From positions 1 to 64,000 of IMG/VR virus record IMGVR_UViG_3300028840_001802: 64,000 nucleotides of DNA; one strand, 5' to 3'. Under the pieces are notes generated by a model that saw nothing but the letters and a program-made list of their open reading frames with translations, did no database searches and was not told where the DNA came from. The translations under genes were made by a program, and so were the position numbers. Shown here piece by piece: positions 1-64,000 of the stretch. Source of the DNA: a virus. How positions within the stretch are numbered: the stretch's first letter is position 1; every line of letters starts with the position of its first letter.

Positions 1-1956
1 CCGGTCCACTTCGTAGTGCTGAACGCGAACGAGTCCGCGTACTCCGGGTACGACGGGTATGACCCAGTCGCGGTAGCGTCAGCACAGCAGACGTGGGCGT
101 CTGGCGTGATCGCGTTCAGTGATTGCCCGTGGGTTGTCGTGGTAGGCCACTCCCCTCCGTACACCAGCGATACCCTGCATACGCCGGGACTCGCGGACGT
201 GCGGTGGTTGGATTCCGAGCCCATATCTCTTGGGCTGTTCGGCCATGCACACAACTACGAGCGGCTTGAGTCCAACGGGAAGACCTACATGGTGTGTGGG
301 GCCAGCGGCCACTCCTTGCGTGGCTTCGGCACCCCGCTGGCGGAGAGTAAGTTCCGAGACTCCTCGCAGTACGGCGCGATTTTAGTGGAGGTCGACAAGG
401 ACCAGTTGGTCGCCAAGTACTACCACGTCGACGGGTCTCTGGTAGACTCCCACACCAGCGCGGCCCCGATCCGGGGACTCACGACTTGTTACACAACCAA
501 GTCTGTGCGGACGTTGGAGGTTACTCCCTCTTTTGCGGAGTTGGAGATCGGGCAGTCGTACCAATACCGAGCTTACGCCACCTACGAGGACGGCACGCGG
601 GCGGACGTGACGGACGACTCTACTGTCTGGGCAATCGAGGAGGGGACCATCGCTACAATGACCGCAGGTAAGGCCTACGGGGTCAACCTCGGCACTACCA
701 CGATCTCCGCCACGCACCGTGGGATCACCGCTGAGGCGGGGCTGTCGGTCAAGGCACAGTGTGTGGATATCCGCCGAGACTGGCTGTGGTGCGTGGAGCG
801 GTCGGCTTCGATGGAGCAGACGGCGAACGGCAAGCGTATCCTGACCCACCTCGCAGAGGCGATGGTTGGCTGCACCCAGCGGATGCAGGATACAGACACG
901 TCAGGAGTGACGAGCTTTGCTGGTGATTACGATTTGCAGACGGCGGACGCCTACATCAACCACCCGCTCGACAGCGACAAGTCCCAGACAGTTCGGGAGT
1001 TCGAGTCGCTTCGCGGAACAGACGATTCTGACATCTCTGGTGGACTTGACCTTTGCTACGAGCAGCTGCTTGACGCGGACGTCCACAACTCCGAGGACCG
1101 TGGAGTCGTGGTGCTGATCGTCGACGGACCGGCGCGGGTTACAGACCCGGGCGGTGATGGGACGATGGAGACGGCGATGGCGGCAGCCAAGGTCTCAGCC
1201 GACCGGATCAAGACGCTGCCAGGTGCGATTCTTGTCGTCATAGGGTACAATGTAGACACCACGTACACACAGCTTGTGACGGACCTCGCGACTCCGGGGT
1301 ACTACTTCGATGTCCGGGACATCGACGAACTGCGTAACACTGTGGAGCAGATGCCATCCATCATCTGTGAGTTCGGGGACAACCCCTACAATTACTACTA
1401 CGCGTGCGTCAGTCCTCAACTGGACTACACTGGCTTCATCAACTGGGATGTGACCAACGGCGTGGTTGACCTTTGCGGGGAGGGTACGAACGGCATCGAA
1501 CTCTATAATCAGTTCCCGGGGAACGGGCTCTACATCGATATGGTTGGGACGAACTCGAATAACTCAATCGGGAACAAGCAGCGCGAGGGGCACATGACGT
1601 CCAAAGTGTCGTACAATTTCGAGGCCGGCAAGCGGTACAAGTTCTCTATCGACGTCTCGGGCACGGGCCGCCAGGAGAACGAGTATCCGATGAGCATCCA
1701 CTGCCTCATCGGGAGTTTACTCAACGTCAAGGCGACGAAGGGTCCGAAGTCTCAGGCGGACAACTTCAGTACGTTCTCGTGGGAGTTCGACGTGACCTCA
1801 ACGGTGTCCGAGAGCATCCAGTTAATCATGGAACGCACGGGCCAGGATCCTGTGAGTGTGGTGGGCCTCTTTATCAAGGATGTTAAGCTTGAAAACCTCA
1901 CGGACACCACGATAATGCTCCTCGACAGTTTCGACGGCGAAAACGCTTGTGTCTAA
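1..1956 (+). CDS. Metallophosphoesterase / Ig-like / von Willebrand A multidomain protein (5' end outside window)
   Basis: The frame is open from base 1, so the N-terminus lies outside the window; about 651 codons are visible. The visible part starts inside a calcineurin-like, purple-acid-phosphatase-type phosphoesterase: VVVGHSPPYTS (GH at 145-150) and GLFGHAHNYER (GHAH at 241-252) are its two C-terminal metal-binding motifs. A Big2-like Ig repeat follows (about 515-770). Next is a von Willebrand A domain (about 780-1360) with a MIDAS-like ERSAS (796-810), a Thr near 1018 and an Asp at 1123. The C-terminal 190 residues are beta-rich and resemble a carbohydrate-binding module. The gene ends 3 bases before a glycosyltransferase gene. 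I infer a surface or tail adhesin, possibly processing phosphorylated glycans. The first MIDAS Asp is Glu here. Domain calls are confident; the role is inferred. Confidence 0.75.
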   Translation, partial: PVHFVVLNANESAYSGYDGYDPVAVASAQQTWASGVIAFSDCPWVVVVGHSPPYTSDTLHTPGLADVRWLDSEPISLGLFGHAHNYERLESNGKTYMVCGASGHSLRGFGTPLAESKFRDSSQYGAILVEVDKDQLVAKYYHVDGSLVDSHTSAAPIRGLTTCYTTKSVRTLEVTPSFAELEIGQSYQYRAYATYEDGTRADVTDDSTVWAIEEGTIATMTAGKAYGVNLGTTTISATHRGITAEAGLSVKAQCVDIRRDWLWCVERSASMEQTANGKRILTHLAEAMVGCTQRMQDTDTSGVTSFAGDYDLQTADAYINHPLDSDKSQTVREFESLRGTDDSDISGGLDLCYEQLLDADVHNSEDRGVVVLIVDGPARVTDPGGDGTMETAMAAAKVSADRIKTLPGAILVVIGYNVDTTYTQLVTDLATPGYYFDVRDIDELRNTVEQMPSIICEFGDNPYNYYYACVSPQLDYTGFINWDVTNGVVDLCGEGTNGIELYNQFPGNGLYIDMVGTNSNNSIGNKQREGHMTSKVSYNFEAGKRYKFSIDVSGTGRQENEYPMSIHCLIGSLLNVKATKGPKSQADNFSTFSWEFDVTSTVSESIQLIMERTGQDPVSVVGLFIKDVKLENLTDTTIMLLDSFDGENACV

Positions 1957-1959
1957 CCT

Positions 1960-4215
1960 ATGCGCGACCAACTAACGATTGTTGTGACCAGCCACCAACG
2001 GGCTGATCGACTCACCAAATGTCTGGCCTCCATCCCTCAGGGATTTCCTGTTGTCGTCTCCGGCAGCGCGACTACTGATGCGGTAGCAAAGGTAGTCAAG
2101 GAATTCGGGCGGGCCACAGCCACTCTCCGGGCGCACGACCTCGGCGTGAACGAGACGTGGCTCCGTGGTGTGTATCTGGCGCGTACCCCGTACGTACTGA
2201 TCCTCCACGACGATGACTGGCTGTCGCCTAATTTCGGGGAGACCTACGACAACATCATCGCTCCGCAGCTGCTAAGTGGGACCGCCGGGTGGGTGCTTGG
2301 CGGCGCAGACGCCTATGATGACGACGGCAAGCTGAAGTTTCGGACGCGGGAGTTCGACCGCCAGACGGGCGTCATGGGGCCGGCTAAGCTCGCAGCCGCG
2401 CTCTACGTCCACAACCGACTTGCGATCTCCCCCGTCAACTGCATCTACGAGCGGGATCTGTGCGTCCGCACACTCAAGGATTTCGAGCGGCGTTTCAAGG
2501 GCCCGGGCTGCGCAACAAGCCCTACGATGCTCGCCGGGAATGATCTCCTGCTTATGCTTCGGCACGTTGAGACGTTCGGGTCTCTTCTATACGTGAACGA
2601 GCCGTTGGCCTGTTATGGCATTCACGAGGGCTCCACTACGTGGTCGCACATCCAGAGTCGGAAGCAGCAGAAGCTTGCGGATGCGTACAACTACACGCGG
2701 CGCGTAACCCTCCGGGACGAGGTCTGTGAGCTGACAGACACTGCGCCGACGCCGTTCATCCACATCGCACACTCACTACCACCGAAGCTGGATTCCAGGC
2801 ACTCCATCGCTCGAGGATCGTGGCGGTTCCTGCTGGAGCGCCCCGAGGTCATGTCGCACCAGTACGCCCCCGATATGCTCGCGCGTCACTCGGGATCTCA
2901 GTTAGGGGACGAGCGCCCTGTGCCGTTCCTGCGAGATCTGCTGGATGCCACATACGACATTGCGCGTCCGGAGGATTGGCTGATCTACGCCAACGCGGAC
3001 ATCGGCTTCTCCCGCGTGAGCGCACAGCGGTTTCTCGATGCGTTGTCGCATCACCCGGAGGTCTGCTACTTTTACCGTCGGCAGATCCCAGTCATGAGTG
3101 ACCAAGTGGAGTGGATCTCGCCGGAGATGGGGGCGCACGACGGGGGCGTGGACGCGTTCGCGATCAAGGCATCGATTTGGCCGGAGTTCCGGCGGTATCT
3201 TCCGGACTTTGTGATTGGGAGGGAGGGCTGGGATTTCTGTGTGAGACCTTTGATGAACTACTGGTGTCGCGCGAAAGACCAGCCTGCTCCTGACGTTGAT
3301 AATACAATTTGGCATCATCCACATGTGTCGCATTGGCTGAAGTCCACGGAGCGCACGCGCAACCCGGGCAACCGCCACAACCTGCGAACGCTGGACAACT
3401 GGGTGAAGACCCACCCGGTGATCGCCGGCAACGGCGGTATGGTCATACCGGCCCAGGGCATCGAGTTCCAGGACGCCCCGCGATTCGTGCCGGGCGAGAC
3501 CATTACCACTTCCGGCGAGGACGGTCTGATCCTTAGCGTCTGCATCACCTGTATGGATCGTGCGGATGTCTTGGAGACGACGCTGCCGGCCAACCTGGAG
3601 TCTGCCGCAGGGCTGCCGGTAGAGTTCGTGGTCATGGACTACTCCAGTCACGCGGAGGACGCTGTCAAGGACCTTGTGAAGCGGATGCGTGAGAAGTACC
3701 CGGATGCCCGGCTCCGCGCGTATCGCCACGAAGGCGAGCAGTATTGGCAGCCGAGCCATGCCAAGAACATGGCCCACAAACATGCACGCGGCCCGGTGGT
3801 ATGCAACCTCGATGCGGACACATTCCTTGATGAGCACGCCCAAGCATTCCTCATCCGCAACGTGCGGAAGAACGCGTTTGTCGCCCCCCAGATCTCCGAC
3901 ATGATGGGGACCATCGCCTTCCACAAAGACGACTTCGGCTACCTGGGGGGATACGACGAGCGGTTCAACAAGGGGTACGGTCACGAAGACTCCGACCTTG
4001 TGGCCCGGGCGCTGCGGTCAGAGATGTGTCAGGTGGAGCTTCCGCCAACCATGCGGAGCCGGATCCACCACGACTCCAGCAAGCGCGTGAGTCGCACCCG
4101 CATCAAGGACTACCGTAAGGCGTACAAGGCCCATCGGGACCTATTCCTGAAGGGGGACGTGATCTGCGCCAACGCTGGCCAGGGCTGGGGGCGTGGGGAA
4201 GTTGTTGAGCTTTGA
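1960..4215 (+). CDS. Two-domain GT-A glycosyltransferase
   Basis: This 751-residue protein has two glycosyltransferase family-2-like domains. The N-terminal one (residues 1-250) opens with TIVVTSHQRADRL and has an HDDD metal-binding motif at residues 83-86. The C-terminal one (about 520-751) opens with LSVCITCMDRADVL and has DADTF at residues 618-622. It ends with the galactosyltransferase-like signature GGYDERF followed by GYGHED. The middle third (about 255-515) is also alpha/beta, with FAIKASIW and a DFVIGREGWD stretch, but I do not recognise it. It would transfer nucleotide sugars to virion, host-surface or DNA acceptors; the acceptor cannot be told from sequence. It starts with ATG 3 bases after the VWA gene, so the two are probably co-transcribed. 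Confidence 0.8.
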   Translation: MRDQLTIVVTSHQRADRLTKCLASIPQGFPVVVSGSATTDAVAKVVKEFGRATATLRAHDLGVNETWLRGVYLARTPYVLILHDDDWLSPNFGETYDNIIAPQLLSGTAGWVLGGADAYDDDGKLKFRTREFDRQTGVMGPAKLAAALYVHNRLAISPVNCIYERDLCVRTLKDFERRFKGPGCATSPTMLAGNDLLLMLRHVETFGSLLYVNEPLACYGIHEGSTTWSHIQSRKQQKLADAYNYTRRVTLRDEVCELTDTAPTPFIHIAHSLPPKLDSRHSIARGSWRFLLERPEVMSHQYAPDMLARHSGSQLGDERPVPFLRDLLDATYDIARPEDWLIYANADIGFSRVSAQRFLDALSHHPEVCYFYRRQIPVMSDQVEWISPEMGAHDGGVDAFAIKASIWPEFRRYLPDFVIGREGWDFCVRPLMNYWCRAKDQPAPDVDNTIWHHPHVSHWLKSTERTRNPGNRHNLRTLDNWVKTHPVIAGNGGMVIPAQGIEFQDAPRFVPGETITTSGEDGLILSVCITCMDRADVLETTLPANLESAAGLPVEFVVMDYSSHAEDAVKDLVKRMREKYPDARLRAYRHEGEQYWQPSHAKNMAHKHARGPVVCNLDADTFLDEHAQAFLIRNVRKNAFVAPQISDMMGTIAFHKDDFGYLGGYDERFNKGYGHEDSDLVARALRSEMCQVELPPTMRSRIHHDSSKRVSRTRIKDYRKAYKAHRDLFLKGDVICANAGQGWGRGEVVEL

Positions 4216-4233
4216 GGCCCAAGAGGCTATACT
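4205..4233 (+). promoter_or_regulatory. Sigma70-like late promoter
   Basis: TTGAGC (4205-4210), a 17-base spacer and TATACT (4228-4233) precede the ATG at 4243. The ATG follows the expected start of transcription by only a few bases and has no Shine-Dalgarno sequence. The -10 box resembles the TATATT/TATATC boxes before other plus-strand genes at 50392, 54407 and 62399. Confidence 0.5.
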
Positions 4234-4242
4234 CGCAGAACA

Positions 4243-6426
4243 ATGGCTACTGTGTCGACTCATTTCAAAGCGGACTTGACGAACATCATGCCGGTGGACG
4301 CCACGGCAGGACCCCTTTATAGGTGGTCGTTCGCCGATTTCTTCAACTCTGTTTTGATCGCCCAGAACACGATCACGCCGCATTACTGGCCGGGCTCAGG
4401 GGTAGCCAAGCCAATCCCAGGCCTGTACGATGACTCTGCCTGGGCGGGCGTTGAGGTTGTCGGCGGCCACGCCGTTCTCTGGCGTGGAAACATCCTCAAA
4501 GCATCGGCAACCAATGACTTCACGACCTGGATCCCGATCTCAGCAACAGCGTCAACCGCGCGGGGTGCGATCAAAAACGACTTCACCCAGCCGGCAGCGG
4601 GCGCAGAAACCCCGTGGATCACGCTCGACGATCCTGACGACCTCTTTGCCGTCGGACAGTTCGCGCGCATCGATCTCGACGCGGGAACCAGTTCCGCAAT
4701 CTACAGCTACTACGAGGTTGCCGACGTCTCAAACCAGGCAGGGTCCAGCGCAACCCATGCCGAGTGGGCGGTTACCATTGCCGCTGACGAAACTGCGCAG
4801 CTCGCGTTCCAGGAGCTTGGGGTTGAGTTCCAGACGGACGGCTTCCTCGCGGTCAACGGCGTCGTCACGGATCTCCAGATCGAAGATACGCGAGCCATTA
4901 CCTCCTTCTCTACGGCCATCACTGCCGACGTCGTAGTCCCCACTATCAACCAGACGACCAAGTTCAATTTGACCGCCTCCGGCCCGGAGGTAGGGGATCT
5001 GATCTCCGTATCCTCGGTCGAGGGCGCGCCGTTCCGTGACCTGTACAAAGTGACAGCCGTTGACGGAGTGGAGGTGACGGCGCGTCGCCTCGGCCTGGGG
5101 ACCAACCAGAAGTCGACAGGGACGTATACAGCCACGTCGCCGGTCTACTACGTTACGCTCACCCCGTGGATGGAGGTTAAGAACCTCGGGAGCTCTTCGG
5201 TTATCGTTAGCTCCGAGGCGGACCTCGGGGGCGTGAGCGCAGTCAAGCTGAAGAACCTCGGGTACACTGGCTCCGCCGATCCCGGGGACATTATCCCTGC
5301 AGGTTCGATCCTCGACTCGATGACCGCCAACTCAGCGGCTGAGATCATTAACGCTGGCTCGGACATCAATGGCGAGATCTTCGCTGTGACGACCATCGGG
5401 GAATACGGCTACATCCTCAAGAATCTGTCGATTCAATCGATGCAGCTCGTCGACGCGCCAGGCATCCCCTTTGCGATACGCTTGGAGGTCCCGGGCATCG
5501 GGCCGATTGCGAGGAATGCATGGTGCCAGATGCATGTCCAGAACCAAGTCCAGGGCGTGTTCTTTGTTGGTAAGAACGATCTGTTCGTCTACTCAGGCGG
5601 CCAGGTGGTTACCCCAATCGGTCGCCAGCACACGACGCAGTTCTTCAACGAGCTTGACCGTGGCCGCGCGGACGAGATCACCTGCCAACAGTTCCCCCAC
5701 CTGCGCCAGGTGTGGGTAGCATACCCGCAGATTGGCACTGTCGTTAAGCGCGTACTGATCTATAATTTTGAGGACAATTCGGTCACGCTCGACGACTACT
5801 CAGCAGCTCTTGGAGGAATCTCCTCCCTCGGACTTGTTGATTGGGAGTTAGCTCCAACATGGAATGACCTTGAAGACACCCAGATTTGGAGCACCGAGAC
5901 TTTGCGATGGTTCGAGTACGTTGACGACGGAGAAAAGCAATACGTACTTGTTGGAGTCAAGGCCGACGTTCCGAATGAGGAGATCGGAGATGACCCCACA
6001 AGCGAGGGCGTACCTCGACTCCTTGTGCATGGGCGAGTCTTTTACCGACTTAGCTCGGCAGATTGCCGAGGGGATCACGAAGGAGGCTATACGTGCCTTG
6101 CAGAGACTCACGATTACGATTTCGGTGCTCCCGCGAATTTTAAGTATACGGATCACGTCGAACTCGCTATCGATACTGACGGAACTGATCTCGGCGTTCC
6201 CAGCCTCCTGTATGTCCAGCTTGGAGGCCGAAGTAACCTCGACGACGAGATCCGATGGTCAGACCCTACTCCGATTGACACGCGTGGACGACGCAACTGG
6301 ACGACCAAGGTCGGTATTCGACAGTCTGGCCGCTTCATCCGCATGCGCGTCTACTCAACTGACCCCGGAGCGCAGTGGAAGATCTCACGCTACACCATCG
6401 TCGGACGTCTCGGCGGAACCTACTAA
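4243..6426 (+). CDS. Putative tail nozzle / tail tubular B-like structural protein
   Basis: This 727-residue, beta-rich protein has no signal peptide. Stretches such as AVLWRGNILKASATNDFTTW (a drawn-structure motif of the type W-R-x-N/G-x-I-x-x-S) and GVFFVGKNDLFVYSGG resemble the propeller-like podovirus tail nozzle and packaged-DNA stabilisation proteins. Its neighbours fit: ejection-type proteins start 1.1 kb downstream, as in T7-like late operons. A promoter lies immediately upstream (4205-4233). The stop overlaps the next start as TAATG. A generic tail or head-tail connector protein is the alternative; no enzymatic motif is visible. Confidence 0.5.
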   Translation: MATVSTHFKADLTNIMPVDATAGPLYRWSFADFFNSVLIAQNTITPHYWPGSGVAKPIPGLYDDSAWAGVEVVGGHAVLWRGNILKASATNDFTTWIPISATASTARGAIKNDFTQPAAGAETPWITLDDPDDLFAVGQFARIDLDAGTSSAIYSYYEVADVSNQAGSSATHAEWAVTIAADETAQLAFQELGVEFQTDGFLAVNGVVTDLQIEDTRAITSFSTAITADVVVPTINQTTKFNLTASGPEVGDLISVSSVEGAPFRDLYKVTAVDGVEVTARRLGLGTNQKSTGTYTATSPVYYVTLTPWMEVKNLGSSSVIVSSEADLGGVSAVKLKNLGYTGSADPGDIIPAGSILDSMTANSAAEIINAGSDINGEIFAVTTIGEYGYILKNLSIQSMQLVDAPGIPFAIRLEVPGIGPIARNAWCQMHVQNQVQGVFFVGKNDLFVYSGGQVVTPIGRQHTTQFFNELDRGRADEITCQQFPHLRQVWVAYPQIGTVVKRVLIYNFEDNSVTLDDYSAALGGISSLGLVDWELAPTWNDLEDTQIWSTETLRWFEYVDDGEKQYVLVGVKADVPNEEIGDDPTSEGVPRLLVHGRVFYRLSSADCRGDHEGGYTCLAETHDYDFGAPANFKYTDHVELAIDTDGTDLGVPSLLYVQLGGRSNLDDEIRWSDPTPIDTRGRRNWTTKVGIRQSGRFIRMRVYSTDPGAQWKISRYTIVGRLGGTY

Positions 6427-7043
6427 TGAGTAATGGCAACCAACTACCCAATCAACCTCGGAAGAGGAGTCACAGAGACACCCCGGCGGAGCCGGAGCCG
6501 GCCAATGCGGGTGGAGGAGAAACAGGACTGGGAGGCCCAGGACCGGGCGATCCGGGAGATCGTGAAGGAGCTGGAGTACCTGCGCAAAGCGGTGAAGGAG
6601 CTCCAGGACGCGCAAACGTAACCGTCCCCTACGAGGTTACAAAGGCACTGCGATTGATCACAAGTGGCGACGAAAACGCACACTCTTTTCTCTGCTGCCT
6701 CTACGCGTGGTTCCACCAGATCGATGACCTCATCGATAAAGATAAGCCCCTGGAGGTAGCCGACATCGTGCGGGTCCAGATGGGGCTGATGCACACGCTG
6801 ACGTTCAATGAGTTTTGGGCCGTCCATAAACAAGTCCTATGGCCAATTGTCCATACGTCGATTATGGCGTACTGGGAGAGCGAAGTGTTGCGCGGAACGG
6901 ACGTTCTGCAAAATAAGATGGTCGGCCACGTCCTGAAGAGCCAATACCAGGACATCGCGTACGCTGTGGCGTTCGTCGTCGGGGGCATGGCGCACGAGAT
7001 GAAGTGCCGCCGGTTGCTGCGCTACGCGGATTTCGATAATTGA
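6426..7043 (+). CDS. Hypothetical protein whose first third is dual-coding
   Basis: The ATG at 6426 overlaps the previous stop (TAATG) and gives 205 residues. Residues 1-65 are Gly/Pro/Glu-rich low-complexity sequence and are read over a second gene in another frame (6433-6621). Residues 66-205 are ordinary globular, mostly helical sequence (SFLCCLYAWFHQIDDLIDKD) with no recognised family. No other ATG lies early enough to give the globular part alone; a TTG near 6655 is a possible alternative start. The protein sits between the nozzle-like gene and endonuclease VII. Confidence 0.55.
   Translation: MSNGNQLPNQPRKRSHRDTPAEPEPANAGGGETGLGGPGPGDPGDREGAGVPAQSGEGAPGRANVTVPYEVTKALRLITSGDENAHSFLCCLYAWFHQIDDLIDKDKPLEVADIVRVQMGLMHTLTFNEFWAVHKQVLWPIVHTSIMAYWESEVLRGTDVLQNKMVGHVLKSQYQDIAYAVAFVVGGMAHEMKCRRLLRYADFDN
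6433..6621 (+). CDS. Nested 62-residue coiled-coil protein
   Basis: This ATG is 7 bases after the upstream stop, and the frame lies entirely inside the gene at 6426-7043, shifted by one base. The product ends in a convincing amphipathic helix (REIVKELEYLRKAVKELQDA), which looks more like selected protein than the Gly/Pro-rich product of the overlapping frame. No Shine-Dalgarno sequence is visible apart from translational coupling to the upstream stop. It may be a small scaffold, spanin-like or assembly factor; no family is recognised. A frameshift joining it to the downstream globular domain is an alternative reading. Confidence 0.5.
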   Translation: MATNYPINLGRGVTETPRRSRSRPMRVEEKQDWEAQDRAIREIVKELEYLRKAVKELQDAQT

Positions 7044-7072
7044 CTTTATCCTAAGTGTGACGTAGGATAAAG
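7044..7072 (+). promoter_or_regulatory. RBS-sequestering hairpin before endonuclease VII
   Basis: CTTTATCCTA (7044-7053) and TAGGATAAAG (7063-7072) form a perfect 10-bp inverted repeat with a 9-base loop. The only Shine-Dalgarno-like sequence for the ATG at 7076, AGGA at 7064-7067, lies inside the right arm. A folded mRNA would hide it. Phage T4 uses this arrangement to delay endonuclease translation. Confidence 0.6.
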
Positions 7073-7075
7073 TGT

Positions 7076-7522
7076 ATGAAGAGTCCACAACAGAAATGGG
7101 CGGAGAGAAACCGCGAGAAGTGTAACGAAGACCAGCGTCGGCGTTACCGCGACGACCCAGAAGTTGCCCAAAGGAGCCGCGACGCAACGCGGAGGTGGCG
7201 GGAACGGAATAAGGAACGCCGGGCGGAGTACGCCAGGAAGTATCTCTTGGACCGCAAGTACGGCCTGACCACTGAAGACTGGGATCGTATGTGGGCGGCC
7301 CAGAAGGGGCGTTGCGGTATATGCGGCTGCAAGATGAAGCGTGGTGTCACGAGTCGGGTGCCTGGTGCTGCGGTGGTTGATCACTGCCATAAGAACGGCG
7401 AGGTCCGACAACTCCTTTGTACGAATTGCAACAAGACGCTCGGACTCATCGAAAACCATGCACTCGGAGCCGATGAGTTCATGGACAGGGTCCGCAGCTA
7501 TCTCGTTGACCACCAGGGGTAA
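7076..7522 (+). CDS. Recombination endonuclease VII-type HNH nuclease
   Basis: This 148-residue protein has a basic N-terminal helical region followed by the endonuclease VII signature. KYGLTTEDWDRMWAAQ is followed by the zinc ligands C80 and C83, then VDHCHKNG (residues 101-108) and C115 and C118. T4 gp49 of this family resolves branched DNA, and stand-alone relatives act as homing nucleases. Its isolated place among virion genes, with a hairpin over the ribosome-binding site, suits either a resolvase needed for packaging or an inserted selfish endonuclease. The zinc and catalytic residues look intact. Confidence 0.85.
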   Translation: MKSPQQKWAERNREKCNEDQRRRYRDDPEVAQRSRDATRRWRERNKERRAEYARKYLLDRKYGLTTEDWDRMWAAQKGRCGICGCKMKRGVTSRVPGAAVVDHCHKNGEVRQLLCTNCNKTLGLIENHALGADEFMDRVRSYLVDHQG

Positions 7523-7553
7523 TCGAAGTATCCTGTTCTGAGGAGGTAGAAGA

Positions 7554-8237
7554 ATGAGCTTTTGCACAGGATCTGACCGTGTTTATCGCGACCAACCACA
7601 AGTCGTGAACCCATACTCCGAGCAGGGCGAGCAGGCCCGGCGGGGTGTTCTCTCGGCTCTCGGGCCGGCAGCCGGACGCGCGACTCTCGCCGCCCGTCAA
7701 GCCGGCGGTCTTGCACGTCAAGGCGCGTACTCTCCTGGATGGGGAGAAGCGCAGACGCTTGCTCGAGAAACCATTGGAGGCCGGTACCTCGGATCCAACC
7801 CATACCTCGAAAAGTCTTTAGCATCGTCCAGACGGGCCACTATGGGCCAGGCGGCTGACGTGGGCGGTCGGTTAGCCGATCAGTACTCACGGGCTGGTCT
7901 CGGTTTTTCGACCGCAAACCAGCAAGCACAACAAGGACAGATGGCAGCGACCGGAGCCCAGTTGTCGGCTCAAGAGGCCCAGGCCCGTCTGGCAAACTAT
8001 CTCCAGGAACGGCAGAATCAACAGCAGGCGGTTCAAATGCTTCAGCAGGCGACCGCTACCCCGGCCCAGATGATGGCCGCCGTTCCTGGGCTTGAGATGC
8101 AGCCGGTCAGCCAGGCCGCGCAGATCGCGCAGGGACTTGGACAGGACCAAGTGACGGTTCCCGGCTCCGCAGTCGTCAAACAACCTGGCGCGCTCGATTA
8201 CGGCATTGCCGCAATGGGAGCGATGCCCAACCTGTAA
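7554..8237 (+). CDS. Ala/Gln-rich ejection-type virion protein
   Basis: This 227-residue protein begins after a strong Shine-Dalgarno sequence (GAGGAGG). It is dominated by Ala, Gln, Gly and Arg, with a predicted long helix from about residue 90 to 190 (QAQQGQMAATGAQLSAQEAQ). It has no enzyme motif. Small Ala/Gln-rich helical proteins at this place, before a lytic or giant core protein, are typical internal virion proteins such as T7 gp14 or P22 ejection proteins. The assignment rests on composition and order, not on a recognised domain. Confidence 0.5.
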   Translation: MSFCTGSDRVYRDQPQVVNPYSEQGEQARRGVLSALGPAAGRATLAARQAGGLARQGAYSPGWGEAQTLARETIGGRYLGSNPYLEKSLASSRRATMGQAADVGGRLADQYSRAGLGFSTANQQAQQGQMAATGAQLSAQEAQARLANYLQERQNQQQAVQMLQQATATPAQMMAAVPGLEMQPVSQAAQIAQGLGQDQVTVPGSAVVKQPGALDYGIAAMGAMPNL

Positions 8238-8246
8238 GGAGAAGCC

Positions 8247-8756
8247 ATGCCAGTCGTTCAAGGAGCAGGAACAATTGGAGTGCCCGGGCTACCGGCCAAG
8301 AACAAGCGTGGTCAGATGCAGACGAATATGGGCGGGACCAAAGGCCAGGGCGTCGTTGGTGGGAGTGGTCCCTACAAGTTCGGGCAGATGCTGCGCAACC
8401 CGTGGGCGAACGCTATTCAACCTGGGCTCACCGATCCGATGCAACAAGGCTGGGCTGACTTTAAGCAGGGGCTCGCTGGATCGCCGTATGACCCGACAGC
8501 CGCTGGACTCCCGCCGTCCACCGCGATGGGCACTGGGGCCACACAAGTCCCGCAGGCGACGCAGGCCGTGCAGGCTATTGGCGGAGCCGGTGCAGTACCA
8601 CCTGCAGCTGCCGGCGCAGCCGTTCCGGCGGTGACCGGCGCAGAGGTTTTGGGAACTGGTACAGCCGCTCAAGCGGCCCAAGCAGCGCAAGCCGCTCAAG
8701 CAGCGGGAGCAGCCGGTGGCGCTGGCGCGGGTGCCGCCGCAGTTGGACCTTGGTAA
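8247..8756 (+). CDS. Low-complexity Ala/Gly-rich virion-associated protein
   Basis: This 169-residue protein starts behind TAAGGAG. Its N-terminal half is Gly-rich and ordinary; the C-terminal 80 residues are nearly all Ala, Gly, Gln and Pro, with a run of AAQAAQ repeats (about 8660-8705). No domain is recognised. It lies between two ejection-type genes and ends 10 bases before the next start, so it is most likely co-translated with them as an internal virion component. Confidence 0.5.
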   Translation: MPVVQGAGTIGVPGLPAKNKRGQMQTNMGGTKGQGVVGGSGPYKFGQMLRNPWANAIQPGLTDPMQQGWADFKQGLAGSPYDPTAAGLPPSTAMGTGATQVPQATQAVQAIGGAGAVPPAAAGAAVPAVTGAEVLGTGTAAQAAQAAQAAQAAGAAGGAGAGAAAVGPW

Positions 8757-8766
8757 GGAGGAAGAG

Positions 8767-10092
8767 ATGCCGACCTATTACGGATTAGCGCAACAGGGCT
8801 TTTACGAGCCGTGGAAGATTCTTGGCGATAACCTCGCGAAGTACCAATCGCGTAAACTGGAGAAGCAGCGCATGGCGCAGCAACAGAGCCAGTTTGACGC
8901 TTCGCATGCACTGCGCCAGGCCGCTGAGGGGCGTGCCCAGGCCGCTGAGGGACGCGCGCAAAGCCTCTTTGACGTCCAGCTTCCGCCCATGCAGATCGCA
9001 TCCCAGGAAGCGCAGCGTGCCCAGAAGGTGCGGGAACTCGGCCGACAGACGGCACTGAGCCCACAGCTCCAGCTGCCTTTAGCGCAATTGCCGCCGCAGG
9101 ACCGGGAGGCAGTCTCCTCGATGTACAAACGGGCGATGCCTGACATCACGGCCCAGGAAATCGCTGGCGTCCAGCAACAGCAGGTTGCGGCTCCCGGGCT
9201 CGCGCCCGCTCCCGAAGGGATGCGTTACCTGAAGGTCGATATAGACCCAACGACTGGCCAGCCGACGGCGGCGACAGCAGCCCCTCGGGCAGTTGGCCCA
9301 GTCACCCCGCAGGTGCAGTTGGTGAATAACCCGCAGACGGGTGAGCCCATCGGTTCGATCATCAACATGACTGACCCGCAGACGGGTGAGACCAAGCAGC
9401 AGTGGGTCGCTGACGCGGGCGACCAGGCCAAGGCGTTGACCGAGGCGCAGACGAATTCGACAATGCACTCCGGCCGGATGCTCTTCAATAACGCGCTGTA
9501 CGACATGGTCGGCGGTGACGCTGAAATGTCCAGTCGCGCCGCGACAGTCCTCAAGTTCATGCCCGAGAACTTCCGGTCGCAGGATCTGAAGGGCTCGATG
9601 GGTGCAATGGGCGGATTCATCACCAGCGTCCTGCGTCGGGAATCCGGTGCTGCGATCTCCAAAGATGAGTTCAAGCGGTACGCGCGGGAGTTCTTCCCGA
9701 TGCCTGGGGATGGCCAAGACGTTGTCCTGCAAAAGCGGTACGCGCGTGCGTTGGCTACCGATCTGATGATCTCTTCAGCTGGTCCTGGTGCGCAGGGCGC
9801 ACGGGATAATGCGGCTGCACGGCTGCAGGCGTTTGCGCAAGCCCAGGGCACACAAGTTCCTCCTGAAGTCCTCCAGGGGATCACAGGTGCGCTGAAGCAA
9901 GACGCCCCGGCAAGTGCAGTTAATGCGGTGGCTCAAGTATTGAACGAAGCGGCAAGCACACCTCGCCGGGTAACGTCGGCGGAGGAGGTTATGGCGATGC
10001 CCTTGGGAGCCATCGGAATCGATGACAAAGGCAACCAGTTTATCATCCGAGAAATGAATGGTAAGCGGACGCCCGTACCCTTGGCCAGATAA
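8767..10092 (+). CDS. DNA-ejection-type internal virion protein
   Basis: The ATG at 8767 follows AAGGAGG and gives 441 residues; an in-frame upstream ATG at 8716 lacks a ribosome-binding site. The N-terminus is helical with a tandem AAEGRAQ repeat (about residues 59-72). The C-terminal half carries a signature I recall from podovirus ejection proteins: FITSVLRRESGAAISKDEF followed by FFPMPGDGQDVVLQKR. It directly precedes and overlaps (TAATG) the giant polyvalent gene. I infer that it is packaged in the capsid and enters the cell with the DNA. Confidence 0.65.
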   Translation: MPTYYGLAQQGFYEPWKILGDNLAKYQSRKLEKQRMAQQQSQFDASHALRQAAEGRAQAAEGRAQSLFDVQLPPMQIASQEAQRAQKVRELGRQTALSPQLQLPLAQLPPQDREAVSSMYKRAMPDITAQEIAGVQQQQVAAPGLAPAPEGMRYLKVDIDPTTGQPTAATAAPRAVGPVTPQVQLVNNPQTGEPIGSIINMTDPQTGETKQQWVADAGDQAKALTEAQTNSTMHSGRMLFNNALYDMVGGDAEMSSRAATVLKFMPENFRSQDLKGSMGAMGGFITSVLRRESGAAISKDEFKRYAREFFPMPGDGQDVVLQKRYARALATDLMISSAGPGAQGARDNAAARLQAFAQAQGTQVPPEVLQGITGALKQDAPASAVNAVAQVLNEAASTPRRVTSAEEVMAMPLGAIGIDDKGNQFIIREMNGKRTPVPLAR

Positions 10093-13000
10093 TGCCCTTC
10101 GACGTCACCAAATCTTTTCCATCGATGACGCAGGGCCCCGATACGAAGTCGGGGTTCGACGTCACGTCCATGCCCAACTTCGGGTCGCAACCCTCAGGCA
10201 ACTTCGACGTCACCAAGATGTATCAGCAGGGACAGCCTGTGGGACAACCTGGCGTTGACCGACCCTTGACTCAGGACGAGTTTAAGCAGCAATGGCGGCG
10301 CGAGCAGGAGCGCGGGGTGCTCGACAAGACGATTGGTGCAGGCGTATCGTTCGCTACGGAAGGCGTTCCAGCGTTTGTCAAGTACGGGTGGGAGCAGGGC
10401 GTCGGCGCGATCAAGGAGATTCCCAAGCTGGCCACCCAGCCGTGGAAGGTGGGGTCAACTGCCGGGGAAGCCGCGTTGCGCGGGACATTCGATTTTCTGA
10501 ACATCGGTCGGATGCCCGTCGCCTGGGCCCGCGATAAGATGATCAAGGCGACCACCAACCTGGGGCCTGAGGGTGACATGCTGGTCGACTACAACCGGTA
10601 TCTGGAGAATTTCAAGACCATGAGGGTCCGGGAGCAGTTCGAGCGTGGCGGAGCCACAATGCTCGGATCGGTCCCACAGGCGCTCGGTGCGCAAGTTGGG
10701 ATGGCTCTCCCTGAGACCAAGCTCCCTGAGACCATCGCTCCGGAGCAGCACGCCGCCGAGCTGGCCTCCATCGTCCTCGACCCCTCTCTGTTAGTGGGCG
10801 GAGTGGGCAAGGCTGCTGGTGCGTCCGCCAAGGCCTCCTCCCTGGCCGCCAGGACGGCCGCCAGGAGCCCGAGACTGGCGAGGGGTATGGAGATCGCCTC
10901 CGGCTTCAAAGGCGCGTTAGGCGAGGACGTGGGCGCAGGGATCGCTAAGATGGGGCGTGGTGTTGAGCATGTCGGGAAGACCAAAGCAGCCCAGTTCGTC
11001 CAAAAAGCCACGCCAGCAGTAGTGGGTATGTCAGCGGTTGGTGCCGCAATGGGTGCTCCGATGGCCATCGCCGCCCCTATGGCTATGGCTTCAGCAGGAC
11101 TCGCGTTCGCGAAACGCGGCGGGCAGATGCTTTCTGGACTCGGAGACGCCGTAAGCGCCTGGAGCCGGACAGAGCCCGGCCGTATCGCCCTCAACAGACT
11201 TCAGCAGGTGGCCCTCGACGAGGCTGCCCCGGAATGGTTGCGTCGGACGGCCCGGAGGGGCTCCAAAATGGGCCTGGGGCGCGGCCTGGAGGTCGCTCGT
11301 AACCTCAAACAGGCTGCCAAGGCCGGTACTGCAGTTGCAGCCATTCCCGCGCTTACAGGCACCTCTACGGCTGAGGAGGCCGGACAGATGATGGGTATGG
11401 GTGCAGGATTTGGTGCACTCGGGCACGTTGTTATGAGCCCGGTGATGAGGGCTGGGACTCGCAGGGCGATGGAGGACGTTGATATTGCTTCCTGGCACAG
11501 CGGCCTGGACGAGGGCTCTAAGCACATCGTGAGCAAGCTCGACCGTGAGGGGATGCTCAAGGCGGCGACGCTCGAGGCGTTCATCAACTCTATGCGCCCA
11601 ACTGAAGAGGGCCCGGGAGTGCTCATCCGGTACGCTGACGACGATACCTGGGCCGCTATTACTGATCAGGAAGTGGGCCCGGCTGGCGTACAGGCCGTCG
11701 AGACTGTACTGGGCGGGGAGCGCCCGGCAGTCACGATCAACGTCGACCGGATGGCGGACACCACGCTCGGCCACGAAGTGTTCCATGCGCTGTCCCGCGA
11801 TCCGCGCATCGTGGACCAGTCGAAGTTACGCAGCATGCTCTTTGACCAAATCCACCCGGAGACCGGGGAGGTTATGAGTACCGGGCTATTCGACTCGAAT
11901 ACCCTGGCTGCCATGCGCGCCGATTACCTTGGAAAGTTCGACGCTGCGTCGGAGGCTGGACGCAAGATGCACCGAATGGCTGGCGAGCAGCCGACGAAGT
12001 TTGACAACCTCATACGTGAAGAGGTTACTGCCGAGTTGTTTGGTGCGATGCTTGGTAAGGCCGACAGTGGTGTCTTCCGCAATCTTGACTCGCTCACGCA
12101 GCGCAAGATCGACGCATGGCTGACGACAGGTGAGCCCCTCACTAAGCTGCAGGAGATGAAGAAGGCCATCGCCACGAAGCTTGGCCTGTACAAGACGCAA
12201 GAGGGGAACATCGGGTCCCACATCTACCCAGGTCTGGAGACCTCTCCGAAGATCACCGCTGAGCTCCGTAACATCATGCGGGCGCGCCTTGACGTTTTCG
12301 GGGAGGGGGAAGCCACCGGTCCCCGTGTCCGAATCGGTGACGAGGGCAAGGAGGTCCATGCTGAGTTCGATGCGCGCGAGGTCGCCACTGATCCCCGCCT
12401 GGCGGAGATTTTCAAGGATGCTGACGTTTGGCAGCGCAACGAGGACGGTACGGTCAAGATCGACGCGTACAATCGGCCGATGGTCCGCACCGCAAAACAG
12501 ATGAAGCGAGTGGAGGCCCAGCGCGCTGAGCTGATGACCAAGACGCTCGAACAGGTTGACGTCGAAGAGCCAGGTGCGATGAAGTTGATCATCTCCGACG
12601 ACGGGACGCCCCGTTGGAGTGGACGCTATTTCACGGACCCGCAGATCGAGGCGCTGACAGCCGCTATGCCCGGTTGGATGTGGCCTCCGTCGATGACTGA
12701 TAAACTGCGGATGATCAACGAGGCGGCCAAGGTAGGCATGCCGCTGATGATGAACTACAACCCGGCGCTTCTCCGTAACAAGTACGCGAGTCGCCTGGGC
12801 ATGACGCTGCGCATGGGCGTACCGTTGAAGATGGATATCACCAAGGCTGGTAACTTCGTGGTCACGACTGTTGACCTCGTCCACCTCCAAGACAAGCTCG
12901 GGCGGTGGTGGGACGCTGACCAGAAGCTGAAGGACAAGGGGCAGCCGCCGAAGTACTTTAGGACCTTCGAGTCGTTAGAGGAGATTGACCAACTGATCAA

Positions 13001-16000
13001 GACTTACCTGACGAACCACCAGGAGGGCCGCCCAGGGCAGACGGGGTTGCACGCGGACCCGAAGGTGGCGATGGAGCGAAAGCACATTCTGAACGACTTG
13101 TTCAACATCCGCACAGATAAAACCGATCCACTGAACCCCCGAAGACTTTCCAGTGCGCGGAAGGAGAAGGACACGCTGATCCGCTCCCGCCGGTTTGACC
13201 GCATCAACAGCATTGAGCCCGCGAAGGGCGACCCTATGCCGCTCTCCTACGAGTCGCTGAAGATGAACTACCAGCCTGGTGCTGAAGATTTGGCCGTGAG
13301 TGCGGCCAAAGAAGCTCCCGAGCCCTCTCAGGCTCGAGGGCTTGCAGAGGACGCGGGAGTCTCGCCAAAGCCACCCGGTGAGACTCCCGGCACCTCCTCT
13401 CCGTTCGGTGAGGCCGCTGGTCAGAGAAGCACGAAGGGCTACTACAAAGGCTTTACCGACTCGGAGAAATTCGGGATTCCTGATGAGTGGAAAGAGCCCG
13501 GGCAGATGTTTATGAAGTTCCAACCGGGTGAGAAACCCGGACTCCCGAAGCAAGAAATTTCCTCGAAGGCTACGAGCCTCGAACAGGTCCCGGCCAAGGC
13601 TTTCTACGGCACCGTGAAGTTCCCGGAGGGCGCGCGCAACGCCGATATAGGGGCGGGCAAATCCGAGCTATTCACTGAGTACCTCAAGGAGCGTGGCGTC
13701 GAGAACCTCCGCTACGACCGCTTCTGGCAGAAGCCGGAGGAGGTCGCTGCGTTCGCCAAGGCGATCAAGGATCCGACTGAGACGGCGACCGTCAACAACG
13801 TCCTGAACGTGATCAAAGAGCCGGCTCCGCGAGACTATGTCATTCGCCAGGCTGCGGCGGCTATCAAGGCTGACGGCACGGCCTACTTCAAGATTTACGA
13901 GGGGGACGGGACTGGGAAGGGTAAGGAGACCGCCAAGGGCTACCAGAACAACCGGAAGGCCACCGATTATGTAAAGGAGATTGAACAACACTTCTCCGAA
14001 GTCACCCGCAAGGGCGATGTGCTTATCGCAACGAAGCCGAAGGCCCAGGGGATTATCGGTCAAGACATCATGTTCCAGCCCGGCGCGGAGCCGGAGAAGA
14101 TTACGCACGCTGCGTTACGCGTCCCCGATAACGAGGGCGGATTCAACATCTACGTCGGGCCCCAGCACTTCGTGGCTATCGCCAAGGCGAGCCGTGACAT
14201 GAAGCTGACCTCCGATTTCATTATGGACAAGATGGGCGAGATCGACGGATTCGTGACCGACAAGGGTCGGTTCGTCAGCCGCCAGGAAGCTTACCGGCTT
14301 CACTACGGTGAGGAGAAGGCCGGGGTGCTCGATTCAGGTGACGTACCCGCCCTGAAGGAACGGGCGAAAACGGAGACCGTGCGAGACGTGCTGGTCGGTG
14401 ACGTTCCGTCCAACCCCTACATCGTACAACGCGAGGCACGCAATACGGTGATGAACAAGAAGCGTCCGAGTACCTTCTTGCCAGATGGGGGCGGGAACGC
14501 GGTAGTTGGCGGCGACGTGAGATACTCTCCTGGATCAGTAGACGCTTGGGCCAAACGCCTCCGCAAGGCCAAAGACGCGTTGCGCGTGTACGGCAAAGAC
14601 GGTGTCGAGCAGATCATCAAAGCAGCTGAGGCTACCCGCAAGGTTATGGCCCCCTTCTCCAAGTTCCTCGGGGAAGAGCTTAAAGGCAGCCCGTTGCGTG
14701 AGAACGCAGACCCGCTGTTCACCACCACTTTCGACCTGTCTACGGTTTGCCCGCAGCAGGATCTCTACGTCGCTGCAGTCGGCCACGTAGAAGCTAAGAT
14801 GGGCCGCATCCTCGCCCCGCACGAGCGTTACGCCGTCGGCCTGGTCCTCCAGGACATGGGGCAGGACACCGCTTGCTGGTACTGCTACGGGCAGATCAAG
14901 CGGGACATCCGTGAGAAGGGGATGGGTGACGCTGTTGACTTCAACAACAAACTCGTGACGCTCGCGCGCAAGAAGAAGGGAAAGCTGACGACCGAAGATG
15001 TGCAGTCTCTGACGCACCGCCCAATTGAGTTCCCTATCGACCCCAAGAAGAAGGTTCCCGAGGACGCCAAGGTTGCTGCGCTACCCGGCCGCAAGTTTAC
15101 CCGCTTAGCCGCGTTCTTCCTGAATAACCCGAAGAGCCTCACTAAGATGGATCCGCTGCGCGTGCGCGACATCATCCGGGGCAAGGCTACAGCCACTCCG
15201 AAAGAGGCCGCGTTCATCAAGACTGTAGACCGCTACACGGCTTCTGCATTCAAGGAGAACAAGCCCAAGGGGTGGAGCCCCTATACGGATCAGATCGCGA
15301 CGATGCGGCAGGAGGACGTAGACCTCTTCAACTCGATGGCCGGCATGCGGATGAACAGTCAGACGGACTTCCGGCCCTGGCACGTTCTGGATCTCATGCA
15401 GGGGATGGCCGACGCACGGGCCCGTGGCCTGGCCTGGCACGTCTATACGAAGACCCCCGACTTCCTCAACGTCTTTGGCGACACGGGCATCAAGTTCAAC
15501 ATGTCCGTCGAGTACGCCCACGACGCGAGTGGTAACCCGGTGCCCCGGTCGGCCGAGGGCGGCGGAGCCGGCTACAAGTTCAACGACATGGAGGGGATGC
15601 CCGATGCTGACGCTCTCCGGCTCCGCGAAGAGCACGCCGAGAACGCCGGGACCATGCTGATGGCTTTCAACCCGAAAGAGGTTGAGCTCGGGATGGCCGA
15701 CCCCAACGTCGACATGATCATCCCCTACCACAAAGGTGGGGTGCCACAGAAGATCGAAGCGCAGGTCAAGGGCGTGGATATGTCGGCTATGCAGCACGAA
15801 CATTTCCCTGATGGTTGGGGGAAACCCCGGGACGTTTACATGGGGCGCGGCAAGACCAAGAAGCTGCAGGCGATGGATGTCAAGCTCTCCGACGGCTCGA
15901 CAGTCGAGATCGTGAAGGGCCGCCCGATCACCCGCAGGGAGCACAAGAACAGCAAGAAACGCTATCTGGAGATCTGCGAGAAGGCGGGCATCACACCCAA

Positions 16001-16274
16001 GTTCGAGAAGTGGAAGAGCCACCCCGGCTACATGAAGCTTATCCGAGACGTGGCCCGAGAGCCCGGAAAGCAGTCCCCGGTGGACCCCAACAAGATCAAT
16101 TGGAAGGCCGCCAATGAAATCATCGAGCGGTGGGGCCGTGAAGGCGGTGACAAGACGAAGCTGCCCGCCGGCATGAAGCGGACCTTCGACAAAGTAGTCG
16201 ACAGTGGGCTCTTCGAGGAGAAGGTCCAACAGATCGAAGCTCGGGCGGCGGTTGAAGCTGGACGGGCGAAGTAG
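10092..16274 (+). CDS. Giant polyvalent virion protein (metallopeptidase, methyltransferase-like, Cys-rich modules)
   Basis: This single frame encodes 2060 residues. In order I see: three FDVT tags within the first 40 residues; a Gly/Ala-rich hydrophobic stretch (about 306-340) suited to membrane insertion; a zinc metallopeptidase motif HEVFH (561-565) in a GHEVFHALSRD context; a class I methyltransferase-like module with an Asp-Ile-Gly-Ala-Gly loop (1185-1189) and NNVLNVI (1235-1241); a GFVTDKGRFVSRQEAYRL module (about 1390-1407); and a C-terminal module (about 1540-1900) with C1553, CWYC (1595-1598), FGDTGIKFN and MADPNVDMIIPYH. Similar mosaics occur in the polyvalent proteins of phages and conjugative elements, which are injected with DNA. 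It takes the place of the T7 gp16 core protein. There is no lytic transglycosylase motif. Confidence 0.75.
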   Translation: MPFDVTKSFPSMTQGPDTKSGFDVTSMPNFGSQPSGNFDVTKMYQQGQPVGQPGVDRPLTQDEFKQQWRREQERGVLDKTIGAGVSFATEGVPAFVKYGWEQGVGAIKEIPKLATQPWKVGSTAGEAALRGTFDFLNIGRMPVAWARDKMIKATTNLGPEGDMLVDYNRYLENFKTMRVREQFERGGATMLGSVPQALGAQVGMALPETKLPETIAPEQHAAELASIVLDPSLLVGGVGKAAGASAKASSLAARTAARSPRLARGMEIASGFKGALGEDVGAGIAKMGRGVEHVGKTKAAQFVQKATPAVVGMSAVGAAMGAPMAIAAPMAMASAGLAFAKRGGQMLSGLGDAVSAWSRTEPGRIALNRLQQVALDEAAPEWLRRTARRGSKMGLGRGLEVARNLKQAAKAGTAVAAIPALTGTSTAEEAGQMMGMGAGFGALGHVVMSPVMRAGTRRAMEDVDIASWHSGLDEGSKHIVSKLDREGMLKAATLEAFINSMRPTEEGPGVLIRYADDDTWAAITDQEVGPAGVQAVETVLGGERPAVTINVDRMADTTLGHEVFHALSRDPRIVDQSKLRSMLFDQIHPETGEVMSTGLFDSNTLAAMRADYLGKFDAASEAGRKMHRMAGEQPTKFDNLIREEVTAELFGAMLGKADSGVFRNLDSLTQRKIDAWLTTGEPLTKLQEMKKAIATKLGLYKTQEGNIGSHIYPGLETSPKITAELRNIMRARLDVFGEGEATGPRVRIGDEGKEVHAEFDAREVATDPRLAEIFKDADVWQRNEDGTVKIDAYNRPMVRTAKQMKRVEAQRAELMTKTLEQVDVEEPGAMKLIISDDGTPRWSGRYFTDPQIEALTAAMPGWMWPPSMTDKLRMINEAAKVGMPLMMNYNPALLRNKYASRLGMTLRMGVPLKMDITKAGNFVVTTVDLVHLQDKLGRWWDADQKLKDKGQPPKYFRTFESLEEIDQLIKTYLTNHQEGRPGQTGLHADPKVAMERKHILNDLFNIRTDKTDPLNPRRLSSARKEKDTLIRSRRFDRINSIEPAKGDPMPLSYESLKMNYQPGAEDLAVSAAKEAPEPSQARGLAEDAGVSPKPPGETPGTSSPFGEAAGQRSTKGYYKGFTDSEKFGIPDEWKEPGQMFMKFQPGEKPGLPKQEISSKATSLEQVPAKAFYGTVKFPEGARNADIGAGKSELFTEYLKERGVENLRYDRFWQKPEEVAAFAKAIKDPTETATVNNVLNVIKEPAPRDYVIRQAAAAIKADGTAYFKIYEGDGTGKGKETAKGYQNNRKATDYVKEIEQHFSEVTRKGDVLIATKPKAQGIIGQDIMFQPGAEPEKITHAALRVPDNEGGFNIYVGPQHFVAIAKASRDMKLTSDFIMDKMGEIDGFVTDKGRFVSRQEAYRLHYGEEKAGVLDSGDVPALKERAKTETVRDVLVGDVPSNPYIVQREARNTVMNKKRPSTFLPDGGGNAVVGGDVRYSPGSVDAWAKRLRKAKDALRVYGKDGVEQIIKAAEATRKVMAPFSKFLGEELKGSPLRENADPLFTTTFDLSTVCPQQDLYVAAVGHVEAKMGRILAPHERYAVGLVLQDMGQDTACWYCYGQIKRDIREKGMGDAVDFNNKLVTLARKKKGKLTTEDVQSLTHRPIEFPIDPKKKVPEDAKVAALPGRKFTRLAAFFLNNPKSLTKMDPLRVRDIIRGKATATPKEAAFIKTVDRYTASAFKENKPKGWSPYTDQIATMRQEDVDLFNSMAGMRMNSQTDFRPWHVLDLMQGMADARARGLAWHVYTKTPDFLNVFGDTGIKFNMSVEYAHDASGNPVPRSAEGGGAGYKFNDMEGMPDADALRLREEHAENAGTMLMAFNPKEVELGMADPNVDMIIPYHKGGVPQKIEAQVKGVDMSAMQHEHFPDGWGKPRDVYMGRGKTKKLQAMDVKLSDGSTVEIVKGRPITRREHKNSKKRYLEICEKAGITPKFEKWKSHPGYMKLIRDVAREPGKQSPVDPNKINWKAANEIIERWGREGGDKTKLPAGMKRTFDKVVDSGLFEEKVQQIEARAAVEAGRAK

Positions 16275-16307
16275 ATCAAGCTATCTTTGAACTTTACGGA
16301 GGATACT

Positions 16308-16625
16308 ATGCAATATCGAAAAGCACTGACCATCAGCAAGAGCTCAGGTGACACCACGGTCTACACCTTCAGTGCTGCCGACCTGAAGGACGACGGCGGG
16401 GCGCACATGACCGAGGCCGTCATCTCGGTGAAGCGTGGGCAGATCAATTACACGTTCACCCACAACCCCGGGATTGACCCGGCGGATGGGTCCATCAACG
16501 CGTACGCTACGTTGTCCGCCTCCTCGGCCGACGGCCAGGTAACCATCAAGGGGTACCAGAACTTGGCGAACTTTCGCTACAATATTACCGGAGATACTGA
16601 CGTCTACGTTGTACTTGGCGCATGA
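16308..16625 (+). CDS. Small beta-rich hypothetical protein
   Basis: The ATG follows a strong Shine-Dalgarno sequence (ACGGAGG), giving 105 residues; this start is preferred over an upstream TTG. The composition is beta-rich and polar (TFSAADLKDDGG, VKRGQINYTFTHNP), like a small virion decoration or tail-accessory protein. No family is recognised. It overlaps the RuvC-like gene at ATGA. Confidence 0.6.
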   Translation: MQYRKALTISKSSGDTTVYTFSAADLKDDGGAHMTEAVISVKRGQINYTFTHNPGIDPADGSINAYATLSASSADGQVTIKGYQNLANFRYNITGDTDVYVVLGA

Positions 16626-17146
16626 TCGCTCGTTTGATGATCGACACCCCGAAGATCACAGTTGGAATTGACCCAGGCATGTCCGGAGCCGTAGCCGTGC
16701 TCGGCAAGGGCAACCTACAGATTTTCCGCGACTTTAAGGCTCCCCTCGATATCGTCCACGGCGTTCAGGCCGCTGCCCAGGTCTGCGCGGAGCCGGATAT
16801 GATCGTCATAGAGGACGTCCACGCGATGCCCGGCCAGGGGGTTGTCTCCATGTTCAATTTCGGCCACGCTACGGGGGTAGCAAGAGGGGCCATCCTGGCT
16901 TCTTTTCCAGGACAGCCCCTTGTTAAGGTCGCTCCGCTCAAGTGGCAGAACGTGCTGCGAGTGATTGGTGAATGGTACAAGCCTCGAGAGTTCGACTCAC
17001 GGGCTATAGCTCTTCAGTTGTTCCCATCCCCAGCCCACGCGGCTTTGTTTCGCCGGAAGAAGGATCACAACTCGGCTGATGCGGCTCTGATGGCTCTGTG
17101 GGCTCTTCATCAACTGGAGGCTCCTCCAACGGGTCGTCCTGACTGA
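16622..17146 (+). CDS. RuvC-like Holliday-junction resolvase
   Basis: This 174-residue protein has the RuvC/RNase H-fold order of acidic residues. D17 lies in VGIDPGMSGA, E64/D65 in IVIEDVHAMPGQG, and D148 and D153 in RRKKDHNSADAAL. The MFNFGHATGVARG stretch is also typical of phage RuvC-like resolvases. It would cut four-way junctions in replicating or recombining concatemers before packaging. It is the last gene of the plus-strand block, is coupled to the previous gene by ATGA, and overlaps a convergent gene by 143 bases. Confidence 0.85.
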   Translation: MIARLMIDTPKITVGIDPGMSGAVAVLGKGNLQIFRDFKAPLDIVHGVQAAAQVCAEPDMIVIEDVHAMPGQGVVSMFNFGHATGVARGAILASFPGQPLVKVAPLKWQNVLRVIGEWYKPREFDSRAIALQLFPSPAHAALFRRKKDHNSADAALMALWALHQLEAPPTGRPD

Positions 17147-17771
17147 CCTCGGCCGGATCTGCGCCCATTCGGGCAGCCAGCGAGTCGATATCCTGTTCGA
17201 CCGTCGGCTCCGCGAACTGCACAGCCGACAGCCCCTCACGCGGAACACGCACTCCTGCGGCCCAGGTCCCGAGGTCCGCCTTGTTAGTGATCTCTTCCGC
17301 GATGTTCAGCTCCACCAGGATTCGCTGCACGGCCTCGATTGGGGACTCGCACAGGTACAGGTAGGGGATGCGGATGATCTGACAACCGTACATCACCCCG
17401 TCCTCCAGGTGGTGGCCAGTGATCCATCGGCGCATGAACCGGTCGAAGTAGGCACGCCACATGTCACGCGGGGGCGGTTTCTGACGACGGGCCAACTCGT
17501 ACTCGCACCAGCTCTCGTAGGCCGGCTCGAACTCCCGATCCTGGACGACGACCAGTTCGTTTTTGGGTTTGAAGTCCAGCCCGTAATCATGGGTCTTGGA
17601 CGCTTGCATCCACCATCGGCTACTGTAATCGAACCGGGGATCGGCCTGGTTCTGGTAGACGAAGCGGGGTCCTAACGCGGCACGCATGCCACGTTCCAGT
17701 AGGTGGTGCCCCGAGCGGGGGAAAGTCACAAACGTGACCTTAGCGCCGGGAGCGTTTTTCGGGTTTGTCAT
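17004..17771 (-). CDS. Sulfotransferase-like protein
   Basis: This 255-residue protein opens with TFVTFPRSGHHLLERGM (residues 13-29), the PAPS 5'-phosphosulfate loop of sulfotransferases. It continues with VVVQDREFEPAYESW, in which R79 and S87 are eight residues apart, as in the 3'-phosphate-binding motif. The last 50 residues are acidic, Pro-rich low-complexity sequence and are antisense to the RuvC-like gene. A phage sulfotransferase could modify host-surface or virion glycans, in line with the glycosyltransferase and GHMP kinase elsewhere. There is no Shine-Dalgarno sequence. A non-sulfating P-loop relative remains possible. Confidence 0.65.
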   Translation of the reverse strand: MTNPKNAPGAKVTFVTFPRSGHHLLERGMRAALGPRFVYQNQADPRFDYSSRWWMQASKTHDYGLDFKPKNELVVVQDREFEPAYESWCEYELARRQKPPPRDMWRAYFDRFMRRWITGHHLEDGVMYGCQIIRIPYLYLCESPIEAVQRILVELNIAEEITNKADLGTWAAGVRVPREGLSAVQFAEPTVEQDIDSLAARMGADPAEVSQDDPLEEPPVDEEPTEPSEPHQPSCDPSSGETKPRGLGMGTTEEL

Positions 17772-17913
17772 AAGCTATGCGTTCAGCGCGGGATGCGCGA
17801 CGGTAGAGTCGTTGGTTAGGACAGGCGACTGCCTTGACCGGTGAAAGTTCGCGGGACGGATGCTTGGGCACCCAGACGTAGCCACTCTTCGAGGGGTCGT
17901 AGTTGAATTTCAT
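17740..17913 (-). CDS. Small basic hypothetical protein, 57 residues
   Basis: The ATG at 17913 overlaps the upstream stop (ATGA), and the frame runs to TAA at 17740, overlapping the sulfotransferase start by 32 bases. The product is basic, with YVWVPKHPSRELSPVKAV and a RRASRAERIAYDKPEKRSRR-type tail. There is no recognised domain and no Shine-Dalgarno sequence; translation would be coupled. It fills what would otherwise be a 140-base gap. Confidence 0.45.
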   Translation of the reverse strand: MKFNYDPSKSGYVWVPKHPSRELSPVKAVACPNQRLYRRASRAERIAYDKPEKRSRR

Positions 17914-18560
17914 TCTTTGGGGACTGGGGTCCTGAGTGCGGCCTCTTCCTTATAGCGGTTCTTGCGCTCCAGGATGTACCACCCGGCGACTCCGATGAAC
18001 ACGAGGAGTGCAAACCACATGGCGTTATCGACAACCGCCTTACTCATCGCCGGGGCAATCACGCATGCGCCTGCAGCTGCTCCCAGGATCAAGCGGCCCT
18101 CTTTGGACAAGCCCATTGGGCGGCCGTACGGAGTGAACGAAAAAACGAGCAGCCCAAGGGGGAGGAGCCCCAATAGCGGGAGCCACTTCACTGAATTCAT
18201 GAACGCCTTGACCTCCTCGGCCTTGGCCTTACCCTTGGCCCAAATGGATCGGGTCTCCGTGTTGTCCTGAGCCGGCCCGATGATCGTCTCGGTTGTCTCC
18301 TCAGTCCGGCTCCGCACGACCCCATTACTGGGCGTCGACAAGAGCGCGAAGTTTGTCGGGAAGTGGACGGTCTCTGTGACGATGGTGTGCGTCTGGCGAG
18401 TCTCGGAGGCTGGGTCTTCAGATTGGGTGACTGTCTGAGTCAGGTTCGTACCCTGGCGGTCGGTACGGGCGGAGCCGGGGGATAACTTGGGTTCTGGCCG
18501 CTGGCAGCTCGTGCAGACAAGGACGATGAGGACCAGTAGATTATGCCTTAGCGTTGTCAT
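17910..18560 (-). CDS. Membrane protein of the putative lysis cluster
   Basis: I take the ATG at 18560 (216 residues), because it starts a signal-like segment (NLLVLIVLVCTSC); a longer frame begins at 18617. A Cys follows the hydrophobic stretch, but the lipobox is non-canonical. A polar Thr/Ser/Glu-rich middle (about 20-120) is probably periplasmic. Three hydrophobic segments follow (WLPLLGLLPLGLLVF, ILGAAAGACVIAPA and AMWFALLVFIGVAGWYIL). The start lies inside the end of the preceding small membrane gene, so the two are coupled. A spanin- or holin-related role is possible but not shown by any motif. Confidence 0.5.
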   Translation of the reverse strand: MTTLRHNLLVLIVLVCTSCQRPEPKLSPGSARTDRQGTNLTQTVTQSEDPASETRQTHTIVTETVHFPTNFALLSTPSNGVVRSRTEETTETIIGPAQDNTETRSIWAKGKAKAEEVKAFMNSVKWLPLLGLLPLGLLVFSFTPYGRPMGLSKEGRLILGAAAGACVIAPAMSKAVVDNAMWFALLVFIGVAGWYILERKNRYKEEAALRTPVPKE

Positions 18561-18861
18561 CAGCGTGGAGTCGTTTAGCCAGCGGGCATTTACCTGACTG
18601 AGCTTTTTCGCATTCACTTTGGGCCTCCGCGATCAGTTGTTCGAGCTCTCGCTCGCGTTTCCACCGCCCGCGCGCCCTGAAAATCTGGTAGACGGTGAAC
18701 AAAATTGTCCCTACTAAAAGGATAATCTGTAGAACGCCCTTTACAATGAGAATTGTCTGATCTGGCGCGAGCGCAGTCTGCTGAGCGGACACAGCAAGAA
18801 CCGGTGCGCTCACGATGGGCACATTCCAATTCTTCACGAATTCAACAATGTTCATGATCAT
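18541..18861 (-). CDS. Single-TM protein, candidate holin
   Basis: This 106-residue protein has one transmembrane segment (ILIVKGVLQIILLVGTILF, about residues 37-55). A strongly basic and then coiled-coil tail (RGRWKRERELEQLIAEAQ) follows, suggesting an outside N-terminus and an inside C-terminus. Two cysteines lie near the C-terminus. Unlike its neighbours it has a strong Shine-Dalgarno sequence (AAGGAGG) and its own promoter embedded in a hairpin (18868-18911), as expected for a gene that must be expressed late. Its size and topology fit a holin or inner spanin; no lysin is recognised nearby. Confidence 0.55.
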   Translation of the reverse strand: MIMNIVEFVKNWNVPIVSAPVLAVSAQQTALAPDQTILIVKGVLQIILLVGTILFTVYQIFRARGRWKRERELEQLIAEAQSECEKAQSGKCPLAKRLHADDNAKA

Positions 18862-18867
18862 ACAACT

Positions 18868-18911
18868 CCCTCCTTCCCGCCATTATACGGGGGAAGGAGG
18901 GCGGGATTCAA
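18868..18911 (-). promoter_or_regulatory. Promoter inside an RBS-sequestering inverted repeat
   Basis: On the minus strand TTGAAT (18911-18906) is followed after 18 bases by TATAAT (18887-18882). GGGAAGGAGGG (18891-18901, plus-strand reading) and CCCTCCTTCCC (18868-18878) form a perfect 11-bp inverted repeat. The -10 box lies in its loop and the Shine-Dalgarno sequence in one arm. Read-through RNA would fold and hide the ribosome-binding site. RNA started at this promoter would lack the other arm. Confidence 0.65.
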
Positions 18912-18915
18912 GGGT

Positions 18916-19383
18916 TTACGGATGGGGCAGACAGGCCTGTACGACATCCTCCACGGTGCCAGGGTCTTTACCGATATCCGTCTTCGTCAACTCCCTGATC
19001 GCCTTGGCCGCCGGTCCCGGGATCGGCAGGTCGTCGACCAGGTTGCTGTTGGCCTTGGCGTCCAGGATGATCGCCATACAAGCCAGCGCGTGCGCCTCGT
19101 GGGGCATCCCCGACTCGGGGTCTTCCTTCGCCCCATCGAGCGCCTGGAGGATGTGACGCATGGCCGCCTCCAGGTAGATGGAGTGTTTGACGTGCTTCTC
19201 GCGCCAGTTGTACGGGCCGTACTTCTTGGCCCCGAGCTCCATGACTCGGGAGCCGTAGATGATCGCCGCAGGAGGAAAGAGCCGGAGGGGCGGCTTCTTC
19301 AGCCCCTCCAGGTCCTTCGGATTGGTCGTCGTAGCCTTCGAGCTACTACCGGCAAAGGCCGGGTCGTTTTCTCCAGTCCTCAT
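18916..19383 (-). CDS. MazZ/MazG-like dATP/dGTP pyrophosphohydrolase-type protein
   Basis: This 155-residue protein matches the phage family formerly called DUF5664. It has KPPLRLFPPAAIIYGSRVME, then GAKKYGPYNWRE, then a YLEAAMRHILQALDG helix followed by DPESGMPHEAHALACMAIIL with the acidic and His residues of all-alpha NTP pyrophosphohydrolases. Relatives convert dGTP or dATP to the monophosphate, reshaping the nucleotide pool during infection. It is the last-transcribed gene of the replication block and starts 4 bases after its upstream neighbour without a Shine-Dalgarno sequence. Substrate cannot be told from sequence. Confidence 0.7.
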   Translation of the reverse strand: MRTGENDPAFAGSSSKATTTNPKDLEGLKKPPLRLFPPAAIIYGSRVMELGAKKYGPYNWREKHVKHSIYLEAAMRHILQALDGAKEDPESGMPHEAHALACMAIILDAKANSNLVDDLPIPGPAAKAIRELTKTDIGKDPGTVEDVVQACLPHP

Positions 19384-19387
19384 GGCA

Positions 19388-19876
19388 TTAGCCGTTGCGG
19401 GGCGGGGCAGCAGGCATCTTCAGGACGTTCGCCGGAGGAGGAAGAGGGGGTCCCTCTGGCAGCTTCTGTGCGGGCTGGACGGCTCCGACCTCATGGAAGA
19501 GGAGGGCCATGAGCGACGGCTGGTCGATGACGATCCGGTTGACCGGCGGGATGTCCTTTTGCGCCTTGTAGGCAGCCAGCAGTTCGCCAATCTGCTGTTC
19601 GGTGGACGCGGGTGTTTGGCGCAGGTTGACCTGCGTGATGGGGATCAGCCCCTCGATCTTGGCGTCCGGGAAAGACTCTTGGAGTTTGGCTTTCGCGAAC
19701 TCGACTGCATGCGCCGTCTGCGTCTCACTGATCTGGCGCATGTGCGTCATCGTCTTCTGCACGTCAGGATCCTTGTGGATGTCCATCAACGCTTGACGAT
19801 GCTTGTCGGACTCTCGGTACCCCGGGGGGACGTGGAGTCCCCCGGCCGTCTTAACTGTTGGTTTTTGGTCTTGCAT
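19388..19876 (-). CDS. Hypothetical protein of the replication block
   Basis: This 162-residue protein is helical in the centre (HMRQISETQTAHAVEFAKAKLQ) and Pro/Ala-rich at its C-terminus. It has no recognised motif. It sits 6 bases downstream of the HTH-phosphoesterase and 4 bases upstream of the MazZ-like gene, so it belongs to the same operon. There is no Shine-Dalgarno sequence; the leader is CAAGTAGAATCTT before ATG. Confidence 0.6.
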   Translation of the reverse strand: MQDQKPTVKTAGGLHVPPGYRESDKHRQALMDIHKDPDVQKTMTHMRQISETQTAHAVEFAKAKLQESFPDAKIEGLIPITQVNLRQTPASTEQQIGELLAAYKAQKDIPPVNRIVIDQPSLMALLFHEVGAVQPAQKLPEGPPLPPPANVLKMPAAPPRNG

Positions 19877-19882
19877 AAGATT

Positions 19883-21067
19883 CTACTTGGCTGGTGCGGT
19901 TACAGTGACTTGGGTGCGAACAGCGTCGTCCCCGGGCAGGTGCACTTGGTAGTAGCCCCGGTCGAAGAAGTTCTTGAACTCGACTTGGAAACGTGTGATC
20001 GCGCCATTGGGATCCAATTTCAGCGAGATGATGGCTCCACCGACCTCGTAGCGCAACTTTAATTTGCGGGCAAAGATCGTCTGGTCTGCCATCCCGGGAG
20101 CCATCACACAGTGACAGTTCCGCTCGATGAAGTACCCGTGGACGTGGTAGTGGCCGAGTAGGCAGACTGCGGGCTTCTCCCCGCCTTGGAACGACTCGAC
20201 CAGCTTCTGGGCCACATACGACCGAGCGTACGTCGATCCGCCGCCCGGGTGCATGACCTTCATGACGCACCCCACGTCCTCGTTGGGGAGCCGCAGGTTG
20301 ACGTCGCCCTCGACATGGCCGATGTAAGTGAGGTCATCCCGACCTGCGTCTCGCGCGATCTTCTCCATGTACGCGCCGTAGTTCCACCCCTTCTTGATCC
20401 ACCAACCTTCGTGGTCGTCGCCGGTAATGAAGTAGGTCTTGATGTTAGGTCGGCGGGGCATGAGCGCAGCAAACATCTTGGCCTGCCCGTCCGGAGTGTG
20501 GTTGACACAGTCCTGGCTGTTAATGCGCGGCAGGAACCCGTCTACAGGGTTGCCTGGCATGAACACCTGGGTGATCCCCTCCTCAGCGAAGAGGTCGTAG
20601 AGCGCGTTGCACGCGTCCTCACGGAACCCTCTGTTCCCGATGTGCGTGTCGGAGACGACGCCGAATCGGATCCACCCACCGACCCCTCTCACGAAGTCCG
20701 CCTGGATGGCCCCAGCTTCCGGCCTGGCGAGACTTAGGCACGGGCCGATCTGCTGGATCTCGTAGTCCTCCTTCAGGACGCCCAGGACGTCCTCCAGGCG
20801 TCCCACGCCCACTCCCAGGCTCTGGGCCAGCTCAGCCGGCGTACAGGGAGAGCTCTTGAGGGCCTCGTAGGCCATCAGTGCCAGCTGTTCGCTGGACAGG
20901 GCGTCCATGTCTCCCGCGTGCGCCCCCTTGAGCCGGTTCAGGTAAATCCGGGCGGTGTTCTCGGATATGCCCAGCTGTTCCCCGCACGCGCGGCGGGAGA
21001 TGTTGGGGTTCTTCTCGAATAGCTCGCGAACGCGGGCCAACGTCTCGGTATTGATTGGTTTGCTCAT
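19883..21067 (-). CDS. HTH-calcineurin-like phosphoesterase with an altered metal site
   Basis: The ATG at 21067 overlaps the polymerase stop (ATGA) and gives 394 residues. Residues 1-110 hold two winged/helix-turn-helix-like units (ISRRACGEQLGISENTARIY; CTPAELAQSLGVGVGRLEDV). The C-terminal domain is a metallophosphoesterase with SDTHIG (D140, H142), ITGDDHE (D217-E220) and LLGHYHVHG (H306, H308). The bridging-Asp motif, normally GDxxDG, reads GNPVDG here, so residue 173 is Asn, while the usual GNHE motif reads GDDHE. Mre11-like nuclease or phosphatase activity is plausible, and the swap may change metal use. A DNA-binding N-terminus next to the polymerase suggests a role in DNA repair or replication. 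Confidence 0.75.
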   Translation of the reverse strand: MSKPINTETLARVRELFEKNPNISRRACGEQLGISENTARIYLNRLKGAHAGDMDALSSEQLALMAYEALKSSPCTPAELAQSLGVGVGRLEDVLGVLKEDYEIQQIGPCLSLARPEAGAIQADFVRGVGGWIRFGVVSDTHIGNRGFREDACNALYDLFAEEGITQVFMPGNPVDGFLPRINSQDCVNHTPDGQAKMFAALMPRRPNIKTYFITGDDHEGWWIKKGWNYGAYMEKIARDAGRDDLTYIGHVEGDVNLRLPNEDVGCVMKVMHPGGGSTYARSYVAQKLVESFQGGEKPAVCLLGHYHVHGYFIERNCHCVMAPGMADQTIFARKLKLRYEVGGAIISLKLDPNGAITRFQVEFKNFFDRGYYQVHLPGDDAVRTQVTVTAPAK

Positions 21068-22896
21068 AACGGGATGTCGACGGGGGTTGGCTCTTTGACG
21101 TAGCAACTGGCAAAACCACCCTCTACAGCGAGGGGGATCCCCTCTGCCCACTCGGGCGGAGTACGAAGGATCCGCGCCATCTCAACGAGCGCCTCCATTT
21201 TGGATTTGTCGTCCTTCACCTCGACAATGACCTCATCGTGCGATGTGAAGCGGACTGGCAGACCGGCTTTCCAGCAGGCCACGGCCCTTGAAGCCATGAT
21301 ATCACGCGCCACGCGTTGCACCAAGTTCTCGGTCAAGAACCCGCCCCACACACGACTGCAGATATTGTTTCCTCGGAAGTCGCCCTTCACCTTCAACGTC
21401 TGAATTCCGGACTGGCCCGTCTTCCTGCAGTTGAAGTGGCGGAGCTTCTCACCACTCGGTAGATCCAAGACCAGCGTCTTCGACGGGGCCCGACAGGCGC
21501 GCTTGAGCGACGTGTCCAACTCAGACCACAGTGAGGTGACGCCCGGGTTGAGTGAGCGGAAAGCCTCGACGTCCGCCTTAGCGACGTCCGGGTCAAGGTC
21601 CTGGCCGCCGTAGTTCCGGTACTTGTTCGCGCCCATCCCGTAACCAAGACCGAGGACCTTGTTCTTGGTCTTCGTGTAGAGGTCCAGATTCGTCTTCTTC
21701 AGCGCACCTTCCCTGGGATCCCACTGCCCCCACTGGATGGCAAACGCCTCATACAACGGGTAGCCCTTGACCAGCATGTCCAGCAGCGCCTGGTTGCCGG
21801 TCAACCAGTGGAGCACCCGGGGCTCAATCTGCGCGTAATCAAGAATGCAAAAGACGTTGCCCGGATCGGGCGTCAGCCAATTGCGCGGCATGATCTCGAC
21901 GACCTCGTCACCGCCGACTGGGAACGCCAGCGGATCCCGGGGGAGGTTCTGGACGTTCACGCCTTGGCTCGACCAACGCCGAGTATGGGGGGCCCCACAA
22001 TAGAGGAGATCGAGCGGCATGCGCCCGTCCCTCTCACGCACTCGGCGGAGCACCGCCTGGGCCTTCTCGATAAATCCGTTGGCTGAGCGGTAAATCTGGA
22101 CAGCCGTGATGACTTCGTTGAGCGCCGGGTACTGCTTACAGAGTTCGATGCAGTCCTCGTTGTCTTTGGCCACGCTGCGCGGAGCCGGGATGCCCGACTG
22201 GACGCACCATTCCTTGAGTAGCTTAGGGCTCAGCAGCGGGCCGTCCTCGCACCAAGGGATACGTCTGCCGGCTTCCCACTTGGCCTCCTCCATCGCGCTG
22301 ATGTCCTCGTGCACGAGCTCTTGATCAACATACAACCCCTGCCGGTTCTGCCAGCGAGTCATTGCCGCAATGTCCTGCTCGACCGAAGAGAACGGGTGGT
22401 GCTTCGCGAGCTTCATCAGGCACTCCGCCGCGTCGACCGAATCGGCAAGACAGTACTCGAGGATGGCTTCCTGACGCTCCTTAGGTAGGTCCTTATAGTG
22501 GACCCCGCTCATCTCGTCGCGCAGGGTCTTGTCGACCTTGATGTTCAGGAGGGTCTTGGCCAGTCCAGCTAAATGCCTCGGGAGCTGAGCGGAGGCACCC
22601 CAGTCAAGGATGCATTTCCAGTCATTGGCTGAAGTGATCCCGAGGTGTTCCGTCCAGCCCTGGTCGAAGTTCGAGTTCGCTGCCCAGCATTGGATGTGGG
22701 GGTCTTTGCAGATCTGCTCAACCTCTGGAAGCATCTCCTCAATTGTGCCCACGGCCTGAACTCCGTCCTCGAGCCCCACGACTGAAACCATGTAAGCATA
22801 GGCGTCACGGAAGTAGTTGTCGTTGCCCTGGAGAGATGCCGAAGGCCCATCTTTTTTGTGGTAGTAAGACTCATAGTCAAGGATGTAGTTCTTCAT
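21064..22896 (-). CDS. DNA polymerase family A with 3'-5' exonuclease domain
   Basis: This 610-residue protein starts with exonuclease motif I (ILDYESYY), continues with AANSNFDQG (Exo II) and EYCLADSVDA (Exo III), and then has the polymerase motifs. Motif A is FCILDYAQIEPR (D353), motif B KTKNKVLGLGYGMGANKY and motif C SHDEVIVEV (H553-E555). All catalytic acidic residues appear present. The length is that of compact phage PolA enzymes such as T7-type, without the 5' nuclease domain. The start overlaps the primase-helicase stop at ATGA, and the stop overlaps the phosphoesterase start, so the three genes are translationally coupled. Confidence 0.92.
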   Translation of the reverse strand: MKNYILDYESYYHKKDGPSASLQGNDNYFRDAYAYMVSVVGLEDGVQAVGTIEEMLPEVEQICKDPHIQCWAANSNFDQGWTEHLGITSANDWKCILDWGASAQLPRHLAGLAKTLLNIKVDKTLRDEMSGVHYKDLPKERQEAILEYCLADSVDAAECLMKLAKHHPFSSVEQDIAAMTRWQNRQGLYVDQELVHEDISAMEEAKWEAGRRIPWCEDGPLLSPKLLKEWCVQSGIPAPRSVAKDNEDCIELCKQYPALNEVITAVQIYRSANGFIEKAQAVLRRVRERDGRMPLDLLYCGAPHTRRWSSQGVNVQNLPRDPLAFPVGGDEVVEIMPRNWLTPDPGNVFCILDYAQIEPRVLHWLTGNQALLDMLVKGYPLYEAFAIQWGQWDPREGALKKTNLDLYTKTKNKVLGLGYGMGANKYRNYGGQDLDPDVAKADVEAFRSLNPGVTSLWSELDTSLKRACRAPSKTLVLDLPSGEKLRHFNCRKTGQSGIQTLKVKGDFRGNNICSRVWGGFLTENLVQRVARDIMASRAVACWKAGLPVRFTSHDEVIVEVKDDKSKMEALVEMARILRTPPEWAEGIPLAVEGGFASCYVKEPTPVDIPL

Positions 22897-25058
22897 TTGG
22901 GCTCGGGAAGTTGTCGCTTGGAGGCAAGGAATTCGAGGTTGATTTTAAAGGTTCTGAAGCTTGCATCGAGTTGTTCGATGCCTGTGTCATTGGGGGTCCG
23001 CGCAAGGTGCTGAAGCGCCTTGTAGGTTCGTTCGCTTGTCCACTCTTTGAGGACATGCTGGTAGCCGTCGAGCGCGTCCAGTTCGTGGAGTAGCTCAGTC
23101 GGGCTCATCACTTGAATAGGCTCCGGGAGGTTGCTGGGCTTGGCATCCGCATACATCTCCTTGGCAAACAGCGCGAGAATCTCACTCATACTGGCCGACT
23201 GGTGCTGCTTCTCACTGAAGCGAACAATGCGCGAATCGTAGTAGCACTTCACGCCCATGCGGTTGTTCGCCTGGACGGCCGAGTCATCAAAAACATTCAA
23301 AAGCCACCACAAGAACGCGCCACGCTCTGCAGCTAACGTCTCCTCGCAGAACTTGTTCGACGGCCACTTCTCGCGGCGCTTCTCGATCTGAAAGAACATC
23401 ATCTTGTCAGCAAGGCCCTCGCTAAGCATGGGCAACATGCCGAGAGACTCGGGGTCGCTGTTCAGTGAACCAATGAGGCGACCGATCCAAACGATCTTGA
23501 CAGGCTTGGAGAACTTCGCATGGCTGATCTGCCCGGGCTGAGCGATGAGGTTTTTAAGCCGTACATTGAACGCGCTCTTCGCCCCCCACGTTGCCGGGCT
23601 CACCTGATCGTCGAGCACCAACGTCGGGGCCTCCAACACGTAATCGCTAAAACTGCTTGACCCGAGTAGGTAGGCATAGGGGTTCGACCACAGGCCGCCA
23701 AAGAGCGGAATGAAGAAGTGGTTAATGGCCAGGCTCTTCCCTGATTCGGTTGGGCCGCACAGAAAGATTGCTTGACCCTGGACCTGTTCGTGAGTCACCA
23801 GACCAATGTGGAATCGTCTTGTCCACGCCAGGAGATGGTCGAGGCCCTTGCCGAAAATCTGCAGGAGCTCCCAGGTGAATGGGAAGTCCTCGGGTGTCCC
23901 AGTCAACCCCTTGCCGGGGGTCGGGAACAGGAGGTCACAAGTGTTTAGGAACCGCAGCTTGCCCTGTTGGACGAGCCCCGGTGGGTAGTTGATGAACGGC
24001 GCGGCACCGATGATCGCCTGGTGGTTCTGGATGTATCCGAGCACCTGATTCATCTCACTCTCAATCTGCCCCTTACCCTTCCTCGACGATACTCCCTCGA
24101 GGGCCAGCTGTAACTTGATATCCTCCTTCTTCCGCTTCGTCCACCCCTGGCCTTCGATATTGACCCAAAAGTGGTCCGAGTCGTAGTAGAGCCCTTCCGC
24201 CGCACGCGCCAATCGGTCTTGCGTGTTCCGCTTAATGAAATCTCGGTCGAAGATCTGATCCCACTTCATGAACGGTCCATGCTTCTCTTTACCAGTGAAG
24301 CACAGCATCCCGTCGGGCTTGACCTGACACCCGTTCTGGTTGTCTGCCGTCTCGTCCCAGAAACGCACGCCCGTTGCGTCTTCAACAAACTCCCCTTGCC
24401 AGCGGTTGGGCCAGCGCCGGTTGACCTCTTCCCCGATGACTTCAAGGGGGATCGTCACGTCCTCGTATAGCGACTTATCGGTAGACGCTTCCATGTAGGA
24501 TCCCTTGACGATCTCCCCGTCGAGGGGCTTTCCGGTCACTTCGTACCAATCGACTCCATTCGACCAGCGCATCTTGGGGTCGTAGGTGCCCTTGTCGAGC
24601 CCGGGCAACCACTTCTCCAGTTGGAGGCGGCTGCCGAGCCGGCGGAGGAAGACCGCAGCGAACTGGGTATTTCGGAACAGCACCTCTTCAGGAAACACCC
24701 ATACGAGTCGCACGTTGCCGCTCAGGCTCTGCTCAAAGAAGGTGGGGTGGATTCCCTCAGGCATCTCCTTAAGCCGCTCCTGGAAGGCCTCCCATGAATA
24801 CCTGGCGTCGAAGTCTGCTGCGAACGCCCGGCCGCCGTATGCAGGATTCTCGTCAGAGATAATCTGGCTGGGGGTCACTCCCCGGAAAGTACAGTAGATG
24901 TTCCAGTCAAGTTTTGGTTGGCGCAGATTGGATTTGCGCGTCTCCTTAGTGAGTCCGCGAAGCCTCTCTACCGCTCCGGGCTCGGGCTCCCACTCCCAAG
25001 GATAACCTTCAGTGGGTTCAGTATCCGTAAGATTTCGGGTCACAAACAGTTTTAGCAT
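22893..25058 (-). CDS. Primase (AEP-like)-SF3-type helicase fusion
   Basis: I take the ATG at 25058 (MLKLFVTRN, 721 residues); a longer frame has a Gly/Pro-rich extension that looks untranslated. The N-terminal third resembles an archaeo-eukaryotic primase: FAADFDARY places D82 and D84 in the catalytic DxD, followed by SLSGNVRLVWVF. The C-terminal half has Walker A GPTESGKS (435-442), Walker B LVLDD (480-484) and a phage D5/SF3-like arrangement ending in GLADKMMFFQIEKR. It would prime and unwind DNA for the adjacent PolA. There is no Shine-Dalgarno sequence. Confidence 0.8.
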   Translation of the reverse strand: MLKLFVTRNLTDTEPTEGYPWEWEPEPGAVERLRGLTKETRKSNLRQPKLDWNIYCTFRGVTPSQIISDENPAYGGRAFAADFDARYSWEAFQERLKEMPEGIHPTFFEQSLSGNVRLVWVFPEEVLFRNTQFAAVFLRRLGSRLQLEKWLPGLDKGTYDPKMRWSNGVDWYEVTGKPLDGEIVKGSYMEASTDKSLYEDVTIPLEVIGEEVNRRWPNRWQGEFVEDATGVRFWDETADNQNGCQVKPDGMLCFTGKEKHGPFMKWDQIFDRDFIKRNTQDRLARAAEGLYYDSDHFWVNIEGQGWTKRKKEDIKLQLALEGVSSRKGKGQIESEMNQVLGYIQNHQAIIGAAPFINYPPGLVQQGKLRFLNTCDLLFPTPGKGLTGTPEDFPFTWELLQIFGKGLDHLLAWTRRFHIGLVTHEQVQGQAIFLCGPTESGKSLAINHFFIPLFGGLWSNPYAYLLGSSSFSDYVLEAPTLVLDDQVSPATWGAKSAFNVRLKNLIAQPGQISHAKFSKPVKIVWIGRLIGSLNSDPESLGMLPMLSEGLADKMMFFQIEKRREKWPSNKFCEETLAAERGAFLWWLLNVFDDSAVQANNRMGVKCYYDSRIVRFSEKQHQSASMSEILALFAKEMYADAKPSNLPEPIQVMSPTELLHELDALDGYQHVLKEWTSERTYKALQHLARTPNDTGIEQLDASFRTFKINLEFLASKRQLPEPK

Positions 25059-25119
25059 ATCGGCACAAGCGGGGAAAGGGGAGGAACCGGAACCTACCCG
25101 GCCCCTCCCCGGGGTTAGG

Positions 25120-26214
25120 TTATTCCGAAGCAGCGGCGGGCGCTCCGCCACTGATCATCGGGTGGATGTCGTCGCAATAATCCCGGGCATCGGGGCCGAT
25201 GGGCTCGCGGCGGCATAGCGCATCAGGCGACCAGACCTGGAAGTTCCCTCGCGATTTGCGCGTGAGCTTCCACGTCCAGAAGTACTTCCAGAGGATCGTC
25301 TTCTTGACGATCACCCCGTGTTCGTCCTTCACCGGGTTGTTCTCCTCGTCGAGCACGGGCTCCGTGAGGAGATTCCGGGTCGCTGAGATGATCGCCTGGG
25401 AGAAGTCCTTATAGGCCCCACCGTTGGCCCAATACTTCGCCGGGGCGTAGAGCTTACCGTCGAGCTCCGTGTCAAAGAACGAGCTGTCGGCGAACTTCTC
25501 GGGGAGGTTGTCTGGCTTCTCCACCAGCAGATTATGGATAGCCCCAGCACGCCATTTGCCGGGCCCGTAGCCGACGGTCCCACCGACTTCCATGAGCGCC
25601 GCCTTCGAGTAGACCATCTCCGGCATTGCCCCGTCATCCTGCTCCTCCTGAGTCAGGGTCTCACGGTAGAACTTGACGAGGTGCAGCGGGATCACCCGCA
25701 ACGTCAGGAACGCGTTCTTGTCGGACAGGTCCTGCGGAGGGTACGCGAGCACATCCCCACCCAGGATCACCGACCCGACCGAGAACTCCGCGCTCAGCTT
25801 CCCGGAACCTTGGACAACCTTCAGCTCGGGGAACTTGATGTCTTCAAGGTCGAAGTCTCCGACGATAGCCCCGCCGGAAGACGTGTAGAGTGCCTGGCCA
25901 AGCGGCGAGGACAGGGAGGAAACCCCCCGGGTGGCGACCGCTGTGGTCTTCTCCGGCTCTTCCTCGACCGACGCACGAACCGGCGGAGCCGGTGCTTGTG
26001 GCTTCATAGGAGGCGGCGGAGCCGGTTGGGCCGGGTCGGGCTGACCCGCGTCAATGACCGTCTGGCGAGCCATCGCGTCGGTCTCTTCAGCGGTCATAGG
26101 ACGCGCCTGCGCGATCTGCTCAGCCACGCCGGGCTGCTTAGAGGTGGTCGGTTGGGATTCCTCCGACGTAGGGGTCGGAGCCGCTTTTGGTGCTACTTTT
26201 CTACGTATTGCCAT
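25120..26214 (-). CDS. Hypothetical replication-module protein, possible ssDNA-binding protein
   Basis: This 364-residue protein has a disordered Pro/Ala/Gln-rich N-terminus (1-105) and a compact beta-rich region (about 115-345) with KFPELKVVQGSGKLS and LWKYFWTWKLTRKSRGNF. I recognise no family. Its place between a primase-helicase and a Cas4/RecB-like nuclease is where phages often keep a single-strand-binding or annealing protein, so that is a guess from context only. Its leader holds five tandem CCAAAAA units (26222-26256) and no Shine-Dalgarno sequence. Confidence 0.5.
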   Translation of the reverse strand: MAIRRKVAPKAAPTPTSEESQPTTSKQPGVAEQIAQARPMTAEETDAMARQTVIDAGQPDPAQPAPPPPMKPQAPAPPVRASVEEEPEKTTAVATRGVSSLSSPLGQALYTSSGGAIVGDFDLEDIKFPELKVVQGSGKLSAEFSVGSVILGGDVLAYPPQDLSDKNAFLTLRVIPLHLVKFYRETLTQEEQDDGAMPEMVYSKAALMEVGGTVGYGPGKWRAGAIHNLLVEKPDNLPEKFADSSFFDTELDGKLYAPAKYWANGGAYKDFSQAIISATRNLLTEPVLDEENNPVKDEHGVIVKKTILWKYFWTWKLTRKSRGNFQVWSPDALCRREPIGPDARDYCDDIHPMISGGAPAAASE

Positions 26215-26221
26215 AACTCAG

Positions 26222-26256
26222 TTTTTGGTTTTTGGTTTTTGGTTTTTGGTTTTTGG
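26222..26256 (-). repeat. Five tandem TTTTTGG heptamers in a 5' leader
   Basis: The plus strand reads TTTTTGG five times in a row between two minus-strand genes; the mRNA sense is CCAAAAA repeated. The array ends 8 bases upstream of the ATG at 26214. It could act as an unstructured A/C-rich ribosome landing site in the absence of a Shine-Dalgarno sequence, and its copy number could vary by slippage. Confidence 0.85.
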
Positions 26257-26260
26257 GTGG

Positions 26261-27547
26261 TCAGCTTTTAGCTTCGATTTGTGGTTGTGTTTTTACAAGT
26301 TTCGCGAACTCGATCATTCCATCAGGTTGCGAAAGTAGCCCCTGGACGGTCAGTAGGTTGGTCACATCCTCTCTGGCCTTCTTCAGGGTGATCTTCTCTC
26401 CGCGCGCCTTCAACAATTCCTGGTAACTGCGCGCCGCCGTCGGCATGAGCTTCTCCAGGCTGAGCTTAGCGCACTCCATCATCTGCTCCCAGGTGACGAA
26501 CTCCTTGAGCGCCTCCGCCACCTCCCCGGCGTTGCCGAGCGTGCGGGACATCTTTCGTGTGAACTTCTTGTAGTGGAGGAGCGTACCGTCCGGCAGACTG
26601 GCGTAGGTCTTGTCATCACCCTCTGTCTTCAGGTGATCGTTCATCTTCGCCTTGATCCCCTCGAACGCCTTCTCCAGCACGTCCACCATGTAGCGGGCCG
26701 TCACCAACTGTTCGGGGGTCTTGAGCAGCGCCGTATTGAACAACGCCTTTGGGTTGACCTTTTCCGGAAGGTGCGCGGGGGCCAGCTCAGCCATCATACG
26801 GGCGTGGACCGAGCATTGGCCGCATCGCTCACAGAATGCACAGTGGCTGCCGGCGTTCATTTTCGGAAGTGCCGTATCGGGATCAGCGAACGCCTTGTCC
26901 ACGTCAGCAAGCAGGCAATCGATCTGGTGAACAAGCCTCGGGACCTCGTCGTAGTGGAAGGTCTTGTGGGTGACGTTAGAGAGCTTTGGCTGGATGAACA
27001 CGACCGCCGCCGTCTGGATATCCGGCGCGATTTCTTGGAGCGTGGCGCACCCATAGGAGCGACCCTGTAGGTTACGCTCGGCAGGCGGCACGGGGATCCA
27101 CCCAAACTTGTAATCGATGACCACGACCATCCCAAACTCCTCGCTGACGAGCGCCAGATCGAGAGTACCCCAGTGGATCGTCGAACCGTCCGCACGTTTC
27201 AGGTAGACCTTCTCCTCCATCGCCATTTCACTGATGGGGATTTGGGCCATGATCTTGTCGATCTCGGCACACGTATAGAAGAGGTAGCCGAGTTGCTCGT
27301 CCTCAAGAATCCACTTGCCGTGCACCCGCTTGAGCGCGGCGACAAACGTCTCCTTCATACCGCCGTCATAGACGATATGTCCGAGCTCCTCCATACATTC
27401 GTGGAGCATGTCACCCTCCTCGGCAGCCTCGTTCACCTCTCGGTTCACGTTGAGGAAGAGGGGGCACGAAGCGTAGTAATTGAGCTTCGAGGGACCGTGC
27501 TTGTGGTGGGCTTCTTCGCCGGAGTTCTTAACAAGTGCTTGAGTCAT
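26261..27547 (-). CDS. Cas4/RecB-like PD-(D/E)XK nuclease with four-Cys cluster (DUF2800-like)
   Basis: This 428-residue protein has the RecB-nuclease layout. SKLNYYASCP supplies C28, and EEGDMLHE supplies the motif I His (H49). The active-site residues are D130 (WGTLDLAL), D145 and K147 (VVVIDYKFG). C236, C239, C242 and C245 (CAFCERCGQC) with C28 suggest an AddB/Cas4-type iron-sulfur cluster. It is probably an exonuclease for recombination, single-strand annealing or host-DNA processing. It lies in the replication operon between the SF2 helicase and the possible ssDNA-binding gene. There is no Shine-Dalgarno sequence. Confidence 0.8.
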   Translation of the reverse strand: MTQALVKNSGEEAHHKHGPSKLNYYASCPLFLNVNREVNEAAEEGDMLHECMEELGHIVYDGGMKETFVAALKRVHGKWILEDEQLGYLFYTCAEIDKIMAQIPISEMAMEEKVYLKRADGSTIHWGTLDLALVSEEFGMVVVIDYKFGWIPVPPAERNLQGRSYGCATLQEIAPDIQTAAVVFIQPKLSNVTHKTFHYDEVPRLVHQIDCLLADVDKAFADPDTALPKMNAGSHCAFCERCGQCSVHARMMAELAPAHLPEKVNPKALFNTALLKTPEQLVTARYMVDVLEKAFEGIKAKMNDHLKTEGDDKTYASLPDGTLLHYKKFTRKMSRTLGNAGEVAEALKEFVTWEQMMECAKLSLEKLMPTAARSYQELLKARGEKITLKKAREDVTNLLTVQGLLSQPDGMIEFAKLVKTQPQIEAKS

Positions 27548-27562
27548 AAAATCGAATGTGAG

Positions 27563-28963
27563 TCAGACCGTAAAGTCAGAATCTTCCAATGTCAAGTCAT
27601 TGAAGTTGTCTATACCGTCGAGCTTAGTTTTGAGGCGCTTATAGTAACCTTCCTCGGCAGTCCCACGCAGCGCGAGGATCCGCTGACGACTGAAGGCTCC
27701 GCCTACACGCCACACTCGACCGAAGAACTGCTTGGCCTTCTTGCCAGACAGTCCGGGCGAGTAAAAGACTTCCCGTGGCACGGTAGGGTGCTGGAGGTTG
27801 AGCCCCTCCGCCCCGGCCGTCGCCTGAACGATAAACACGTCGAGCTCGTCGTTCGTGAATTTTCGCTTCACTTCGGTCTTTTGCGTCTCATTGCACCTTC
27901 CATCGTAGACATCGACTGAGCAGTCCACCCGCTTCATAGCGTCAAACATCTCGTCGATGGACTTCGTGAAGTTGAGGGCGATGACCACCGCTGACCCATT
28001 CTGCATCGCGTCGATTGATAGGTCCCGAATAGACCCCAGCTTCATCAGCTCCAAGGCTTGGCGGAGCCGGAGAGACTCCTCGAGCCAGTTCTGACGCTGC
28101 TTCGCGCGCTCCGCCTGATCTGCATACTCCGAGATCATCTGGTTCAGGTGCTGGAGCCGTCCGGCAACAGTCTGCGCGTCCGCATGGTCGGTGGTGATCA
28201 GATAGGGCTCGATCAGCGTCTTCGGGAAGCCAGGAATGAGGTCCCGGTCCATCCGATAGAGGCGGCCATCCAACTCACTTTTTACCTTGTCGATAGCGAG
28301 TTTCTGCTTGCGGGGGTCCTGGGTCCAGTCCAAGCCGCCGAAGACCCCCGGCGTGCACCCGTGCTTCATCGCCCAATTGATGAAGTTGTCACGCTTCTTG
28401 TTCAGCTTGTGGAGGTCGAGAGCGTAGCCCGCCGCCTTCATGTCCAGCGTCGACTCCAGGAGCGTCGCGCTCATAATCAGCACCCGGGATCCCTTGCGCT
28501 TAGCCCCGATCAGCATCTTGGACTCCATCGAGGTCATACCGCCACAACGGTGGCCCTCGTCGAAGACGACCAGCGCGAACTTCCTCTTGAGCTCCATGAA
28601 CGAGCCGGTCCCCCACTTCTTCTCCTCGAACCACTCGGTCTCTGATAGGTTGATCGGGCGGCCATCCTTGTCCTCCCCGACCTTGCGCCGCCTACCCTTG
28701 GCCCGCTCATAGTGGACGATCTCTGCAGGCACACCCATGATCGACGCAGCGTCCCCCCACTGGCCACGCGTGCCGAGAGGGCAGATGATTAGCGGGGTGA
28801 CCCCCAGTGCCCGGGCGACGGCCAACGCTGTGAACGTCTTGCCCGTCCCGAGATCTGAAGTGTCCGCGCAGCACCCGTCAACGGCCAACGCCTGGGCCAG
28901 GTTACGCGCGTGCTCGAACTGCCAGGGCTTGAGCGGCAGTCGGTCAATTACTGAAAGATCCAT
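27563..28963 (-). CDS. SF2 (SNF2/DEAD-like) helicase
   Basis: This 466-residue protein has the superfamily-2 helicase motifs. They are the Q-like PWQFEHAR, Walker A DLGTGKT (residues 37-43), the Walker B-box DEGH (135-138), motif III SAT and motif VI QFFGRVWRVG. Its length and motifs fit the phage helicases placed next to RecB-like nucleases. It probably remodels forks or recombination intermediates. It overlaps the end of the deoxynucleotidase gene by 20 bases and has no Shine-Dalgarno sequence. Confidence 0.88.
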   Translation of the reverse strand: MDLSVIDRLPLKPWQFEHARNLAQALAVDGCCADTSDLGTGKTFTALAVARALGVTPLIICPLGTRGQWGDAASIMGVPAEIVHYERAKGRRRKVGEDKDGRPINLSETEWFEEKKWGTGSFMELKRKFALVVFDEGHRCGGMTSMESKMLIGAKRKGSRVLIMSATLLESTLDMKAAGYALDLHKLNKKRDNFINWAMKHGCTPGVFGGLDWTQDPRKQKLAIDKVKSELDGRLYRMDRDLIPGFPKTLIEPYLITTDHADAQTVAGRLQHLNQMISEYADQAERAKQRQNWLEESLRLRQALELMKLGSIRDLSIDAMQNGSAVVIALNFTKSIDEMFDAMKRVDCSVDVYDGRCNETQKTEVKRKFTNDELDVFIVQATAGAEGLNLQHPTVPREVFYSPGLSGKKAKQFFGRVWRVGGAFSRQRILALRGTAEEGYYKRLKTKLDGIDNFNDLTLEDSDFTV

Positions 28964-29516
28964 GTGCGTGCTTGAATAGCTCTGCGGTTAGGTAGTCGAG
29001 TGTCGCCCATACCGGCTGCTCACCGCCGGAATTCCACAGTCGTGGGACGAGAACTGCGCCTCCACCGTGCGCCCGGAACATCGCGACCTGATCCTCCGAA
29101 TCGTCGACGAGCACTGTATCTGGACGGGCCAATAGCCACTTTTCACGGGTGAGCACTCGGGGGCCCATATCCTTGAACCCGTGGCGATGGAGCCACTCGT
29201 GCTTGCCCTGCGGGGCGTAGGGCGTCCACGAGGCGTCCGTGCAGATGCCCACAACGTGGCCCAAGCGTTTCAGGCGTTTCATCAACTCAAAAAGCTGACG
29301 CCCGAAAGGCGTCCACGGCATGTCCACCCAGAACCGTACCTGCTGGTCGAGGCAGAGTTCGCGGAGCCGGTCGACCGACACGCCAAAGGTGTGCTCGATG
29401 CGGTAGTCACCAGCATCAAGGTCCTGTGGGAACTTTAATCCGAGGAGCGCCGCACAGCTGGCATGCCAGTCGCAGAGCACTCCGTCCATATCGAATAGAA
29501 ATCTTGTCTTCTTCAT
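28944..29516 (-). CDS. HAD-family 5'(3')-deoxyribonucleotidase-like phosphatase
   Basis: From the ATG at 29516 the protein has 190 residues. It has haloacid-dehalogenase motif I DMDGVLCDW (D9, D11), motif II CTDAS (T93) and motif IV LVDDSEDQ (D138, D139), the order seen in NT5C-like deoxyribonucleotidases. It would dephosphorylate dNMPs. With the MazZ-like enzyme it suggests deliberate reshaping of the deoxynucleotide pool. The longer upstream frame lacks supporting motifs. Confidence 0.8.
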   Translation of the reverse strand: MKKTRFLFDMDGVLCDWHASCAALLGLKFPQDLDAGDYRIEHTFGVSVDRLRELCLDQQVRFWVDMPWTPFGRQLFELMKRLKRLGHVVGICTDASWTPYAPQGKHEWLHRHGFKDMGPRVLTREKWLLARPDTVLVDDSEDQVAMFRAHGGGAVLVPRLWNSGGEQPVWATLDYLTAELFKHAHGSFSN

Positions 29517-29654
29517 AGTTGTAATAGGTCGCGCGGCTGCTGGATTAGCCCACAAGAGCCAGTAGGGGGAAGGCGTCACACACATCCAGCTTAGCGACGG
29601 GGCCGCGCTCTCCGTTCATGAAATCCCCCATACTATAGGCTTGGAATGCAAAAG
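29517..29654 (-). promoter_or_regulatory. Short intergenic stretch with a possible minus-strand promoter
   Basis: Reading the minus strand, CTGACT is followed 15 to 17 bases later by TATAGTAT (about 29626-29634). A 28-codon frame starting at an ATG directly after it (about 29632 down to 29547) has no support beyond position. On the plus strand the same site reads ATACTATAGG, which also occurs at the end of the repeat at 42123. Confidence 0.35.
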
Positions 29655-29933
29655 TCAGACTGCGGGCAGCCGGCCCTCGGCTCGCTGGATCTTCTTAGGG
29701 CTTGCGACGCGGCACCCGGGGTACCCGGCCCTTCGCTGCATTAGCTCCACGCGGAGCTCGCCTTCTGCGCTGTCGACGAGGCCGATTCGCTTGAACAGGG
29801 TCTTCAGCATCCCCTCCTTGAACTCGGGGGACGCCTTCCGGCGTTCCGTGTGCCGAATCGCCTGTTCGATCTTCAGTCGCCGTGCTCGAAGCCGCCGGGC
29901 GGCCTTCGCCAGTTGGAATATGTTCATCTTCAT
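29655..29933 (-). CDS. Small basic helical protein overlapping its upstream gene
   Basis: This 92-residue product starts at ATG 29933 (or 29927) inside the gene 29695-30231 in another frame. It is Arg/Lys/Ala-rich and helical (QLAKAARRLRARRLKIEQA), as a nucleic-acid-binding peptide might be. There is no Shine-Dalgarno sequence and the leader is A-rich (AATCAGCAAAACAG). The overlap of 239 bases means either dual coding or that the upstream gene really ends early by a frameshift. Confidence 0.5.
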   Translation of the reverse strand: MKMNIFQLAKAARRLRARRLKIEQAIRHTERRKASPEFKEGMLKTLFKRIGLVDSAEGELRVELMQRRAGYPGCRVASPKKIQRAEGRLPAV

Positions 29934-30231
29934 CTGTTTTGCTGATTTCTGTTGTTAGTGTTAAGTCACGGAAAGCTCGGTCGGGGATGCCCGTCCACCC
30001 CTCTGAATGCTTCAGAATCGCCCTGTGCGCGTCCGCAGGCTTGAGGAGGTACTCGCGTCCCCTACCACTCAGATCGAGCCGTAGCGTGCGAGCCTCGCGC
30101 AGCGTGAGGGCTTCCTGGGGGTCGAGGAGCCGGACCAACATGCCTACACGGGTGAATTGGTCGCCGCTGGGGGTCGGGCAGCTGAATCGAAAGCTTTTCC
30201 CGATGCTCTTTTTCAATGTCGTTGCGTTCAT
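29695..30231 (-). CDS. Hypothetical protein with dual-coded Arg-rich tail
   Basis: This product has 178 residues. Residues 1-98 look like a genuine small globular protein (SIGKSFRFSCPTPSGDQF; LTLREARTLRLDLSGRGREY). The rest is Arg/Pro/Gly low-complexity sequence read over the neighbouring gene 29655-29933. It lies directly downstream of the structured RNA region 30244-30589, which would be its 5' leader. No family is recognised. Confidence 0.5.
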   Translation of the reverse strand: MNATTLKKSIGKSFRFSCPTPSGDQFTRVGMLVRLLDPQEALTLREARTLRLDLSGRGREYLLKPADAHRAILKHSEGWTGIPDRAFRDLTLTTEISKTDEDEHIPTGEGRPAASSTATEDRTGDSAHGTPEGVPRVQGGDAEDPVQANRPRRQRRRRAPRGANAAKGRVPRVPRRKP

Positions 30232-30243
30232 CGTAAATTGAGG

Positions 30244-30589
30244 TGCCGGCCTCTCCCGGCTGTCACGGTGTCTGATTTGCCACAGTTGCTCGCCCAGCCG
30301 TTTGGCGTGATCAGCTCGCCTGGCCTCAGCTCATGGTCGGTCGTGTCACCGTTTGGACCTTAGCTTCGTCAGGGTCTCCCCTGAGTTGAGCCGTCATCGC
30401 GAGGTATCCCCATCAGGGGCTTACACTTTCGGTTGTCGACCCTACTCGCGTCCTTCGCTCGCCGACTTTGATGCACGGCTCAACTCAAGGTGCCGGTCTC
30501 TCCCGGCTGTCACCACAGCTATGCGGTCCTCGCGGTCTCTCCCCGCCGTCAAGCCAGCTAACGATTGGCTTTCATCGTCTGCGCATATT
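30244..30589 (-). ncRNA. Structured gene-free region with a family of GAGA-loop hairpins
   Basis: No credible gene lies here. Four short hairpins share a GAGA-containing loop (minus sense) but have different stems: GCCGG (30245-30260), TCAGGG with a GAGA tetraloop (30369-30384), GCCGG (30492-30507) and GCGG (30532-30546). Changed but paired stem bases look like compensatory change. A 17-bp stem with one bulge joins 30382-30398 to 30470-30487 (TGAGTTGAGCCGT core), enclosing a 71-base domain. It could be a processed RNA, the 3' end of the DUF932 mRNA or the leader of gene 29695-30231. Strand is inferred from neighbours and GNR-type loops. Confidence 0.5.
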
Positions 30590-31768
30590 CTAACGGGCGA
30601 GAGTCATCAGCTTGCCCGCCCGGGCACTCAGGTTGGCCGAATCGCCAGCGAACTTGATGTCACGGGCGACGGCCGTCAATCCGTTGATGAAGTCCCAGAT
30701 GCTCTCGCATCGGCCTTCCTCGCGGATCGCGGTCTCGACGGCGGCCAGGACTTCCTTGCGGGTGAACTTCACACCCTTCATAGGGTTGCGGGCCCAGTCG
30801 ATGAATTCCTCGAGCTTCTCGCTCACGCTCCACGGCAGCTTGGCCAGGGAGGCGGCTTTGATCGCCTCATAGACCGCCGTCCGGGTGTCGGCTTTCACGA
30901 ACTCGCGGAGCCGGGGGATCAGGATATTCTGGAAGTGCTCCCGGGCCTTGCCACGGTGGACGATGGAGATCTCCTCAAGATCCTCCATGCCCCAGATCTG
31001 CAGGTTGCCGCAGGTGACGCGGAACATGAACGTGCGGCTGATGATCGTCTTCACCCGGACTTCCGAGTTGGATAGGATGATGCCCCGATACATCTGGTCA
31101 CGCTCGCACGGACCTTCGACCAGGGAGCCCCCGTCGATCATATACATCCACACGTCGCGGTCGCTCGCATAGAGGCCAGACACGTTGCCGTTCCAGTCCT
31201 TGGGGGCGAAGAACGGCTTGTCCGCTTCAGCGGTGACCGCCTGCATGACCTCGACCAGCTCGTGATCGAACACGCGGCTGTAGGAGGTCGACGTAACCGC
31301 TTGGATCTGGTTGGTGTCGTTCCGGTGATAGAACGCGCTGTGCTTAGGATCGAACACCTCGCCTGCGCCGGCCGCCTTCAACATCGCCTCGTCGCGAGAC
31401 CGGCGAATCCGCCCCAACGCGTGGTTGAGGTTCTGCTGCACTAACTCGCCAGGGAGCTTGCGCATGTATCCGGCGGGCACGCCGAGCTCACTGCAGAGCT
31501 GGCCAAACCCAAGGTTGGTGAACGCTTGCGGATGATCCATCCCCGGGATGATGACCTCCAGGTGCTCGCCGTTCCCGACAACGTGGCAATCGGCCAGCTG
31601 AGCCTCCTCAGTGGATGAGAATGCCGCCCGCTGCTTGGTCGCAGCGTAGAGATCCTCAAGGCTGCGGTAGCACTGGTCGTCGGGGCGGTTGGCCCATTGG
31701 TTGTACGCTACCAGGGAATGGCCGACGTTGTCTTTGCGGGTGATGGTGACGTTTGCTTGATCAGTCAT
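30590..31768 (-). CDS. DUF932 phage/plasmid-like protein
   Basis: This 392-residue protein has the layout of the DUF932 family found in phages and plasmids. An N-terminal part carries FTNLGFGQLCSELGVPAGYM. A central part carries AVTSTSYSRVFDHELVEVMQ, and a C-terminal part SNSEVRVKTIISRTFMFRVTCGNLQIWG. Function in the family is not established; some members are linked to anti-restriction or plasmid maintenance. Its leader is A-rich (AAACCGAAAATAACAAA) without a Shine-Dalgarno sequence, and a promoter lies at 31820-31848. Confidence 0.8.
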   Translation of the reverse strand: MTDQANVTITRKDNVGHSLVAYNQWANRPDDQCYRSLEDLYAATKQRAAFSSTEEAQLADCHVVGNGEHLEVIIPGMDHPQAFTNLGFGQLCSELGVPAGYMRKLPGELVQQNLNHALGRIRRSRDEAMLKAAGAGEVFDPKHSAFYHRNDTNQIQAVTSTSYSRVFDHELVEVMQAVTAEADKPFFAPKDWNGNVSGLYASDRDVWMYMIDGGSLVEGPCERDQMYRGIILSNSEVRVKTIISRTFMFRVTCGNLQIWGMEDLEEISIVHRGKAREHFQNILIPRLREFVKADTRTAVYEAIKAASLAKLPWSVSEKLEEFIDWARNPMKGVKFTRKEVLAAVETAIREEGRCESIWDFINGLTAVARDIKFAGDSANLSARAGKLMTLAR

Positions 31769-31819
31769 TTTGTTATTTTCGGTTTAGGTTTTCGTCGTCG
31801 CTCACCTTGAGCTTGCCTA

Positions 31820-31848
31820 AACCTACACGAGCCTCCCTCAGCCGTCAA
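31820..31848 (-). promoter_or_regulatory. Minus-strand promoter for the DUF932 gene
   Basis: Read on the minus strand, TTGACG (31848-31843) is followed by a 17-base spacer and TAGGTT (31825-31820). The -10 box is identical to the one before the structured RNA at 38279. It overlaps the end of the small ribbon-helix-helix-like gene. Confidence 0.5.
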
Positions 31849-32077
31849 ATGATTTCTTCAATCTTTTTTCAGTCTCGTTTTGAGGCGTCTGAACACGCTC
31901 AACAGCGTAGTCAACGAAGCCACCATACGACACCCCGGCCATCGCCGCAGATCGGATGATTCGCTCCTTCGTCTCGGGCAATACCCGGATGCTCATCGGA
32001 GTTGTAAGTGGTCCTGGCGGACGTCCGGCACCGGGCCGGGCTCCACCCCTGCTGGATTTGATCTTCAGTTTCGCCAT
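31838..32077 (-). CDS. Ribbon-helix-helix-like DNA-binding protein
   Basis: This 79-residue basic protein starts with GGARPGAGRPPGP, a phrase common at the N-terminus of phage and plasmid DNA-binding proteins. MSIRVLPETKERIIRSAAMA follows, with the strand-helix pattern of MetJ/Arc-type repressors. It is likely a transcription regulator of the small-gene region. There is no Shine-Dalgarno sequence. Confidence 0.6.
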   Translation of the reverse strand: MAKLKIKSSRGGARPGAGRPPGPLTTPMSIRVLPETKERIIRSAAMAGVSYGGFVDYAVERVQTPQNETEKRLKKSFDG

Positions 32078-32143
32078 AAGTCGTCGAGGCTCATAACCCT
32101 GAGCTTTTTAGGGGACTGCCGTGGAACAGTCGTCGAAATCTCT

Positions 32144-32329
32144 TTACGATGCTTGCGCACGTTTCGCCAGCCGCGCAGCTTCCATACGATCTTTCTTAGC
32201 CATCTCATAATGCTTGCGACGCAGTGGTGGTTGCACTGCCAGTGGGTTTACCCGCTGCCCCCGCTTGCGCCGGGCGGCTACTTCGACCGCTCTCGCGTTT
32301 AGCGCGCCGAGTTCCATGATATCCCACAT
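32144..32329 (-). CDS. Small basic helical protein, 61 residues
   Basis: I take the ATG at 32329 (MWDIMELGALNARAVEV). The product is Arg/Ala-rich and helical, without a recognised motif. Its first 125 bases overlap the tail of the HTH gene 32205-32702 in another frame, the same arrangement as at 29655-29933. There is no Shine-Dalgarno sequence. Confidence 0.45.
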   Translation of the reverse strand: MWDIMELGALNARAVEVAARRKRGQRVNPLAVQPPLRRKHYEMAKKDRMEAARLAKRAQAS

Positions 32330-32702
32330 TTTGATCCTTTCGCTTTGCCCGCCATTTCTCGAGCCGGGGGGAGCCTTCATCGACTCGCCTACCCGCCCGC
32401 AGATTCAAGTTAATTTGATGCCAGACAATCCGATACTCGGTATCCAGCTTAGCCAGAAGCTTCCGGCCGGCGGTCGTCCGCCCATTCCGGAGGTGCGTCA
32501 AACACGCCTGAGAGCACCCCAGGACGGCCGCGACCTCCCCCCATGCCTGATGATGCAGGAACATGACGTCGAGCTTGTGGACGAGATCCTCGTGGAACGT
32601 AGGCCGCATCGGCAACCCCGACTCGCCCGTCGGCAGCGTACGCTGCTCACTTTTTACGGCGAGGAGAGTTCTTCTTAGTTTGTATCCTTGCAGATAATTC
32701 AT
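32205..32702 (-). CDS. HTH protein with dual-coded tail
   Basis: This product has 165 residues. WGEVAAVLGCSQACLTHLRN (about residues 54-73) has the spacing of a Cro/CI-type helix-turn-helix. The final 40 residues are Ser/Ala/Gly-rich and are read over gene 32144-32329. It is a possible regulator of early transcription. It overlaps the end of gene 32647-33021 by 56 bases. Confidence 0.55.
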   Translation of the reverse strand: MNYLQGYKLRRTLLAVKSEQRTLPTGESGLPMRPTFHEDLVHKLDVMFLHHQAWGEVAAVLGCSQACLTHLRNGRTTAGRKLLAKLDTEYRIVWHQINLNLRAGRRVDEGSPRLEKWRAKRKDQNVGYHGTRRAKRESGRSSRPAQAGAAGKPTGSATTTASQAL

Positions 32703-33021
32703 AATCGCAGTTAGCCCCCTCGTGGAGGACCTTCGTGGATCGGATCATCCCCCTGGGGATCGTGATCGTGTTACAGAATGTCTTGAACGTCGGCAGTTGC
32801 ATGGGCCCAAAGTCCATCGGGTCGTCCCCGATCCCCTGGGCGAGCACAAGCGTGTCGTCCGTGGCCTTGATCATCCAGCCAACATGCCGCGTGACCGCGC
32901 CCTCAGCGTCGACCCGCTCAGCGTGGCCCCAGCCCTGGGAGCACCGGGCGTCCAGCCATTCGATGATCACCAGCGGATACGGGCCCCGCTTCAAATTTCG
33001 TTGTTCCACTCGAACTCCCAT
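32647..33021 (-). CDS. Hypothetical protein, 124 residues
   Basis: It is a mixed alpha/beta sequence (PLVIIEWLDARCSQGWGH; DDTLVLAQGIGDDPMDFG) with a basic C-terminus. No family is recognised. It overlaps both neighbours by short stretches, as is usual in this block of small genes. Confidence 0.6.
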   Translation of the reverse strand: MGVRVEQRNLKRGPYPLVIIEWLDARCSQGWGHAERVDAEGAVTRHVGWMIKATDDTLVLAQGIGDDPMDFGPMQLPTFKTFCNTITIPRGMIRSTKVLHEGANCDYELSARIQTKKNSPRRKK

Positions 33022-33317
33022 ACGTCGTCTGCAGCCCTTCTTCTGTGTGCATGTTGAGCGGCCAATATGTCCGCCAGTTTCTTCGTCTCTTGTTCGGTCA
33101 ACTCATTCGTTAGCCTGGGCGACCCACTCACGATGCCCTGGCTCAATCTTACGTAGATCGGCTTCCTCCGAGCCCTGTCATATACGAACACCCGGTTGAG
33201 TGGAGAGATCCGGATATCCGAGTGAGTGCCCCGGAACAGCCGTGTGCTATCTCGGAGCCACGCCGGGATCCTCTGACTGGGTTTTCGCCGTCGCTGTTGG
33301 GAACGCAAATCCGACAT
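32991..33317 (-). CDS. Small basic hypothetical protein
   Basis: The ATG at 33317 gives 108 residues (MSDLRSQQRRRKPSQ); an ATG at 33329 adds four. It is Arg-rich with RVFVYDRARRKPIYVRLSQG and ends in a helix. No domain is recognised. It overlaps both neighbouring genes by 31 and 71 bases. Confidence 0.5.
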   Translation of the reverse strand: MSDLRSQQRRRKPSQRIPAWLRDSTRLFRGTHSDIRISPLNRVFVYDRARRKPIYVRLSQGIVSGSPRLTNELTEQETKKLADILAAQHAHRRRAADDVWEFEWNNEI

Positions 33318-33597
33318 AGTCGTCACCATCTTTCCACCACCACACGGGCATCCGCTGTTCGAGCACTTTACGCATGAACGCAGCCAGAACACCCAGTGTG
33401 GGGATTATGCGGAACTCCTGTCGGTCCTTGATGTGCGCAAGCCAGCACCGATGCTGCTCCTGCCATACCACGTAGACCCGGACAAGCTCCATCGTAGGGT
33501 GGGTGAACACGAACTCTTTACAGAAGAGCCCACCTGCCTCGACCTCATACGAGTAGCCGGGGCGGATGGGCATCTTGTTGGAATTCGTGAGCAGCAT
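33247..33597 (-). CDS. Hypothetical protein, 116 residues
   Basis: The ATG at 33597 comes one base after the upstream TAA, so translation is probably coupled. The sequence is Trp/Tyr-rich and beta-like (VRVYVVWQEQHRCWLAHI; VWWWKDGDDYVGFAF). No family is recognised. Confidence 0.55.
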   Translation of the reverse strand: MLLTNSNKMPIRPGYSYEVEAGGLFCKEFVFTHPTMELVRVYVVWQEQHRCWLAHIKDRQEFRIIPTLGVLAAFMRKVLEQRMPVWWWKDGDDYVGFAFPTATAKTQSEDPGVAPR

Positions 33598-33598
33598 C

Positions 33599-33877
33599 TT
33601 ATTCAGCAAGCACCGCAGTGGTGTCCACACCGTTGACCAGCTCCTCGAACGACCCGAGGGCCGTGAACTGCTCGCCGGTCGTCAACGCGATGACCATGCC
33701 GTCCGCGTTTTTCCCGCCCTCAATGGGTACGAGCCGGTCGTCCACGAACTTAATCAAGTCCGCTGGAATTGCCCGCTTCCGCTGGGTGTGTGGTAGGTAC
33801 CGCTCTTCGACCGAGCGCGACTTGTCGATCACCGTGACGATGACCAACCTTCTGGTTTGGGGGATGTGCTTCTCCAT
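33599..33877 (-). CDS. Hypothetical protein, 92 residues
   Basis: It is a beta-rich small protein (RRLVIVTVIDKSRSV; DGMVIALTTGEQFTAL). The start has no Shine-Dalgarno sequence (AATACACATT before ATG) and lies inside the small frame 33750-33947, which does have one, so re-initiation is possible. Confidence 0.55.
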   Translation of the reverse strand: MEKHIPQTRRLVIVTVIDKSRSVEERYLPHTQRKRAIPADLIKFVDDRLVPIEGGKNADGMVIALTTGEQFTALGSFEELVNGVDTTAVLAE

Positions 33878-33947
33878 AATGTGTATTACTGATGAACGGC
33901 AGGACGAACTGCTCTGCCTGGTGTTTTGGTTGCATTTTACGGCGCAT
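33750..33947 (-). CDS. Possible leader peptide or small protein with a strong RBS
   Basis: ATG 33947 is preceded by AGGAGG five bases upstream, rare on this strand. The frame gives 65 residues, but only the first 24 (MRRKMQPKHQAEQFVLPFIS) lie outside gene 33599-33877. The remainder is probably a shadow or dual-coded. It may serve to bring ribosomes to the downstream gene. An inverted repeat (33956-33983) abuts the Shine-Dalgarno sequence. Confidence 0.35.
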   Translation of the reverse strand: MRRKMQPKHQAEQFVLPFISNTHYGEAHPPNQKVGHRHGDRQVALGRRAVPTTHPAEAGNSSGLD

Positions 33948-33955
33948 TCCTACCT

Positions 33956-33983
33956 CCTGGGCTAAGGGTTAACGTAGCCCAGG
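33956..33983 (-). promoter_or_regulatory. Hairpin abutting a Shine-Dalgarno sequence
   Basis: CCTGGGCTA (33956-33964) and TAGCCCAGG (33975-33983) are perfect inverted repeats with a 10-base loop. On the minus strand the downstream arm shares three bases with AGGAGG (33958-33953). The loop-proximal CTA/TAG step is shared with the hairpins at 7044 and 62365. Confidence 0.55.
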
Positions 33984-34008
33984 ATGGTGGCTACTTTTGA
34001 GTGTGGGG

Positions 34009-34644
34009 TCAATCCCCGAAAACAACTTCCGACGCCGGGTTGGTGGACATCATCAGGTCCTGCAGCGCATCCGCTTGGAACGCAATGATCATGTTCAAGA
34101 TGCACGTCAGTGAGGTCCCCCCGTTGTCCACGGATATCCGGCCGCCGTCACTCGCCGGATAATTGACGATCACGTCCGGCGGAAGCTCATCGGCGGTACA
34201 GGAGATTTCGACAAGCGGGAGCTTCTTGCTCTGGCCACCCTTCTCGGCGCTGATCGAGATGACGGTACGCGCCAAACCGGGCTCGACTGACATGACTGAG
34301 ACGAGGGTGACCCTGGTCGCGCAGGCGGCGCAGAGGCAGTCCCCGGAGCGACTAATGTCGAGGACCTCCGTGACGCACTCCTTCGCGACCGTGCCCTCTT
34401 CCGCCTCTGCAGGCGTGAGCACGCTCCTGGCGTCCACGGAGTCGAGCCGCCCCACCGTGTCCATCATGTCGGCGGCGATCACGCCCATCGTGCCCGGTGT
34501 CGGCATCAGCTGGTTCTTAACCCGCTTCTCTACCAGGTAGTCCCGGTACTCCAGCGTACCGTTGAGCATGAACAGGCCGAGGGCCGGCTCGTAGTATTGA
34601 AGGTCACGAGACCCGTCTTGGTTGATCGATACGATTTTCTGCAT
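34009..34644 (-). CDS. Hypothetical protein, 211 residues
   Basis: I take the ATG at 34644 (MQKIVSINQDGSRDLQYY); the longer frame upstream is Arg/Ser/Pro-Gln low complexity. A CLCAACAT stretch and several Val/Ile-rich strands suggest a compact beta-rich domain, but no family is recognised. The leader carries short tandem C/A-rich units (34651-34682) and no Shine-Dalgarno sequence. Confidence 0.6.
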   Translation of the reverse strand: MQKIVSINQDGSRDLQYYEPALGLFMLNGTLEYRDYLVEKRVKNQLMPTPGTMGVIAADMMDTVGRLDSVDARSVLTPAEAEEGTVAKECVTEVLDISRSGDCLCAACATRVTLVSVMSVEPGLARTVISISAEKGGQSKKLPLVEISCTADELPPDVIVNYPASDGGRISVDNGGTSLTCILNMIIAFQADALQDLMMSTNPASEVVFGD

Positions 34645-34650
34645 AATATC

Positions 34651-34682
34651 TGATTGGGATTGGGGTTGCGGTTGCGGTTGCG
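34651..34682 (-). repeat. Tandem GGTTGC/GGGATT units in a 5' leader
   Basis: The plus strand reads GATTGGGATTGGGGTTGC followed by further GGTTGC copies. In mRNA sense this is CAACCG/CAATCC repeats ending 7 bases before ATG 34644. Like the CCAAAAA array at 26222, it is a C/A-rich unstructured leader before a gene that lacks a Shine-Dalgarno sequence. Confidence 0.7.
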
Positions 34683-34687
34683 CCCGA

Positions 34688-34942
34688 TTACTTCCAGGCA
34701 GTGAGCTTGGCCTGACGACGGGCCGGGAACGTGATTGTGGCCGTGTGGCCCTTGATCTGCTTGACGTCGACCTCGACCGTGCCGTGGTATCCGGTTGCGC
34801 GGATCCGACCGCCGTTCGGGACGTTCGCCAAGATCTCGGCATGGCAGGCTTTTGCTTGAGCCTCCAGGCCGCGTTGAGTGTCGTGGATTGCGCGGAGCCG
34901 GAGCACCGCTTGTTGGACCTTCGCTTTTGTGTTTTTGTTCAT
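34688..34942 (-). CDS. Small basic protein, 84 residues
   Basis: It has an N-terminal helix (KAKVQQAVLRLRAIHDTQRG) and a C-terminal beta part (HGTVEVDVKQIKGHTATITF). No family is recognised. One copy of the 10-mer GCGGAGCCGG (34892) encodes its RLR. Confidence 0.55.
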   Translation of the reverse strand: MNKNTKAKVQQAVLRLRAIHDTQRGLEAQAKACHAEILANVPNGGRIRATGYHGTVEVDVKQIKGHTATITFPARRQAKLTAWK

Positions 34943-34983
34943 AAGATTCAGTCGATGGTTAGAATGTGTCTACGGATTTTCGT

Positions 34984-35000
34984 GCTGTCAACAATCAATC
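34984..35000 (-). promoter_or_regulatory. Copy 1 of the GATTGATNNTTGACAGC box
   Basis: On the minus strand the sequence reads GATTGATTGTTGACAGC upstream of gene 34688-34942. The TTGACA is a consensus -35 element. A convincing -10 is not obvious at 17 bases (CACATT). The 5' GATTGAT is shared with copies at 38299 and 40720. Confidence 0.55.
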
Positions 35001-35534
35001 TTCAGTGCGGAACTGGGCAAAATCGTAGCCCGAGGCGTCGTCATATATCGGCACATCCAGGAGCTCAGCCAGCCGCTCGGCGTGCTTCACGTGCTCGTAC
35101 GTGTTCTCGCAGCAGCCGCACCCTTCCGAGCGCATGTAGTCGGCGACTGCCCGGCGTATGAGTGCGATGTTCGGCGGGTCGATGGGCGTCGCCCGGGGGC
35201 ACTTGGGGAGGTCATCCTCCTGGCGGCCGAGCACCCATACGATGGATTTCTGCTTGGTCTCGGGTGACACGCGGGTGCCGCCATTCTGGATCTTCCCGGC
35301 CCGCAGCAGCGGCCGAAACCTGGAGCTGGCGTTGACACGCTTGACGCCCGTCCGGTTGCAGAACTCCAGGGAGGTCAGCCCGTCCGGATACACCTTCTCG
35401 AGCTCCCTGAGGATCATTCGGTCGAGCCGGCCGCGAGCTCCGGACTGGTTGATGGAGGCTGCCGCCTGGTGTGAGGTTGCCGGGTCGGTGCCCCGGGCGG
35501 TACTCGGTGGTCCTGCGTAGTTTGGGTCAATCAT
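34995..35534 (-). CDS. Winged-helix-like protein, 179 residues
   Basis: The N-terminus DPATSHQAAASI and the segment MILRELEKVYPDGLTSLEF then VKRVNASSRFRPLLRAGKI resemble the phage winged-helix proteins that read TS-x-QAA repeats. The C-terminus is acidic with CGCCENTYEHVKH, a possible zinc site. A role in transcription or recombination control is a guess. It overlaps the lipoprotein gene by 8 bases. Confidence 0.6.
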   Translation of the reverse strand: MIDPNYAGPPSTARGTDPATSHQAAASINQSGARGRLDRMILRELEKVYPDGLTSLEFCNRTGVKRVNASSRFRPLLRAGKIQNGGTRVSPETKQKSIVWVLGRQEDDLPKCPRATPIDPPNIALIRRAVADYMRSEGCGCCENTYEHVKHAERLAELLDVPIYDDASGYDFAQFRTED

Positions 35535-35712
35535 CTTTGGGTCCGGGTGCTGAGTTGTTCGCGTTAAGCGCCACGATGTACATGGCAGCCATAACCACCC
35601 CGCCCACGGCAGCCATGAGTTGGGCGTGCCCCTCGTGTCCTATCAATTGTTCAAGTGACCCTGCACAAGAGGCAAGCAAGAACACCACGGTGATTCGGTA
35701 TAGTTTCGTCAT
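35527..35712 (-). CDS. Small lipoprotein with a TM segment
   Basis: From ATG 35712 the protein has 61 residues. MTKLYRITVVFLLASC has a good lipobox (LLASC), and a second hydrophobic stretch (LMAAVGGVVMAAMYIVAL) follows. Phage lipoproteins of this size can act in superinfection exclusion or as spanins. It is coupled to the upstream gene by ATGA. Confidence 0.6.
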   Translation of the reverse strand: MTKLYRITVVFLLASCAGSLEQLIGHEGHAQLMAAVGGVVMAAMYIVALNANNSAPGPKDD

Positions 35713-35924
35713 TTGATTCCTGAGTGTGCGAGCCGGGAGAGTGACAGCCCTTTGTAGCATCCGTCGTGGACGCGGCATGCTGCGCGGAGCCGGCGGCGGA
35801 GCCAGCTGTTCAGATACTCCTCGGCGTCGCTGTCGACGCGGGTGATCCCCTCCTCGCGGCAGATCTGCCGGAGTTGGGCCTTGTTTATGAACGCAGGCTG
35901 CGCTCGTTTTATTTCGGCGGGCAT
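35709..35924 (-). CDS. Small basic protein with a histone-fold-like pattern
   Basis: From ATG 35924 the protein has 71 residues. The pattern INKAQLRQICREEGITRVDS followed by a long helix DAEEYLNSWLRRRLRAACRV recalls the helix-strand loop-helix of bacterial and archaeal histones. This is a visual similarity only. A small HTH-type or other helical DNA-binding protein is equally possible. It is coupled to the lipoprotein gene by ATGA. Confidence 0.45.
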   Translation of the reverse strand: MPAEIKRAQPAFINKAQLRQICREEGITRVDSDAEEYLNSWLRRRLRAACRVHDGCYKGLSLSRLAHSGIK

Positions 35925-36151
35925 GTGATCAGTTGGATGGTGTCCTTGTAGGTTCTGCGGTAACCCCCCGCGTCGCCGATGATCTTCATTACCAGCGAGA
36001 TCGGGTGCGGACAAATGTAGGTGATGTCCTCATTGCCGGGCATGACAATCACCGTACTTTTGAAGTCGTCCGATGAACTAATCGACTCGACGCCCGCGAG
36101 GTTGATCGCGATGTTCCGCCCCTCGTGCTTGTAGCATAGGAATTGGTTCAT
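35909..36151 (-). CDS. Hypothetical protein, 80 residues
   Basis: From ATG 36151 (MNQFLCYKHEGRNIAINL) the sequence is beta-rich (STVIVMPGNEDITYICPHPI) with no recognised family. It starts one base from the stop of the coiled-coil gene upstream and overlaps the next gene by 16 bases. Confidence 0.6.
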   Translation of the reverse strand: MNQFLCYKHEGRNIAINLAGVESISSSDDFKSTVIVMPGNEDITYICPHPISLVMKIIGDAGGYRRTYKDTIQLITCPPK

Positions 36152-36152
36152 G

Positions 36153-37253
36153 TTACTTAGAGGCCTCGAGGGCCAGTAGGATCTCGCGGATGTAGTCGTC
36201 GGCCTGCACGACAGCGTCCTCCATACACTGACGGTCACGCGCCGGCAGTAGGCCTCCGTTCAACGCGTGGCGGTGCTGCGACTTCACCTTCTCAAGCCTC
36301 TCCTTGAAACGGACGAGCAGGCATCGCAGCATGCTGATGTGTCGCACAGTCTCTTCGTGGTCCTGGCGCGCGGGCTCGCGGTCATCTTTGATGGCCTGCA
36401 GCTGCTTGTTAGCCGCGTCACGCTCCTCTGCGATCTTGTGCTTGGCGTCACGTAGATCGGTCAGCAACATGTCGTAACGCGTCTTGGGGGCCGTGCGGGA
36501 TATGCCGAGAGCGGCGATGGCGAGCAGCCTCTTGCGGGCCTTCAGCGCACGCTTACGAGCTTCAGAACCTATGTCGGTACCATGTTTGTGGAGCATCCTG
36601 ATAGAGAACTTGAAGTGGTCCCGCAGCACCGTCAACGCGTGACGTTGACTGGCGACCTGGATCCGCAGGTTGTCACACTCATCCATCGACGAGTCGAGCC
36701 TCTTGTTAGCCTCGTTGACCTGGGCTTCGGCATCCGTCAGATCGCGTCGCACATCCTCCAGTGCTCGCTTGTTGCACAACGCTGCGTCCCTCTCCACCAT
36801 CGCCTCAACTTCCGCCCTGTGCTTCTCGCTCTTGAGCACCTTGATCTCGTCCGACTGGTCTCGAACCCGCTTGGCATTCTCAAACGCCATTTCAGCAGCC
36901 TCTACAGTCTTGCCGTTGATGGCCTCGCCGTTCTCCCCGAAGGAGACTTCGACTACGTGTAGGAACGTGCCGGACCTCTTATTCAGCTTCTCAATATAGT
37001 CCTTGAGCTCGGCCCGCATCTCGTCAGCGTAGGTAGAGGGAGCCCACCCTTCTTTGCTGCCGTCAGGCAATACTGCAAACGAGCAGTAGCCATTACAATA
37101 TCCGTACATCACAGCTGTGAGCGGGAGGACATAGTGGGTGGTGCTGGTCTCGACGTCCCTGAGGAAGAGCCTTTCGGCAAAGCTGTGCGCCTTGTTCACG
37201 TCGCTCCTGTCGGATCCGATTACTATCATTGCATCGTGCTGGATGGTTCCCAT
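36153..37253 (-). CDS. Long coiled-coil protein
   Basis: This 366-residue protein has a short globular N-terminus (1-110). Heptad-rich helices then run over most of its length (EIKVLKSEKHRAEVEAMVER; RRDLTDAEAQVNEANKRLDS; ERDAANKQLQAIKDDREPAR). No SMC head or other catalytic motif is visible. It could scaffold an infection structure or sequester host proteins. The leader is A-rich (AGAAAAAAGTAAATCAGA) and lacks a Shine-Dalgarno sequence. Confidence 0.6.
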   Translation of the reverse strand: MGTIQHDAMIVIGSDRSDVNKAHSFAERLFLRDVETSTTHYVLPLTAVMYGYCNGYCSFAVLPDGSKEGWAPSTYADEMRAELKDYIEKLNKRSGTFLHVVEVSFGENGEAINGKTVEAAEMAFENAKRVRDQSDEIKVLKSEKHRAEVEAMVERDAALCNKRALEDVRRDLTDAEAQVNEANKRLDSSMDECDNLRIQVASQRHALTVLRDHFKFSIRMLHKHGTDIGSEARKRALKARKRLLAIAALGISRTAPKTRYDMLLTDLRDAKHKIAEERDAANKQLQAIKDDREPARQDHEETVRHISMLRCLLVRFKERLEKVKSQHRHALNGGLLPARDRQCMEDAVVQADDYIREILLALEASK

Positions 37254-37275
37254 TCTGATTTACTTTTTTCTATGG

Positions 37276-37434
37276 TTAGTGTTTGGGGTGGGTCAAAGTT
37301 TCTCGCTCGGGCACACGGGTCACCTTATACCCGCGCCGCCTATACGCCTGGATCTCCGCCTTCACGTTGGTGGAATACCACCGTTTGGAGTCCGGGAACC
37401 ACACGTAGTAGAGCTCAGCTGTGTATTTATTCAT
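37276..37434 (-). CDS. Small basic protein, 52 residues
   Basis: ATG 37434 to TAA 37276 encodes a Tyr/Arg-rich peptide (KYTAELYYVWFPDSKRWYST; KAEIQAYRRRGYKVTRVPER). It looks like a genuine beta-beta-helix mini-protein. It overlaps the upstream stop by 8 bases and fills a gap between two longer genes. No family is recognised. Confidence 0.5.
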   Translation of the reverse strand: MNKYTAELYYVWFPDSKRWYSTNVKAEIQAYRRRGYKVTRVPERETLTHPKH

Positions 37435-37606
37435 GGTCGTTGAGTTGTTCCTTCATCGATAGGTTGGCCCGGCGGAGCCGGTGCCGTCGACCGAGGGCAC
37501 AATAGGGGCAGGACCCGTGGACTCGGCATGTAGCGTCAAGCGCCTTGGTTCCACGGTACGGCTTGCGCCGCTCCTTCCCGTGCTTGATGGCTTTGGCCAA
37601 ACTCAT
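37427..37606 (-). CDS. Small zinc-knuckle-like protein, 59 residues
   Basis: From ATG 37606 the product is basic, with CRVHGSCPYCALGRRHRLRR supplying Cys and His residues for a possible zinc site. A copy of GCGGAGCCGG (37472) encodes part of HRLRR. It overlaps both neighbours by a few bases. Confidence 0.5.
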   Translation of the reverse strand: MSLAKAIKHGKERRKPYRGTKALDATCRVHGSCPYCALGRRHRLRRANLSMKEQLNDHE

Positions 37607-37782
37607 TTGATGATCCGGTGCAGGAAATACTCCTGGTTGTGCTCGTCCCACTTGGAGACGGTGATCGCGCGGGCCCGGCGAGGGGCGCTCAGAATGACCC
37701 GGCCCACCTGCTGGTGGGTGAGTCCTGACGTGCGACTCACGCCCTTCGCGCTTGCTATCGTTACTCGGTATTTGGCTTTCAT
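37603..37782 (-). CDS. Small hypothetical protein, 59 residues
   Basis: From ATG 37782 the sequence is MKAKYRVTIASAKGVSRTSG followed by a helix and KWDEHNQEYFLHRIIK. No family is recognised. It is the first gene after the structured RNA, starting 14 bases downstream of the tRNA-like 3' end, and is coupled to the next gene by ATGA. Confidence 0.55.
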   Translation of the reverse strand: MKAKYRVTIASAKGVSRTSGLTHQQVGRVILSAPRRARAITVSKWDEHNQEYFLHRIIK

Positions 37783-37795
37783 AAATTGATTGCAG

Positions 37796-38272
37796 GGCGG
37801 GGAGGGGAATCGAACCCCCCTGTCAGGTCCGTTAGCCACTGATCAGGTGGCTCGTCGACCCGTTGACCGTGTGCTGCATTGGCAGAGTAGCCAAGAGGAT
37901 CAGTCCCAGCCTCTGGCAGCCGACTCACGGAGTTCCTTTCACTCAACCCGCCCATCTCTCACACCTGCTGTCAGGCCATTTCGGATCATTGGGGCGAGTC
38001 TATTCGACCTAAACAGCGATGCATCACTGCCCGCTACCCATTTATTCCACGTCAGCCCGTCGGCCACGCCGAGGTCCTCACTTTACACCAGTCAAGGCTA
38101 ACGGAGGATCCCCCGACGCCTGACAACAGGTGTGAGAGATGATGGTCGACCGCGCATCCCTGTAAGTGCGCCTTAGTCGCGAGCAGTCAGGCAAAGCGTG
38201 CTGCAAGGGGTAGCCTACCCATAAAGCTGGTCAATTCCAGCCTCCCGCCGACCATCAAACTGTCAAAGAACT
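37796..38272 (-). ncRNA. Large structured non-coding RNA with a tRNA-like 3' domain
   Basis: No gene fits here. On the minus strand the 3' end has a T-arm with loop TTCGATT flanked by GGGGG and CCCCT, followed by CCCCGCCC. Possible acceptor partners are GGGCGGG near 37947-37953 (with a GAGT/ACTC D-arm-like hairpin next to it) and GGCGGGA near 38250. AGCCAC-CTGATCA-GTGGCT forms a 7-base-loop hairpin. A 24-bp helix joins 38118-38141 to 37953-37976; its one non-Watson-Crick pair is G-U on the minus strand but C-A on the plus strand, supporting minus-strand RNA. Other hairpins lie at 38152-38171 and near 38233-38246. A promoter is at 38279-38306. Candidates are a divergent tmRNA, a tRNA with a large insertion or a large ornate phage RNA (GOLLD/ROOL-like). 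Confidence 0.6.
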
Positions 38273-38278
38273 GTAGAC

Positions 38279-38315
38279 AACCTACCACACTGAAAAGGGC
38301 TGTCAACTATCAATC
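38279..38315 (-). promoter_or_regulatory. Promoter for the structured RNA, with copy 2 of the GATTGAT box
   Basis: On the minus strand GATTGATAGTTGACAGC (38315-38299) contains the -35 TTGACA (38306-38301). A 16-base spacer and TAGGTT (38284-38279) follow, placing the start of transcription near 38272. Confidence 0.6.
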
Positions 38316-39026
38316 GAACTTTATTTTGCACGAACGACGGACCACCCGGGCGACCGCCCACGGGTTCCACTGGAGGGCGATCAACTCATTCCATTGCCTG
38401 GCATACTCTGGCAACGCCGTGCGCGAATAGAACCGGAGCTCTGCTTCCCACTCTTGGCGGAGCCGGTAGGCGGACGCCAGTAGCGAGCTCTGGAGCGTCC
38501 GGGCGATCTCCAGCTTGGTGGCCGGGCGACAATAGCGTCCGATCCGACGCACCCACCGGTTGGGCTTGTACTCGCGCTTTGGGTGTGGGTATGGTTCGCG
38601 AAATGTACTCCGCCTGAGCTTACCAGATTGACGCTCCCGCAGCTCACGCCACGATCTCCGCCCCGCTTCCCTGAGCTCGAGCTCTCGCGCCCGTCGAACC
38701 TCTGCGGCTGCCTTCTCGGCCCTCCTCGCCTCTCGTTCCATCACGGACTTGAGGTACCACCCCTTGGTGTGCAGCTGCTTGAGCAGGTCAACAGCCTCAG
38801 TGAATTCCGGAGTCCCGACGTCGCGAAGCGTGAATGGCGCTGGCTCGGGTATGTAGTCCTTCGTCCTGCGGCCAGGAATCCATTTGCCGGGTTTGTCCTT
38901 GGGTGTGCGATAGCGGGAAAGCCCTTTGCGCTCGAACAGCAGGACCGGGAAGTCCTTGACCGAGCCCCGTAACATTGGGTCGAAGTCCCGGGTCGGATAC
39001 GGATAGGTTGAGATCTTGTCTTGCAT
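38310..39026 (-). CDS. Basic hypothetical protein, 238 residues
   Basis: It is Arg/Glu/Pro-rich. Residues 100-150 are a charged helix (REARRAEKAAAEVRRARELE). The C-terminal third has Trp-rich helices (QWNELIALQWNPWAVARVVR). No domain is recognised. Its stop overlaps the promoter box of the downstream structured RNA. Confidence 0.6.
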   Translation of the reverse strand: MQDKISTYPYPTRDFDPMLRGSVKDFPVLLFERKGLSRYRTPKDKPGKWIPGRRTKDYIPEPAPFTLRDVGTPEFTEAVDLLKQLHTKGWYLKSVMEREARRAEKAAAEVRRARELELREAGRRSWRELRERQSGKLRRSTFREPYPHPKREYKPNRWVRRIGRYCRPATKLEIARTLQSSLLASAYRLRQEWEAELRFYSRTALPEYARQWNELIALQWNPWAVARVVRRSCKIKFD

Positions 39027-39029
39027 AGG

Positions 39030-39377
39030 TCAGATATCGCTGAAGCACGCGTGACGACAGTCCGCGCAGCAGTTGCATAGGTAGATTTCGCCGTGCACAT
39101 CCTCGTCGTAGGGGCACACATCAGCATCAACCTCGGGGGCACCGCACTTACACTTGCCAGTACGACGGAACGTCCAGTCATGGTGAGCCCCGACTCGAAC
39201 AAGCTTACCCTGTTCCCGGAGGCCGCCCAGCGTTTGCTCACGGCAGACAAGGACCGTCTCGCCCGTGCTATTGAGCGTGGCCACCCCCACCTTGTTGTGC
39301 CCCGGGAAGATCTTGATCGGGAGCGCGCCCGCGTGGGTACCCACGAGAGTCATCAGCTTACGTTGGGTGGCCGTCAT
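39030..39377 (-). CDS. Cys-rich probable zinc-binding protein
   Basis: The product has 115 residues with an N-terminal helix-turn-helix-like start (TATQRKLMTLVGTHAG). A C-terminal cluster CKCG...C...CNCCADCRHAC could bind two zinc ions. The fold is not recognised. It is coupled to the upstream gene by ATGA and may bind nucleic acid. Confidence 0.55.
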   Translation of the reverse strand: MTATQRKLMTLVGTHAGALPIKIFPGHNKVGVATLNSTGETVLVCREQTLGGLREQGKLVRVGAHHDWTFRRTGKCKCGAPEVDADVCPYDEDVHGEIYLCNCCADCRHACFSDI

Positions 39378-39583
39378 TGGTCACCCCGCTCTCTGGCAGC
39401 TCTCCGCTCCCTACGGGCCGCACAGGCGGCTTTGGCGGACGCTACCCTCTCGTCCTGCCTGGCATCCCAGTCGGACACGCTGATGGCCTGCTCCAGGCTT
39501 CCCATAGCCTTGGCTGAAGTCTTAGGTAAGTGAGCGACGGACAACTGTGCACTCAACCGTAAGTGTTCTTGATAGCGTCTCAT
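39374..39583 (-). CDS. Small helical basic protein, 69 residues
   Basis: From ATG 39583 (MRRYQEHLRLSAQLSV) the product is helical and ends in a basic AARRERRAARERGDQ tail. No family is recognised. The longer upstream frame is Pro/Ser-rich and unlikely to be translated. Confidence 0.45.
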   Translation of the reverse strand: MRRYQEHLRLSAQLSVAHLPKTSAKAMGSLEQAISVSDWDARQDERVASAKAACAARRERRAARERGDQ

Positions 39584-39587
39584 AGCA

Positions 39588-39785
39588 TTACATGGACAAA
39601 GGTTTCTGGTCGATAGGCCCGGTAGTCCAGAAGAGCATGCGATCCTCGGCGGCCTTCCGGTTAGTAAGCCCAATAGGGGCAGACCAGAAGAGCTTGCCGG
39701 TCGTGCTGTTGGTGACCTCCCCAAAGTAGGATCGGGGGCGGCTGTCGCTGCGCCTGCGGGCGCGGATGGGTCGCGGTTTCTTCAT
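39588..39785 (-). CDS. Small basic protein, 65 residues
   Basis: From ATG 39785 (MKKPRPIRARRRSDSRPRSY) it has a basic tail and a short beta segment (TGKLFWSAPIGLTNRKAAED). No family is recognised. Confidence 0.45.
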   Translation of the reverse strand: MKKPRPIRARRRSDSRPRSYFGEVTNSTTGKLFWSAPIGLTNRKAAEDRMLFWTTGPIDQKPLSM

Positions 39786-39786
39786 A

Positions 39787-39951
39787 TCAGTTGTTTCTGT
39801 GGATCGGTGTTCCGAGGGTGAATTCCAGACGCTTGACGTCGCGCCTGAGGTCGTCGATGACCGCCTGCTTGCCGGCCAGTTGCGTCTCGTAATAGAGGGC
39901 AACCAGAATGATGGAGAACAGGAAGATGATGATGGATGCGATGGTAGTCAT
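39787..39951 (-). CDS. Single-TM small protein, 54 residues
   Basis: From ATG 39951 (MTTIASIIIFLFSIILVAL) there is one N-terminal membrane segment. It is followed by a coiled-coil helix (AVIDDLRRDVKRLEFTL), an inner-spanin-like layout in miniature. The next upstream gene has the same architecture. Confidence 0.5.
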   Translation of the reverse strand: MTTIASIIIFLFSIILVALYYETQLAGKQAVIDDLRRDVKRLEFTLGTPIHRNN

Positions 39952-39956
39952 AGTGG

Positions 39957-40073
39957 TCAGCGGTTGTTGGTTAGCTCGGTGATGCGCTTCTCGAGCCCCC
40001 CGACACGGATCTCGAGGCTGACGAAACGCCACGCATAGTAGGCGACGAGGATGAGGAATACGATAGTGTTCAT
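39957..40073 (-). CDS. Single-TM small protein, 38 residues
   Basis: ATG 40073 overlaps the upstream stop (ATGA). MNTIVFLILVAYYAWRFV is a membrane segment followed by a short helix (VGGLEKRITELTN). It has the same TM plus coiled-coil plan as gene 39787-39951, suggesting a duplicated or partner pair. Confidence 0.45.
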   Translation of the reverse strand: MNTIVFLILVAYYAWRFVSLEIRVGGLEKRITELTNNR

Positions 40074-40471
40074 TCGCTGAGGGTTACGTTGTCGATGACG
40101 GAGGCCAGGTTCCCCGCGCGGAGCCGGAGCTCGGCCAGCCGGGCACGCATAGTGTCGATCTCGTGCGAGGTCCCGGAACACTGCTGCTGCACAGCACCCA
40201 AGAGCTCCTTGGCCTGCTGCTTAGCCTGGGCGATCAGCCGGTCAGCCTGGCACTTCGCCTTGTGGACGATAGCCTGACCCTCGTTCTCACGCTCAGCCAC
40301 CCAATCCTCGTGAGTGTAGGCGCGGGTCTCGACCGGCATGTCCGAGTGCATGGCCTGCTGGATATGCGGCAGCTGCTCGCGCAGCCACTGCCCGCAGTAG
40401 GAGCCGGTGTCGTGGGCACTCAGGATAGTAGCGAGTTCAGCGATGGCTCTCAGTTCTTCGTTTTTGGTCAT
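40070..40471 (-). CDS. Helical hypothetical protein, 133 residues
   Basis: From ATG 40471 (MTKNEELRAIAELATIL) the protein is mostly helical, with a coiled-coil stretch ADRLIAQAKQQAKELLGAVQ and an acidic-basic pattern. No family is recognised. The frame extends upstream to 40642 but that part overlaps gene 40480-40692. Confidence 0.55.
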   Translation of the reverse strand: MTKNEELRAIAELATILSAHDTGSYCGQWLREQLPHIQQAMHSDMPVETRAYTHEDWVAERENEGQAIVHKAKCQADRLIAQAKQQAKELLGAVQQQCSGTSHEIDTMRARLAELRLRAGNLASVIDNVTLSE

Positions 40472-40479
40472 AGTATTGG

Positions 40480-40692
40480 TTAGTTGGAGTGTGAGACGAG
40501 GTCGGAGAGATCTTTCCAAATAGCGGTCGTGGACAGGCCAAGCTCGGGGTGGTCCGCCGAAAAGCGGTCGGTCGTCCAGGTGAGCCGGGCGTGCCTGGAT
40601 CCAAGCGTGATATCCGCGCAGGCTATCCGCGACGCATGCCACGTATGGAGTAGCTCGCTGACCAGCCGCTGTGGGATGAATCTCGTTGTCAT
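40480..40692 (-). CDS. Small hypothetical protein, 70 residues
   Basis: MTTRFIPQRLVSELLHTWHA begins a small helical/beta protein without recognised motifs. It is the first gene behind the promoter at 40699-40736 and its ATG is only about 6 bases from the -10 box, so the mRNA is nearly leaderless. Confidence 0.55.
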   Translation of the reverse strand: MTTRFIPQRLVSELLHTWHASRIACADITLGSRHARLTWTTDRFSADHPELGLSTTAIWKDLSDLVSHSN

Positions 40693-40698
40693 GGCGAT

Positions 40699-40736
40699 AA
40701 TCTAATCGAGGTGAATAGTGCTGTCAAGTATCAATC
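40699..40736 (-). promoter_or_regulatory. Minus-strand promoter with copy 3 of the GATTGAT box
   Basis: On the minus strand GATTGATACTTGACAGC (40736-40720) holds the -35 TTGACA (40727-40722). The spacer is 17 bases and the -10 is TAGATT (40704-40699), directly before ATG 40692. Confidence 0.65.
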
Positions 40737-40781
40737 GATAGTCATTCAGCGGGAGGCCCCGTAGGGCCCCCTCCTGAAGGG

Positions 40782-41660
40782 CTACGCGTTGATGGGGGAG
40801 AGCTTAGCGCGGATGAACGCAACTTGGAGAGCCATTATGAGGGCCGCGCGATTGAACCCGGCGGCGTCGTCCGTCGTCTCCATCTTAAGGAGCGCGTCGA
40901 GCACCGTGCGGGCTTCGTCGACGGGCAGCGTGTCGTTGTGGACCGTACCATCTCGCTCGCTCCACAGGACATTCAGCTGGCTGATAGGTTGGGCGGAGTA
41001 GTCGGCGTGGTTGGTTAGGTCCTCGTCCGGCGCGCTATCCTCGCCGGCCCGCTCGTTGATCTTCTCCGCCTCATAGTCGGCCGCGTCCTGCTCATCCTGA
41101 GCGGCAGCGGCAGCCTTCTCGGCGTCGCTGATAGCCTCTTGCTCCTCCACGTCGGTCGGCCAGACCTGCACTTTGGTCGGGCGATTGCCGAATCCGAAAT
41201 GCGGCTCCTTGGGCGTGATGGCCACGTTGAGTGTGATGCGGAGGTCCTTGATATCTACCTCACGCTCCATCGATGTGTCGTCGACGATCTGCGGGACACT
41301 CATCCATATCTTGTTGCCCTCGTCGGTTAGGAACAGCCCCTTGAGGGAGTCCCCGTAGGCCGTATGCACCTCTTTGTAGTGGACGAACCGGCCGACAACC
41401 TCCTGGCGTCCTGCGCGGAGCCGGGGAGCGTTGGCGAGCTTAGCCTCCTCGGCCTGGCGGGCAGCTGTCCGCTCCTCGAACCGGTCGATCTGCTTGGCCA
41501 CGCAGCGGGTATAGGCGTCGACCTGGCGTGTGCTAAACTCATCGACAGTAGCACCTTCGCGGGCCTGCCGGGTGATGTCCTGCAGGAATTCGCTCCAGTT
41601 GATGGCCGATGGATGGTCTTGGGCCCAGCTGATGGCCTCGGTGAATGATAGTGTGCTCAT
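40782..41660 (-). CDS. Hypothetical protein, 292 residues
   Basis: It has a helical N-terminus (1-95), a beta-rich middle (EVVGRFVHYKEVHTAYGDSL; NKIWMSVPQIVD), an acidic linker and a C-terminal helix. Similar phrases occur in uncharacterised phage proteins that I cannot name. It starts 3 bases after the small gene 41664-41843 and is probably among the earliest expressed genes. Confidence 0.6.
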   Translation of the reverse strand: MSTLSFTEAISWAQDHPSAINWSEFLQDITRQAREGATVDEFSTRQVDAYTRCVAKQIDRFEERTAARQAEEAKLANAPRLRAGRQEVVGRFVHYKEVHTAYGDSLKGLFLTDEGNKIWMSVPQIVDDTSMEREVDIKDLRITLNVAITPKEPHFGFGNRPTKVQVWPTDVEEQEAISDAEKAAAAAQDEQDAADYEAEKINERAGEDSAPDEDLTNHADYSAQPISQLNVLWSERDGTVHNDTLPVDEARTVLDALLKMETTDDAAGFNRAALIMALQVAFIRAKLSPINA

Positions 41661-41663
41661 AGG

Positions 41664-41843
41664 TTAGCCTTTCAAGTAGTCGTCGATGTGGGGTTTGTTG
41701 GTGAGATCCCCTAATTGAGGGGATTCGGAAAAGTTGGGCTCGTTTAGCGCGCTACGCTTTTCGACCGGCTCCGCCGGCTCCGCTACTTGGCGCATAAACC
41801 AGCGCGCGCCTCTCAAGCTCCTTCTGATATTAACTCGTGCCAT
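41664..41843 (-). CDS. Small protein, 59 residues, first gene of the minus-strand block
   Basis: ATG 41843 to TAA 41664 gives MARVNIRRSLRGARWFMRQV followed by AEPAEP, encoded by two tandem copies of the 10-mer, and an acidic C-terminus (PQLGDLTNKPHIDDYLKG). Immediate coupling to gene 40782-41660 supports it. A possible promoter (TTGCGC, 16 bases, TATCTT) lies upstream at about 41853-41880. No family is recognised. Confidence 0.5.
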   Translation of the reverse strand: MARVNIRRSLRGARWFMRQVAEPAEPVEKRSALNEPNFSESPQLGDLTNKPHIDDYLKG

Positions 41844-41903
41844 GCAGTCAAGATACGCATCTGGTGGAAAAGCGCAAGCACTTTTCTAAACTAAATTTTG
41901 GGC

Positions 41904-41922
41904 CGCGCTAGGCGCGTTTTTT
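41904..41922 (+). terminator. Rho-independent terminator in the divergent region
   Basis: CGCGC (41904-41908), loop TAG and GCGCG (41912-41916) are followed by six T residues. No plus-strand gene lies upstream. It may insulate the divergent region or stop antisense transcription of the early genes. Confidence 0.55.
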
Positions 41923-42026
41923 GATTTCAGGTGGGAAGGTACAGGAAGCCAACGAGTTGTAGAAATTAAGGGTCAAAAACAGTAGTGGGAATAGGTCAAA
42001 TGTTTATCGGGGGAAAGCGTTGCATC

Positions 42027-42123
42027 TTATAGGAATGAAAGTGTGAAAGAGAAATGCGTAAAAGGTCTTTACGCATTTCTCTTTCGTAAATCGTTTCCTT
42101 AGGAAAGAACTATATACTATAGG
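42027..42123. repeat. Palindromic 100-bp element, copy 1
   Basis: The core is a perfect 18-bp inverted repeat (GAAAGAGAAATGCGTAAA at 42045-42062, complement at 42068-42085) around AGGTC. A second palindrome centred on CCTTAGG and an ACTATATACTATAGGGGG tail follow. Copy 2 at 47094 aligns along its whole length but has the loop reversed (GACCT). It lies in the gene-free stretch between divergent blocks, where an origin or master control site would be expected. Confidence 0.8.
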
Positions 42124-42125
42124 GG

Positions 42126-42461
42126 GAGCTGAGGGTTGTCGTTTTTACAAAATGAGTGGGTTGATTGATCCCGGCGGAGCCGGTGACATGGGGGTGATAG
42201 GCGGAGCCGGTCGGCCGACTGCCTGGATGGGTCACCTGCAGCGGCCAGGCCACCCTCCTGCCATCCTGGGGCCCGGGAGGTCCCGAGCCCCCTCCTGCGC
42301 CGGCCGAGCCCGTAGCGGTCCATCTGGCGATCCCTAACCCCTGGAACGTGTGCCCACGCGAGACGCAAAGGCGTACCGGACATTCCCAGGGACGTCGATT
42401 AGCGTGAGATTGTCGTAAGTCGTTGATATTACGATGACTTGGGTGGACATGCCCTAAACTT
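42126..42461. other. Gene-free stretch with two 10-mer copies
   Basis: I see no convincing gene. Two copies of GCGGAGCCGG (42174, 42201) lie 27 bases apart. A plus-strand frame from 42201 to 42407 has a protein-like end (AVHLAIPNPWNVCPRETQRR) but no usable start codon, so it may be a decayed or frameshifted gene. Confidence 0.4.
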
Positions 42462-42593
42462 GCCAATATGTCCCAGGTCATCAAACGCCGTGCCAGTTGG
42501 GTGTATGCCCCCAATTTTGACTTGATTGGGTGAATACACCCAACTATCTTGAGCAGACGGTGTGCCACTCTGGCACAACCGAGACATATTGGC
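42462..42593. promoter_or_regulatory. Nested inverted repeats upstream of the plus-strand block
   Basis: Three inverted repeats share nearly the same centre. They are GCCAATATGTC (42462-42472) with GACATATTGGC (42583-42593), AGTTGGGTGTAT (42495-42506) with ATACACCCAACT (42534-42545), and CCCAAT (42510-42515) with ATTGGG (42525-42530). GTGCCA/TGGCAC pairs sit between. The last arm ends 7 bases before ATG 42600. It may be operator sites, a replication origin or a terminase recognition site. Confidence 0.65.
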
Positions 42594-42599
42594 ACACTT

Positions 42600-43292
42600 A
42601 TGAGCGAACTGCATCAAAATGACCAGGCTGAGCAAAAAGAGCCATCACCCCCTCAGCAGATCACAGACCAAGATCGCAACAAAATGCAAGGAGCGCCGCC
42701 GATGGCCGCCGCGTTCCTCACCTATATCGAGACGGGCGATCTCCTGACCACAGCCGAGCTCCACGGCATTCCGATCAAGACGTTGACCGCCAAAGCCACG
42801 CGTGACCGATGGGCACAGCTGCGCGAGGTCGCCGTATCCAAGGGCACGCTGGCCGTCGCCCGGAGTGTGGAGCGTGGCCTGGGCCCGGACGCCGCCAAGC
42901 TTGAGTTGGTGCACCGCAATAGGGAGCGCAACTTCCGGCTGGCTGAGCAGATGCGGGATGACCTACAGGACCTCGTGCAGGGCATCCGGGATGGCTCCCT
43001 GGAGATCGAGGAAGCCAAGCTCCACAAGGGGGCTGTGATACGCTACACGCGCAAGCCCAGTATTGGGGATCGTGTCGCCCTCGTGAATTATGCCAGCCAG
43101 GTGGCCGCCCTTGGCTACACGGCCCTCGGGGACGCCCCAGCATCGCGTAGCGCCGACACAGCCGCCGGGAAGGGCCCGGGTGGGGGTGCCGGAACCGCGC
43201 CTCAAATAAACATCGTCTTGCCGTTCTCCATCGCAAAGCCGAGGGACGAGGCCGGCTCCGCCGGCTCCGCCGGGCCGGTCGTTGATGTGTAA
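42600..43292 (+). CDS. HTH protein, possible small terminase subunit
   Basis: I take ATG 42600 (MSELHQNDQAEQKEP, 230 residues). LTYIETGDLLTTAELHGIPI followed by a basic helix is a helix-turn-helix, and a coiled-coil helix follows (RNFRLAEQMRDDLQDLVQGI). The tail (QINIVLPFSIA) resembles the C-termini of some small terminases. Being first in the plus-strand block beside nested palindromes fits either DNA packaging or transcription control. It has no Shine-Dalgarno sequence. Confidence 0.45.
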   Translation: MSELHQNDQAEQKEPSPPQQITDQDRNKMQGAPPMAAAFLTYIETGDLLTTAELHGIPIKTLTAKATRDRWAQLREVAVSKGTLAVARSVERGLGPDAAKLELVHRNRERNFRLAEQMRDDLQDLVQGIRDGSLEIEEAKLHKGAVIRYTRKPSIGDRVALVNYASQVAALGYTALGDAPASRSADTAAGKGPGGGAGTAPQINIVLPFSIAKPRDEAGSAGSAGPVVDV

Positions 43293-43715
43293 GTCGTTGC
43301 CTATCAACGGTGTGTCGTCGAGGTGACGCACAACGTCAGTTATATTTAATTGGGGTCGAGGCGTTGGCTATCAACGAGTTGCGACGATCAGCGGAGCCAG
43401 GAGCAAGAGGCGTGCCAAGACGGCGAAGGAGCAGGAAGCGTGCCAGCGCGAAGCTGGGCGTTAGCGTTAACGTGATCGGTAACGAAGCACATGCCGTGCC
43501 AACCCGTAACTCGTTCCGCCCCAACCGGTTCCATCCGGGTAGCGGGAGGCTCGGCGCGCACTCACACACACGACTTTCACTGGATGGGGGTGCCTTCACC
43601 GGTCGTTGAAATCGGTTGGTTTTACTAAAACCCCAGGTTTTACTACAATAGTAAAACGATCGGAGTCCCAGTTAATTAACCCCCCACCCAAAATTTTTGG
43701 AACTTGGAGGGGGGT
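43293..43715 (+). promoter_or_regulatory. Gene-free control region of the SPFH operon
   Basis: No convincing gene is present. Two similar palindromes CGTTGNCTATCAACG lie at 43274-43288 and 43362-43376. GGTTTTACTAAAACC (43618-43632) and GTTTTACTA-CAA-TAGTAAAAC (43637-43657) are hairpins. ACCCCCC (43679-43685) pairs with GGGGGGT (43709-43715), the Shine-Dalgarno region of the next gene, with CCAAAA/TTTTGG paired inside the loop. Tight translational or transcriptional control of the SPFH gene is likely. Confidence 0.55.
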
Positions 43716-44267
43716 ATGGGTTTACGCTATCCTCAGAAGATGCTCGAGCCGCTGATCACGTTCATCAAAGACTTCATCTGGGTATTCCGGTTTGGCAAGC
43801 AGGTCCTGGAGTACAATCGCTGCGCCTGGTTCCGGTTCGGCCGGTTCAGGGGGATCCTGCAGCCGGGCTTCCACTGGTGCTGGCCGTTCTATGTCGACAC
43901 GTTCGAGGAGGTGACGGTCGTCCTCCAGACTTCCCGGTTCGCGATGCAAGACCTGGAGACCAAGGACGATCAGAAGGTTTCGATTAAGGTTGCCGTCAAA
44001 TACACAATTCCCGATCCTAAGAGATTCCTGGTGGACATCACCGACCAGGAGGACTCGTTCGAGGACGTGGTCACCGGGTGGGTCGCAGAGCAAATTGAAA
44101 AGCACACATGGAGAGAGCTACGGACAATGGAATTGCGGAAGGACCTTCTGGCGGCAGTGCGGAGGGGCACGAAGGATTTTGGGATGAAGATCTTGGCAGT
44201 GAATATCCCATCGTTCACGCGTACGCGGGGGCTCCGGTTGACTGGGATCGAGATTGGGAGCGAATGA
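43716..44267 (+). CDS. SPFH/Band-7 (stomatin/prohibitin-like) protein
   Basis: From ATG 43716, behind GGAGGGGGG, the protein has 183 residues. The pattern YNRCAWFRFGRFRGILQPGF followed by WPFYVDTFEEV, then LETKDDQKVSIKVAVKYTIP and a VVTGWVAEQIEKHTWRELRT helix, is the SPFH domain. The N-terminus is amphipathic rather than a clear TM segment. Such proteins organise membranes and inhibit FtsH-type proteases or act in membrane defence. It is shorter than cellular stomatins because it lacks the long coiled-coil tail. It overlaps a cysteine-protease-like lipoprotein gene at ATGA. Confidence 0.75.
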   Translation: MGLRYPQKMLEPLITFIKDFIWVFRFGKQVLEYNRCAWFRFGRFRGILQPGFHWCWPFYVDTFEEVTVVLQTSRFAMQDLETKDDQKVSIKVAVKYTIPDPKRFLVDITDQEDSFEDVVTGWVAEQIEKHTWRELRTMELRKDLLAAVRRGTKDFGMKILAVNIPSFTRTRGLRLTGIEIGSE

Positions 44268-44710
44268 TGAAAGCATGCTTGATCATCGTGTCGTTGGCCC
44301 TGCTCCTGATTCTGACAGGATGCGGGAGGAGCCCGGGGAGTCTTGGGCCGAAGGTCAAGGGGTCTGAGATCAGCTACCTGATCACGGCGCATCCGGACTG
44401 GTCGTCCAAGGGGCCCGTCGTGGATCTCCACAAGGAGTACCACCTGGTGACACACGAGTGGGTGAAGGGACTTGGACGGGAATTCGGGGAGGACTGCGAC
44501 GACCGCGCGGGGGAGATGTGGCGGCGGGCGGTCAACGGCCTGGGAAGGCCGGCTTTTGGGATGGTCATCAAGCGGGACGTGGGCTATGCTCATGCTTTGA
44601 ACTTTTACGTCGCCCTGGACAAAACGCTGTGGCTATACGAACCACAGACAGGGAGGCATTGGAAACCCAGCCGCGAAGAGATGTGGCTGCTTAGCTATCA
44701 CTGGATATGA
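44264..44710 (+). CDS. Lipoprotein with a transglutaminase/cysteine-protease-like domain
   Basis: ATG 44264 overlaps the SPFH stop. MMKACLIIVSLALLLILTGC is a lipoprotein signal with C20 as the lipidated Cys. The mature part (148 residues in all) has GEDCDDRAGEM (C78), GYAHALNFYV (H110) and LWLYEPQTG (E126), matching the Cys-His-acid order of transglutaminase-like cysteine proteases. It would act at the outer membrane or periplasmic face, which implies a Gram-negative host. With the SPFH protein and the next TM peptide it forms a three-gene membrane cassette. Confidence 0.65.
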   Translation: MMKACLIIVSLALLLILTGCGRSPGSLGPKVKGSEISYLITAHPDWSSKGPVVDLHKEYHLVTHEWVKGLGREFGEDCDDRAGEMWRRAVNGLGRPAFGMVIKRDVGYAHALNFYVALDKTLWLYEPQTGRHWKPSREEMWLLSYHWI

Positions 44711-44868
44711 CGAGGAAAACCGCGATCTACACGGGGCTTGCAGCGTTCGGGGGTGTCTGCTTGCTGGTACTAATTCTCTGGGCGTCGGGGGTGTTCACCC
44801 ACAACCGCACGGATTCGACGCCGGCAACGCACGTCCCCCAGGGGACCGAGGACCCGCGAGGGCTGTGA
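44707..44868 (+). CDS. Single-TM peptide of the SPFH cassette, 53 residues
   Basis: ATG 44707 overlaps the lipoprotein stop (ATGA) and the frame ends TGA at 44866-44868. MTRKTAIYTGLAAFGGVCLL continues as a membrane segment, followed by a short polar tail. The tight coupling on both sides shows it belongs to the same cassette. Confidence 0.6.
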   Translation: MTRKTAIYTGLAAFGGVCLLVLILWASGVFTHNRTDSTPATHVPQGTEDPRGL

Positions 44869-45077
44869 TGCCGTCCCCGACGTGCCTGAAGTGCGGCTGT
44901 CCGCTGCAGGTCCATTGCCCGGAGACTCCTGGCAGGCCGTGCGAGCCGGGGTATTCGGCGGGAACGACACTTTCTGAGACGTTCGACGCGGAGACGGATA
45001 TCATGGAGATGATGGCCGAGAAGAGGAAGAACGGTCTCGACCACTCTGAGATCGCAGCGCAACTGCGGGAGAGGTAG
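44868..45077 (+). CDS. Small Cys-containing protein, 69 residues
   Basis: The start ATG overlaps the previous stop (TGATG). A GTG three bases earlier is the alternative. CLKCGCPLQVHC at the N-terminus could bind zinc, and the C-terminus is a helix (DIMEMMAEKRKNGLDHSEIA). No family is recognised. Confidence 0.5.
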   Translation: MPSPTCLKCGCPLQVHCPETPGRPCEPGYSAGTTLSETFDAETDIMEMMAEKRKNGLDHSEIAAQLRER

Positions 45078-45131
45078 GTGATCGACATGCCGTGCGGGAG
45101 TAAGAAAAAGGGCGGCCGGAAGGGCCGTTGA
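45078..45131 (+). CDS. Possible 17-residue basic peptide
   Basis: A GTG directly after the preceding stop, or an ATG at 45087 or nearby, opens a frame ending PCGSKKKGGRKGR before TGA. Very short Lys/Gly-rich peptides of the type MPCGKKKK are seen in phage genomes, but nothing beyond composition supports this one. Confidence 0.25.
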   Translation: MIDMPCGSKKKGGRKGR

Positions 45132-45403
45132 AAAAAGCGTTTGACAATCAAGATCGTGTGGGGCACGGTCTCCTCACGATCTTTGAACTTTCCTGCGATG
45201 GGCAATGTGACTCATCAAACTAAAAATGAAGTATAACCAGAGGCAGAGTCGGATGAGAGAAGCTGGCCTGCCCGTTAGTTCTGGCAAACGTGCCGCATGA
45301 AGGCAGCTGTCGGGATGGGTTTTGAGCTACTCCATTTGTTTGGGGCATGAGTCTTAAGCATTCGCCTTCACTGGGTGACCCGCGCAGGGGAAACTTTCGA
45401 CCT
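45132..45403 (+). other. Intergenic stretch without recognised gene
   Basis: An ATCTTTGAACTTT run (about 45178-45190) repeats a sequence found before gene 16308, and TTGACA occurs at 45139 without a clear -10. I see no gene here apart from a possible earlier ATG (45347) for the next protein. Confidence 0.4.
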
Positions 45404-45769
45404 ATGGGAAGACAGACACTTATTTCGTTGAAGACGACTTGGCACATGATGGCGTGGGCTTGCCTCACAGTCGGTGTGTTTTTGTTGGTGGTAGGAATCT
45501 CGGGAGGGCGCACCACCAGAACCATTGAGCCGGTTTCCGGAGTCCCGCACCGGCCTCTGGCGGAGCAGAGCATTCGGGAGACCCTCGAGTCCGAGGAGCC
45601 CCGGGTGGTCCTCGTTGAGCACGGGGCGTCTCACAAGGGCTACGCCTACACGCTGTTCTACGACAGGATTTCCAGGGCGTACATCTTTCACTACCGGCAG
45701 GCGATGGTTGTCTTGCCGAAGCGGAAACGGCTGAAAGAGCCGGACCTTCTGGTTCCCCCAGAAATGTAA
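45404..45769 (+). CDS. Single-TM hypothetical protein
   Basis: From ATG 45404 (MGRQTLISLKTTWHMMAW) the protein has 121 residues. An ATG at 45347 would add 19. One membrane segment (ACLTVGVFLLVVGI) is followed by a soluble domain (YAYTLFYDRISRAYIFHYRQ) with a basic end. No family is recognised. The start choice is uncertain because no clear Shine-Dalgarno sequence is present. Confidence 0.5.
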   Translation: MGRQTLISLKTTWHMMAWACLTVGVFLLVVGISGGRTTRTIEPVSGVPHRPLAEQSIRETLESEEPRVVLVEHGASHKGYAYTLFYDRISRAYIFHYRQAMVVLPKRKRLKEPDLLVPPEM

Positions 45770-45837
45770 TTTCCAGCGGCCCTTGGGCAAGGTCTACTGG
45801 ACAACTAACAGATCCGCCCACCAAACACAAAGTAACT

Positions 45838-46647
45838 ATGCGTAAATTCAAACATCTACTCGGGCTGCTCCTTCTGGCAGCGTTTACCACGTCCTCGGTC
45901 TATGCAATCGACCCGCCGGACTCAATCGATGATTGCACCCTCTGTGAGATCGACCTGCAGACGATGGACAACACGACGATCTCGTGGCTGGATAAGTGGG
46001 ACGCCACTTACGAGATCTACACCAACGCCTCATGGGGCGGGATTTACCGGGAGTATGACTTCGTCTACGCCGGGAACACCACCAACCATCTGGTTTTGGA
46101 GTTGGTGTATTACAACGTCAACCGGACAGGGAACGGGGAATACTACCACGAACGGATCGAGCGGAAGTTCTATTCGACGGTCGTCAGCGGGCAATCCCAG
46201 GGGATCAATCGATATGAGTACAAACGCGATTACATCCCGGTGACCAACCCGCAGACGCCGAATTGGACGCTTGGCTCTGTTTACACGGTCACCTACGGAC
46301 CCTCGATCCAGGCGAATTGGGACGCCGTATGGGACAGCACCACCGGGATGGGGGACGAGCTTCAGTGGGTCCGCGACACTGACGAAACTGCGACCATTGA
46401 GGAGGTTCAGAAGGTTCGTGTTGTTGAGGATTCTGAGTTCACGTTCAAAGTGAGGCCCGAGGGCACCTGCGCCCTTCAGCACCATATCTGGAAATGGGGG
46501 CGGGACGCTGACGACGCAGGCGCTTGGGTATGTTTGTCCTTCCTGACCGGAGGTGCGTGGTTGAACACTTGGTATGGGCCGTTTTCCGCCACACCGAGTC
46601 CCAACGACAACTTCTACGCCGTCGACGGTTACTACGAACACCACTAA
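45838..46647 (+). CDS. Secreted beta-rich protein
   Basis: This 269-residue protein begins with a classic signal peptide (MRKFKHLLGLLLLAAFTTSS then VYA). The mature part is Tyr/Trp/Asn-rich, beta-like, with four cysteines in two groups (CTLC near the N-terminus; two later). A phage protein exported to the periplasm could act in exclusion, envelope alteration or lysis control. It is followed by a strong terminator. No family is recognised. Confidence 0.6.
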   Translation: MRKFKHLLGLLLLAAFTTSSVYAIDPPDSIDDCTLCEIDLQTMDNTTISWLDKWDATYEIYTNASWGGIYREYDFVYAGNTTNHLVLELVYYNVNRTGNGEYYHERIERKFYSTVVSGQSQGINRYEYKRDYIPVTNPQTPNWTLGSVYTVTYGPSIQANWDAVWDSTTGMGDELQWVRDTDETATIEEVQKVRVVEDSEFTFKVRPEGTCALQHHIWKWGRDADDAGAWVCLSFLTGGAWLNTWYGPFSATPSPNDNFYAVDGYYEHH

Positions 46648-46667
46648 CCCTCGACTAAACGACTCAA

Positions 46668-46699
46668 CGGGCTCGGGGGTAACTCCCCGGGCCCTTTTT
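46668..46699 (+). terminator. Rho-independent terminator
   Basis: GGGCTCGGGG pairs with CCCCGGGCCC (one G-U) around a six-base loop and is followed by TTTTT. It closes the operon that ends with the secreted protein. The next ATG (46703) comes only a few bases after the T-run. Confidence 0.8.
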
Positions 46700-46702
46700 C
46701 TT

Positions 46703-47083
46703 ATGCAAAAACCCAAAGTCACACTCCGAGAACGCGTCATCCCTGAAGGGGCCCCCGAAGACCCAAACCCACTGGCCGGCAGCTGGGAAACCGTAGCTGA
46801 GGTCCGCGCGGCCAGTAAGATGGTTGTCACAGACACCCTCCTGAAGTCCCCAAAGCTCGGTGAGGCGATTAAAGACGAGGCCAGGCGTGTCGCCCTCACC
46901 GAGCTCAACAGAGAGCTCTACGGCCCCGTGGTGGCCCGGCTCCGCCGGTTACAGCAGCAGATGACGGGTCTCCACCCGACAGGTGGCGGGGATTACGAGC
47001 GATACAGAGTATTCGACCGGATTTCAGGTGAGCTCTCCACCCTATTAGCGGAGCTTGAAGACATTAGAAGCTACGTAGAGTAG
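46703..47083 (+). CDS. Hypothetical protein, 126 residues
   Basis: From ATG 46703 (MQKPKVTLRERVIPEGAP) the protein is mostly helical with DEARRVALTELNRELYGPVV and a C-terminal coiled coil (ISGELSTLLAELEDIRSYVE). No family is recognised. The start lies directly behind a terminator with no Shine-Dalgarno sequence, so either read-through RNA or a later start is used. Confidence 0.5.
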   Translation: MQKPKVTLRERVIPEGAPEDPNPLAGSWETVAEVRAASKMVVTDTLLKSPKLGEAIKDEARRVALTELNRELYGPVVARLRRLQQQMTGLHPTGGGDYERYRVFDRISGELSTLLAELEDIRSYVE

Positions 47084-47093
47084 TGGGGGAGGC

Positions 47094-47195
47094 ATTCTAT
47101 CCCTTAGAAACGAAAGTGTGAAAGCGAAATGCGTAAAGACCTTTTACGCATTTCTCTTTCACAAAACGATTCCTAAGGAATAATCTATTACTATA
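47094..47195. repeat. Palindromic 100-bp element, copy 2
   Basis: It aligns with 42027-42123. The 18-bp arms lie at 47120-47137 and 47143-47160 with one mismatch and loop GACCT, the reverse complement of the loop in copy 1. The downstream palindrome is GATTCCTAAGGAATNATC, and the tail reads TATTACTATAAGGG. Two 10-mer copies (47203, 47236) follow directly. Confidence 0.8.
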
Positions 47196-47258
47196 AGGGC
47201 GGCCGGCTCCGCTGAGATTTCAAAAGCGAGACTCGGCGGAGCCGGTGAAACAGAATAC

Positions 47259-47450
47259 GTGAAATTCATGTTGACGCACGAGAGCCGTATCGGCTATGTT
47301 GAGGTCACGGCACAAGACCTACTACGACGTGGACACGCACGGGGCTCAGCCGAGGGAAACTGGAGTCGGGGAGACCCCACCCCGTGCGTGGTCGTAACAG
47401 ATGACCGAAGCATCAGTATCTCGACAACATGCTATGAACGCTCACCTTGA
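47259..47450 (+). CDS. Small hypothetical protein
   Basis: A GTG at 47259 or ATG at 47268 opens a frame of about 60 residues (MLTHESRIGYVEVTAQDLLR). The first half looks like a compact beta-helix. The last part overlaps the next gene. No family or ribosome-binding site is evident. Confidence 0.4.
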   Translation: MKFMLTHESRIGYVEVTAQDLLRRGHARGSAEGNWSRGDPTPCVVVTDDRSISISTTCYERSP

Positions 47451-47793
47451 CTTCGCGCTACCGGAAGAGCTTAGCGAGCTCAGCGAACACCTCAACGGAC
47501 CTGCCTGGAAAAGTGTGGTCCTCGAGATCGACAACATCCTGAGAAACGAGCTCAAGCACGGGGATACCGCGCGTTTCCTGTGCCCCGGCCAAGCACTTTC
47601 GTGGGTCCGCGACGAGCTCCACAAGGCGATCCAGAACTGCGGACTCGACTTACACGAGCCGACGTTCCCCGAATCCCGGACACACCCCAACCGAGTGATG
47701 ATCGATCCGACGGCCAGCCCCGAGGAGATCATCAAGTCGTTTGAGCAGGTGACGCCGGAGGAACCCAATCTCAACTGCGGTGCCGGCATTTGA
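47401..47793 (+). CDS. Hypothetical protein, 130 residues
   Basis: It is a helical protein (LPEELSELSEHLNGPAWKSV; RDELHKAIQNCGLDLHEPTF) with a disordered acidic C-terminus. An internal ATG at 47434 is an alternative start. No family is recognised. Confidence 0.55.
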   Translation: MTEASVSRQHAMNAHLDFALPEELSELSEHLNGPAWKSVVLEIDNILRNELKHGDTARFLCPGQALSWVRDELHKAIQNCGLDLHEPTFPESRTHPNRVMIDPTASPEEIIKSFEQVTPEEPNLNCGAGI

Positions 47794-47795
47794 TC

Positions 47796-48038
47796 ATGCT
47801 CAAGCAATTCATTTTCCACCCGATCCTGAGCGTGCGCTTCGCGTACTGGTCCTTCCTGGTCTGGTACGCGAAGCGGATGCGCCTGGCGAACCTCAGCGCC
47901 TATTACGACACCCACCACGTGGACATGCCGCGTGCCCGCGCCTACCTGGACCGCCACACGGCCTGGACGGAGCGGCAGCAGTACTGGGACATCAGGAAGT
48001 CCGACGCTGAGTCGAATCTGCACCTCGCTGAATTTTGA
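47796..48038 (+). CDS. Small membrane-associated protein, 80 residues
   Basis: From ATG 47796 (MLKQFIFHPILSVRFAYWSF) it has an aromatic, possibly membrane-bound N-terminus. A soluble helical tail (ARAYLDRHTAWTERQQYWDI) follows. It overlaps the upstream gene end and, by TTGA, the next start. Confidence 0.5.
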   Translation: MLKQFIFHPILSVRFAYWSFLVWYAKRMRLANLSAYYDTHHVDMPRARAYLDRHTAWTERQQYWDIRKSDAESNLHLAEF

Positions 48039-48847
48039 AGAAGAACAAGGTAGACGCATCAACAGTCCGCGCGGCCCTGCGCGTTCGCCATCGCAAGGAC
48101 GTTTTTCTTGAGGAGGTGAAGAATGGCCGGAGCTATGGCAACAACCTACGCATCATGGATGCGTGGGCGATGAAGCTCAGCTGGAGTCCGGTCCGGACGA
48201 TTGGTTACGAGATTAAGGTATCGAGGTCCGACTTCGTTGGAGACGAGAAGTGGCCAGAGTACCTGAAGCTCTGCCATCAGCTGTTCTTTGTCGCCCCCAA
48301 GGGTTTGATCGAGTCCAGCGAACTCCCTCCCGAGGTCGGGCTCATCGAGCTCTTGGGGACGACCAGACTGGTGACACGCAAGAAAGCGCCGTACCGGACG
48401 GAGGTCAACGCGACGAAGGAGTTCGAGAACCTTCTACTGTATCTGGCCATGCGCTGTGGCCCCGTCGAGGAGCGGGAAGGTGTTGAAGACCGGTCCAACC
48501 GCGCGTACTGGACGAAGTGGTTGGCGGAGAAGAAGAGCGATTTTGATCTCGGCCGCTCAGTCGGCTGGGAGCTTAGGCGTCGGCTGAACAGCTTGCGGTC
48601 GCGCGAACAGGCGTTGGAGCAGCGCGAACAGGCGGTAGAAGTATCTGAAGAATTCATCAAATCACACGGGCTCACGCCGACGAGCTACGAGTCGGTGCTG
48701 GAGTCCCAGCGCACGCGGATGAACCAAGTGTGCCCCCCGGAGTTCGAGCGAACGCTGGCGGAGCTCAAGCGACAGGTTATTAGAGCAGAGCAGGAGCTTG
48801 CTCAGGCGAGAAGAAAGGAAACCAATGGCATTACGAAATACAGTTGA
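48035..48847 (+). CDS. MmcB-like PD-(D/E)XK nuclease
   Basis: This 270-residue protein starts at a TTG overlapping the previous stop (TTGA); the next in-frame ATG would remove active-site residues. FLEEVKNG (E27), RIMDAWAM (D42) and GYEIKVSRSDFVGDEKWPEY (E59, K61) give the PD-(D/E)XK core. The continuation LCHQLFFVAPKGLI matches MmcB/DUF2161-like DNA-repair nucleases. A coiled coil (ALEQREQAVEVSEEFIKSHG) is added at the C-terminus. It may process damaged or host DNA. Confidence 0.7.
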   Translation: MKKNKVDASTVRAALRVRHRKDVFLEEVKNGRSYGNNLRIMDAWAMKLSWSPVRTIGYEIKVSRSDFVGDEKWPEYLKLCHQLFFVAPKGLIESSELPPEVGLIELLGTTRLVTRKKAPYRTEVNATKEFENLLLYLAMRCGPVEEREGVEDRSNRAYWTKWLAEKKSDFDLGRSVGWELRRRLNSLRSREQALEQREQAVEVSEEFIKSHGLTPTSYESVLESQRTRMNQVCPPEFERTLAELKRQVIRAEQELAQARRKETNGITKYS

Positions 48848-49328
48848 CATGCAGGTGGGTAGGGTTGAGGTACCTGAAGCACCGGTTAAGGAAACCCTGG
48901 CCGCCATCGAGCCGGGGCTACCCGACACGATCTACGTGGCGGTGTTCAGCAAGGCGGAGGACGGCACCGTGAAGACGCATCTCCTGCAACCGGCCCAGGT
49001 GGATGATGTGGCGGACGTTGTGAACCGGATCAGCCGCACAACTGCCTATTCAAGGCCAAAACGCATGAAGCGGACCTCGCCTGTGATCGTCCGGAAGGTC
49101 GACCCCGAGTCGTTCTTCGCCCAGACGCTGGAGGTCAACGACTTTTTTGCGTCGGTCGCCGACTTCAACGAGGCGATTGGGTTTGACCGCTTCCGCACGC
49201 AGACACACCGGCAGCTACAAAGCGCGTCGAATCGGCAGCTGCTCGCGGAGTTCCCGGGGGGTGTCTACGCCACGTTTGCATCCGCCGAGGAGGTGGAGCG
49301 CGCGCGGGAGCGCGGCTTCAACGTATGA
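48825..49328 (+). CDS. Hypothetical protein, 167 residues
   Basis: ATG 48825 is preceded by AAAGGAA and overlaps the nuclease end. The sequence has a beta-rich first half (DTIYVAVFSKAEDGTVKTHL) and a helical second half. No family is recognised. It is coupled to the zinc-ribbon gene by ATGA. Confidence 0.55.
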   Translation: MALRNTVDMQVGRVEVPEAPVKETLAAIEPGLPDTIYVAVFSKAEDGTVKTHLLQPAQVDDVADVVNRISRTTAYSRPKRMKRTSPVIVRKVDPESFFAQTLEVNDFFASVADFNEAIGFDRFRTQTHRQLQSASNRQLLAEFPGGVYATFASAEEVERARERGFNV

Positions 49329-49555
49329 ATGGACCCAACGACACGCATCCGAATCGCAGGGATCACGAGGGGATCCTCCATCTCGTCTATTGTCGAGAAT
49401 GCAAACGGAACAACGACCCGCGTATGGTCCCTACCGGTCGTTGTGCGAACTGCGGGTGGAGAGATCTCAAGTCGTTTCGGATTCGTGCGGAACGCCTCGA
49501 CAAAAAGAGAAAGTGTAAAACATGTCAGGAAAAGCTCCGAAGAACGTCCCCCTGA
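49325..49555 (+). CDS. Double zinc-ribbon protein, 76 residues
   Basis: CREC, CANC and CKTC pairs make one to two zinc ribbons in a basic protein. The ATGA overlap with the previous stop supports this frame; a second frame starting four bases later lacks the Cys pairs. It is a likely nucleic-acid or transcription-related factor. Confidence 0.6.
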   Translation: MNGPNDTHPNRRDHEGILHLVYCRECKRNNDPRMVPTGRCANCGWRDLKSFRIRAERLDKKRKCKTCQEKLRRTSP

Positions 49556-50235
49556 GAGTTGACATCGCGGGCGGGTGGCTCGACCACCCGAAGTACGCGC
49601 GGGAGGGCAGCCACGTCATCAACCTGACGATCTCCCCGCTGACGTACTTACACGACCCCCACTACCGCCCGGCGGCGGGCCTCGGGGGATCGGCAGCCCA
49701 TGAGGTGCTGCGCGGCAACGACGCCGTGCTGATGGAGCTCCACAAGGGCTCTGGCTGGGGTGACGCGGCGGTGATATACGAGACGGGTTTGTGCGCCTGG
49801 GTCAGCGGCTGCCGGCCACTCCTCGCCCTCAAGTGCTGCCCCGGCTTCCTGAAGGACCGACTTGTCCTTTGGTGGACCGGCCACCCCCACGACGCGGGGA
49901 AGATCAGTCTCTTTGACCGCAACTATACCGATATCATGGAGGCCGCGTGGATCGGCCTCAATGCCGTCAAGAACCGGTCGTTCCTGGGACTGGCTTGCGC
50001 TTGTTCCAAGAGTTATTACGTCCAACTCGACGAGGGGATGGACGAGCTCCCGGACTTTGGTGAGACGGCCAAGAAGTACTCCGGCGCTGGCTGGGGCGGC
50101 TACGCACTATACATGTTCGATGACCCGAAGGTGGCTGACGCAGTTGTCAAGCAGGAGCCTCAGGCCATGCGGGTTCAGCCGTATATCCAAGATCGCACGC
50201 TTTATGGCAACGACGAAGAAACCCAAGTTGAATAA
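49522..50235 (+). CDS. GHMP-family sugar kinase-like protein
   Basis: This 237-residue protein has the three GHMP motifs. Motif 1 is LRVDIAGGWLDHP (11-23), motif 2 the ATP loop AGLGGSAAHEVL (52-63), and motif 3 SGAGWGGYALYMF (187-199). The phrase VLWWTGHPHDAGK is also typical. It is shorter than most relatives, such as heptose or fuco-kinases of about 330 residues. It would phosphorylate a sugar for nucleotide-sugar synthesis, matching the glycosyltransferase and sulfotransferase-like genes. Both ends overlap neighbouring genes. Confidence 0.7.
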   Translation: MSGKAPKNVPLRVDIAGGWLDHPKYAREGSHVINLTISPLTYLHDPHYRPAAGLGGSAAHEVLRGNDAVLMELHKGSGWGDAAVIYETGLCAWVSGCRPLLALKCCPGFLKDRLVLWWTGHPHDAGKISLFDRNYTDIMEAAWIGLNAVKNRSFLGLACACSKSYYVQLDEGMDELPDFGETAKKYSGAGWGGYALYMFDDPKVADAVVKQEPQAMRVQPYIQDRTLYGNDEETQVE

Positions 50236-50362
50236 GGCAGTCCGCTGCCCGAAACACCCAACGTACCGGGCGAAATACGCCCCACGCGTCGACTGTGACG
50301 AGTGCTGGCGACTGTTCACTCAACGCTACGGATCCCGGATCGCCTCCGCGATGCGGCGTTGA
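50204..50362 (+). CDS. Small zinc-ribbon peptide, 52 residues
   Basis: ATG 50204 lies inside the end of the kinase gene. The product has CPKHPTYRAKYAPRVDCDEC, a compact pair of CxxH/CxxC ligands seen in small phage proteins. It is the last gene before the structural operon promoter. Confidence 0.55.
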   Translation: MATTKKPKLNKAVRCPKHPTYRAKYAPRVDCDECWRLFTQRYGSRIASAMRR

Positions 50363-50370
50363 CAAAGGGG

Positions 50371-50397
50371 TTGATGCAGAGCTGTCTATGCTATATC
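50371..50397 (+). promoter_or_regulatory. Late-type promoter for the structural block
   Basis: TTGATG (50371-50376) and TATATC (50392-50397) are separated by 15 bases. A strong Shine-Dalgarno sequence (TTGGAGGAA) precedes ATG 50418. The -10 sits in GCTATATCC, similar to GCTATATTG at 62398. Confidence 0.45.
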
Positions 50398-50417
50398 CTC
50401 AATGAATTGGAGGAACT

Positions 50418-50909
50418 ATGAGCGTATACATCCCAGAAGCACCTAAGGCAATCGCCCGCACGGGCGTGGCGTACCCTATCTATGCACTGGCTGATCACGG
50501 CACTACCGGCGCGGTGACCGACCAGGAGCCCCAGTGTATCGACCTCGAGTCGTCCGAGAATAGCGGGACGTACCACGAGGGGGTTGGCGTCATCGAGATT
50601 TTCACCCGGAACGGCCAGGGTGCTACGCCCACCAGCCCGGGTGCGGCTGCGACGTACACGCTATTCTGGGCGTTCTGTAACACCAAGCTCGACAACGCCT
50701 CCGACGCCCCAACGCTATTGTCTGCTCTCGAATCCTCGCTCATCGTTACGCTCCCGGATTCGGCGCTCACGACCGTTGCCGGGCAGACCCTCCAGCGTTC
50801 CGGTGACCCGTTCATTATCCCCGGCCGGTACCTGTACACATGGTACAGCCGGGATGCGTTTGCTGCCAACGCGCTGGTCGACATCAACTGCGATCTGATC
50901 CGAGTGTAA
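50418..50909 (+). CDS. Structural-type protein, 163 residues
   Basis: It is a beta-rich protein (YTLFWAFCNTKLDNASDAPT; PFIIPGRYLYTWYSRDAFAA) with no signal peptide, behind a strong Shine-Dalgarno sequence and a promoter. It is first of four consecutive genes of similar composition upstream of the terminase, probably virion decoration or tail proteins. No family is recognised. Confidence 0.55.
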   Translation: MSVYIPEAPKAIARTGVAYPIYALADHGTTGAVTDQEPQCIDLESSENSGTYHEGVGVIEIFTRNGQGATPTSPGAAATYTLFWAFCNTKLDNASDAPTLLSALESSLIVTLPDSALTTVAGQTLQRSGDPFIIPGRYLYTWYSRDAFAANALVDINCDLIRV

Positions 50910-50910
50910 C

Positions 50911-51210
50911 ATGGGTGCTACCGCACAGACTCTGATTTATCGACGACGGCTGAAGCGACGCCTGCCGTTCGGAGGAGACACTGGGGCACTCGAGGGGTTC
51001 CTCGGTTTCTCTGATACCTTCGGCGCGAACTCCAGCGGTGCTGAGACGCTCGTCGGCGGGGCTAACTGGGGAGGGGATTGGATCCTTGTGGAGCAGACGC
51101 TGACCTCCCACATCGCGGCCTTCGACCCACTTAATTACACGGACGGGGCAGCACTTTCGATCGGTGGCGGCTGCGCGGGCCTACCCAATGCGCCGGAGGC
51201 ATATTCATGA
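50911..51210 (+). CDS. Small virion-type protein, 99 residues
   Basis: It has a basic start (LIYRRRLKRRLPFGGD) and Gly-rich remainder (TLVGGANWGGDWILVEQTLT). No family is recognised. It begins one base after the previous stop and overlaps the next start at ATGA. Confidence 0.5.
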   Translation: MGATAQTLIYRRRLKRRLPFGGDTGALEGFLGFSDTFGANSSGAETLVGGANWGGDWILVEQTLTSHIAAFDPLNYTDGAALSIGGGCAGLPNAPEAYS

Positions 51211-51986
51211 GCAGTTCAGTTCTACGCATCAACGAGATTGGGGTCAGGGACACTGACAACCAGACGGGGGACAATTATCTCCGGCTTGCTTCGACTGCCC
51301 GTGTCCGAAAGATTGGCCCTGACTACCCGTTTGCCGAGCTGTGGACAGCGGCGCTAGTAAACATCAAGACCCCATACCTGTTCGAGTCCCTGACAGCCAA
51401 CGATACCGACTCCGAGCAGATGTTCGCCTATGATATATCTTCTTCGGACTACGCCCCGCTTCTTTTTGGGCTATGTTCGGGGTCGGACACTGAGTACGAA
51501 TCAGCTACCAACCATCAGTTCGGATGGTCCTTCGGGTCGACCTCTGCGGTCCAAAAGAAGTCAGCCGCTGGGACCCCCTATATTGATTGGACCTGGTTCC
51601 CCTACAAGGTCGAGAATGGTGTCAGGACTGCCACATCCGGAAATACCATCGTTCTATCGGTCGACCCGACGAAGCGCTCGCTGCTCTTTCAGCGATTCAT
51701 CGTAGGGTCCCCGAACTGGTCTATCCAAGCATGCACCCCACGCGTCGCGAGCTTAGCTCAGGATGTGGACTACACCGAGGCCGACGTGAAGGCTATTCTG
51801 GAGTACCCCGACTGGGCTACACTCTCCCCCGACTTAGCTTCCGTGTTCGGGTTGACAGCTACGTCATTGAGGACGATGGCTATTGACACGGCCACTTATG
51901 GCGACTTCGATCACGTTATGTATGGGTGGCCACATTGGGGTAGTGAGCTGAATCTTAGCTGTATTGCGGGAATCAAGAAGTCATGA
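51207..51986 (+). CDS. Structural-type protein, 259 residues
   Basis: It is beta-rich with many aromatic residues (TPYIDWTWFPYKVENGVRTA; FDHVMYGWPHWGSELNLSC). No enzymatic motif is visible. It is similar in style to the next gene, suggesting paired tail-appendage proteins. Confidence 0.5.
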   Translation: MSSSVLRINEIGVRDTDNQTGDNYLRLASTARVRKIGPDYPFAELWTAALVNIKTPYLFESLTANDTDSEQMFAYDISSSDYAPLLFGLCSGSDTEYESATNHQFGWSFGSTSAVQKKSAAGTPYIDWTWFPYKVENGVRTATSGNTIVLSVDPTKRSLLFQRFIVGSPNWSIQACTPRVASLAQDVDYTEADVKAILEYPDWATLSPDLASVFGLTATSLRTMAIDTATYGDFDHVMYGWPHWGSELNLSCIAGIKKS

Positions 51987-52825
51987 GCGCACCAGTTTTC
52001 AGACGAATCGCCTTCGGGCACGGAACACGGGGCTGCATCCAACTGGATGGGGAAGGCCGGGGCTTTAAGTGGGGGCTTGATATACCGTCATGGGACAAGG
52101 CCTCTATCTATTTTCCTGTTGGCCCAATCACCGGAGCCCCCAACACTGGTAACCTAACCGGATGCTATTTTATGGCGGGCCTTAGCTACGGGGCGGGTAC
52201 GCAGTACCGCGCTGGGCAGGCCAATGTTGGGGACCATGTCATCGGCATGAGCCTTGGTGGGTCTCCCTCGGCGGCTACCCTTACTGGCGTGCCCGAAGCA
52301 ACCTCAACCCCAACCCCCAACTCCAATGTCAAGTGGACGGGCACAATCTGGAATACCCACGGCGCGTCAGGGTCGTTCACTAATGGATCCGGCACGTCTA
52401 ACTTTGCGATCCCAAATTATGACCAGCAATGGCCCTCCCCGGCCACGAGGTCCCCGTCGCAGGGTGGGATCATCATGACGATCAGCAAGAACGGTGGAAC
52501 TAGTTGGACGATGTACTTGAGTACGAAAATAAAAGCAGACCAGGACGACCCTGAGGCTGCAATGTTCCATGCGATGCACACTCGTGGCCAAACGAGCACA
52601 CTTCACTCGCAATGGCGTAACACCCTACTCCCATATCACGATCGCGAGTCTGATCCGGGGGAGACAGGGGCCTACTATTCAAGCACATCTGCTTTCTCCC
52701 CTACTGTGGATGAGGGGACGGACGGGGCGTTTGACTCGATTTTCGCGTATTGGGAATGCACTGGGACGCCAGCCGCCTCGCTGTTTGTCGGCACTCCCGT
52801 TGTGAAGGTTCTAAGTAGGTCGTAA
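51983..52825 (+). CDS. Structural-type protein, 280 residues
   Basis: It is Gly/Ser/Thr-rich and beta-structured (GHGTRGCIQLDGEGRGFKWG; GCYFMAGLSYGAGTQY), like tail-spike or fibre accessory proteins. It overlaps both neighbours (ATGA upstream, TAATG downstream). No family is recognised. Confidence 0.5.
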   Translation: MSAPVFRRIAFGHGTRGCIQLDGEGRGFKWGLDIPSWDKASIYFPVGPITGAPNTGNLTGCYFMAGLSYGAGTQYRAGQANVGDHVIGMSLGGSPSAATLTGVPEATSTPTPNSNVKWTGTIWNTHGASGSFTNGSGTSNFAIPNYDQQWPSPATRSPSQGGIIMTISKNGGTSWTMYLSTKIKADQDDPEAAMFHAMHTRGQTSTLHSQWRNTLLPYHDRESDPGETGAYYSSTSAFSPTVDEGTDGAFDSIFAYWECTGTPAASLFVGTPVVKVLSRS

Positions 52826-54387
52826 TGAATGATGACCAATCTCTTGACGCTTCTTGGTATCAGCCGGGGCAGTCCATCCAAGAGTTCCATCAGTCGCCGG
52901 CCAGGATTCGAGGACTTGTTGGTGGCCGAGGTTCTGGGAAGACGACCGCCATCGCAGTTGAGACTGCCGGGCACGCTTTCCACAACGCAGGGTCCAAGAT
53001 CTACATCCTCCGCAAGACCCAAGAGTCTAACACCGACACGACTCTCGAGACTTTCGAGAAGCAAGTCTTCCCTAAACTCGGGAAAGCGTACACCGACACA
53101 GGCATCTCTCTATTCAAGAAATCTGAGGGCGGGAAGCACTTCCGCCTCCCGAGCCGCATGGCGATTGAAGAGTACAACAAATGGCTGGCTGCCAACCCCA
53201 CCGCCACGAAGGCCCATAAGGTATACTGGCTTGAGTCGATTGGGGACCGGCTATGTAGCCACCTCTACTTTGCCGGTGTGCCTGACCCTCGCTTCAGGGC
53301 ATCACGTTTTCGTGGCTACGAGTGCTCACTCCTCATCTTCGTCGAAGCCGACCAGCTGGCTAAGGAGGATCTGGACCTGGGTATGGCGTGCCTTCGGTGG
53401 AAGGGCGCGGACCCAGAGCGGTGCGACGAAAAAGGATTCATAAAAGATCGAGGATGCATCCTCGACACAAACCCTCCTTCTCCGCGTCATTGGATTGCGG
53501 AGTTGGAGCACGACGCCAAGGAGACCGAGGATCGGACGGTGCAGTTCTGGCACATTCCGACCGAGGAGAACCGGCACAACCTGCCGGACGATTACGTCGA
53601 AAGTCTCCGCCGCCAGTATCGGAAGAACCCTGCGATGTTCAAACGGATGTTGCTCGGCCAGTACGCGGAGGCTTTCGACGGGTCACCTGTGATTTGGGGG
53701 TTTGACGAGGAGTGCGCGTTCGATGACCTGGGGTGGCCCCAGGGCGCGTACCTTGTTCGCGGATGGGATTTCGGGTCGACCCACGCAACTGTCTGGTCTG
53801 CCTATTGGGAGTACGAGGGGGTTGAGTATTGGTGGGACCTGTTTGAGCACTTCTCGTTGATGAGCGACGTGGAGAAACAGTGCCGGGCAGCCATTGACAT
53901 CACCAACCAAGTTTTCCCCTTCTGGAACAAGCGGGGACTCTGCGCGGGGATCTTCGACTACTGTGACCCCGCCGGCTTCGCCAAGACCGACAAAGGGCGG
54001 TCGGTGGACACGCTGCACTCGAATGGGATCTTCCCGGGGACGAAGCGGATGGGCTTTCAGGATTCCATCACGATCTACAATCGACTGATGGAGAAACGCG
54101 ACAAGCGGGGCCAGCACATTTACCGGATTGACAGGAAGGGCTGCCCGATGCTCTACGTGGCGCTTCTGGGCGGCTATCGCTACCCGGTGGAGGGCGAGCC
54201 AGGGTTCGGGAAGGACACGCCGCTGAAGGGCCCTGCGGGCGGCAACTACGACCATGTGGTGGACGCCGGTCGTTACGCGAAGATCGGCCAGCTCCGCCAA
54301 GTAGCAGCTGGGTATGAGGAGAAGAACCCGGCCGTTGGTCCTCTGGCAGTGAATACCAAGATAAACCGCCGACGCCGTTACTATTGA
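52825..54387 (+). CDS. terL: Terminase large subunit
   Basis: This 520-residue protein has an N-terminal ATPase with Walker A GGRGSGKT (33-40) and Walker B-like LIFVEADQ (170-177). The C-terminal RNase-H-type nuclease has RGWDFGSTHAT (D315), FDYCDPAGF (D381) and a YDHVVDAGRYA end. It drives DNA packaging through the portal encoded 4 kb downstream. The usual first acidic residue of Walker B is Val here, although E174 is present. Overlap with the previous gene is TAATG. Confidence 0.9.
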   Translation: MNDDQSLDASWYQPGQSIQEFHQSPARIRGLVGGRGSGKTTAIAVETAGHAFHNAGSKIYILRKTQESNTDTTLETFEKQVFPKLGKAYTDTGISLFKKSEGGKHFRLPSRMAIEEYNKWLAANPTATKAHKVYWLESIGDRLCSHLYFAGVPDPRFRASRFRGYECSLLIFVEADQLAKEDLDLGMACLRWKGADPERCDEKGFIKDRGCILDTNPPSPRHWIAELEHDAKETEDRTVQFWHIPTEENRHNLPDDYVESLRRQYRKNPAMFKRMLLGQYAEAFDGSPVIWGFDEECAFDDLGWPQGAYLVRGWDFGSTHATVWSAYWEYEGVEYWWDLFEHFSLMSDVEKQCRAAIDITNQVFPFWNKRGLCAGIFDYCDPAGFAKTDKGRSVDTLHSNGIFPGTKRMGFQDSITIYNRLMEKRDKRGQHIYRIDRKGCPMLYVALLGGYRYPVEGEPGFGKDTPLKGPAGGNYDHVVDAGRYAKIGQLRQVAAGYEEKNPAVGPLAVNTKINRRRRYY

Positions 54388-54412
54388 CCGGTTTACATCA
54401 GCCGGGTATATT
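54384..54412 (+). promoter_or_regulatory. Sigma70-like promoter after terL
   Basis: TTGACC (54384-54389), a 17-base spacer and TATATT (54407-54412) overlap the terL stop codon. They precede a strong Shine-Dalgarno sequence (CAGGAGG) and ATG 54433. It is the best-matching plus-strand promoter in the window. Confidence 0.6.
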
Positions 54413-54432
54413 GGGAGGTCAGGAGGACGATT

Positions 54433-54789
54433 ATGCCAAAAGGACCCGAAGTTGTAGATGCACCAAAAGAACCTGCGTGGATCCCGCCCACTGTTCGATT
54501 GAACACGGAGGACGCGGAAAAGCTGTTGGCTGGTAACCTCCCCGGTCTCGACCAGATTGTGGAGTTCACCGCCAAGGTTACTGGTATTGAACAGGGCAAT
54601 GAGCGCGATTACGAATCGGGCAAGGCGAAGCCTCGTAAGTCTGTGACGCTGGAGATCCAGTCTGTCGAGACTGATGAAGAGCCGGAGATGGAGGGCGTGA
54701 TGAGCGACGAGGACGAGGAAGCGACGCTCGGTTACAAACGTCCGAAGAAAGATATGAACGAGGCACCCATGGGTGGCGCAGTGTATTAA
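54433..54789 (+). CDS. Small acidic protein, 118 residues
   Basis: It has a helical middle (NTEDAEKLLAGNLPGLDQIV) and a strongly acidic C-terminus (SVETDEEPEMEGVMSDEDEE). No family is recognised. Its promoter, strong ribosome-binding site and place in the structural operon suggest a head-associated or assembly factor. Confidence 0.55.
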   Translation: MPKGPEVVDAPKEPAWIPPTVRLNTEDAEKLLAGNLPGLDQIVEFTAKVTGIEQGNERDYESGKAKPRKSVTLEIQSVETDEEPEMEGVMSDEDEEATLGYKRPKKDMNEAPMGGAVY

Positions 54790-54799
54790 GGAGGAATCG

Positions 54800-55141
54800 A
54801 TGAATGGATTAAGTTTTCCTGCTATTCCGGGGACGATGCCGGCAGCGGTTGCGCAACAGCCGCCCAGCGGACCCATGCCCGACGTCGTCCAACCCTCCTT
54901 GCCTGGCCCACCGCCTCAACTCAGTGCTGCGATGCCTGCTGCGGGCGCTCCGCCTCTTGGTGGGATGGCTGCGCCTCCCATGCCGCTGAGCCCGGCTGAA
55001 ATGCAGTACCAGGCGGTGACTCAGGAGGATGGAACAGTTTTGCTTCATGTGGTGAAGCCTGAGGGCGGACTTGGCCCTGTGGTGAAGATCGTACCCGCCC
55101 CGAAGGCCGGTGCCGCACCGCAGGCCGGACCCGCTGCCTAA
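54800..55141 (+). CDS. Pro/Ala-rich protein, 113 residues
   Basis: ATG 54800 follows TAAGGAGG. The first 75 residues are Pro/Ala/Met low complexity; a small beta unit follows (YQAVTQEDGTVLLHVVKPEG). No family is recognised. Confidence 0.55.
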   Translation: MNGLSFPAIPGTMPAAVAQQPPSGPMPDVVQPSLPGPPPQLSAAMPAAGAPPLGGMAAPPMPLSPAEMQYQAVTQEDGTVLLHVVKPEGGLGPVVKIVPAPKAGAAPQAGPAA

Positions 55142-55158
55142 GTGAAAGGAGAACGGCC

Positions 55159-58044
55159 ATGTCGGTAGTGTTCGCGACAAAGAACTACGTCCAGGACCCT
55201 GCGTTTCGCAACTTCAACTGGACGGGTGCTGTGCTGCCTTCATACGGCCCAGCGCATAACGCGCTGATCACCGGATCCGATGTTTGGGGCCTGGGCGTTA
55301 GCACAGTCTCCACCGATTACTCGACGACCAAGGGGACGATGACGGACGCAGACCGCAACGCTGTTCGGGGTCGTGGCGTCACCAATTACCTCCGGCTTGC
55401 CCGCGACACCGGCCCGCTCCCCGGGGGCGGCACAATCTTTCTGTGGCAGCGTATTCCGATTGCGCAGCTACTCGGATTCAATAACCCCGTGTCCTACCAG
55501 TGGTCGACGTGGGTGCGATCAGAGTACGCCCGCCAGATCGGGCTGTCCGCGTACCTTGACTATGGAACAGGTGGGAGCCCCTCGACGGGGGAGATCGTTG
55601 GTACGCCGAGGGCCAAGCTCGTCCAAGCCGGCGAGTGGACCCGACTCACTCTCGATATCTTGCTCGGGGATTATTTGTCCAAGACGCTCGGATCGAATAT
55701 GGATGCGTACCTGGAAGTCCGGGTGTACCTCCATCAGCCTAACCCAGGGTCTGCCACCATTCCCGGCGGGGTCGACTGGAATGTCGATGGGTACACGGAT
55801 GTCACGGCCGCGCAGCTCGAGGCTGGTGTGATTACCTCGGCCTTCGAGGAAGAGGGGCCGTTCTTTAGCGGGGCGTTCGGTTCACGGAACCTACGCTGTT
55901 ACGCATTGCCGACGCATCCGGCGGATGTCGTCAATTTGGAGTACCTGACAGGCGCAGGCCCGGCCCCCATCGAGTTTGAGCTACTCAAGTTCAACATCGC
56001 TCCGACGGTGACAGCCTCTACGGAGGGCGAGCTTGTTTGGAACCCGACGGACAACACCCTTGACATGTGGTTGTCGGCTGACGTCACACTCCAGGTCGGG
56101 CAGGAGACGGTGATGAAGGTCGTCAACGAGACGGCCTCGCAGATCGATAATGGCAAGGCAGTGGCGCTGATTGGCGCGCAGGCGGCCACAGGTCGTCCGT
56201 CAATTGAACTGGCTGACATCGCTACTCGGACGCGGGCGTGGGCGACCGTCGGTATTGCGACCGAGAACATCCCGGCCGGTGGCGAGGGTTTCGTTACCGT
56301 CCAAGGACTTGTGCGGGGTGTTGACACCTCCGGCCTCGCGGCCGGGTCGTCTGTCTTCCTGAACGGGGTGCCCGGTAATTTGACGAACATCCCACCGAGT
56401 CCACCCAACTCAGTCGTCCACGTTGCTGTCTGCATGGTCTCCGATGCGTCTAACGGGGTGCTCTACGTCCCGACAGTCAACATCATCGGTACGGTGGAGG
56501 AGTTGACGGATACGGATGTCACGGGAGTTGTGAACGGCAACGTACTTACGTGGGACGCAACTGCTAAGGTGTGGTCGAAGACACAGTCTGCAGTGTTCTC
56601 CGCCGCGAGCATTAACGTGCTGACGATTGGGGAGGCGACTGTGTCGGACACGCTGGCGGTCGGGGATAGCGTGACCGCCCTTTACACGTTTCACACCGAG
56701 GCGGAGGTCACAGCGACGTCTGGGACTACCCTCACGGCCCTCGTGCGAGCTTACAGTGCTCCGGCGACTGCTTCGACAGCATCGGTGGCCGCCATTAACG
56801 CCCAAGCGCGGCACACTGGGGTCGGTGACTTGACGAACGTGACTGACGGTATGCGCGGGTCCGCGATCTACGCCATCCATGAGTCGGCGGCGACAGTCGC
56901 GCTTTTGCAGGGCGAGGTCATCTACCCACAGGTTTCCGGCGGTGGGGCGGCCACAACTGTCTACGGTTTGCGGATTCGCGGATTGTTGTCCGGTGGGTCG
57001 ACGGCGACTACCTGGGCGTGCCTGTACCTCGACGCTGCTCCGGCGGCCACAACTGTCTACGGTATCTACCAAGCTGGCAGCTCGGACATCAACTACTTCG
57101 GCGGCAACGTCCACGCAAGGCGCAGCCTCCTCGTGGGCAACTCTGTGTCTTCGGTGACGACCGGACGCGTCTTGGAGATTCAAGAGGAGTGGCAGTCAAA
57201 CGCCCTCTACATCTACGGCGTCTATCAAGTGCAGACGATCGTGCCCACCACGACCCGCACGGCTTCGACTTACGGCATGTATTCGTCGCTCTCGCTCACG
57301 ACGAACTTCAATTACACCGGGCTGAACTACGGTGCACTTTACCAAGTATCCCATGCCGGGGGCGGGGTCGTTGACGAGATCTATGGCGTCGGCTGCGAAG
57401 CCATCGGCGGCGGTACCGGCACCATCACCCTCGCGGCTGCGATCCGGGCTCGGGTGCGGACCACCAACGCGGCCCATACGATCACGGAAGGGATCGGCCT
57501 GCTGATCGAGGCTCCGCAAACGACCGGGACCATCACCACCCGCTATGGCATCTACCAGGAGTCTGCGGGCGACGTGAACTACTTTGCGGGCACGACGCTC
57601 GCCCAGCTTGTTCGCGGGGAGATGTATCAGGACGACACGGCGGCTACTGTCGCGCTAACCCTGCAGAATACGTGGTACCCGATCGTCAACGGGTGGTCGG
57701 ATTCAGGGAACGCGAACGACATCACCCGGACGACTGGGACTGGACGGTTGACGCCGCTCAGGGCGGGCACGTATCTCGTCCTATGGTCGCTCAGTGGTTT
57801 TGTGGGGGCCGTAAACCAGCAGCTCGAAGTCGGTGTGCTTAAGAATGGGACGATTCAAGCTTCGACTATCGAGGAAGAATTCTTCGCTTCCGCCACGACC
57901 ACCTACGGGCTGTCCGGGCACGGGCTGGTTACCGCAAACGGGACCACCGACTATTTCGAGCTGGCTATCAATAACAACACGTCAGCCGGCCGCACTTTTA
58001 CCATTGATCACACGACGTTCACTATGTGGCGGATCGGGGACTAA
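55159..58044 (+). CDS. Receptor-binding tail fibre/spike with C1q-like tip
   Basis: This 961-residue protein begins after AAAGGAG. An N-terminal domain (about 1-290) may attach to the tail. The middle is Thr/Ala/Gly-rich beta sequence with a repeated phrase (TTVYGIYQAGSSDINYFGGN; TTRYGIYQESAGDVNYFAGT). The last 140 residues resemble a C1q/TNF-like trimeric tip (PLRAGTYLVLWSLSGFVG ... FTIDHTTFTMWRIGD). This is the likely host-recognition protein. No depolymerase motif is evident. Confidence 0.65.
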   Translation: MSVVFATKNYVQDPAFRNFNWTGAVLPSYGPAHNALITGSDVWGLGVSTVSTDYSTTKGTMTDADRNAVRGRGVTNYLRLARDTGPLPGGGTIFLWQRIPIAQLLGFNNPVSYQWSTWVRSEYARQIGLSAYLDYGTGGSPSTGEIVGTPRAKLVQAGEWTRLTLDILLGDYLSKTLGSNMDAYLEVRVYLHQPNPGSATIPGGVDWNVDGYTDVTAAQLEAGVITSAFEEEGPFFSGAFGSRNLRCYALPTHPADVVNLEYLTGAGPAPIEFELLKFNIAPTVTASTEGELVWNPTDNTLDMWLSADVTLQVGQETVMKVVNETASQIDNGKAVALIGAQAATGRPSIELADIATRTRAWATVGIATENIPAGGEGFVTVQGLVRGVDTSGLAAGSSVFLNGVPGNLTNIPPSPPNSVVHVAVCMVSDASNGVLYVPTVNIIGTVEELTDTDVTGVVNGNVLTWDATAKVWSKTQSAVFSAASINVLTIGEATVSDTLAVGDSVTALYTFHTEAEVTATSGTTLTALVRAYSAPATASTASVAAINAQARHTGVGDLTNVTDGMRGSAIYAIHESAATVALLQGEVIYPQVSGGGAATTVYGLRIRGLLSGGSTATTWACLYLDAAPAATTVYGIYQAGSSDINYFGGNVHARRSLLVGNSVSSVTTGRVLEIQEEWQSNALYIYGVYQVQTIVPTTTRTASTYGMYSSLSLTTNFNYTGLNYGALYQVSHAGGGVVDEIYGVGCEAIGGGTGTITLAAAIRARVRTTNAAHTITEGIGLLIEAPQTTGTITTRYGIYQESAGDVNYFAGTTLAQLVRGEMYQDDTAATVALTLQNTWYPIVNGWSDSGNANDITRTTGTGRLTPLRAGTYLVLWSLSGFVGAVNQQLEVGVLKNGTIQASTIEEEFFASATTTYGLSGHGLVTANGTTDYFELAINNNTSAGRTFTIDHTTFTMWRIGD

Positions 58045-58054
58045 GGAGGAAATT

Positions 58055-58306
58055 ATGGCATTTCAAACAACGGTCGACATCACGAACGCCCAGGAGGCGG
58101 CACTGCAGAGGCTCATTGACTATCGTTACAAGGACGAGCCGACGAAGCCGACGCCGCAGGAGTTTCTCGAGGGCAGTATTTCTGATCTTGTCATCGGTCT
58201 GCGAAACGAGTATTTGTCAATGCGTCGCGACCAGATATTGGCTGCTTTGGCCAACGCCTCTGGCGCGGATCTTGATTCAATAGAATCCACGTTAGGTCTG
58301 GCCTAA
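58055..58306 (+). CDS. Small helical protein, 83 residues
   Basis: ATG 58055 follows TAAGGAGG. The product is helical (AQEAALQRLIDYRYKDEPTK; ASGADLDSIESTLGLA). No family is recognised. It may be a fibre chaperone or joint, given its place after the fibre gene. Confidence 0.5.
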   Translation: MAFQTTVDITNAQEAALQRLIDYRYKDEPTKPTPQEFLEGSISDLVIGLRNEYLSMRRDQILAALANASGADLDSIESTLGLA

Positions 58307-58312
58307 GTAACT

Positions 58313-58717
58313 ATGAGCGAAAAAATGACCATACCCGTGGGGACGATCTTCGATCCCCAGTTCAGTGCAACCCTGCTGACGCTGTCGAGTGCTCGACTTC
58401 CCGCCAAGACGTCCTATTGGATTGGGCGCGTGCTGGCGGCTCTTCGTGACGCTGAGAAGTCTGCAAACGACGCCCGGCTCCGCGTGTTCCAAGAGCACGG
58501 CAAGCCCGTCGAGGATGCGGGCAGGGAGGGGCAGTGGACTCTTGAGGGGTGCGACGAGGCCACCAAGGCCAAGGCAACAGAGGAGCTCGCTGAGCTCGCG
58601 TTAGAGCCGCTGGAGCTGCCGATCACGCAGAAGATCGTGCTTCCGGATAACTTCGAGATCACGCCGCACCAGATGCAGGCTGTGGACGCGATCATCACTG
58701 TAGAAGGGGTCGAGTAA
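58313..58717 (+). CDS. Hypothetical protein, 134 residues
   Basis: It is helical (ARLPAKTSYWIGRVLAALRD) with a C-terminal beta part. Short phage proteins of this type upstream of portals are often uncharacterised assembly factors. No family is recognised. It ends directly before the portal start. Confidence 0.5.
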   Translation: MSEKMTIPVGTIFDPQFSATLLTLSSARLPAKTSYWIGRVLAALRDAEKSANDARLRVFQEHGKPVEDAGREGQWTLEGCDEATKAKATEELAELALEPLELPITQKIVLPDNFEITPHQMQAVDAIITVEGVE

Positions 58718-60808
58718 ATGAAACCGAGCGTAGTCAAAAGACTGAAGAATGACGAGCCGTTTCGGGTGGCCGTAGCGAAGATCGCCAAGGACTACCTGAA
58801 GCTCGGCCGTGATTCGTTGGAATACTGGTCGCGTGACTTTGACTACGCGTACGACCTCATGCTCGGCTACGCGCCCCTGTCGCGTACCGACTACGAGCGG
58901 CTTGAGCGCGGAGATCCCCGGCGGTTCCTACTGCCGATGACTTCGACTCAGATCATCACGATGACCACTTACATCGCTCAGGTGCTCTTCGGCCAGGAGA
59001 CCCCCCACAGGGTCGAGGGCCGGGGCCCTGAGGATGAGATGCCCGCCGAGTACATGAACCAACTGCTCCGCTGGAATGCAGAGCAACAGTCGACGTACCT
59101 GCTTGGTTATCTGTGGGTGCAGGACTGCCTGGTGACGAACCGTGGCGTCTACTACAACACCTGGGCCCCGATCTACAAATCGAAGGTCACGGCCACGCAG
59201 GAGGATGACCTCGACGCTGACCCGATTATGGATTCAGAGTCCGGCGAGATGATCTATCCCAAGTACGAGAAGCTCGAGCGCGAGAAGGTGACTGTCGGAC
59301 ATTACGCCCGTGCCGACCTCGTCAGCCCCTACGATTTCGTGTGTGACCCTGGACTGCCGCTGTGGCGTTTTCAGGAGATGCGCTTCGCCGGACACCGGAC
59401 GCAGATTCCGTGGACAGAGCTCATGCGCCGCTCCGAGCTTCCCGAAGACGACCCGTACCACATCTATCCGTGGGCGGTCGAGGAGTTGAAGGAGAAGAAG
59501 CAGAAGCGGGGGACGGAGACGGCTCCGGACATCGTGGCGACTGGCGCTCCGACCGGCGGCATTGAAGCCAACATTCGGGTGAGTCGGACGGGCTACGAAC
59601 GCGGCCGGTCAGTAAACCCGACGGGCAACGACGTTGCGGATAAGGAAGATGTCGGCAACATCGAATGCTACGAGATGTGGATCCGCTTGATCCCGAAAGC
59701 CTACAATCTGGGCGACGAGACGGATGTACGTTTATACCAGTTTCTTATAGGTATGGGTGACGTTGTGCTGGCGATCAACGAGTCGCCGTACGAGCACGAC
59801 CAGCTCCCCTATACCGTCGCCGAAGGGCGGCCGTTTGCCCATTTCCAGTTCGCGCCCAGTTGGGCGATGATCATGAAGGGCATCCAGGACCACGTCGATT
59901 GGCTGAAGAACCGCCACCAGGAGGCGCTCTCCCGCACGGTCGGCAACATCTTCATCTACGACCCCCAGAAGGTGGACGTTGACGACTTCATGAACCCGGA
60001 GAAGGAGGGTCTTCTGATCGCCCTTCGTCCCGAAGCGCAGGGCCAGCCGATCCGAGACGTCATTCAGCAGGTCCCGATCAAGGACATGACTGAACGGTTC
60101 CACGAAGAGATGATGCAGTTCGCTCAGTTCTCTGAGTCAGTGACTGCAGCCAACTCGGCTATGCAGGGGGCCAACCCGACGAAGTCTGATACCGCGACAG
60201 AGTTTGCTGGCACACAGCAGATGGCAGCCGGCCGCATGACCTCCATTGCCAGGCTGCTCTCCGTCCAGGGGCTCATGCCCCAGACCAAGCAGTTTGTGGC
60301 CAATTTCCAGCAGTTCATGGACGAGGAGATGGTGGTCCGGTTCAGCAGTGACGAGCTCAACCTGAACCCGTATCTGCGGGGCGCGAAGTCCTTGAAACTG
60401 ACCCGTGACGTGATCCAGGGTGAGTTCGACTTCATTGCCCACGACGGCACACTGCCCGGGACGGACACCCGCAAGGTCGCGGCCATCGCCCGAGTGCTCG
60501 AGGCTGGGGCGGCCTACCCGCAGATCTTTATGCCCGGCGAGGGTAACCTTGATCCTCGCAGCCTGATCTTCGCTGCCGCTAAGGCCAGTGGACTGAAGGT
60601 CGAGAATTTTTACTACGATCCGAGAACACTTGCAGCCGGAATGGGGTCTCCTCAAGGGGCTCCACCTATTGACGGTGGAGTCCCTCCTCAACCCGGTATG
60701 CCAATGACTCCCGGACCTGCGCCAGCCATGCCATCGCTTCCACCGATGCCTGAGTCTGGTGAGCTGCCGTCTGTGGCCCCAGTACAGCCGCGACCGCAGC
60801 AGCTATAA
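58718..60808 (+). CDS. Portal protein
   Basis: This 696-residue protein lies between the fibre/terminase genes and the scaffold. Phrases typical of podovirus portals are LLPMTSTQIITMTTYIAQVL, LVSPYDFVCDPGLPLWRFQE, MIMKGIQDHVDWLKNRHQEA and GTQQMAAGRMTSIARLLSVQ. The C-terminal 65 residues are Pro/Met/Gly-rich and disordered. It forms the dodecameric ring for DNA passage. The size and architecture fit the family. The stop overlaps the next start as TAATG. Confidence 0.8.
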   Translation: MKPSVVKRLKNDEPFRVAVAKIAKDYLKLGRDSLEYWSRDFDYAYDLMLGYAPLSRTDYERLERGDPRRFLLPMTSTQIITMTTYIAQVLFGQETPHRVEGRGPEDEMPAEYMNQLLRWNAEQQSTYLLGYLWVQDCLVTNRGVYYNTWAPIYKSKVTATQEDDLDADPIMDSESGEMIYPKYEKLEREKVTVGHYARADLVSPYDFVCDPGLPLWRFQEMRFAGHRTQIPWTELMRRSELPEDDPYHIYPWAVEELKEKKQKRGTETAPDIVATGAPTGGIEANIRVSRTGYERGRSVNPTGNDVADKEDVGNIECYEMWIRLIPKAYNLGDETDVRLYQFLIGMGDVVLAINESPYEHDQLPYTVAEGRPFAHFQFAPSWAMIMKGIQDHVDWLKNRHQEALSRTVGNIFIYDPQKVDVDDFMNPEKEGLLIALRPEAQGQPIRDVIQQVPIKDMTERFHEEMMQFAQFSESVTAANSAMQGANPTKSDTATEFAGTQQMAAGRMTSIARLLSVQGLMPQTKQFVANFQQFMDEEMVVRFSSDELNLNPYLRGAKSLKLTRDVIQGEFDFIAHDGTLPGTDTRKVAAIARVLEAGAAYPQIFMPGEGNLDPRSLIFAAAKASGLKVENFYYDPRTLAAGMGSPQGAPPIDGGVPPQPGMPMTPGPAPAMPSLPPMPESGELPSVAPVQPRPQQL

Positions 60809-61131
60809 TGAACTGCTCATTCCCGGATATCCAAATGTTGGAGCTGGTTCACAAGGACCGGCTTGAACTCATGCGCGCGAATCTCCCCGGCAAGTGGGAG
60901 ATCTTCAATAACGACCTGGCAGGAAAGGGTCTGCGTGCGTACCTGTTGATCGAGCTGATGAAGGTCAACGATCAACTGCGGACGGAGCCCGAGGACTACA
61001 AGCTCCGACGCCTACAAGGGAGGGCGGATCAACTGAAGTCGCTTTTGAGATTGATGGACCCCACACAGGGGGGCAAAATCGCGAACACCATCGCCGACTA
61101 CGTTAAGCAGGTCACGTCGAGTAAGGAGTAA
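60808..61131 (+). CDS. Helical head-assembly-type protein, 107 residues
   Basis: It is almost entirely helical (RAYLLIELMKVNDQLRTEPE). It sits between portal and scaffold and is translationally coupled to the portal. No family is recognised. Confidence 0.55.
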   Translation: MNCSFPDIQMLELVHKDRLELMRANLPGKWEIFNNDLAGKGLRAYLLIELMKVNDQLRTEPEDYKLRRLQGRADQLKSLLRLMDPTQGGKIANTIADYVKQVTSSKE

Positions 61132-61137
61132 CCCAAT

Positions 61138-62340
61138 ATGGCAGATAACATACCAGCATCCAATGACGGCACTGCGGACACCACCCCGCCAGTGATCACA
61201 TCTCACGAACCCCCGGCGTTGCCGAGCGCGAAGGACGCCCTGGGCCTTGACTCTAACCCTGCTTCGGAGGCGGGTAAGATTTTGGCCGCCCAGCGCAAGA
61301 AGATCAATCTGGGCAGCCCGGAACCGGAACCGGAACCTGAGGCGAAACCTGAGGCGAAACCTGAGGCGAAACCTGAGGCGAAACCTGAGGCGAAACCTGA
61401 GGCGAAACCTGAGGCGAAACCTGAGGCTCCCGCAGACCCCCCGAAGTTTAAGGTCGGTGACAAGGAGTACACCGAGGAGGAGCTGAAGGAACTGCTCAAG
61501 AAGCCCGAGGCTCCTGCAGCCCCGGCTGCTCCGGCTGCTCCGGCTGCTCCGCCGGAAGACCCGAATGCCCCGAAGCCTCCAACTGATGAGGAGATCGCGG
61601 CAGCGCGTGAGGCCTACCACGGCAAGCTTGTGACCCAGCTGTCACCACATTCTGTCGTCTCCGGTGAGGAGGTCGAAGCGATCCTTGGCGGGGGCGAGGA
61701 CGCAGCCAAGACACTGGGGGACGTCCTCGCACGGACCCAGGCACACGCGCACATTGCTGTTCGTGAAGAGATTGCGGCGGAGCTGAACCCGATCCTGGAC
61801 GCTATCCACCAGCAGGTGGCTCCGCTTCAGCAGAACTTCCAGATGACGAACGAGGCGATGGTCGAGTCGCTGTTTCGCCAGGCGAGGCCCGATCTGGACC
61901 CGCACCTCGACACAGCCCGGAAGTTCGCGACGGCATTGCGTGACCAGTATCCGGCTGAGGTCGCGCAGATGCAGCCGCAGCAATTCGTTGAGCAGGTCGC
62001 CGCGCAAACGGAGAACTACTTGCTCCAGCAGGTCAAGGCTCAGGCCCCTTGGTTTAACGGCACGCTCGCCCAGTGGGCAGAGGTTGTGGCCAAGATGAAT
62101 CCTGAGGCCGCTACGCCGCCCGCTACGCCGCCGGCAGCGGAGACCCCTCCGGCTACACCCCCGGCCGCTCCCGCGCCCGCTACGCCGCCGCCAGCGGCTC
62201 CAGCGACGCCCCCGGCTGCGAAGCCGAGAGTACCTGCGGCGAATGCTCCCGCAGGCCACCCAAACCTGATGGCCACGCATCCGGATATGCGCGGACAAAA
62301 GGATTTTCATAAGTCGGTTGCTGCGAGTTTGCAGGAGTAA
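61138..62340 (+). CDS. Scaffolding protein
   Basis: This 400-residue protein is rich in Ala, Pro and Glu. It has seven exact EAKP repeats (61339-61422), a central helical region (REEIAAELNPILDAIHQQVA) and a basic C-terminus (HPDMRGQKDFHKSVAASLQE) that could bind capsid. Its place between portal and capsid, low complexity and helical core fit a scaffold. No protease motif is present. Confidence 0.7.
   Translation: MADNIPASNDGTADTTPPVITSHEPPALPSAKDALGLDSNPASEAGKILAAQRKKINLGSPEPEPEPEAKPEAKPEAKPEAKPEAKPEAKPEAKPEAPADPPKFKVGDKEYTEEELKELLKKPEAPAAPAAPAAPAAPPEDPNAPKPPTDEEIAAAREAYHGKLVTQLSPHSVVSGEEVEAILGGGEDAAKTLGDVLARTQAHAHIAVREEIAAELNPILDAIHQQVAPLQQNFQMTNEAMVESLFRQARPDLDPHLDTARKFATALRDQYPAEVAQMQPQQFVEQVAAQTENYLLQQVKAQAPWFNGTLAQWAEVVAKMNPEAATPPATPPAAETPPATPPAAPAPATPPPAAPATPPAAKPRVPAANAPAGHPNLMATHPDMRGQKDFHKSVAASLQE
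61339..61422 (+). repeat. Seven tandem GAGGCGAAACCT units
   Basis: Seven perfect 12-base copies encode EAKP in the scaffold. Perfect identity at the DNA level suggests recent expansion or slippage, so copy number may vary among relatives. Confidence 0.9.
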
Positions 62341-62364
62341 CCGCTGAATCCATCCTAAATCAAT

Positions 62365-62404
62365 CAACGCCCTATTGCATTGGTAGGGCGTTGTTTGCTA
62401 TATT
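62365..62404 (+). promoter_or_regulatory. Hairpin overlapping the capsid promoter
   Basis: CAACGCCCTA (62365-62374) and TAGGGCGTTG (62384-62393) form a 10-bp inverted repeat with a 9-base loop. The loop contains TTGCAT (62375-62380), which has an 18-base spacing to TATATT (62399-62404). It can terminate or attenuate scaffold read-through while a fresh promoter drives the capsid gene. Confidence 0.6.
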
Positions 62405-62443
62405 GGACTGGTAACGGGTGGTAACAATCAAAGGAGGTTTACT

Positions 62444-63697
62444 ATGGCTACCGTGTCAGGCATTCTGACCACATCTAATGCGGATACCAACGACTTGGTC
62501 GGTGAGTATCAGGAATCCATCTTCGTACGCAACGCGAAGGGTATGAACGCTGGTTCGACTCTGTTTGGGCTTATGTCCAGGCTGAAGACCGAGCCTGCCG
62601 AGAATAACGTCTTCAACTGGTTCGAGCGCGATCCGGTTGTGCGGCAAATCGCCATCGCGACTGCGGATGCAACTCCGCCTGCCGCGTACGACGAGGCCGA
62701 CACCATCGTCGTCGATGACGGCGCGGGAGACACCACGGTCTGGAAGTTCTTGGACCTGGGAACGATTCTCTACAACATCACGACTGGTGAGTATATGCGA
62801 GTGAGCGCACAGCCCACGAGCAATACCATCACCGTGCAACGCGCGATCAACGCCCCGAGCGAGCCTGTGAGCGGAACCCCGCCCGCAAGCTATGTGACGC
62901 TCGACGGTGACTGGTTGACCATCGTGACCCTCGGTAAAGATGAAGGTGCCGTTCCGGTACGCGCCATCTACGAGGATCCGTCGATCATCCACAATTACGT
63001 CCAGACCTTCAACAGCACTGTTGAGCTGGCCAACGCCTTCAAGGCGAACAAACTCCGATCCGACGCCGCTGGTCCTCTGCGGGCTCGCCGGGTGCAGGCT
63101 CTGGAGCGCGTCGCGAAGGACATCGAGTTCGCCCTACTGTTCGGGTGGCGTCGGAAGCACACGGGCACGAACGGCTACGCGTACGCCACTGGCGGTCTCC
63201 GCAATGCGGTGGACACTTACGCGTCCAGCAATGCCCTTAACGGGTTGGCTGCAACGGGTGTGACGCTCGATGCGTTCAACACCTGGTTGCAGGGCTTCAT
63301 GACCGTCGGGTCCGACTCCAAGTTGGGTCTGTGTGGTCCGCAAGCGTACGCCGCGATCAGTAACTTCGCCAACAGTGCGACGAACGGGTTCAGAATAATG
63401 AACCAAGACACTGTTTTCGGAATGAACATCACCACGATCAACACGCCGTTTGGTGTGCTGGACTTGGCGTTCCACCCGCTCCTGAAGGAGATCCCGAATT
63501 ACGGTGACTGGATGTTCGTCGTCGATCTGGCGCACATCATCCAGAAGACGATGGAGCCGCTCTTCTTGGAGCCCAACATCCAGACCCCTGGACAGGACTC
63601 CTACAAGGAGCAGTTCCGCGCCAAGCTCGGACTGAAGCTTCGGTTCGCTGAAGCCTTTGGTTACGCGTACGACCTGCAGAAGGTCAAGTTGAGCTAA
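62444..63697 (+). CDS. Major capsid protein (HK97-type, DUF5309-like)
   Basis: This 417-residue protein follows AAAGGAGG and its own promoter. It has no delta-domain. LRARRVQALERVAKDIEFAL is a spine-helix-like segment, GVTLDAFNTWLQGFM the P-domain helix region and KEIPNYGDWMFVVDLAHIIQ the A-domain part. The overall pattern matches phage DUF5309 capsid proteins. Gene order portal-scaffold-capsid supports the call. Confidence 0.8.
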   Translation: MATVSGILTTSNADTNDLVGEYQESIFVRNAKGMNAGSTLFGLMSRLKTEPAENNVFNWFERDPVVRQIAIATADATPPAAYDEADTIVVDDGAGDTTVWKFLDLGTILYNITTGEYMRVSAQPTSNTITVQRAINAPSEPVSGTPPASYVTLDGDWLTIVTLGKDEGAVPVRAIYEDPSIIHNYVQTFNSTVELANAFKANKLRSDAAGPLRARRVQALERVAKDIEFALLFGWRRKHTGTNGYAYATGGLRNAVDTYASSNALNGLAATGVTLDAFNTWLQGFMTVGSDSKLGLCGPQAYAAISNFANSATNGFRIMNQDTVFGMNITTINTPFGVLDLAFHPLLKEIPNYGDWMFVVDLAHIIQKTMEPLFLEPNIQTPGQDSYKEQFRAKLGLKLRFAEAFGYAYDLQKVKLS

Positions 63698-63701
63698 GGC
63701 T

Positions 63702-63977
63702 GTGAAGCCGAAACGGATCATCTCTCCGGCGGATGCTGCGGCTCCGCCGGAGAGTCTTAAGAAGGAGAGAGTCTGGACGTTCAAGAAGTGGCGGCCGGCT
63801 GATCCAGTTAGGTTCGAGGATGGCTCGACGTTTCGGTTTCCCTTGCAAAAGCTTAGGACAGGGGGGTATGATAGTTCCAGTACTTTGGACGTGTCAGACC
63901 CCGAGTTGGCAGAGAAGTTAAAGGCAGTCATCGAGGCCGGAGACACGACACTGTGTGAAGTGGACTACGGCGATTAG
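63702..63977 (+). CDS. Small hypothetical protein, 91 residues, GTG start
   Basis: The frame starts with GTG 4 bases after the capsid stop. It is basic (ESLKKERVWTFKKWRPADPV) and then beta-like. No family is recognised. It could be a head decoration or closure protein. A promoter-like site lies inside it. Confidence 0.5.
   Translation: MKPKRIISPADAAAPPESLKKERVWTFKKWRPADPVRFEDGSTFRFPLQKLRTGGYDSSSTLDVSDPELAEKLKAVIEAGDTTLCEVDYGD
63843..63872 (+). promoter_or_regulatory. Possible promoter inside gene 63702-63977
   Basis: TTGCAA (63843-63848), an 18-base spacer and TATGAT (63867-63872) precede the gene that starts at 63987. The -35 resembles the TTGCAT of the capsid promoter. Confidence 0.4.
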
Positions 63978-63986
63978 GAGGCAATT

Positions 63987-64000
63987 ATGCGACCTGTAAA
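63987..64000 (+). CDS. Start of a gene cut by the window end
   Basis: ATG 63987 follows TTAGGAGG and opens MRPVK before the sequence ends. Nothing can be said of the product. Confidence 0.6.

Follow-up and report, generated by a model that had tools for sequence, protein, structure and literature searches.

Few large structured RNAs have been described from phages, and what they do has yet to be explained. Among them, GOLLD and ROOL lie close to tRNAs, the linkers of GOLLD can hold tRNAs, and the 3' region of GOLLD is conserved in sequence (PMC12286853). We analyzed a stretch of viral DNA 64,000 nucleotides long (positions 1 to 64,000 of IMG/VR virus record IMGVR_UViG_3300028840_001802; hereafter the window), in which the minus strand from about 38274 to 37795, roughly 480 bases between a 238-aa and a 59-aa ORF, appears from its sequence to specify an untranslated structured RNA made by an uncultured phage. 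An initial annotation had found no credible reading frame here, and this is upheld by codon scores that are among the lowest of the window. The features of the locus are listed in Table 1.

We compared this RNA with known families. At the gathering score, Rfam release 15 had no match for the RNA of the window or for its counterparts in two related phages (L046 and L064, see below), and the sole Rfam match in the search of the relatives' contigs was an ordinary tRNA on an unrelated contig. Up to E = 10, the window RNA matched nothing but tRNA-Sec at chance level (14.9 bits, E 6.2). Neither the window RNA nor L064 matched the models of GOLLD, ROOL and OLE at any score up to E = 10, and L046 did not match them at the gathering score. 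The initial annotation had likened the RNA to GOLLD and ROOL, and membership of either is not borne out by the models; its suggestion of a large structured RNA outside the described classes agrees with the Rfam search it had proposed (tmRNA, GOLLD, ROOL, tRNA), which returned nothing above cut-off. It had also been rightly cautious about tmRNA, for which there was no Rfam match up to E = 10 and no gene called by ARAGORN at default settings; the acceptor has G3-C70 rather than the alanine pair G3-U70, and no tag or resume frame was found in the RNA. Default ARAGORN gave no tRNA or tmRNA in the window and relatives, while relaxed settings gave many mutually overlapping calls on both strands. Two of these were judged to be noise: an antisense permuted match in tmRNA mode in which no tag was identified, and a tRNA-Gln(ctg) with an 83-base intron in intron mode, which is built on the acceptor, D and T arms described below. 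A BLAST search of annotated phages gave no match for the RNA of the window or L064, and no description of this RNA was found among the open-licence papers searched.

Table 1. Positions of the predicted features of the locus within the window.
Feature	Position	Strand	Basis or remark
Element TGCAAAATAAAGTTCGA upstream of promoter	38314..38330	(-)	16/17 bases common to L046 and L064
-35 hexamer TTGACA	38301..38306	(-)	sequence
-10 hexamer TAGGTT	38279..38284	(-)	relatives: TATTGT, equal distance from conserved start
Transcript start CAGTTCTTTGACAGTTTGA, boxA core TTCTTTGA at 38270-38263	38255..38273	(-)	conserved
5' structured domain closed by UGAUGGUCGGC / GUCGACCAUCA	38140..38257	(-)	mean pair probability 0.83; z = -2.2
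Long-helix domain	37953..38141	(-)	pair probability 0.98; z = -7.96
tRNA-like 3' domain	37795..37953	(-)	folding, arm search, ARAGORN intron mode
Acceptor GGGCGGG / CCCGCCC, perfect 7-bp	37953-37947 / 37801-37795	(-)	
D-arm GAGT-GAAAGGA-ACTC	37944-37930	(-)	
Anticodon-like arm	37920-37873	(-)	
Variable-like arm	37862-37824	(-)	
T-arm, 5-6 bp T-stem	37819-37803	(-)	T-loop TTCGATT 37814-37808
Small ORF MKAKYRV..., 59 aa	37603..37782	(-)	starts 12 bases past tRNA-like end; without Shine-Dalgarno

The sigma70-like promoter described in the initial annotation has the letters given there, with a spacer of 16 bases between the hexamers. A promoter scan of the window did not list this site because TAGGTT fits TATAAT at only three of six positions, but the promoter is supported despite the scan because the related phages have TATTGT equally far from the same start sequence. 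Upstream of it, the element TGCAAAATAAAGTTCGA may be an UP-element or activator site. It lies 10 bp, or one helical turn, farther upstream of boxA in the window than in L046 and L064, with the distance from the -10 hexamer to boxA unchanged. In the window the element shares bases with the end of the 238-aa ORF, while in the relatives it is upstream of a divergent gene. Together with the preceding A, the transcript start shares 19 of 20 bases with L046. This start is read most simply as a host-type boxA, as in the ribosomal RNA leaders of the host, because TTCTTTGA occurs exactly in eight of the 15 Verrucomicrobial rRNA leaders tested, no more than about 400 bases upstream of the 16S gene; the leaders came from genomes of the order (Verrucomicrobiales) to which the bin with a terminase relative belongs. 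As in a boxA antitermination leader, the putative boxA lies close to the start of a transcript that is predicted to be untranslated. The boxA alone, an 8-mer, can arise by chance, although its position is conserved in the three phages; the two further copies of TTCTTTGA in the window are both inside long open frames. The structured RNA of the initial annotation stands, with a host-type rRNA boxA at its 5' end that had been overlooked.

The host of the phage is probably a member of the Verrucomicrobia, judging from the sole cellular contig found with a terminase relative, which is in a Verrucomicrobiales genome bin and is possibly a mis-binned phage contig. Shine-Dalgarno-like sites were present at six of the 22 starts checked in the window (few early leftward genes and several structural genes), and such sparse sites in early genes fit a Verrucomicrobial host. 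Wider searches for boxA-led RNAs were also made. A looser boxA pattern gave 45 IMG/VR contigs, mostly with a coding motif, and was rejected, as was one contig from the promoter-boxA pattern (L066) that looked like chance. An extended boxA-like pattern gave nine one-mismatch matches in 390 genomes of the phylum, none of them with a T-arm downstream. As a separate observation, two unrelated phage contigs with Bacteroidetes-type promoters (L072, about 6077, reverse; L089, about 8752, reverse) have the transcript start CAGTTCTTTGATAGTTTGA, followed by about 430 untranslated structured bases and then an ORF, and L089 has a second boxA-like site; these may form a separate class of phage leaders headed by boxA.

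The whole RNA folds with a z-score of about -4 to -5. Because the antisense fold has a z-score as low as that of the sense fold, folding energy leaves the strand undecided, and we assigned the RNA to the minus strand because the promoter, boxA, T-arm and synteny favor it. The 24-bp long-range helix of the initial annotation (38141-38118 / 37976-37953, one G-U) was recovered independently by BLAST as a 24-base inverted repeat at 96%, and the z-score of the helix domain (-7.96) confirms it; its exact pattern had no match in IMG/VR. At the 3' end, the T-arm with loop TTCGATT adjoining an acceptor is likewise present, and a D-arm accompanies them. In 40 shuffled windows (base composition kept in 300-base blocks, dinucleotides not kept), a T-arm with acceptor occurred at a mean of 0.05 per window, and the combination of T-arm, acceptor and D-arm occurred in none; the real window has exactly one, at the 3' end of the RNA. 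A five-arm cloverleaf (acceptor, D, anticodon-like, variable-like and T arms) has a predicted energy of -68.8 kcal/mol, within 0.4 kcal/mol of the best fold (-69.2 kcal/mol). The domain thus has the acceptor and T-arm stack of a tRNA (13 bp, 7 + 6) together with a D-arm, but it departs from a tRNA in length (159 bases), anticodon loop and model score (models below cut-off). Two of its 7-base hairpin loops, CUGAUCC and CUGAUCA (37910-37834), share the palindrome UGAUC(A), and pairing within or between RNA copies could be possible, as an observation from two cases.

A terminase search identified related IMG/VR phages at 45-77% identity. One of these, IMGVR_UViG_3300046463_000715 (G013, L046), matches the start of the RNA in the syntenic place and orientation, and a second relative, IMGVR_UViG_3300046454_000614 (L064), was found by the promoter-boxA pattern. 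In the stretches examined from the more distant relatives (45-64% terminase identity) there was no such RNA, and routes through neighboring proteins and the DNA polymerase gave relatives that were too distant or none. Only TGYAAAATAAAGTTCGA and ACAGTTCTTTGAnAGTTTGA can be aligned confidently between the window and L046/L064, and conservation is focused on the promoter region and the boxA-bearing ACAGTTCTTTGAnAGTTTGA. In L046 and L064, boxA is followed directly by a different 25-bp helix domain, then by a second domain and a T-arm with acceptor; the 25-bp helix is unrelated in sequence to the 24-bp helix of the window and is not a covarying copy of it. A covariance model of the relatives' helix domain had its best match in the window at a weak 5.5 bits, though in the right domain and on the right strand, and models of the two domains found nothing in 62 genomes of the order, a set with no positive control. 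All three RNAs end in a T-arm and adjacent acceptor, with acceptors GGGCGGG, GGUCCCG and UGCGCCA and tRNA-like domains of 159, about 105 and about 146 bases, most of them without a plausible anticodon loop. Within 330 bases of the RNA, L046 and L064 differ by 17 substitutions and several one-base gaps, and a reading frame is disfavored because of these gaps. The substitutions avoid predicted pairs weakly (P = 0.13 and 0.04, permutation, for two near-identical sequences), and an RNAalifold consensus of L046 and L064 has one compensatory pair and no break, but this view is biased because the structure was chosen on the same two sequences.

L046 and L064 are 98.7% identical upstream of the RNA and 96% identical downstream of it, yet their tRNA-like 3' domain and the next small ORF are wholly different (L046 5411-5633 versus L064 3339-3677). 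On comparison of these sequences, we interpret the tRNA-like 3' domain and the adjoining small gene as a cassette that is exchanged between near-identical phages. The initial annotation had recognized the tRNA-like 3' domain itself but overlooked this cassette-like difference. In L064, an additional stretch of about 80 bases also separates the first domain from the second and resembles a degenerate tRNA (GAGAGGT ... CCGGTTCGAGCCCGG ... GCCTCTC); neither this insert nor the tRNA-like unit at the 3' end of any of the RNAs is a recognized tRNA. About 2.5 kb downstream of the exchanged cassette, L046 has an HNH endonuclease gene (8090-8677, with weaker matches along the C-terminal half), and it is possible that this endonuclease drives local recombination. 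The ORF that follows the RNA starts 9-12 bases after it across the three phages, and that of the window had no family match. Elsewhere in the window, a 0.9-kb gap with very low coding potential (41660-42549) separates leftward and rightward gene blocks and contains a hairpin, AGAGAAATGCGTAAA...TTTACGCATTTCTCT, near 42050-42085.

We propose that the RNA represents a new family of phage RNAs, modular and structured, that stands at the head of a transcription unit, is antiterminated through boxA and is processed at its tRNA-like end, a proposal whose chance of being right we judge to be about even. Its starting points are read from sequence: a promoter followed by boxA, a structured stretch that is untranslated, an end resembling a tRNA, counterparts in synteny and a cassette that has been exchanged. 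From these we infer transcription, boxA use, Nus loading, readthrough, RNase P/Z processing, release and any action in trans. A sigma70-type promoter would place the transcript start some four bases ahead of boxA, itself a copy of the one in the host rRNA leader, and host Nus factors (NusB, S10/NusE and partners) would load on this boxA, so that RNA polymerase could cross the untranslated RNA into the operon without Rho termination. The RNA would fold into independently closed domains ending in an enlarged tRNA-like fold. This end is probably matured by tRNA-processing enzymes, with RNase P acting on the 5' side and RNase Z or E on the 3' side, and the cleavage would free the RNA from the mRNA and protect its 3' end.

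Antitermination by boxA and structure is known from lambda nut, with the HK022 put RNAs as a parallel, and the locus could instead be a purely cis-acting 5' operon leader, in which boxA and structure antiterminate, the tRNA-like end determines where the downstream mRNA begins or how accessible it is, and no free RNA product matters. That the RNA opens a transcription unit, next to a gene that is divergent in the relatives, is consistent with this, as are the absence of a terminator-like site after the RNA on the minus strand and the early genes mostly without Shine-Dalgarno sites. However, the RNA greatly exceeds known boxA or put leaders in length, and this reading would not account for the retention of a tRNA-like fold by three sequences unrelated to one another, so we regard a leader of this kind as possible but somewhat unlikely. 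We consider it rather unlikely that the RNA acts in trans in the manner of GOLLD and ROOL, as an abundant, folded and perhaps self-assembling molecule with loop-loop contacts, in which the tRNA-like parts are passengers or cargo and boxA only ensures synthesis. Its size, the tRNA-like units at the end and, in one relative, between domains, and the ability of the loops CUGAUCC and CUGAUCA to pair with each other or between copies would fit, but that pairing is a two-case observation, there is no similarity to the GOLLD or ROOL models, and the core sequence is not conserved between the phages, unlike the GOLLD 3' region (PMC12286853).

The RNA might also be a modular platform, in which a fixed boxA-driven scaffold carries exchangeable tRNA-like units and the adjoining small gene, perhaps as decoys or baits for host tRNA enzymes or tRNA-cutting defenses, though we see this as unlikely. 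It is improbable that the untranslated gap holds the decayed remains of a tRNA or tmRNA gene, or else a functional intron-bearing tRNA. The intron-mode call of tRNA-Gln(ctg) with its 83-base intron uses the same arms, but relaxed ARAGORN calls are many and mutually overlapping, standard runs gave no tmRNA match and no tRNA match above cut-off, and the three enlarged and divergent domains all keep their T-arm and acceptor, unlike decay. A phage attachment site carrying the 3' portion of a tRNA or tmRNA gene from the host is very improbable, for although an attP remnant usually consists of a T-arm and the 3' strand of the acceptor, the phage record gave no match to a tyrosine integrase or a serine recombinase, the acceptor's 5' strand and a D-arm are present too, and the element differs between near-identical phages.

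The putative phage RNA would tie large structured phage RNAs to host rRNA-type antitermination and to variable tRNA-like cassettes. It offers two testable handles on its role, mutation of boxA and exchange of the cassette between sister phages, as well as a promoter-plus-boxA search pattern (AATAAAGTTCG-N20-50-GTTCTTTGA) for phage RNAs that covariance models miss.

When compared with known systems, the RNA shares with tmRNA (SsrA) its length and a terminal T-arm and acceptor, but it has no G3-U70 pair, resume or tag frame or tmRNA match, its 5' acceptor strand lies beside the tRNA-like domain and not where the RNA begins, and a D-arm is present. It resembles rRNA leaders and lambda-type nut sites in that a boxA near the transcript start is followed by structured untranslated RNA, but in this case there is no rRNA, no boxB was found, and what follows downstream is an RNA specific to the phage. 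Class II and selenocysteine tRNAs also have acceptor, D, long variable-like and T arms, whereas the phage domains differ in their lengths (159, about 105 and about 146 bases) and long anticodon-like arm and are below every tRNA cut-off. Like GOLLD and ROOL, it is a large untranslated multi-domain phage RNA, and it has tRNA-like units at its end and, in one relative, between domains; unlike them, it is shorter, matches none of their Rfam models and carries a host-type boxA right at the 5' terminus, and its tRNA-like unit is 3'-terminal, is not a recognizable tRNA and differs between close relatives. The RNA is GOLLD/ROOL-like in kind and a member of neither family: the kind, a large tRNA-associated phage RNA, is known, and the new features are the putative boxA start and the exchangeable tRNA-like end.
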